The notes beneath the pieces were generated by a model. The model saw only the letters and a list, made by a program, of their open reading frames with translations, made no database searches and was not told where the DNA came from. Positions 1 through 23,467 of a stretch of 23,467 nt of DNA are shown here, in pieces; within the stretch, counting starts at the first letter, position 1, and every line of letters starts with the position of its first letter. The translations under genes were made by a program, and so were the position numbers. The stretch is from positions 1 to 23,467 of the IMG/VR virus record IMGVR_UViG_3300050821_000635. One strand, written 5' to 3'. The stretch is from a virus.

Positions 1-307
1 CCGAGGATCACATTGCCGATTCGAAACCTGAGGACCGGACTGCAGGACATGCATCACCTTGGGCCTATGCCGGCACTACATGGTAGCGATACCGGGATAC
101 GATAAAGCCCCACCGTAAGCCCTGCGGGATGAGCCGCTTCCCTAGTAAGACCTTTGTTTTACACGAGTACGGGAAGGAAATAAAGGGTTAAAGGTGGGTC
201 GGTAGTACCCGGTATTAGCCCTCGAAATCAAAGAAGAGTGGAGCTTCACTTCGCTGCGTGGTAGAAATATTTGAAGGAGTCGCGATTTTTTGTTTTGGGG
301 GACGTGA
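1..307. other. Left-edge region without a recognised gene
   Basis: I see no credible coding region here. Open frames on the minus strand (about 142-412) have low-complexity, unlikely protein sequence and no ribosome binding site. A 20-codon plus frame at 129-191 cannot be supported. Short palindromes such as GGTAGCGATACC near 83-95 and GGTAGTACC near 201 are not strong enough to call. The stretch TTCGAAA near 20 resembles a tRNA T-loop, but the flanking bases do not form a T-stem. Confidence 0.5.
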
Positions 308-457
308 ATGGAAGTTGCCACTGGTAAGTGTGAAATATGCAAAAATCCGACGAATACGAGTTTTGCTGTCGGTCTTCGCATCTATTACTTCTGCGCTGCC
401 CACAAGGATCAATTGTTTGAAAGAGTGACTGGCAAAAAACCGAAGTCCAGCAGGTAA
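308..457 (+). CDS. Small CxxC/CxxH putative zinc-binding protein (49 aa)
   Basis: An ATG at 308 follows a GGGGGA ribosome-binding stretch at about 297-302, with spacing near 5 bases. It encodes 49 residues ending at TAA 455-457. The protein has a C8-x2-C11 pair (KCEICK) and a second pair C29-x2-H32 (FCAAH) spaced 17 residues apart, which is a plausible single zinc-binding site. The C-terminus is basic (GKKPKSSR). It is on the strand opposite to the neighbouring late genes and converges with the small frame at 472-561. Known small phage zinc-ribbon proteins often bind nucleic acid or protein partners, but no specific role can be given. The clean start, the paired ligands and the lack of any better frame support coding. 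Confidence 0.6.
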   Translation: MEVATGKCEICKNPTNTSFAVGLRIYYFCAAHKDQLFERVTGKKPKSSR

Positions 458-471
458 GAATCGCGGTTCCC

Positions 472-561
472 TTACGAGTCCTTTCCCCGCAGGTAGCCCA
501 GCAGTTCCGCTGATCCTTGCGCATGAGCCTCTATGTTCGGGGCGTCTGAATCCAATCCCAT
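472..561 (-). pseudogene. 29-residue frame carrying the C-terminal tail of the 1331-1606 protein
   Basis: On the minus strand a frame from ATG 561 to TAA 472 encodes 29 residues ending AELLGYLRGKDS. This is nearly the same as AELLGYIRGKNS, the C-terminus of the protein encoded at 1331-1606. Codons differ mostly at synonymous positions (GAG/GAA, TTG/CTG, CTC/CTG, TAT/TAC, GGG/GGA). The frame overlaps the last part of the 531-893 gene in another frame, and an in-frame TGA lies not far upstream. No good ribosome binding site precedes ATG 561. It may be the remnant of a decayed paralogue, or a genuine mini-protein sharing a conserved tail. I consider remnant somewhat more likely, although the synonymous pattern argues that the tail was under selection when the copies diverged. 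Confidence 0.5.
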
Positions 562-893
562 ACCCACTGAGGCAACTGACCTGCGCGGTTTTCAGGCGAA
601 AGGTCGAGTCTTAGGATCAGTATCGAACATTGATTGAGTTGGGGCATGGCCGCAAACTTGTCGTACCACTGCTTCGGCGTCCATGATGACCAAACGATCC
701 AGTCGTTGTTTGTGTATCTCAGCCAGTCGCCCCCGGTATTGATGATCGGCTGGATCAGGTGCAGGGCTTCTAGCTCGGTCATCGGCGGCGGACAGTAGTA
801 AGAAATATGGATATACCGCTTGCTCGTGAGAGCGGCAATGATGGCAGCGAGATTAGGGAAATTAGGCGGGTTAGGCGGGGGCGGGAAGCTCAT
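531..893 (-). CDS. Hypothetical protein, last gene of the minus-strand small-gene cluster
   Basis: A 120-residue protein that I do not recognise. It begins with a proline/asparagine-rich stretch (SFPPPPNPPNFPN), followed by a short hydrophobic segment (LAAIIAAL) and a tryptophan-rich second half (DWLRYTNNDWIVWSSW, QWYDKF, WVWDWI). Its ATG overlaps the stop of the upstream gene at 890-893, which suggests translational coupling. An internal methionine (MTELEALH, residue 38) could be an alternative start giving an 83-residue soluble domain. The position, beyond the tail tip and next to small membrane proteins, is where siphophages often keep lysis or accessory genes, but no lysis motif is visible. 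Confidence 0.55.
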   Translation of the reverse strand: MSFPPPPNPPNFPNLAAIIAALTSKRYIHISYYCPPPMTELEALHLIQPIINTGGDWLRYTNNDWIVWSSWTPKQWYDKFAAMPQLNQCSILILRLDLSPENRAGQLPQWVWDWIQTPRT

Positions 894-1309
894 TTTTCGC
901 CTCCGTCCTCGTCCGGTGGCAGTTTTGGCAAGCCGGGATCAGGCACCGGAGGCATCGGCGATTCTGGCGAGTAGTCCTTGGCTCGAATGGTCAGTTGCCG
1001 ATAGCGAAGAACTTGCGTGCCCTCTAGGATCGCCAGTTCCGGTCTTGTTTTCACAACATACAGCGCAAATCCCACCACGCAGAGGATGATGAAGACGATG
1101 GCGACGATTCCGATCAAAGCGCCGATGGGTGAAGCGTGAGCGGTCGCATAGCCGATAGCCAGTACTCCCGCAACTGCGAGCAACGCGATTCTGCCCACGA
1201 CGCCACCGAACTTTATTTTCTGCTGAGTTTCGGAGGACAGACCGACCAGTTTGGCGATCTTCTCGAAATTGGAATCGTCGTCCGGCAAGAGGCAGAATGG
1301 TACATCCAC
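890..1309 (-). CDS. Two-membrane-segment protein (holin-like topology, function unknown)
   Basis: A 139-residue protein. The N-terminus is soluble and partly acidic (about residues 1-35). Two hydrophobic segments follow, around residues 40-60 (RIALLAVAGVLAIGYATAHA) and 64-88 (starting IGALIGIVAIVFIILC). The C-terminal tail is rich in proline and charged residues (VPDPGLPKLPPDEDGGEK). A GAAGG stretch lies about nine bases before ATG 1309. It sits between two other small genes on the same strand, overlapping the next by four bases. Two membrane segments at this place in a phage genome suggest a holin or other lysis membrane protein, but no family is recognised and no endolysin is adjacent, so this stays a guess. 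Confidence 0.6.
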   Translation of the reverse strand: MDVPFCLLPDDDSNFEKIAKLVGLSSETQQKIKFGGVVGRIALLAVAGVLAIGYATAHASPIGALIGIVAIVFIILCVVGFALYVVKTRPELAILEGTQVLRYRQLTIRAKDYSPESPMPPVPDPGLPKLPPDEDGGEK

Positions 1310-1330
1310 AGCGCCTTCAACGGCAAATTG

Positions 1331-1606
1331 TTACGAGTTCTTCCCTCTGATATAGCCGAGCAACTCCGCTTGGTCTTTCCTCATATCTTCTAGGACTTCC
1401 ACCGTCTTGGAAGTGTTCGCTTGGATCGTGGCGAGGTGGTTCTCCGCCTGCACGCGGGTCGTCTCCTCGATGGTGACGAGCCTCTGCTTGGCGTCCTTGA
1501 TGTCGGCGGCAAAGCCGCTGGCGGCCCGCTTGCCGAACCAGCCGAGCGCCCCGAGCAGAGCCGCGACGATGCCGTGCGGCGTGTAGTGAAGCAGTGAGTC
1601 GATCAT
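1331..1606 (-). CDS. Membrane-anchored coiled-coil protein
   Basis: A 91-residue protein preceded by AGGGGAA about six bases before ATG 1606. An N-terminal hydrophobic segment at about residues 11-24 (HGIVAALLGALGWF) is followed by a basic residue pair and then a long heptad-like helix (residues 32-80, with ATIQANTSKTVEVLEDMRKD). It ends AELLGYIRGKNS. A single anchor plus coiled coil is seen in phage spanin-like, holin-associated and tail-associated small proteins; I cannot choose between these. The same C-terminal tail reappears at 472-561. It is the first gene of the left minus-strand cluster and lies just downstream, in transcription order, of a decayed fibre fragment. Confidence 0.6.
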   Translation of the reverse strand: MIDSLLHYTPHGIVAALLGALGWFGKRAASGFAADIKDAKQRLVTIEETTRVQAENHLATIQANTSKTVEVLEDMRKDQAELLGYIRGKNS

Positions 1607-1635
1607 TGGACTTCCCCTAAATAAAGAAGTCGGTA

Positions 1636-1750
1636 TTAGGGAGATTTTTCCGATTCCGGCGTTGAATAGAGCACGACCGACAAGCTGTAGCTAGCGCCCG
1701 TGATCTGGATGTTCTGGTCTTAGACACTCCCAAGCTAGGGATACTCAATG
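1636..1750 (-). pseudogene. Decayed fragment of a fibre N-terminal domain
   Basis: On the minus strand the frame ending at TAA 1636-1638 reads DQNIQITGASYSL, then about 14 more residues to the stop. This matches DQNVPITGASYNL, residues 85-97 of the 591-aa fibre protein (nucleotides 19558-19596), at 10 of 13 residues and roughly 29 of 39 bases. Upstream in the same frame the resemblance continues weakly (I..P..G.V aligned to IVTPNYGVV), but TAA stands where the fibre has Trp84 and a TAG stands seven codons from DQN. The frame therefore cannot be translated as the full domain. It looks like the 3' end of a fibre-type gene broken when the adjacent plus-strand genes arrived. Confidence 0.6.
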
Positions 1751-1770
1751 ACGGCTATCCGGCGAGTGTC
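1723..1770. promoter_or_regulatory. Nested inverted repeat upstream of the Crp/Fnr gene
   Basis: GACACTC (1723-1729) and GAGTGTC (1764-1770) are perfect inverted arms. Inside them GGATA (1739-1743) and TATCC (1756-1760) form a second pair. A separate short palindrome, CTTCC-GG-GGAAG, lies at 1787-1798, about 56 bases before the regulator start codon. No U-run follows, so this is not an obvious terminator. It could be an operator region for autoregulation by the Crp/Fnr protein, but it does not match the classical TGTGA-N6-TCACA or TTGAT-N4-ATCAA consensus. No clear -35/-10 pair was found here. Confidence 0.3.
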
Positions 1771-1853
1771 CGTTTTGGTACAGTCACTTCCGGGGAAGGT
1801 TGATAGGCCCGACCCGGTCAGGGTGTTCTCACATTTTAAGAGCGGAGCGACTT

Positions 1854-2528
1854 ATGAAACGCAAGACCTCGCACCTTAGTGGATTCTCGTCAGGAGCCAG
1901 TTTGGGCGGCAAGGTCTCCCGCTATCGGGACAAACAGAACATCTATAAGCAGGGCGAGCGAGCCTACACGCTCTTTTACATTCAAGAAGGAGGCGTGCGG
2001 CTCAGTACCCGAACGAAACAGCAACCATCTGCCGTGACCGCGATCCTCGGGGTGGGTGATTTCTTTGGCGAGCTTTGCCTCGCAGGTTATCCGCTTCGTA
2101 TGTCCACGGCTGTCACGTTGACCGCTAGCTCCATACGAACCATCCAGAAAGCAAAAATGCTCCAAATACTTCGGAAAAAGAATAAGGTGTCAAATGCCCT
2201 GGTGGCGTATCTGTTGTCCAGCCTCCAGAACTACCAGAATCATGTTTCGGAGTTACTGACTGCTTCTGCTGAGCAACGATTGGCGTGCGTGCTTTTGCGG
2301 CTAGCGCACATTCACAAGAGCGGCCCATCCGTTGTCGAGATTCCGATCCTGAGTCACCAAGTTCTGGCCGACATGGTCGGCACCATACGCCCACGAGTCA
2401 ACACGTTCATGAATCGGTTCAGGAAACAGGGATTCATTGACTACGACGGGGGGTTAGAAGTGCATCATTCGTTGCGGAAAGTTCTCGGGAGTCGCTCGGA
2501 GACTTCCGCAATTCGCTCAAATCCTTAG
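1854..2528 (+). CDS. Crp/Fnr-family transcriptional regulator
   Basis: A 224-residue protein starting at ATG 1854, chosen because GGAG lies six bases upstream and the family alignment begins there; an in-frame start 54 bases upstream has no such site. Residues about 20-110 form a cyclic-nucleotide-binding beta-roll (IYKQGERAYTLFYIQEGGV, then GVGDFFGELCLAG at 66-78 and YPLRMSTA at 79-86). A dimerisation helix covers about 110-140. The winged helix-turn-helix is at about 165-190 (LSHQVLADMVGTIRPRVNTF), followed by the wing FIDYDGGLEVHHSL. No cysteine cluster for an Fnr iron-sulphur centre is visible. The GYPLRMSTA and YDGGLEVHHSL signatures resemble regulators common in Acidobacteriota. It is the first gene of a plus-strand cassette and may control lysogeny, host genes or the downstream peptidase. 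Confidence 0.9.
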   Translation: MKRKTSHLSGFSSGASLGGKVSRYRDKQNIYKQGERAYTLFYIQEGGVRLSTRTKQQPSAVTAILGVGDFFGELCLAGYPLRMSTAVTLTASSIRTIQKAKMLQILRKKNKVSNALVAYLLSSLQNYQNHVSELLTASAEQRLACVLLRLAHIHKSGPSVVEIPILSHQVLADMVGTIRPRVNTFMNRFRKQGFIDYDGGLEVHHSLRKVLGSRSETSAIRSNP

Positions 2529-2565
2529 CAACGTTGAAGTTTAAGTGAGACTGGGCGAAAACCGC

Positions 2566-2727
2566 ATGAAAAAGAAAGAACTCGCCAGCGAGCAACTGGC
2601 TTCTGTCCCCTGTCCTACCTGCGGTGTGCCTTTCGGGAAGGGCTGCATACTGTATTCGGGTGGTTTGCGTTCAGAACCTCACACACTCCGAAAACTTGCC
2701 GCTATTGAGGCCCTTGAAAAGAAGTGA
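2566..2727 (+). CDS. Phage-type small zinc-finger protein (53 aa)
   Basis: The protein carries VPCPTCGVPFGKGC followed by SEPHTLRK, i.e. C-x2-C-x6-C...H. This is the pattern of the short phage nucleic-acid-binding zinc fingers that read roughly CPxCGAxxGxxC...GxxxxxPHxxR. I place the start at ATG 2566 (MKKKELAS) because the residues before it look non-conserved; a GTG at 2545 in the same frame would add seven residues, and neither has a strong ribosome binding site. It follows the Crp/Fnr gene by 37 bases on the same strand, so the two are likely co-transcribed. The exact role is unknown. Confidence 0.7.
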   Translation: MKKKELASEQLASVPCPTCGVPFGKGCILYSGGLRSEPHTLRKLAAIEALEKK

Positions 2728-2838
2728 TCGCACGTCTTTCCACGTCGGGGTCACGTCAGCACCTTCGTTAGAGAGTCACGATCTGTTATCCCCTACATAG
2801 AGACTGAAAGCATGTTTTTTGACCCCTTGCGGATAGTT

Positions 2839-2888
2839 AAAAAACGGCCTATTACCTCCGGCCTATGGCTCCCGCCATAGGCCCGGAG
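2839..2888 (-). terminator. Possible minus-strand terminator with alternative hairpins
   Basis: Read on the minus strand, GGGCCTAT (2878-2885) can pair with either of two ATAGGCCG copies, at 2859-2866 or 2845-2852. The second copy is followed at once by TTTTTT (2844-2839), as in an intrinsic terminator. The first pairing gives a longer helix (2856-2888, with core CCTATGGC/GCCATAGG and a four-base loop) and would compete with it. This would stop late-operon transcription entering the plus-strand cassette from the right. The loop of the terminator form is long, so the call is tentative. Confidence 0.35.
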
Positions 2889-2894
2889 TATAAT
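2856..2894 (+). promoter_or_regulatory. Inverted repeat abutting a TATAAT box (putative promoter/operator)
   Basis: A perfect -10 hexamer TATAAT lies at 2889-2894, directly after the inverted repeat CTCCGG-CCTATGGC / GCCATAGG-CCCGGAG (2856-2888, one bulged base, core palindrome 2862-2881). No good -35 box is found 16-18 bases upstream (TGGCTC occupies that spot), so activation by a bound protein is plausible and the palindrome occupies the place where such a protein would sit. Transcription would start near 2900 and lead into the peptidase gene. The Crp/Fnr protein or the small zinc-finger protein encoded upstream are candidate binders; this is inference. Confidence 0.45.
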
Positions 2895-2919
2895 GTACCT
2901 AGTCGGTAACAGGTAAAAC

Positions 2920-2980
2920 GGAAGTCGCCAGAGCTACCAACTCCGGCGACTTCCTAACCCAACATCGGAGGCACCCGATG
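2920..2980 (+). promoter_or_regulatory. Structured 5' leader that can hide the start codon
   Basis: Two stem-loops lie between the putative transcription start and the peptidase gene. The first pairs GGAAGTCGCCAGAG (2920-2933) with CTCCGGCGACTTCC (2941-2954), 14 pairs with one mismatch and a seven-base loop. The second pairs CATCGG (2963-2968) with CCGATG (2975-2980) around AGGCAC. That second helix holds part of the Shine-Dalgarno (GGAGG, 2967-2971) and the whole ATG (2978-2980). In addition CTCCG (2941-2945), in the 3' arm of the first stem, can pair with CGGAG (2966-2970), so the two states exclude each other. This arrangement fits control of translation by RNA folding. Confidence 0.5.
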
Positions 2981-3430
2981 CTAGGCTGGAAGCATCTTAG
3001 CGTATTTGTATTTCTTGCTGTACTCGCAGCGGTCGGAGCACAAGCAGCGCCCACTTCACCCTGTGTTCGTTACCCCAAGGGAAAGGTTCCCGCGACTCAT
3101 GTTCTCCCGCTCTGCGTCGAGACAGGGACACCAGAGGTCGATGCCATGCAGCGAATCGTGTCGATACGCAAGACTCTACCCGTTCCCGCCGATTGGCACT
3201 TCTTCACTTTGTCGGAAGCTGAGTGGAGTAAAGCCGCGCCGGGTACACATACCGCCTACAGCAATCTGGCTTACAAGACCACGTTCATTCGTGAGACATA
3301 CGCGGAGTCGGCGAGCGATGCCGCCCTACGCCAGACCATCGCGCACGAAATGGGTCACCGTATCTGTAACTGTACGGATGAACCCGAAGCGAATCGCGTC
3401 GCCGCCCAAATTACACAAGGTTCGCACTAA
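2978..3430 (+). CDS. Secreted small HExxH metallopeptidase
   Basis: A 150-residue protein with a GGAGG site six bases before ATG 2978. Residues 1-23 form a classical signal peptide (LSVFVFLAVLAAVGAQA, cleavage after AQA23), so the mature 127-residue protein should be exported. HEMGH at 123-127 supplies two zinc-binding histidines and the catalytic Glu124. A following DEPEANRVAAQI (134-145) offers Glu135 or Glu137 as third ligand, like the E-x-E-A-N-R-x-A-A pattern of ImmA/IrrE-type gluzincins, but here in a secreted protein. Cysteines at 29, 46, 130 and 132 could form disulphides. It overlaps the opposing gene at 3411-3701 by 20 bases. Substrate is unknown; a role in envelope remodelling, superinfection exclusion or host benefit is inference only. 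Confidence 0.75.
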   Translation: MLGWKHLSVFVFLAVLAAVGAQAAPTSPCVRYPKGKVPATHVLPLCVETGTPEVDAMQRIVSIRKTLPVPADWHFFTLSEAEWSKAAPGTHTAYSNLAYKTTFIRETYAESASDAALRQTIAHEMGHRICNCTDEPEANRVAAQITQGSH

Positions 3431-3701
3431 TCTTCGCGACCTTCGCCCGGCCCGCGAGTACTTGAGCCGCCTCAGCCCGCTTCTCGTCAAGGTGCTTCTG
3501 AATCGAAGTCTGCAAGTCTGCCTCGGACAGAGTAGACAGACTGTCCTTGCCGTCCTCGGCTCCCACCGTCACGCGGTGTTCGTGCGTTGCATCTCCCAAC
3601 TTAGAAGTGATGTGGAGCAATATCTGACCGTTGTCCGTGTGAAGGACTTCGGCCGTGGAGACTACATCTCCGTGTTCTGTTGCGATGCTCTTGGTTATCA
3701 T
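3411..3701 (-). CDS. Hypothetical protein following the tail tip gene
   Basis: A 96-residue protein starting MITKSIATEHGD, placed at ATG 3701, just after the tail tip stop codon at 3704. GGAGG lies about 13 bases upstream, inside the tail gene. A GTG at 3728 in the same frame would overlap the tail gene by 25 bases and is the alternative start. The first half looks beta-rich (VVSTAEVLHTDNGQILLHIT) and the second half helical and charged (SEADLQTSIQKHLDEKRAEA). I do not recognise a family. It is the last minus-strand gene before the plus-strand cassette, and its 3' end overlaps the peptidase gene tail to tail. Confidence 0.6.
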   Translation of the reverse strand: MITKSIATEHGDVVSTAEVLHTDNGQILLHITSKLGDATHEHRVTVGAEDGKDSLSTLSEADLQTSIQKHLDEKRAEAAQVLAGRAKVAKISANLV

Positions 3702-3703
3702 AA

Positions 3704-6700
3704 TTATGTGGTTACCTCCAACCAGCACTCGTATACGTCGATTGTCACAACCGGGCTTTGCGAAGCAGCGACCTGACCCTCAAATTGGACTTGGATGCGT
3801 CCCATATTGTTCGGGGACGCGATGCTGATATGGTCTGTCGTCAGCGAGCGAGAGCCGAAGGACGCCACGCTGTATAGATTCGTGAACGTGTTCCCATTGT
3901 CTAGGCTGTAGTTGCACTTGCAATACCCCAAGGAGTTGTTGGTGGTCACGGAGGCAGAGCTTTTGATGTTCAGTGTCGCCGACTGGAAAGAGTAGACAGC
4001 GATGGGCGGCAGTGACAAAATCACATTGAACCCCCCACCTATGCCTCCCACGTTCTGAGCGACGCATGCGGCGTAGGTGGCGTCGTTACCGTCATTGGCA
4101 TTGTCCGGGCTTGTGACAGAGCCGTTGGTGCTGAAAGCAATAGCTGAAGTGGAGAAGAAAATCTTCAAAAAATCACCCATCTGTGCGCCGACTCCACCAT
4201 CATTGTTTCCGGTTGTGTCAGAAGCGCCAGCAGCCGGGGTCACGACGGAACCCACGAAGAAGCGACCACTATCATCTATGGCTGTAGCCTTGGTCGTCGT
4301 TGCGTTGAACGTGACCGACCCGCCCGCGAGTGTGTCATCGTCATAGTAAACGTAGTACAGCGTGGAGTAGCTCAGTGCCGTAACGCTGCCGCTACTGATG
4401 GAGATGTCGCCCTTTGACGAGGTTCTCATCGTGAAGGAGGCAATGTTGATCGTCGCGTTCGACCCGGCGTCATGCCCCGTGAGCGGGTTTGTGGTAGGAC
4501 GATAGGTCAGCGTTGACGCCGTCGCGGAAAAGTTGGCTGAACCGTCAGAGACTTGCCCTGTCGCCGTGTTGGTGCCAAGCACGGCACCATACCAAGCCGT
4601 GACGTTGTCGTAGTAGCCTGTCCCCGAACCAGAGTAGTTTCCGTTAAAGCAAAAAGGATGCAGGTAAACCGCGTTCGCTGGCGCTGTCCCGGTTGATGAA
4701 ACGTATGTCCATGATGTGTTCGTGCTGTTGCTGGCGTAGATTCCACTCAGGTACCCGAAGTTCTTGTCCAAGAAATTGCAGCCAACTGTCGGGGTCGTGG
4801 TGCCGTCGCTTTTCACGTAGCCGCCGAACACAAACTTGTCCCCCGGCTGGCAACTCCAATAGTTAAGAGTGTCCATCTCAGCCGTGGAAGTGCCCGTCAA
4901 CGACAGAGATTGCGTTCCGCTCTGCTGACCGGAAGTGATGTAAGCCGTGGTGTTGCCCGATGTCCAACCCGGAGGCGGAAGTATGGAAGAACTCGCCTCA
5001 AAGTTGGAGTTGGGAATCACGATTGAGGAGCCGCTCAGCACAACGGGAGCCTTGACGTAGGTCGAGCCTTGACCCACATAGTCCAGAGTCGGATTCGGCG
5101 CGTAGGCACGTACCCCTGAGAATGTGAGCGTAACTCCCCCCGCAGAAGTGTAGTTGTACAGGGCGATGCGGGCGAATTTGGCATTCGACGGCGCTGTGAC
5201 TGTGCCCGTGAATTGCTGATAGGTGTTCGACACTGTCGGGCCTCCCGCAGCCACGATGTCGTTGACCGAGATCAGGTCTGCGGGGGATCGCGAGAAATCC
5301 GTATCGTTGCTGTACCACAGGATTCTGAAATACATAGACGCAGGATTCGCTACCGTGCTGCTCGCCCACACGGAGAAACTGTATTGCAGCCCCGCCGTGA
5401 CTCCGAACGGCTGGCAAGCGACGCTTCCGCCACTGGTGCTGTTGCTAGGGCCTAACTGCTGCGCATAGGTTCCGCTGTAAGGCGAAGTGCTGCGGGAGTA
5501 AGTTATATCAGAGGTAGCAGCCTCAAACGATTTTGTCCACCCTTGCGCCACTGACACCGTGCTCGGGAAAATGTCGAAGTTGCCGTTGTATGGCAAGTCG
5601 GTGGAAGCCTGCGTTGTGCTGCTTCCGAGCACAGGCAGTCGGATGTACGTCGTGCCGTCGCTGAGGTTGTCTGCGGTCTGAGGGCCGATCAGCGTCCAGT
5701 AGGTCGTGTTCGTGGGCACGTTTCCGGTCGATGACAGGATGTTCTTGTAGATGTTGCCCGTGTACGTGACTTCCATTCCCGGCGTGTACGCGGTTCCGCT
5801 GTTGTAGGCACCCAAGAGAGTAAGGTTGGCGATCTGGTTGGCTGGAATCGACGACACAGAGCCTCCGAAGTCCGTAGTCCCTCCGCTCGCCGTGATGTTG
5901 TTGACCTGAACTCCGCTAGAGTTCACGCCCGCCACGTTGATCGCGTAGACCAGCACGTCGTAAGCAGAGCCGTCCACGCAGTTCAGGACGTAGAACTGTG
6001 TGTCGCTTCCCGCCGCGATACCCGCAAGGCTCCAAGTGCCCGCGCTGTGAGGACTGGTGTAGATTTCTATCTGACCGCCGTTCGTGACAAAGTAGTCGGC
6101 GGGACTCGTCCACTGGACGAGGATGCGATCCTGAATGAGGCCGTCCGCCCGCACCATTGCGACGCCCGATCCGCTGGTAGCCGTCACGCTCGTAGGCGGC
6201 TGGCATACCGTGGGATTCGGAGGCGCGGCTCCGACTTTGGGGCCGAGCCAAGTGTTTTCGTCTGTGGCCGGATTCCAAGAGAAGACGTTAGAGTCTATCT
6301 CTTTCAGCACCAAGTCCACGCCGACGCAGGGCACCTGAGTACCGTAAGCCTGATTGCCGCTGGTCTCGTCGCTGCCGCTTCCCGGCTGCCCGACGCCGAA
6401 TTGGATTTGCGTCGCGGCTGTGTCCAAGACGATTGAAGTCTGCTGCACCTCGAACACTTTTTGGTTGAAGCCGAACAGCGGGAACGTGAACATCACCGTG
6501 TCGCCCGGCTGGAGCGGGAATGCACTGAGCTTGCACGGGAGCACGAGAGACTTCTGCCTACGGATGCGCTCCAAGTATATCTTCGCCAGACGTTGCGTCA
6601 TGACGCCGTCCGTCGTGAACTGCAACTGAATGTCCTGCCAGATCGGTTGGTTGCCGTCCGCAGCCAAGGCTGTCGCGTCTTGGTAGGGCGGGAAGCTGGA

Positions 6701-7966
6701 ATCCTGCCAGTTGTTCGCTGGCGACACGAAAGTCCCGGTGATGCCGTTCGCCAAGTCACGAAGACTGACAAGCGTGTCCATCTTGATAGGGCCGCGACAA
6801 TCATCCTCTGTGAGAATAATGCTCGGTGTCACGTAGGCACCCGCGATGATGCGCCACGCGTCGCCCGGTGGAATACAGTAGCCCGCCATCGAGGTGAGCA
6901 GAGATGTCAGCACGTCGCCTCGGGCCTGACCCGCGTCCGTGACACCGTCGCAAAGGTAGCGTTTCTGCGTGGTCGGCGCTGTCGCGGTTCCCGTGTCGGA
7001 GCCGTGGGAGAAGTTGGCGTTCGCAGTGGTGATGTAGAAGCCTGTCGGGTTTACCGCCGTGACATAAGCCGTGACTCCGTTCAGGAACGTCGCGTAGGTG
7101 AAGCCTGAGAACGTGACAAAGGCTCCTACTTTAAGGTTGTTGGTCGCCGTGATTCCGCAGAGACCGTTGACGACGGTTACGCCCGTGCAAGTTCCGATGG
7201 TGTACTGATTACCTGAACTGATTGAAACGGTCTGGTCGCAGATATTCGCGGCGGCGATGGTGTAGGAGTCGTCGATATTGGACGCGCTGGCAGCCATGCC
7301 AAAGTTGGTATCCGTAAGCCAGTCGCGGACTACCAGCGCGGGGTTGTCGCTGTATCCGGTAGTAGACGTGCGAGGGTCGTAGAGCAGCTTTCCTTGAACA
7401 TCGAAAGCTATGCTGGACGGGACGCCGTTGGGATAGCAATTCACGTTGTACTGCAAAGCGATGTGTACCTTGGCGTGCCCGCGCTGCAAGCAGGTCGAGT
7501 CCCAAGACGATATTGCCGATGCCAAGTTCGGGAAGGGCTGCGTCGAGGTCGCTGGATTGCCCAAGTCCACCTCATATTGGTAGTAGGGATAGCTGGTGCC
7601 GTTCATCGCGTTTCCCTGAGTCGCGACGAACCCTTCGATGTAGGCGTTCGTGATCGAGTTCACTTGATGGCCTGCGAGCGTGATGACCATGTGGAGATAC
7701 TGATTGTTTGAACCAGACACACCGATGTAAGTCATTACACCTGATGTTCGCACCGCTCCGTAGATTATTCTCTGGTACGAGACGGGCTGACGTGCGATGG
7801 CTTGCATCGTCACCGTCTGCGCTCCGGGTCGCGTCAGGTAAGAAATCAGCATCGAGACGCCGAGGAAGGCTATGCTCAGCGTCACGGACGCCAACACCCC
7901 GGCGACGGCGGCGCTCGCGCCCCACGAAACGAACAATGCTGTCAGTCCGGCGATCAGCGGCGGCAT
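3704..7966 (-). CDS. J-like tail tip / receptor-binding protein, multi-modular
   Basis: A 1420-residue protein preceded by GGAG. Residues 1-45 are hydrophobic, as is common at the start of these proteins. The lambda J/GTA gp15-like core runs from about 50 to 590 (RQPVSYQRIIYGAVRTSG near 60; VVRDWLTDTNFGM near 212; TEDDCRGPIKMDTLVSL near 386). It is interrupted by an inserted beta-domain at about 251-333. A fibronectin-III-like domain follows (about 600-695), then a CBM5/12-like motif (GAYNSGTAYTPGMEVTYTG, near 715). After that come two CBM-like beta-sandwich domains (about 780-960 and 965-1110), a YYVYYDDDTLAGGS region (near 1190), and a C-terminal discoidin-like domain. The last gene of the tip module, it should form the tail tip and contact the host surface; the many carbohydrate-binding-like domains suggest a glycan receptor. 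Confidence 0.85.
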   Translation of the reverse strand: MPPLIAGLTALFVSWGASAAVAGVLASVTLSIAFLGVSMLISYLTRPGAQTVTMQAIARQPVSYQRIIYGAVRTSGVMTYIGVSGSNNQYLHMVITLAGHQVNSITNAYIEGFVATQGNAMNGTSYPYYQYEVDLGNPATSTQPFPNLASAISSWDSTCLQRGHAKVHIALQYNVNCYPNGVPSSIAFDVQGKLLYDPRTSTTGYSDNPALVVRDWLTDTNFGMAASASNIDDSYTIAAANICDQTVSISSGNQYTIGTCTGVTVVNGLCGITATNNLKVGAFVTFSGFTYATFLNGVTAYVTAVNPTGFYITTANANFSHGSDTGTATAPTTQKRYLCDGVTDAGQARGDVLTSLLTSMAGYCIPPGDAWRIIAGAYVTPSIILTEDDCRGPIKMDTLVSLRDLANGITGTFVSPANNWQDSSFPPYQDATALAADGNQPIWQDIQLQFTTDGVMTQRLAKIYLERIRRQKSLVLPCKLSAFPLQPGDTVMFTFPLFGFNQKVFEVQQTSIVLDTAATQIQFGVGQPGSGSDETSGNQAYGTQVPCVGVDLVLKEIDSNVFSWNPATDENTWLGPKVGAAPPNPTVCQPPTSVTATSGSGVAMVRADGLIQDRILVQWTSPADYFVTNGGQIEIYTSPHSAGTWSLAGIAAGSDTQFYVLNCVDGSAYDVLVYAINVAGVNSSGVQVNNITASGGTTDFGGSVSSIPANQIANLTLLGAYNSGTAYTPGMEVTYTGNIYKNILSSTGNVPTNTTYWTLIGPQTADNLSDGTTYIRLPVLGSSTTQASTDLPYNGNFDIFPSTVSVAQGWTKSFEAATSDITYSRSTSPYSGTYAQQLGPSNSTSGGSVACQPFGVTAGLQYSFSVWASSTVANPASMYFRILWYSNDTDFSRSPADLISVNDIVAAGGPTVSNTYQQFTGTVTAPSNAKFARIALYNYTSAGGVTLTFSGVRAYAPNPTLDYVGQGSTYVKAPVVLSGSSIVIPNSNFEASSSILPPPGWTSGNTTAYITSGQQSGTQSLSLTGTSTAEMDTLNYWSCQPGDKFVFGGYVKSDGTTTPTVGCNFLDKNFGYLSGIYASNSTNTSWTYVSSTGTAPANAVYLHPFCFNGNYSGSGTGYYDNVTAWYGAVLGTNTATGQVSDGSANFSATASTLTYRPTTNPLTGHDAGSNATINIASFTMRTSSKGDISISSGSVTALSYSTLYYVYYDDDTLAGGSVTFNATTTKATAIDDSGRFFVGSVVTPAAGASDTTGNNDGGVGAQMGDFLKIFFSTSAIAFSTNGSVTSPDNANDGNDATYAACVAQNVGGIGGGFNVILSLPPIAVYSFQSATLNIKSSASVTTNNSLGYCKCNYSLDNGNTFTNLYSVASFGSRSLTTDHISIASPNNMGRIQVQFEGQVAASQSPVVTIDVYECWLEVTT

Positions 7967-7967
7967 G

Positions 7968-8396
7968 CTAGATTCTCCAAGCCTTCTTCCAATTGGTTTT
8001 CGCTACTCTCATCAAGCCTTGCGGCCCTGTCGCTAGAACCTCTCTTCCGTTGAGTTCGACAAAACCCAGCGTGTCGCCCTGATCCCCGTTCACCAACACA
8101 ACATCGCCGCCCGTAGCGAAATTCAATCCCACTTCTGCTATCCCATTTTCGGTCGCTACCTTGTCCGCGAACTCCGCGAGTCCCGCGCCAGCGTAGCTCT
8201 TGATTAGCTGATACGCGGAAGCTTGATCGTTGTACTTGCCTCGGAAATTCGCAGCAAGGTCGGTTCCCGTCATTGCCAGAACAGCGTCACACGCGAACAA
8301 GCAGCAATCGTTCTGTCCCCACACAAAAGGCGAGAGCAGCCGCGAGTGGATGAACTCAGCGAGCAGCGTGTTCCAAAGTGGGTTGCGATTAACCAT
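7968..8396 (-). CDS. NlpC/P60-like tail peptidase
   Basis: A 142-residue protein. FVWGQNDCCLFACDAVLA near the N-terminus matches the catalytic cysteine region (W-G-x-x-D-C) of the small NlpC/P60-like proteins encoded just before the tip protein in siphophages and gene transfer agents (DUF6950-like). The later GDVVLV and LGFVELNGREV stretches fit the beta-strands, but a catalytic His is less clear. I prefer ATG 8396, which has GGAAG eight bases upstream; an in-frame ATG at 8423 would add nine residues and overlap the upstream gene more. Its likely role is local cutting of host peptidoglycan during DNA entry, or tail tip assembly. Confidence 0.75.
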   Translation of the reverse strand: MVNRNPLWNTLLAEFIHSRLLSPFVWGQNDCCLFACDAVLAMTGTDLAANFRGKYNDQASAYQLIKSYAGAGLAEFADKVATENGIAEVGLNFATGGDVVLVNGDQGDTLGFVELNGREVLATGPQGLMRVAKTNWKKAWRI

Positions 8397-9045
8397 TGCG
8401 TTTGCTTCCGTAAGGGTTTCCATAGTTGCTGCCTGACCCGACTCCCGCGCTTGAGCCGCTGCCCGCCGTGCTGACAGGATTCTGACCGCCGTTCGTGCCC
8501 CAGTTGCCGTCCCAGTCTTGGATCGCGGGCACGAATCCGAAACCGTTGTCTGTGGGGTAGCGGAGAAACTGGTCGTTGCTCGTCCAGATGCGGTTGCTCG
8601 CGAGAGTCAAGCGGATCAGGGGCGACTCGCAGGTCACGCTGATGTCGGATGTCACGGGGCCGCAGGTGATCGTCGGCACGTCGGTCGCGCCTTGAAACAC
8701 GAGGATCGGGTTCGAGATCACGTTCCCGCTGCCGTCCAAGAAACCGAAGTAGATGCTGACGCCGTAAGTCTGATTCGCCTCGTTGATGACGTTGTTCACC
8801 ATCGAGGACGGAATGCCGTTGAGCGATAGGGTCAGGCTTTGCGCCTGTACCTTGCTGGTTGCCGAGATTCCACTGATAGCTCCGAAGCCGCCGACACCTG
8901 TCCAAGTCAGCGAGTTCCAAGTCACGGAACCTACGCCCGACCAGCAATAGATAGTCCCTGTCGTGAACTGCATCGAGACGAAGAGGCAGGGCTTCACGTT
9001 CGGCGAAGCGATCTGGACGAGAAAGCTGGCGGATAGGCTTCTCAT
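8389..9045 (-). CDS. DUF2163-like tail tip protein
   Basis: A 218-residue beta-rich protein. Its order, distal tail-like protein, then this, then NlpC/P60, then J-like tip, matches the gp12-gp15 order of the Rhodobacter gene transfer agent and many siphophages, where the second gene is the DUF2163 tail hub protein. Visible features are CLFVSMQFTTGTIYCWSGVG near the start (description of a cell-like beta module) and a glycine/serine-rich C-terminal tail (TAGSGSSAGVGSGSNYGNPY). GAGG lies before ATG 9045, which immediately follows the upstream stop codon. It likely bridges the tail tube end and the tip. Confidence 0.7.
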   Translation of the reverse strand: MRSLSASFLVQIASPNVKPCLFVSMQFTTGTIYCWSGVGSVTWNSLTWTGVGGFGAISGISATSKVQAQSLTLSLNGIPSSMVNNVINEANQTYGVSIYFGFLDGSGNVISNPILVFQGATDVPTITCGPVTSDISVTCESPLIRLTLASNRIWTSNDQFLRYPTDNGFGFVPAIQDWDGNWGTNGGQNPVSTAGSGSSAGVGSGSNYGNPYGSKRNG

Positions 9046-10122
9046 TTACAGAGCCTCCACCGCTTTGAAATCTACCGCGTACATCTTCGTGAAGTCGTAC
9101 TGCCACGAGCGCCAGTTGGACACGAGGCGGAACAGCCCTTGCGGGGAACTCGTCACCACTATCTGCCCGTTGAACGCACCCTCTGGTCGTATCGCCGGGA
9201 AGATGTTCAGCGTCGCGTTGCCGCTTGAGTCCGAGTTGGCGTCGGTCGTGAGCATGTGGAGCCGCTGCACGAGCGGTAACGCGACAGAGGTAGTGAGCAG
9301 ATAAGGATTCGCGTTCGATCCCGGCTCAAGCTGCGCTCCCCAAGAGTCAACAACGGTGCCAGACCCGATGGTTCCGCTTCCGCCTATCTGGACGATGATC
9401 TCCGTGTTTGCGCTTGTGTAAGTTCCGGTCACAGAGAATCGCGTCCACGAGGTAGTCACCGGGCAGGTCAAAGTCGCTATCGTGTTGTTGACATCCATCA
9501 GTCCGATCATCACGTTGAAGCTGGATGCCGCCTTGAGGTACACGGAGAATGTGTAGGTGCCCGGTCCCGCCGTGACACTCTGCTGGATGTAAGAGTTTGC
9601 GTTGCTGCCTGTCAGCGAGTCAGCAGTGCTGCCTGAGTTCGGGTCGGTGATGCCCGTCCCCACGGTGATGTGAGTCTTAGTCCAAGCCGAGTTCGTCCAG
9701 TCTTGCGAATAGGTGAGCAGGTTCGCGGAACCGATTTGGAAGTAATCGCCAGCCTTCAAGATACCCGTCTGACTCGCGAGCCATCCTGCGGTTGACAACT
9801 GCTGCGAACCGCCCGACTGGTTACCGTTGACCAGCGGACTCCCTGACGCAACCCCTTGCGGACTCGTGCGAAGCGGGTCACCCAAAAGAAACGTGCCGGA
9901 CTGACCGCGCAGCCCGGTAAGGAAACTCACCCACGGCGCGGCTTTGGTCAGCGTCATGGCAGGCAGACCGATCTCGGCTTCCCACCATTCGCCGGGCCAC
10001 GTCGTGATCTGCGACGATCCGGTGAAGGGCGAGATCGCGGCGGACACCAAGTTGTTGGCACCGAAAGTGACGCTGCGCGGCGCGGGGGTAGCGGGAATCA
10101 GCAATGGATATACGAGATTCAT
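9046..10122 (-). CDS. Distal tail-like protein with inserted carbohydrate-binding module
   Basis: A 358-residue protein. The outer parts form one conserved unit: residues 1-132 (WPGEWWEAEIGLPAMT near 42, LRGQSGTFLLGDP near 71, AGDYFQIGS at 124-132) and 284-358 (RLHMLTTDANSDSSGNATLN, IFPAIRPE, then SWQYDFTKMYAVDFKAVE). Between them, residues about 133-282 look like a foreign beta-sandwich of the CBM4/9 type: NLLTYSQDWTNSAWTK, later TYTFSVYLKA, then TSWTRFSVTGTYT and GAQLEPGSNANPYLLT. Removing it rejoins the flanks naturally. It lies between the tape measure and DUF2163-like genes, the place of the distal tail or gp12 protein. This resembles 'evolved' distal tail proteins that help host binding. 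Confidence 0.8.
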   Translation of the reverse strand: MNLVYPLLIPATPAPRSVTFGANNLVSAAISPFTGSSQITTWPGEWWEAEIGLPAMTLTKAAPWVSFLTGLRGQSGTFLLGDPLRTSPQGVASGSPLVNGNQSGGSQQLSTAGWLASQTGILKAGDYFQIGSANLLTYSQDWTNSAWTKTHITVGTGITDPNSGSTADSLTGSNANSYIQQSVTAGPGTYTFSVYLKAASSFNVMIGLMDVNNTIATLTCPVTTSWTRFSVTGTYTSANTEIIVQIGGSGTIGSGTVVDSWGAQLEPGSNANPYLLTTSVALPLVQRLHMLTTDANSDSSGNATLNIFPAIRPEGAFNGQIVVTSSPQGLFRLVSNWRSWQYDFTKMYAVDFKAVEAL

Positions 10123-10125
10123 TTT

Positions 10126-13005
10126 TTAGTTCATCCCCCGCTTGTGCATGTCTTGCACCGTGGCGACGGCACGCATCACGGAGCGTTGTTCCACGTCGCG
10201 CAGAGCCATGCGGATGCGCTGCTCTGCCCCGGCGTCGGCTCCGCGTGCGTCGATGACGTAGTTGACGTTGTTCGTGCTGCCGCCGATCTTGCCGTTCGGG
10301 ATGATGCTTCCCGCCGTGCTCGACGTGAAGAGTTCCGGCCCGTTCTCGCCTACCAAGTAGGTCGAGCCGGGAGTCACGTCGCCGCCAGATGCTAGCCCCG
10401 GCATCGAGAGGTTCGCCCCGCCCGACCCCGCTGGCGCGAGTGGCAGGTTGCCGCCCATGTTCGCTCCGGGAAAGAGCAGGCCGCCGAGCATCCCGATGAA
10501 CTTTTGGATCAGGGACGACATGATGAACTTCTCGATCTCCATGCTGATGGCGTTCAGCATCGACTTCCAGCTTGTCTTGGAACCTTCCGCCATGAGCGCG
10601 AATTGGTTCACGATCCCCGTGCTCAGCTTTGTCATCGAGTCGTTGATGATCTGCGCCGTGGTCTGGGCTTGGTTCTGGATATTCAGCATCCCGGCTTTGA
10701 AGCCGTTCGTCCACGAGTTGGTTGCGGTCAGAAGCTGGGTCTGATCCTTTATCATCTGCTGCTGGTCTTCGTGGATTTTGGCGTCGATGGCGGTCGTGTC
10801 CTCGCCCAGCGACTCGTACTCTCTGCGGAGAGTCTCAAGCCGGATGATCTCTTCCTGAATGTTCTTGATCTTGACTTGGGCGTCCACGCTGCTGATGTCC
10901 GCTAGGCGCTGCTCTTCTTGGCTCTGCTGCTCCAAAGCCTGCTTGTAAGCCTCGTATTCCGGCGAAGCAGCATTCATGCCCTGATGGGTCTGCAAGTAGT
11001 TGTTGAGTTGCTGCTGGACGGCGTACTCGCGCAAAGCCTCGGCACCGAGTTGAGTCGCGGCGATCTTGCCTTGGAGAGCCTCGATGTTCTGCTGGACGCT
11101 GTTGGTCTCCTTGGAGAGTTCCTCGGCGAACTTCGTTTGCTGGCTCGCGTCGTAAGCGGCAGCCAGATTCTTGAGGTGGTCTTGCTCTTCCGCGAGGGCG
11201 GCGTTCAAGCGGGCGATTGCTATCGCGCCATCGGTAGTCTTCCCGAAGCCGTTTGCCATCGCAATGTTGATGAGACCCTGCAAGTCGGAAACTTTCTGCT
11301 GTGCCCCGCTCAATGCTTGGTGTTTCTCGGCGAGGTAGACCGCCATCTGCGAGCCGGAAGAGTAAGCCTCGGACAAATCCTTCAGGTTCGCGGTCTCTTG
11401 CTGGGTCTTGATGATCTCGTTGTTTATCGCCGTCTGGTCGGCGGCTACCGCCTTGTAAAGCGACAGAGCCATCGCCGCGTCGGTGAGGGAAGTCTTCTGC
11501 TGCTTCGTGAGGCCGATGCCTTCCTTCTTCGCTTGAGCCTCGGCTTGCTCGACTTGTTTCAAAGCCTCTTGGCTCGCGGTCGCGTACAGGGTCTCGGCGC
11601 GGGACTCGCGTTGCGCGATGGCGAGTTGACCCTCGGCGTCGGCTTGAGCCTTGAGCTTGGCGATAAGTTCGTTGATAGCGGCGATGGCTTTCTTCGTGTT
11701 GGATGCCTCGGTGTCCACGTCGCCGCCGCCGTGGGGCTTGCCTTCAGGCTTGGACTCGGTCGGGAACCAAGTGCTCTTGACGGTGTTGTAGGTGGACTTC
11801 CACGAGTCGGCGATCCGCTTGCCTGAATCCGCCGCCATCGTGACCATGTTTGACAGCGCTTTTGCGGCATCCGCCTCGGCTGCTTGGAAGTTGCCTGTCA
11901 GCGCGTCATAGATGACGCGACCCAAGCCCGAGAACGCGGTGAACATTTCCCTGCTCTGGAGCATCAGGAGGTCGAGCAGGTTGCCGACGAGCGTGACCAC
12001 GACCTCTATCGCGTTGGCGAGAATCTTGATGACGGGCACCATGACATCCATGAAGTAGGAGCCAAGCTGACGCCATGAACTGTTTTGATTTAGCAGCGCG
12101 TTGTCCACCCAAGTCATGAACGATGTCATGACGGGGAGCAGGTCGCGGAGCACGACGTTGCCGATTCCAGTCATCGCCTCGCCGACTAGGTCTAGCTGCT
12201 CCTCAAATTCTTTGGCTGATTTTGCGGTCTGCCCGGTGATGGTGACGCCGAGGATGTCGGCTTGCTGGTTGAGCTTGGCGATACCCGCGCTGCCCCTGTC
12301 GAGCAGCGGGATCATGTCAGCGCCCGACTTACTGAAAATCTGCATCGCCAGCGCGGTCTTGGTGGGACCGTCCGGCATCTTGGAGAACTTGTCGGCGAGT
12401 TCGGTCAGTAGGGTTTCACTGTCCTTGATCTGGTTGTTCGCGTCCTTGACGCTGATGCCGAGACGCTGGAACGGCGTGACGGTGGTGCTGGTCGCGGTCG
12501 CGGCTGCGAACGCGGACTTGCCGAGCTTCTCCAAGCCTTTCGCCAATTGCTCTTGGCTCACGCCGGATTCCTTGGCAGCGAAGCTCAAGCGGGAAAGCGT
12601 CTCGACCGAGACGCCAGTCTTCATGGAAAGGTCGTAGAGTTCGGCTGCGCCCTTGGCTGCGCTGACCGCGATGCCGACGAGCGCGAGGGCGGCTGCGCCG
12701 ACTACGGCGGTGACTCCGGCCGCTGCGAGACCCGCGCCGCCGAGTGCTCCGGCGAGCGGGCCGAGGGAACCCATGACGCCCTGTACCGTGGAGCCGAGTC
12801 CGGTGAAAGCACCAGCGAGCGGGCCTCCGGCTTCGCCGAAGGCCTCGAACAACGACCCTATCTTGGAACCCGCACCCTCGAACGCATCGCTGATGTCCTT
12901 GGCGGATTTCTGCGCGAGCTTCGACGCCTTGCTAGCGCCTGACTCGAACGCCGCCGAGTCCAAGCCCAATTGGACAAGAATTTTTCCGAGGATGTTAGAC
13001 GCCAT
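10126..13005 (-). CDS. Tail tape measure protein
   Basis: A 959-residue protein with a GAAGGAAG ribosome binding site. The N-terminus (NILGKILVQLGLDSAAFESG) is typical of lambda-type tape measures. A long glycine/alanine hydrophobic stretch spans about residues 75-120, and another hydrophobic segment lies near 305-340. The middle (about 430-800) is heptad-rich coiled coil with many glutamines. The C-terminus has the common GGDVTPGSTYLVGENGPELF motif (about 890-910). At roughly 0.15 nm per residue, the family rule, the tail would be near 140 nm. It overlaps the end of the chaperone fusion frame by 11 bases. Confidence 0.95.
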   Translation of the reverse strand: MASNILGKILVQLGLDSAAFESGASKASKLAQKSAKDISDAFEGAGSKIGSLFEAFGEAGGPLAGAFTGLGSTVQGVMGSLGPLAGALGGAGLAAAGVTAVVGAAALALVGIAVSAAKGAAELYDLSMKTGVSVETLSRLSFAAKESGVSQEQLAKGLEKLGKSAFAAATATSTTVTPFQRLGISVKDANNQIKDSETLLTELADKFSKMPDGPTKTALAMQIFSKSGADMIPLLDRGSAGIAKLNQQADILGVTITGQTAKSAKEFEEQLDLVGEAMTGIGNVVLRDLLPVMTSFMTWVDNALLNQNSSWRQLGSYFMDVMVPVIKILANAIEVVVTLVGNLLDLLMLQSREMFTAFSGLGRVIYDALTGNFQAAEADAAKALSNMVTMAADSGKRIADSWKSTYNTVKSTWFPTESKPEGKPHGGGDVDTEASNTKKAIAAINELIAKLKAQADAEGQLAIAQRESRAETLYATASQEALKQVEQAEAQAKKEGIGLTKQQKTSLTDAAMALSLYKAVAADQTAINNEIIKTQQETANLKDLSEAYSSGSQMAVYLAEKHQALSGAQQKVSDLQGLINIAMANGFGKTTDGAIAIARLNAALAEEQDHLKNLAAAYDASQQTKFAEELSKETNSVQQNIEALQGKIAATQLGAEALREYAVQQQLNNYLQTHQGMNAASPEYEAYKQALEQQSQEEQRLADISSVDAQVKIKNIQEEIIRLETLRREYESLGEDTTAIDAKIHEDQQQMIKDQTQLLTATNSWTNGFKAGMLNIQNQAQTTAQIINDSMTKLSTGIVNQFALMAEGSKTSWKSMLNAISMEIEKFIMSSLIQKFIGMLGGLLFPGANMGGNLPLAPAGSGGANLSMPGLASGGDVTPGSTYLVGENGPELFTSSTAGSIIPNGKIGGSTNNVNYVIDARGADAGAEQRIRMALRDVEQRSVMRAVATVQDMHKRGMN

Positions 13006-13791
13006 TTTCTTCCTTCTTCGCGAAGATCAAGCTCTGCGGGCTGAACGTCGCCTTCAGGTTCGCCAGAAAGTTCTTCGCCAACTCGTCGTGCTCGGGGTTC
13101 GGCTTGAACTTGAAGCCAGTTGCCTCGCACTCCTTCGCGAACTCCTCCAACTCGATCACCGACTGCCGCTTCTTGCCGAGGAAGTCCTCGGGCGCGAAGC
13201 CCTGCGGGCGCTTGCTGTAATCGCAATTCACGTTGTAGATCGCCGCGACCACTGTCGCCGTGTTCCATCGTTCCTGCTCGCGCCTGAGATTGAGCCTCTC
13301 GGTGAACGAGTCGAACTCCCGAGGGGAGCAATCCAGAAACTCCTCGCGGGTCATCCCAAGGTCAGCCCGAGCTATCGCCCAAAGGTCGGCTACAGTTACG
13401 CTTTGGGCGCGTCCGCGTTTGGGCTTGCGCTTCCCTCCGCCTGCTTGGGCGTAGGAAAGTACGAAGCCAGACACTTGACGATTGCCTCTTCCGCCGCCTT
13501 CACGTTGGACAGGTCAATCAGGCAGGAAACCTCGTCGTAGGTGAGTTCGGGGTGATGGACAGCCAAAGCCGCCCAGATCGCGGCGAGAAGATTTTCGGGA
13601 TCGCCGAGCTTCTTCCACGACTCCATATTGAACAGGCTGTCTCCGGTCTTCTGCTTGTACAGGACGACGGACTTGAACGGGAACGCCAGCTTGTACTCCT
13701 TGCCGTGAAGAACCAGCGCGGAGCCGGGCGTGACTTCCGCCGTGAGTGCATCTTGCTTTTGATTTTTTTTTGACATATTTGATGACACCAT
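12995..13791 (-). CDS. Tail assembly chaperone fusion (GT-type) made by -1 frameshifting
   Basis: The upstream chaperone frame (13791 to 13396) and a downstream frame (open to TAA 12995) are offset by -1 and overlap between 13396 and about 13474. Within the overlap the minus strand reads C CCA AAC (13423-13417) in the upstream frame, a canonical X XXY YYZ slip site. Slippage joins residue Asn125 to RGRAQSVTVADLWAIARADL and gives a 265-residue product. The downstream part has no ribosome binding site of its own. Lambda G/GT and many siphophages make a minor frameshifted chaperone in this way, just before the tape measure gene. It should bind the tape measure and recruit tail tube protein, and be absent from the virion. 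Confidence 0.8.
13396..13791 (-). CDS. Tail assembly chaperone (G-type, unshifted product)
   Basis: A 131-residue protein between the tail tube and tape measure genes. Visible features are GKEYKLAFPFKSVVLYKQKT near residue 30, typical of siphophage chaperones, a helical middle (LLAAIWAALAVHHPELTYDE) and an alanine/proline tail ending NADAPKA. ATG 13791 gives the longest product; ATG 13776 (MSKKNQK) is an alternative, and neither has a convincing ribosome binding site. An A9 run on the minus strand near 13763-13771 follows the second ATG. The last seven codons lie beyond the slip site and are read only in the unshifted product. Confidence 0.8.
   Translation of the reverse strand: MVSSNMSKKNQKQDALTAEVTPGSALVLHGKEYKLAFPFKSVVLYKQKTGDSLFNMESWKKLGDPENLLAAIWAALAVHHPELTYDEVSCLIDLSNVKAAEEAIVKCLASYFPTPKQAEGSASPNADAPKA
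13417..13423 (-). promoter_or_regulatory. Programmed -1 ribosomal frameshift site CCCAAAC
   Basis: On the minus strand the heptamer CCCAAAC is in register as C CCA AAC in the chaperone frame. Both P-site and A-site tRNAs can re-pair after slipping one base (CCA to CCC, AAC to AAA). The zero-frame stop TAA lies 21 bases beyond, at 13396-13398. I did not identify a clear downstream pseudoknot. Confidence 0.75.
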
Positions 13792-13830
13792 GAGCGTATG
13801 CTTAGCCGATGACCGCCAAACCGCCAGCTA

Positions 13831-14253
13831 TTAGCTGCCGATTGTGACCGGGCCGCTAATTTGAAGTTTTGCGGAAAACGTGATCGCCTTCGTCGTCTCG
13901 ACGTTAACCGGAGCGTACTCCGCCACGAAGCCAGTGAAGGTCACTGTCGTCGCGTTCGCGTTCGACAAAATGATCTTGAACTGCGTGCTGGTCAATCCGA
14001 CAAGCTGGGTCAAGAGATCGGTCTGCGTCGCGTCCTCGGGGTTGAGGATGCCCTCAAGCGTGATCTCGCCCGGATCGAGCAGGACAGGCATGACTTCCTT
14101 GTAGCTGGAAGCGCTGTCAATGTTCGTCACGTCGTCGAAGACGACCTTGATTCCAGACATGGAGAACTTCTGGAGTTGTGCGATGGAGACGTATGCGCTG
14201 GAGATGAACGCCTGAAGATGGCAACCGCGTCCGATATAAGCCACTGTAGACAT
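13831..14253 (-). CDS. Major tail tube protein
   Basis: A 140-residue protein with AAGGAAC eight bases before ATG 14253. Its position just before the chaperones, the size, and stretches such as ITLEGILNPEDATQTDLLTQ, KIILSNANATTVTFTGFVAE and ETTKAITFSAKLQISGPVT are typical of siphophage tube proteins. The C-terminal ITFSAKLQISGPV strand is the usual end of the tube beta-barrel. It should polymerise into the tail tube around the tape measure. Confidence 0.85.
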   Translation of the reverse strand: MSTVAYIGRGCHLQAFISSAYVSIAQLQKFSMSGIKVVFDDVTNIDSASSYKEVMPVLLDPGEITLEGILNPEDATQTDLLTQLVGLTSTQFKIILSNANATTVTFTGFVAEYAPVNVETTKAITFSAKLQISGPVTIGS

Positions 14254-14368
14254 AGTGTTCCTTTTGCTGCCGCACCCTTTGCGGGCGGGGCTAAGTGTTA
14301 CCCCGGTTGAGCCGGGGCTGAATTGCTGGTCTTACAACTAAGAGGTCTGTAGTTGGTTTCTTGCGGGT
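14254..14368 (-). other. 115-base gap with GC hairpin between tail completion and tube genes
   Basis: The longest gap inside the tail part of the operon. On the minus strand it can form CCCCGG-CTCAA-CCGGGG (about 14302-14318) and a weaker CAACTA/TAGTTG pair (about 14336-14354). No U-run follows the GC hairpin, so it is not an intrinsic terminator. It may mark an mRNA processing or stability point ahead of the highly expressed tube gene. Confidence 0.35.
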
Positions 14369-14779
14369 TTACGACGTGGCTTCGGTGATGAAGAAACTGA
14401 TGTCCAGCGCGGAACCCTTGGCGTAGGACGTTCCGCCGATTTCATACGGGAGGTCAAAGACGTTGTTCACGACCGCTGTCGAGACGATAGTCCCGTCAGG
14501 CAGGACGCCGCTGTAGTCCTGCAAGACCGCCTGCACGGCACGCTCGCCCTCGCGGGCGTCGAACTGGTCTTTCGACGAGATGTAGTTGATCTGTAGGCGA
14601 CGCTCTTGCAGCGGAGCCGTAGAGGTCAAATCCACGTCAAAGTTCGTGCTCAAGGTGTGGATGAGAATGCACGGGAAGGAAGCGCCCTTGGGGACGAGGG
14701 TGAAATGGACACCCGTGCCCACCAACCCCGACACGCCGGGGCTTGTGGTCAGCAACTCGTAGATGCCCTGCTCGAACAT
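14369..14779 (-). CDS. Tail completion/terminator protein (DUF3168-like)
   Basis: A 136-residue protein beginning MFEQGIYELLTTSPGVSGLV, placed at ATG 14779, which overlaps nothing essential and leaves a five-base gap to the upstream stop region; a start at 14818 would add 13 unlike residues and overlap the gp10-like gene. FTLVPKGASFPCILIHTLST, then RRLQINYISSKDQFDAREGE and an EIGGTSYAKGSALDISFFI end are typical of DUF3168 proteins. These sit between gp10-like and tube genes and cap the tail at the head-proximal end. Confidence 0.8.
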   Translation of the reverse strand: MFEQGIYELLTTSPGVSGLVGTGVHFTLVPKGASFPCILIHTLSTNFDVDLTSTAPLQERRLQINYISSKDQFDAREGERAVQAVLQDYSGVLPDGTIVSTAVVNNVFDLPYEIGGTSYAKGSALDISFFITEATS

Positions 14780-14783
14780 AAAA

Positions 14784-15173
14784 TCACAGCCCCAGTGCGG
14801 ACTTGAGTCCGCTGACAACCCTGTTCAGCCAAGCCTCGCCGCTCTGCTCGAATGTGCGCCTAATGAAGGGCTGCGGAGGCGTGTTGTGAACGCTGCCGAA
14901 CTCGTCGAACTGCGCGTAGTAGGCGTCGCGGCTCGGCCCGACGCTGACCGTTGCTTGGTCTTGCTTCGCGCTGATGCTCACCTTGGACACGATATTCGTG
15001 GCAAGAAACCCGGAGCGGCGCGGAGCCACGGCTGCGATCTGAGCCGCCATCCAAGCGCCTGCTTCCTTGAGCACGGTTCGCGTTGCCTTGCGTGCGTCCT
15101 TGGTCGCCATCGTGAGCAGCGCGTCGTCGATCTCTTTGAGACCTGAAATTTTTACGGTGACTGTCTTGCCCAT
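14784..15173 (-). CDS. HK97 gp10-like head-tail/tail completion protein
   Basis: A 129-residue protein. VKISGLKEIDDALLTM, GAWMAAQIAAVAPRRSGFLA, then VSVGPSRDAYYAQFDEFGSV and PQPFIRRTFEQ are the hallmarks of the HK97 gp10 family (a P-x-R-x-G-x-L core, then Y-x-x-x-x-E-F-G and P-x-x-F-x-R). It follows the head-tail joining gene directly. It should take part in joining the finished tail to the capsid connector. Confidence 0.9.
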   Translation of the reverse strand: MGKTVTVKISGLKEIDDALLTMATKDARKATRTVLKEAGAWMAAQIAAVAPRRSGFLATNIVSKVSISAKQDQATVSVGPSRDAYYAQFDEFGSVHNTPPQPFIRRTFEQSGEAWLNRVVSGLKSALGL

Positions 15174-15554
15174 TTAATTGTCCGGTGTCTGGTTGATCAA
15201 GCTGCAATACATTCTCTGTTCCACTTGGCGACCGTCAGGATCGACGAGGTACTCGATCAGATAGCTGTCCGCGCCGTTGTCTACCTTCACCATCATTGCC
15301 TGCTGTAGCCCGGCGATGTAGGGAACCGTGATGATAACCAGCACTTCCTGCGTGATCGTCCGCGACTGGTCGAGTTCGCGACCGGACAGCGACCGAAAGG
15401 CAGCCCAGCTTGTGGTGAAGAGAACGTCGGCCGGGTAAGTGCCGTTCGCGTTGCGTACACCTTTCTGATAAATCGACACACGATGGTTCATCGCGCCGGG
15501 CGTGGTGTACGCCCCGCTGTACGGAACCGTTCCTGACATGCGTCGTAGGCTCAT
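15174..15554 (-). CDS. Head-tail joining protein (H_T_join type)
   Basis: A 126-residue protein. The start is ATG 15554, which overlaps the upstream stop as ATGA and has GAGG eight bases before it; a longer frame to 15587 lacks these features. It contains AMNHRVSIYQKGVRNANG, SWAAFRSLSGRELDQSRTIT and DSYLIEYLVDPDGR, the usual pattern of the phage head-tail adaptor family (R-V-x-I-x-x, W-A-x-x-x-x-L-S-G-R-E). It lies between the gp6-like connector and the gp10-like protein. Confidence 0.85.
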   Translation of the reverse strand: MSLRRMSGTVPYSGAYTTPGAMNHRVSIYQKGVRNANGTYPADVLFTTSWAAFRSLSGRELDQSRTITQEVLVIITVPYIAGLQQAMMVKVDNGADSYLIEYLVDPDGRQVEQRMYCSLINQTPDN

Positions 15555-15721
15555 TGCATCAACCTCTGTAAGTGCGCCTTCCACCATGCGGCGCGAACCT
15601 CGTCCTGATACCCGACGTTGATCTCCTGCTTCACCTTCTCAAGTTCGGCAGTGTCCAAGCCCGCGTCGCGGGCGAGCTTGATCGCCTCGTCAGCCGCTTG
15701 TAGCTCCTCGAAGAGGCCCAT
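15551..15721 (-). CDS. 56-aa helical protein between connector and head-tail joining genes
   Basis: The protein starts MGLFEELQAADEAIKLARDA and ends KAHLQRLMQ. Its ATG overlaps the connector stop (TGATG at 15719-15723) and its TGA overlaps the next start (ATGA at 15551-15554). Tight coupling on both sides argues for a real gene, and the sequence is strongly helical and charged. I do not recognise the family; small helical proteins at this site in other phages are uncharacterised. Confidence 0.75.
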   Translation of the reverse strand: MGLFEELQAADEAIKLARDAGLDTAELEKVKQEINVGYQDEVRAAWWKAHLQRLMQ

Positions 15722-16503
15722 CAGATTTTTCCGAGCAGGTCGAAATCGTGGACGCGGTTTAGCTCTATCAGCGCCTCGACCGAATGAGGGACGTTGACTG
15801 CCGCGCCGCCCGTCACAGGCTCGCGGTTGAAATACCAATGGCTGACGAGCAGCAGAATGCAAGTCCACGCCCACTGCGGGATGCTCGTGACGAAAGTCGT
15901 GGATACAATTTCCTCGGGCGGATTGTTCGCCGACTCCGTCACGGTCGAAACCGCGTCCTCGGCGGGCGGCGTGGGGGGTGCGTTGTACCCGGCAGTGAAA
16001 TTGACTTGAACTGCGTTGACCGTGGGCGCTGTCTGGGGCCACGTTCCATTGGGCAGCAGACCGAGCCGCTGGTTCACGAAGTCCACTGAGAAGTCGGTGC
16101 CGGGGTTCAGCGTCTTCACCGTGCCGTCCATGGCGACGTAGGTGATGTTGCTGATCGCCGTCACGGGCGATGCCATCATCTTGATGTACGCCGGAGGCAT
16201 CGGGTTCGAGTTCGAGTACGTCCAGTTGGGGTACGTCGAGATCAAGCTGTAGCCGAACGGATACGTGATCGGCGAAAACGGGTTGGACAGGAACGGAAAC
16301 ATCGGGAACGAGTCGCGATACTGGGCGAAGTTGCGCGACGCGAGGTACAGCCCCGTCGCGCCCTCAAGGTACTGACGCGACGCCGCGATCAAGCCCATGA
16401 TGAGCGCGTTGTCCTGAGTAGTGTTGATCTTCAGGAAGTTAACCGCGTCGGACAGGGACACAGGCTCCTGCGAGACGACGCTCGTTTCTACAAGTCCAGC
16501 CAT
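15721..16503 (-). CDS. Head-tail connector (HK97 gp6-like)
   Basis: A 260-residue protein with GAGGTG five bases before ATG 16503. SQEPVSLSDAVNFLKINTTQ followed by DNALIMGLIAASRQYLEGAT is the classic N-terminal helical part of gp6-like connectors, and IPQWAWTCILLLVSHWYFNR is the conserved final helix. Between these, residues about 55-180 form a long beta-rich insert with many Pro, Tyr and Asn, making the protein longer than the roughly 100 residues of HK97 gp6. It should form the ring under the portal. Confidence 0.85.
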   Translation of the reverse strand: MAGLVETSVVSQEPVSLSDAVNFLKINTTQDNALIMGLIAASRQYLEGATGLYLASRNFAQYRDSFPMFPFLSNPFSPITYPFGYSLISTYPNWTYSNSNPMPPAYIKMMASPVTAISNITYVAMDGTVKTLNPGTDFSVDFVNQRLGLLPNGTWPQTAPTVNAVQVNFTAGYNAPPTPPAEDAVSTVTESANNPPEEIVSTTFVTSIPQWAWTCILLLVSHWYFNREPVTGGAAVNVPHSVEALIELNRVHDFDLLGKI

Positions 16504-16568
16504 CAGCGCACCTCGCGGCGTTCAATCTTGCGGTTCGTGGCTCTTTCGATCTTCTTGGGCGGTTTCAT
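16503..16568 (-). CDS. Possible 21-residue basic leader peptide
   Basis: ATG 16568 opens a frame of 21 codons (MKPPKKIERATNRKIERREV...) whose TGA overlaps the connector start as TGATG. The peptide is strongly basic, with 10 Lys/Arg. It lies between the capsid terminator and the connector gene and would be translationally coupled to the latter. No clear Shine-Dalgarno precedes it. It may be a real coupled mini-gene or chance. Confidence 0.35.
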   Translation of the reverse strand: MKPPKKIERATNRKIERREVR

Positions 16569-16599
16569 TGGGTTCTCACTAGAAGGGTTGCGTAGACAC

Positions 16600-16629
16600 A
16601 AAAAGAGGCAGGCGGTAAGCCTGCCTCTT
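16600..16629 (-). terminator. Intrinsic terminator after the major capsid gene
   Basis: On the minus strand AAGAGGCAGGC (16629-16619) pairs perfectly with GCCTGCCTCTT (16613-16603) around a five-base loop and is followed by a run of Ts (CTTTTTG). It is an 11-pair GC-rich helix with a U-tract, 22 bases after the capsid stop codon. It would stop most transcripts after the capsid gene, so downstream connector and tail genes must rely on read-through, antitermination or another promoter. Confidence 0.85.
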
Positions 16630-16651
16630 CAAGATTTTGACCAACTCAGGA

Positions 16652-17905
16652 TTAGCTGAGCGGGTGCTGTAGGACCGTGAACGCTGCGTTCTGAAGGATT
16701 TGACCGTCAGTGCGGGCGTAGGCTTGGAAGCCGATCTGGTGGTTCGGCATGTACAACTCGTTGTAACGGATCATCGTCACGCCGAGCACGTCGCGGATCA
16801 CGTACTTGCTGAAATCGCCAAAGCAGACAGACAGCGCGGAAGCCGCGATAGCTGCCATGTTCTGGTTCCAGTCGAACCTGTATCCGAAAATCATGTCCGG
16901 CTCGCCTGCCGTGAGAGATGCTTCCCACAGAGGGCGACCGAGGGTGTCCTTCAGTTTGCGGACGGTGTCCCAAGTGGACTGATTCGCCATGAACTTCGCG
17001 TTGACACGGTATGCCGGGTCAAGGTTGGAAATCAGGTTGGCAAGGTCGTTCGTGCCGACGCTGTTGATCTCCGTGTTTCCCGTGCCACCGTCGCCGCGTG
17101 CGGTGACGATGTTGGTGATGTTGTTCACCAAGCCGTTCGGCTGACCGGAGCCGTTGCCAGTCGTGTATGCGAGGTTCGTTGCACGACCGATGCGGATTGC
17201 GAGTGCGTCCGTGAGGAAAGCCTCAAGGTCGAATGCCGAGTCCTGCAAAAGCTGGACGGGCGCGAGAATCTGACCAGACGAGACGAGGTTGGACGTGAAC
17301 TGAACCTGCCCGAAACTCGGGTTCGGCCCCTGAGTCACGGCGGAGTTCACCGAGAGCCACGTGCCGACGTTCGTCGTGTCGTCCACGGTCGGCCAATCCA
17401 ACGTGTTGCCGGCCGAAGTGGTGATGATCTGCGCGTTGCGGCGCATGCCGCCGAATGCCTTGAGTTTGGTTTCGAGATTCTTCTGGAAGCCTACCGGAAT
17501 CAAGTATTCGCCGTTCGCTCCGGTGACGTTGTCAAGCGGAGAGTACGTGCGGACTTCGTTGAGAATGCGGCCGCGCTCGCCGTTGACCAAGAAGTTGCGG
17601 AACTCCGACTTGTACTCGTCGGAAGCGCGGACTTCCTGCCAGTTTTCGCGGGTCGTGCGGGTCTCGGTGCCGGAGTTCGGCTGAGACTGAGACGGCTTGG
17701 TGAAGGAGTTCATCTCCTCCGCCAGCTTCTCGGACTTCTCTACTGCTTCGATCTGGACACGGAGTGACTCCTGATCCTTCTCGATGCGTTCCCACTTCTC
17801 ACGCTGCTCGGCGGTGAAAGCCCCGGTTGCAGCGGTCGTGATTTCGTTCATCTGAGCCACGAGCGCAGCACGCTGTTGGCGCAGTTCTTTTGCTTTGGAT
17901 GACAT
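16652..17905 (-). CDS. Major capsid protein (HK97 fold)
   Basis: A 417-residue protein starting at ATG 17905 (MSSKAKELRQQRAALVAQMN), with AAAGG about nine bases upstream. The frame stays open 102 bases further upstream, but that part reads as basic, low-quality sequence. Residues 1-70 are a coiled-coil delta (scaffold) domain of the kind removed by the prohead protease. The core follows: GEYLIPVGFQKNLETKLKAF, SAGNTLDWPTVDD, the SLT-like AYTTGNGSGQPNGLVNN and LWEASLTAGEPDMIFGYR. The C-terminus IGFQAYARTDGQILQNAAF is typical of HK97-family capsids. Confidence 0.93.
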   Translation of the reverse strand: MSSKAKELRQQRAALVAQMNEITTAATGAFTAEQREKWERIEKDQESLRVQIEAVEKSEKLAEEMNSFTKPSQSQPNSGTETRTTRENWQEVRASDEYKSEFRNFLVNGERGRILNEVRTYSPLDNVTGANGEYLIPVGFQKNLETKLKAFGGMRRNAQIITTSAGNTLDWPTVDDTTNVGTWLSVNSAVTQGPNPSFGQVQFTSNLVSSGQILAPVQLLQDSAFDLEAFLTDALAIRIGRATNLAYTTGNGSGQPNGLVNNITNIVTARGDGGTGNTEINSVGTNDLANLISNLDPAYRVNAKFMANQSTWDTVRKLKDTLGRPLWEASLTAGEPDMIFGYRFDWNQNMAAIAASALSVCFGDFSKYVIRDVLGVTMIRYNELYMPNHQIGFQAYARTDGQILQNAAFTVLQHPLS

Positions 17906-18072
17906 TGCGGTAAACCTTTGTTTTGAGTTTGGCGATCTCCGCCATGTCCTCGCGACAAAGGCGAACCGCTTTCGGCGGTCGGTCTCGCGCTCCGGGCGCA
18001 GCCCCATCGGGCGACCAAACGTCGAACTCTGTTAAGAGGGTTCGTAGTTGTGAAATTTTCGGGGGTTAGCGA
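17906..18072 (-). other. Spacer between fibre-like and capsid genes
   Basis: A 167-base gap. On the minus strand ACCGC-CGAAA-GCGGT (near 17970) can fold, and a GC-rich stretch surrounds it. I see no convincing promoter hexamers and no terminator U-run, though a capsid promoter here would make sense given the terminator after the capsid gene. Confidence 0.3.
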
Positions 18073-19848
18073 TTACGGCGTGAGGACGATGTAGTCGAAC
18101 AGCACAACGAGAGTGCCGTCTCCGCCCGACACGTCGCAGTTCATCTGGTAGTTCAGGAAGTTGAGACCGACCCCTATGCCCGTGCTGGTGGTGGTGTTGA
18201 GCACGCCGCGACTCAGGTTGGTCGGGCTGGTCGTGAGGCTCAGGCCCGTGACGTTGCCGCTCGCGTCCACCGAAGTAACCTGATACGCGCCGTTGCCCAC
18301 AGTGCCCGTGTCGTTGACCGCGTAGCCGCCGCCGACGCTGGTGACGTTGAGCACCATGCCGCTGCCCGACCCCGTGGTCTTGGACGTGGCGGCGGTGCTC
18401 CCCGTGTAGAAGCCCGAGCCTACGCTCGTGATCGTGATTCCCGTCACGACGCCGCCCGAAACCGAAGACACGGTGTACTTGCCCGTCGTGCCGCCGCCTC
18501 CCGGCTGGTTGGCAGTGATAGTCCCCGTGTCGTTGACCGCGTACCCCGTGCCGCCGCTGCTGATCGTGTAGCCCGTGATGCCGGACCCTCCGCTGCCGCC
18601 GATTGCGGCGCAGTTGATGTAAAGACCTATCCCGACCGAGGGGTTGAGCGCAGTCGCCTTGATGTAGTTGCGGAGATACCACTGACCTTGTGAAATGTAG
18701 TTAACCGGGGTGAAGCCCGTGACGCCGCCGGAGGCGTTGACGGATGTCACTTGGAAGCGGGGGGTTACTGCGGTGCTGCCTAGCGACGTGATGCCGAACT
18801 CGTCGTTCACGGCATAGCCGTAGCCAGGCACGGCGACGGTAAACGTGGCGGTGGAGCCGTTGCCCAGCAGGGAGAAGCCTTGGATAGTGCCGCCGTTTCC
18901 CGAAGCGATGTTGGTCAGCACCACCGCCGTATTTTCCACAAAGTTCGAAAGTATGTCAGTGCCGTTGGTGGTTATCGCTGCCTCCGAGTACATCTTGTTT
19001 ATGCCGCTGAGGCCGAGGTTAGAAGCGGAGATTCCGGTGTGAAGTAGCAATTCGCCCGTGAGTCCCTGCGTGGGCAGGAAGCCGCGCCAGTCGTACATAA
19101 TCTGGTAGGTCGGCGAATTGTTGCTCGTGTAGGGAGTCGTGTTCGGCTTGTAGACGAAGACGAAGTTGGAGACGGGGATGATGAAGGTGCCAGCGCCCTG
19201 CGCCGGGACGATAGTGATTGGAGTAGTCTCCAAGTTCTCCAACTGCGAGCTTGTGACCGTGACCTGCGCCTTCTGCTCAATGGGGCTGAGGCTCACGTCG
19301 CCCGAAGAGTCGGCGGTCAGCGTGATGCCTGTATTCCCAGCGGTAAAATTCAGTTTGGACTGGACGGCATTCGATGTTCCGTTGGTTTGAAGCGTAGCGC
19401 CCGCAATCGTCACGTCGCCATCGGTGTCCGAAGTAATCGTGATGCCGTTGCCGCCTTGAAGATTGAGAAGCGACTGTACGGTGTTCGCGGTTCCATTGGT
19501 TTGGAGCGTGGGAACCTGAACGCTTGATACGCCGCTTTGCGAGCCGGGGACGAAGCTCGCCAGATTGTAGCTCGCGCCCGTGATAGGAACATTCTGATCC
19601 CACACGACGCCGTAGTTCGGAGTCACGATCTGAACGCGGTAGAAAGTGTTCGCCGGAAGCTGTTCGTCGTTGAACCAGATGGACTGAGAGCACGACCCCG
19701 TGTTGTCCAGCGCGATGACGATAGGCTCTTGCGCGATAGGATACGACCCGGTGGTCGTGTTCTGCGACAGGGTCAGTTGAACATAGCTGCCCGTCGTGAC
19801 GGCGACACCTAGCGAGCTTTGAGCATCTGTGACTGAAAATGTTTTCAT
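18073..19848 (-). CDS. Beta-rich fibre/decoration-like protein encoded inside the head cluster
   Basis: A 591-residue, Gly/Ser/Thr/Asn-rich protein between the prohead protease and capsid genes. The N-terminal domain (about 1-105) includes GSYVQLTLSQNTTTGSYPIA, NTFYRVQIVTPNYGVVWDQN and VPITGASYNL, as in phage fibre/baseplate attachment domains. Two tandem 38-residue repeats follow (114-151 and 152-189, each beginning TLQTNGT and containing GITLT or GITIT). The C-terminal half has three GYAVND copies (about 344, 435 and 509) set in glycine-rich strands, e.g. GTGYAVNDTGTI and TSVGGGYAVNDTGTV. Its position suggests a capsid head fibre or decoration protein rather than a tail fibre, possibly binding host glycans. 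A decayed copy of its N-terminal domain lies at 1636-1750. Confidence 0.65.
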   Translation of the reverse strand: MKTFSVTDAQSSLGVAVTTGSYVQLTLSQNTTTGSYPIAQEPIVIALDNTGSCSQSIWFNDEQLPANTFYRVQIVTPNYGVVWDQNVPITGASYNLASFVPGSQSGVSSVQVPTLQTNGTANTVQSLLNLQGGNGITITSDTDGDVTIAGATLQTNGTSNAVQSKLNFTAGNTGITLTADSSGDVSLSPIEQKAQVTVTSSQLENLETTPITIVPAQGAGTFIIPVSNFVFVYKPNTTPYTSNNSPTYQIMYDWRGFLPTQGLTGELLLHTGISASNLGLSGINKMYSEAAITTNGTDILSNFVENTAVVLTNIASGNGGTIQGFSLLGNGSTATFTVAVPGYGYAVNDEFGITSLGSTAVTPRFQVTSVNASGGVTGFTPVNYISQGQWYLRNYIKATALNPSVGIGLYINCAAIGGSGGSGITGYTISSGGTGYAVNDTGTITANQPGGGGTTGKYTVSSVSGGVVTGITITSVGSGFYTGSTAATSKTTGSGSGMVLNVTSVGGGYAVNDTGTVGNGAYQVTSVDASGNVTGLSLTTSPTNLSRGVLNTTTSTGIGVGLNFLNYQMNCDVSGGDGTLVVLFDYIVLTP

Positions 19849-19858
19849 TGAGTCCCTG

Positions 19859-20779
19859 TTAGAAAGTCAGGCCGATCTCGGCGAGCCGAGTACGGAGCTT
19901 CGCGGTCTCGATGTCCAGCGCGGCGGACTTTTTCTCGTCGCTGCCCGTGCTGATGCCAGCCTTGTTTTTCTCTTCGTCTGAAACGTCGATGCCGTGCGCG
20001 AGGCAGAGATGCACCAGCTTCTTGAATGCTGCCGCCTTCTCCTCGGCGCTGAAGCCTTCAACCTGACCGAAGCGGGCCAAGGCGTCGCGCAAGTGAGAAA
20101 CGGTCTTAGCTTCGCTGTCAAACTTCCAAGGCAGTGCCCATGTGCTGATGTCGCTCGGATCACCGACGAGCAGGAAATCCCCGCTGGTCAGCTTCTCCCC
20201 CGCGACTGTCTTCTGCTTGCCGCGATGCTCTTCGATGTCGGCGGGAACGCCGTCAGGGAACGAACGCATCTCAAGCGAGCGCGAATAGACTTCGGTGTCA
20301 GGGTACGCCGGGTACGTCACGGCGGACGTGTCGAACAGGTCTACGTCGTGTAGCTCGCGGACGGACTCCTGCTCGCCGTCATCGTTCGTGCCCTCCGTCC
20401 ATGCTTGACGCTTCGTCATAAAGCCGAACGAGCATTGTGAAATGTCGCCACGGTCAACGGACTCCATCAGGTCGCGGGCGTAGCTTGTGTCCGGCATGTC
20501 GCACCGGAAACGCAGACCCGTCGAGTCTTCGCTCAGCTTGAGCGTGCCCGATGCCGTGCGACCGAGAACCATGTTCGGGTCGTGGTTGATGAGCATGCGC
20601 ACGTCCTGCTTTTCCTTGATCGCCCGCGTAAAGGCTCCGGGCTTGATGGTTTCGCGGAAGCCGCCCAAGTCGTCGGACTTGGTGTTGTACTTCGCGGCGT
20701 AGCCGCTGATTGTGTTCTTGCCCTCGCTGCGCTCCGTGCGAAGCTCCGCGTTGGTGACTCGATATTCGCGCTTACTCAT
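19859..20779 (-). CDS. Prohead protease (S78 family) with C-terminal extension
   Basis: A 306-residue protein. His66 in LINHDPNMVLGRT and Ser117 in ISQCSFGF are the expected catalytic His and Ser. An acidic residue in VRELHDVDLFDTSAVTYPAY (about 140-159) would complete the site. The protease domain ends near 170. About 135 further residues include GDFLLVGDPSDISTWALPWK and a helical AARF-like unit (HLRDALARFGQVEGFSAEEK), resembling the small 'YPidtpeh...A..rf' domain found on some phage and mobile-element proteins (DUF6582-like). The rest is a charged helical tail. The gene overlaps the portal stop by eight bases. It should cleave the capsid delta domain and itself during maturation. Confidence 0.88.
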   Translation of the reverse strand: MSKREYRVTNAELRTERSEGKNTISGYAAKYNTKSDDLGGFRETIKPGAFTRAIKEKQDVRMLINHDPNMVLGRTASGTLKLSEDSTGLRFRCDMPDTSYARDLMESVDRGDISQCSFGFMTKRQAWTEGTNDDGEQESVRELHDVDLFDTSAVTYPAYPDTEVYSRSLEMRSFPDGVPADIEEHRGKQKTVAGEKLTSGDFLLVGDPSDISTWALPWKFDSEAKTVSHLRDALARFGQVEGFSAEEKAAAFKKLVHLCLAHGIDVSDEEKNKAGISTGSDEKKSAALDIETAKLRTRLAEIGLTF

Positions 20780-22430
20780 TGGTTTCTTCCTCTTCCTTTT
20801 CCTCGGCGTCCCCGTCCTCGGGGTCGATCTCGGGGGACTTGCCGTTGATCTCTCTCACCGCCCGGTCTAGCTCGTCGCCGACTGGCGCGAAGGTTCCCGT
20901 CGCGAAGCGGTGGGCGATGCCCTTGACGTAGCCGTGCAGGAACTCTACAAATGCACCCGGTATTACGTCTTCGCTCCGCGTGCTCATCGCAATCGCTGCG
21001 AGCACAGGCATGAAACACCTGTCAAAGTCCCTCTCGGTCGGCTTGCCGCGTGCCGTGATCCGGTTGACCGCGTCCGCGAACGTGGAGGCGAAAACCTTGG
21101 AGTTCGCCTTCATCACGCCCGGCTGCTGGTCTGCTCCGCCGACTCCGCCCTGCGACTCTGGCGCTGCGGGTGTCGGCTCCGGCTCGGGTTCCTCTGCCTT
21201 GACGGGAACCATGTTGACCGGAATCCACAGAGCATCGGCGGGATTCTCGGATTCGTAATCTGACTTGATGCGGGGGTTCAGCTTGAGGAGCTTGCGGCCC
21301 TCATTGGCGGACATGAGACCCGCGTAGCGAGCCATCTGGATGCCCTTGAGCAGCACGTCGTATGTCGGACGCTCTAGCTCCGTGGTGTCGAACTTGACGA
21401 AATACTTGCCAGTCGGAAACACCTTCGCGTTGATAGCCTGCTCCCAACGCTTCGCCCACGGCTTGATGGTATAGCTCAGGAACTCGACGCCCTTCTGCTC
21501 AAGCACGGCGCGGGGCGCGTCGGCATCGTCGCCGACCATGTGGCCCGGCACGCCGAAGATCGCGGCGATCTGGGAACGATTAAAGCTGCGGGTCTGGATG
21601 AACTGTGCTTCCTCGGGCGCGACGCCGACGCCTTCCCATGTGAGTCCGCCGTCGAGGATCGCCATGCGGTGCGCGTTGCCCTGCGAGTGCGCGAGGTTCC
21701 ACGTCGTCGCGGCGTTCAGCTTTTCTGCGTCCTTCATGCGGGCGGTGTTCTTCAGGTAGCCGCCCGGTCGCGAGTCATTGGCGAAAAACTTCGCGCCGTA
21801 GTTCTGCGCCGCAAGGTCGCAACCCAAAACTTCTCTCGCATAGACTTTCACGGGCGACAACCCCACGAGACCGTCGAACGAGAATCCTTTGACGTGGATC
21901 ACGTCCTCGCTGTCGAGCTTCGTCTCCTGCCCGTCGATGTTGTCCGTGGTCTTGTAGATCAGGTCGCCAGTCTTGCGGTCGCGGAACGGGAACGTGCGAA
22001 AGGGCGAGCGAAGGTAGAGAGCGCCGGGCATCCCGGCTCCGTTCCACGCGATCTGGATGTAGCAGTTGCCGTTGAGGAGCAGGTGCCCCTGCCCGGCTTG
22101 GCGGAAATCGGACGACGTGCTCTCGCTGTTAGGAGTCGTGTGAAACAATTTCATCAGCGGGTGGTTCCAAGCGGGAATTTCCGAGCCGTCCGCTTGGCGC
22201 TCCATGACGAGAAGCGGGAGCGAGGCGATCTGGTCAGAGATGATGCGGACGCAGGCGTAGTAAGCGCCGACTTGCAGAGCGGTGTACTCAGTTACGACCG
22301 CGCCGGAAGTCGCCGGGGCGATGCCGCCCCACAAGCCGCCGCCGATCAAGTCCATCGGCCAACTGATGGTGCCTCCGAAGAAGTCGCGAAGCTCTGTTCC
22401 GAAGGACTTGAGGTTGTCGAGGAAACTCAT
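20772..22430 (-). CDS. Portal protein (HK97 type)
   Basis: A 552-residue protein. VGAYYACVRIISDQIASLPL, HPLMKLFHTTPNSESTSSDF, then LLNGNCYIQIAW, VIHVKGFSFDGLVGLSPVKV and NRSQIAAIFGVPGHMVGD are the standard signatures of the HK97 portal family in the usual order. Beyond about residue 410 lies a Pro/Glu linker (KAEEPEPEPTPAAPE), then an extra helical C-terminal domain, ending in a very acidic tail (DPEDGDAEEKEEEETNE). The total is longer than the 424 residues of HK97 portal. The dodecamer ring serves DNA entry and exit. Confidence 0.95.
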   Translation of the reverse strand: MSFLDNLKSFGTELRDFFGGTISWPMDLIGGGLWGGIAPATSGAVVTEYTALQVGAYYACVRIISDQIASLPLLVMERQADGSEIPAWNHPLMKLFHTTPNSESTSSDFRQAGQGHLLLNGNCYIQIAWNGAGMPGALYLRSPFRTFPFRDRKTGDLIYKTTDNIDGQETKLDSEDVIHVKGFSFDGLVGLSPVKVYAREVLGCDLAAQNYGAKFFANDSRPGGYLKNTARMKDAEKLNAATTWNLAHSQGNAHRMAILDGGLTWEGVGVAPEEAQFIQTRSFNRSQIAAIFGVPGHMVGDDADAPRAVLEQKGVEFLSYTIKPWAKRWEQAINAKVFPTGKYFVKFDTTELERPTYDVLLKGIQMARYAGLMSANEGRKLLKLNPRIKSDYESENPADALWIPVNMVPVKAEEPEPEPTPAAPESQGGVGGADQQPGVMKANSKVFASTFADAVNRITARGKPTERDFDRCFMPVLAAIAMSTRSEDVIPGAFVEFLHGYVKGIAHRFATGTFAPVGDELDRAVREINGKSPEIDPEDGDAEEKEEEETNE

Positions 22431-22433
22431 CTG

Positions 22434-22571
22434 TTATGCCTTCTTTGGTTTCAGGGCGAAGTAAAGCAGCATGCTGCCCGCCGCCACGGCACCCAGCGGG
22501 TGCCACATTTCGAAGAATCCGAGGCTCACGAGGAGGAATCCCGTCAACGCCACACCCATAGCTACTCTCAT
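22434..22571 (-). CDS. Tiny two-helix membrane protein between terminase and portal
   Basis: A 45-residue frame on the minus strand whose ATG (22571-22569) overlaps the terminase stop TGA as ATGA and whose TAA (22436-22434) ends just before the portal start. It has two hydrophobic segments, MGVALTGFLLVSLGFF and PLGAVAAGSMLLYFAL, joined by EMWH and ending KPKKA. An ATG two codons upstream (22577) is an alternative start. The overlap and clean membrane pattern make it a likely real gene. Small membrane proteins occur at this position in other HK97-like phages without known function; a holin role is possible but unsupported. Confidence 0.65.
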   Translation of the reverse strand: MRVAMGVALTGFLLVSLGFFEMWHPLGAVAAGSMLLYFALKPKKA

Positions 22572-23467
22572 CTGCATGCCTCACATAAGAACGTCATAGT
22601 GTCTTTTTCCGTATCCAACTGACCGATGCAGAGGTTCCCGCACGACTTGCAGGCGTCGATCACGCTGACCGAGCCGCCGTCCACGGCGCTCGCGCCGACG
22701 TGCCGGGCGACGCCGTTCAGTGCGGTAACCAACGCGGTCGCAGGGTCAATCTTGTTCTCGGGCCTCTCTTTGCAGGGGAACAGGTTGTCGTTCTTGTCCG
22801 GCTTGGCGACGATGTTGGACACCGCCCACGTCAAGATCGGGTCGCCGTCGAAGTGGAACCGACCGTCGAACACCGCCGCTTGGAACTCCTTGAGGGGATC
22901 GGACAGGTACTTCGGAAGCTGGGGAACCTCGACGACGTTGACGCCGCCGCCTTGGACGCGGGTCATCAGATCGTGCGCCTGCCAAGGGTCGTGCGCGACT
23001 TCGCGAAGCTCATAGTCGGCGGACGCGTCGCGGATGAAGTCCTCGACCAGCCCGTAATCGTTGGTCTCACCGTCGCAGACTTCGAGCCGACCCTCTATCG
23101 CCCAGCCCTTGTACTGCGAGTTGGGGGAGTTCTCGATCTGCGCCTCGTTCGTCCAATAACTTCCAAAGCAGAAGTAATGAGTCTTGCCGTCGATCTCCTT
23201 CCAGAAAACTTTCACGGCGGCGAGCAGGTCGATCTTGGAAGCCAAGTCCAAACCGAGGACGCACGGCTGCCCGGCGAAGTCGTCTTCCTTGAGATTGGGA
23301 TCGGCGCACTTGAGGAAGCGCGTCATGTCCATCCAGCCGGAACGAGCGCCCACCCAGATGTTCAAATGTTTTGTCTTGAAAGCGTTTTGGGCGGATGCCA
23401 TCTGCATGGCTTTTTTCGCCTTCGCGGCAATCTCCTCGGGGATCACCGACACGCCCCAGTTCGGGTT
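22568..23467 (-). CDS. Terminase large subunit, C-terminal (nuclease) part, cut by window edge
   Basis: The frame runs off the right edge. The first codons visible read NPNWG and continue VSVIPEEIAA, so the start and the ATPase domain lie outside the window. FKTKHLNIWVGARSGWMDM, then CVLGLDLASKIDLLAAV (first catalytic Asp), HDPWQAHDL and ENKIDPATALVTALNG (last metal-binding Asp) are the nuclease domain of HK97-like terminases. Unusually, the end carries CKSCGNLC and CEAC, a C-x2-C...C-x2-C zinc-ribbon-like tail that most family members lack. The subunit packages and cuts phage DNA at the portal. Confidence 0.93.
   Translation of the reverse strand, partial: NPNWGVSVIPEEIAAKAKKAMQMASAQNAFKTKHLNIWVGARSGWMDMTRFLKCADPNLKEDDFAGQPCVLGLDLASKIDLLAAVKVFWKEIDGKTHYFCFGSYWTNEAQIENSPNSQYKGWAIEGRLEVCDGETNDYGLVEDFIRDASADYELREVAHDPWQAHDLMTRVQGGGVNVVEVPQLPKYLSDPLKEFQAAVFDGRFHFDGDPILTWAVSNIVAKPDKNDNLFPCKERPENKIDPATALVTALNGVARHVGASAVDGGSVSVIDACKSCGNLCIGQLDTEKDTMTFLCEACR

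Follow-up and report, generated by a model that had tools for sequence, protein, structure and literature searches.

The window analyzed here, a 23,467-base linear virus record in IMG/VR, carries three plus-strand genes at nucleotide positions 1854–3430, beside a minus-strand siphophage head-tail module. They encode a Crp/Fnr-family regulator, a small zinc finger and a putative secreted peptidase. Sequence comparisons favor, with a probability of roughly 55%, the reading that a phage from an integrase-bearing lineage took up a host Crp/Fnr gene and its zinc-finger partner as one self-controlled unit that acts on a host regulon. On this evidence the soil phage appears to have a small portion of the gene regulation of its likely acidobacterial hosts, with which it could alter the cells it infects. 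The first-pass annotation had proposed that the three genes are a lysogenic-conversion (moron) unit; that guess can now be restated as a testable control circuit whose operator, regulator and host targets are all named. Most of the explanation comes from two elements absent from the first reading, the CRP-type operator and the gene pair of the host.

Gene organization of the window

The regulator gene (224 aa, positions 1854–2528) has a GGAG ribosome-binding site upstream. The zinc-finger gene (53 aa, positions 2566–2727) begins 37 bp past the end of the regulator, and the peptidase gene (150 aa, positions 2978–3430) follows after a gap of 250 bp. These three genes face the minus-strand late genes, as originally described. 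To the right are the genes of the head-tail module: fibre, tail, tape measure, major tail, adaptors, capsid, portal and terminase. The peptidase gene is convergent with, and overlaps by 20 bp, a minus-strand gene (positions 3411–3728) for a 105-aa protein with no family match, whose start lies inside the end of the fibre gene.

To the left of the cassette there are three small minus-strand genes (positions 531–1606), none of which shows a confident homologue in the phage collection. One of them (positions 1331–1606) encodes a 91-aa protein with one membrane segment and a coiled coil, which is holin-like by inspection only and gave just two weak matches in related phage records. The other two (positions 531–1309) overlap and encode proteins of 120 aa and 139 aa; their sole relatives found are on one contig of an Acidoferrales-order genome, G039. 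In G039 the pair is present in the same order (L306:17323–18008), near genes that by eye resemble a phage remnant, without PHROG support. Here and below, Acidoferrales refers to the 95 genomes of the order to which genome G005 belongs, the name being taken from the labels of its members.

The GC content at third codon positions (GC3) is 0.50–0.62 in the cassette, lower than in the structural genes from fibre to terminase (0.62–0.81). The 91-aa gene has a GC3 of 0.84 and resembles the structural genes. For the left part of the window, trinucleotide composition failed to discriminate between a phage and a host origin. The earlier placement of the cassette inside the late region holds only if positions 531–1606 are phage DNA.

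The nearest capsid relative (73% identity) is on an 11-kb fragment that stops before the tail genes are complete. Among the closest related records, the three largest (capsid identities of 47%–52%) carry tyrosine integrases, and the phage lineage is therefore probably temperate. The same prophage was sought by its fibre in the 95 Acidoferrales genomes, with no hit.

The Crp/Fnr regulator

The cyclic-nucleotide-binding fold noted in the first reading is confirmed by Pfam: the regulator has an N-terminal cNMP-binding domain (PF00027, E-value = 4.5e-14) and a C-terminal Crp-type helix-turn-helix (PF13545, HTH_Crp_2, E-value = 1.1e-11), both of which exceed the curated cut-off. This is the domain arrangement of the CRP/FNR superfamily. 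An alignment with E. coli CRP shows that E72 and R82 are kept, but S83, T127 and S128 are replaced by M, Y and Q, which sets the protein apart from cAMP-type CRPs. The first 74 residues are free of cysteine; thus the N-terminal iron-sulphur cysteine cluster of FNR is not present either.

The regulator shares its domains and 64%–80% aa identity with chromosomal genes of Acidobacteria, several of them from subgroup 2/Acidoferrales. The nearest relatives found are in five Acidobacteria MAGs (74%–80% identity), including one labelled gp2 and one Candidatus Acidoferrales; the next best match drops to 47%. In a maximum-likelihood tree of 109 Crp proteins, the window gene, the five MAG genes and a gene from genome G042 form one clade with 100/100 support and a long stem. 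Pairwise dN/dS values against the host homologues are 0.12–0.25, which indicates purifying selection and hence a real gene. By these affinities the regulator is host-derived. The window gene differs from the chromosomal acidobacterial regulators in that it is virus-borne, in tandem with a zinc finger, and has an operator-like site 87 nt before its start.

Other Crp genes in virus contigs are distant (34%–35% identity), one set lying amid integrase and repressor genes and another beside endolysin and HNH genes; none belongs to the clade of the window gene. The cNMP-binding domain was detected in 0 of 26 related phage records; the closest of these are fragmentary and stop short of the region in question. 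Within that coverage, this absence agrees with the original moron interpretation, as does the host origin of the accessory genes. A role of the regulator in anti-phage defence was considered and rejected; one very weak match to PycC (0.0071) spans the cNMP domain.

In four host genomic loci (L021, L022, L024 and L025) a Crp gene of the phage clade forms a tandem with another Crp/Fnr gene that differs from it. Two of these (L021 and L024) also have a gene for a small His-rich protein, with its own operator, upstream.

The zinc finger and its linkage to Crp/Fnr genes

The 53-aa protein matches the Pfam family PF24623 (Phage_zn_bind_8) with an E-value of 4.6e-7 and 29.9 bits (cut-off 24), and displays the CPxCG...C...H...R motif of that family. 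Its ligand layout is C16-x2-C19...C27...H39. Twelve chromosomal copies show 50%–69% identity to it; C16, C19 and C27 are invariant in these and H39 is missing in one. The assignment as a small zinc finger therefore stands. Although the name of PF24623 refers to phages, the family is chromosomal in Acidoferrales, where its genes have CRP-type promoters; it has 43 matches in 20 of the 95 genomes.

On chromosomes these zinc-finger genes are linked to Crp/Fnr genes. A Crp/Fnr gene is found within flanks of ≤3 kb at 12 of the 39 zinc-finger loci for which the Crp density is known, where 0.41 would be expected (P = 3e-14, about 29 times chance). When genomes first reached through their Crp loci are left out, the count is 9 of 28 loci against 0.27 expected; with apparent orthologues collapsed to seven events, the probability is still 2.7e-7. 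Crp is also by far the commonest neighbour family: it is present at 12 of 40 loci, and the runner-up among real families at five. The 12 arrangements comprise five tandems with Crp before the zinc finger, as in the window, five convergent pairs and two divergent pairs. In G042 (contig C4) the neighbour of the zinc finger is the outgroup Crp of the phage Crp clade, and this pair is convergent, not tandem.

Zinc-finger genes adjoining a Crp gene, upstream or divergent, were also seen outside the Acidoferrales order (L050, L051, L060, L088 and L089), there without the operator at −41.5 that is described below. A second zinc finger in a virus is located on a 44-kb contig (IMG/VR 3300047509_000381; L286:5001–5153) beside a DNA methyltransferase and without a Crp gene; a near-consensus operator is present upstream of it at the usual position.

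CRP-type operator and promoter geometry

An unguided search for spaced palindromes in the upstream regions of zinc-finger genes yielded TGTTC-N6-GAACA in 6 of 40 regions, and shuffled sequences gave at most 2. The more general form TGTnC-N6-GnACA is found in 19 of the 40 regions at a spacing of 6; other spacings gave 0–1. The 400-bp regions upstream of 99 Crp genes also contain it, with 22 occurrences shared among 20 genes and 0–3 occurrences at other spacings. An unguided palindrome count over all of the Crp upstream regions gave no signal; the motif appeared there only when taken from the zinc-finger promoters.

With start codons corrected and up to 2 mismatches allowed in the palindrome, 28 of 40 zinc-finger genes have a palindrome that starts 48–50 nt before the start codon, with its center near −41.5. 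In these promoters there is an A at −11 in 28 of 28 and a T at −7 in 27 of 28, positions that played no part in their selection. In E. coli CRP class II promoters the palindrome is centered near −41.5 and the −10 element is placed correspondingly. The zinc-finger promoters show in their sequence this geometry of a class II CRP-activated promoter, from which a leaderless mRNA would begin at the start codon. Like those of E. coli they have a 16-bp TGT-N10-ACA palindrome, but the acidobacterial half-site is TGTnC and not TGTGA, and the apparent start point of transcription coincides with the start codon. The arrangement looks like the feature of a regulon, since it is also present at zinc-finger copies far from any Crp gene. 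It was absent before the other acidobacterial zinc fingers tried, with the exception of L075, from Acidoferrales-order genome G007. In this little-studied group of soil bacteria, the promoters are regular enough that the sequence alone allows a binding site and a transcription start to be predicted. A search of the available literature found no paper on acidobacterial CRP regulons or on phage Crp/Fnr proteins.

The window has one such site, TGTCCGTTTTGGTACA (positions 1767–1782), in the 247-bp gap before the regulator. Because there are 6 sites in 926 kb of related phage DNA, about 0.0016 sites would be expected in a gap of this length. In two of three close chromosomal tandems of Crp and zinc finger, the operator is likewise placed ahead of Crp, and the zinc finger has none of its own. 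Among the host Crp genes of the phage clade, the majority either have the site 300–400 bp away, in front of a small upstream gene, or lack it.

The putative secreted peptidase and the hairpin cluster

The 150-aa protein has an apparent signal peptide and the sequence HEMGH, an HExGH motif; no Pfam family exceeds the cut-off. It has one clear relative (36% identity, E-value = 5.9e-13) and several weak ones, all small Acidoferrales proteins, some of which also carry an apparent signal peptide. Residues H123, E124, H127 and E135 are invariant across five sequences. A pattern search found no relatives in phages, virus contigs or genome contigs, and a profile search at E-value 1e-6, a strict cut-off for so small a model, found none in 297 Acidobacteriota genomes.

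The modelled fold has block means of pLDDT of 80–94 over residues 51–150. Its fold matches are weak but agree with one another; the best in the PDB are IrrE and the jannalysin/selecase of M. jannaschii (E-value ~0.03), and in a viral library IrrE- and SprT-like proteins. The invariant residues and the model point to a minigluzincin-like protein: as in jannalysin/selecase, abylysin, IrrE and Wss1, the HExxH helix is followed by a helix with a Glu, in a small alpha/beta domain. It differs from minigluzincins in its apparent signal peptide, and the sequence similarity to them is very weak. The protein would act outside the cytoplasm; to propose the envelope or competing phages as its targets is guesswork.

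The gap between the zinc finger and the peptidase contains a cluster of strong hairpins (positions 2814–2954, fold z-scores −3.1 to −5.9): an AT-rich one at 2814–2845, one at 2853–2890, which has six T a few bases later on the minus strand, and one at 2920–2954, which is terminator-like for minus-strand transcripts. These could stop late-gene transcripts ahead of the Crp and zinc-finger pair.

Origin and possible function of the cassette

Our verdict is that the cassette is a moron-like accessory insertion, with the main caveat that its leftmost 3.4 kb may instead be host sequence flanking a prophage; it would consist of a host-derived, probably self-controlled pair of regulator and zinc finger, and an unrelated, putative secreted peptidase. 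The moron proposal is supported in part, by accessory non-virion genes next to the tail fibre, their host origin, the result for the cNMP-binding domain in the 26 related records, the integrases of the three largest of the closest records, a lower GC3 and terminator-like hairpins. Morons have a promoter and terminator of their own; at this cassette an operator-like site and hairpins are seen and no recognisable sigma-70 promoter was found. The phage morons and lysogenic-conversion loci described in two reports (PMC6469090, PMC7067206) are similarly horizontally acquired non-virion genes by tail genes, on the opposite strand, with hairpins toward the late genes. The window differs from those loci in its cargo, which comprises a regulator of transcription, a gene that accompanies it and an operator of host type.

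The part of the proposal that finds no support is the single three-gene unit. It is very improbable that sensor, zinc finger and secreted peptidase form one output programme, even though they are adjacent, on the same strand and jointly opposed to the late genes. Crp and the zinc finger are a recurrent host pair, and the peptidase is a separate, nearly orphan gene behind the 250-bp gap with its hairpins. The first reading had suggested a search for the same three-gene order; no other such locus was found in the 95 Acidoferrales genomes or in scans of virus contigs with each gene, and the contig of the nearest peptidase relative shows neither Crp nor zinc finger.

A more serious competitor, although unlikely, is that the contig represents one edge of an integrated prophage. 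In that case the stretch from position 1 to about 3430 would be host chromosome, the phage would stop after the fibre and 105-aa genes, and the cassette would be ordinary host DNA. The nearest relatives of all three genes are on Acidoferrales chromosomes, as is the 139-aa/120-aa pair, the GC3 of the cassette is host-like, and late genes often end near the attachment site. However, the 91-aa gene beyond the cassette has a phage-like GC3, the peptidase gene overlaps the 105-aa gene beside the fibre, the record is classed as a linear virus, and there is no tRNA gene in the 23.5-kb window and no core host gene in the 3.4 kb. Improbable too is a Crp that governs the phage's own genes or the choice between lysis and lysogeny by sensing the host state, with the zinc finger assisting. 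The regulator has been kept intact, and two other virus contigs have a Crp among repressor and integrase genes; yet the sole strict operator in the 23.5 kb precedes the cassette and none precedes the late genes, and the early genes are outside the window.

Uptake of the host unit is the reading we prefer. Points that count against it are the distance of 87 nt between operator and Crp start, which fits no clear promoter class, the lack of a recognisable sigma-70-like promoter, the different arrangement in most host members of the clade, the convergent pair in G042 and the possible host origin of the left part. Under the uptake model, a probably temperate phage lineage that infects Acidoferrales-like Acidobacteria would have taken from its host a transcription unit of operator (positions 1767–1782), Crp and zinc finger, in an insertion that also carries the separate peptidase gene. 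The phage Crp, switched by a small ligand or signal, would bind TGTnC-N6-GnACA before its own gene, and this self-control would let the pair be expressed independently of the late genes. The zinc finger may serve as the small output of the regulon, binding nucleic acid or protein. Since zinc-finger genes of the host share this operator with many of its Crp genes, the host regulon would come under the phage regulator as well. Gene content, host ancestry, purifying selection, the operator-like site, the promoter geometry and the chromosomal linkage are seen in the sequences themselves, whereas the binding of Crp to the operator, the direction of control, expression in a lysogen and the effect on the host are inferred.

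A further, tentative step is regulon capture, in which a temperate phage, through its own CRP-type activator and a gene of the regulon, would re-wire the multicopy zinc-finger regulon of the host in lysogens by way of TGTnC-N6-GnACA. If true, this would at the same time reveal in Acidobacteria an as yet undescribed CRP-type regulon made up of leaderless zinc-finger genes. The host-side finding, i.e. zinc-finger genes with CRP-type promoters, holds whether the left 3.4 kb is phage or host.

In three genomes, and probably in one more, a CRP-type palindrome is also located 120 nt before the gene for a conserved membrane protein of 281 aa (G030:C88, G037:C433, G040:C9 and G042:C3; L287–L289 and L291). 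By eye this protein resembles an acyl-CoA desaturase, and it is likely a further member of the regulon.
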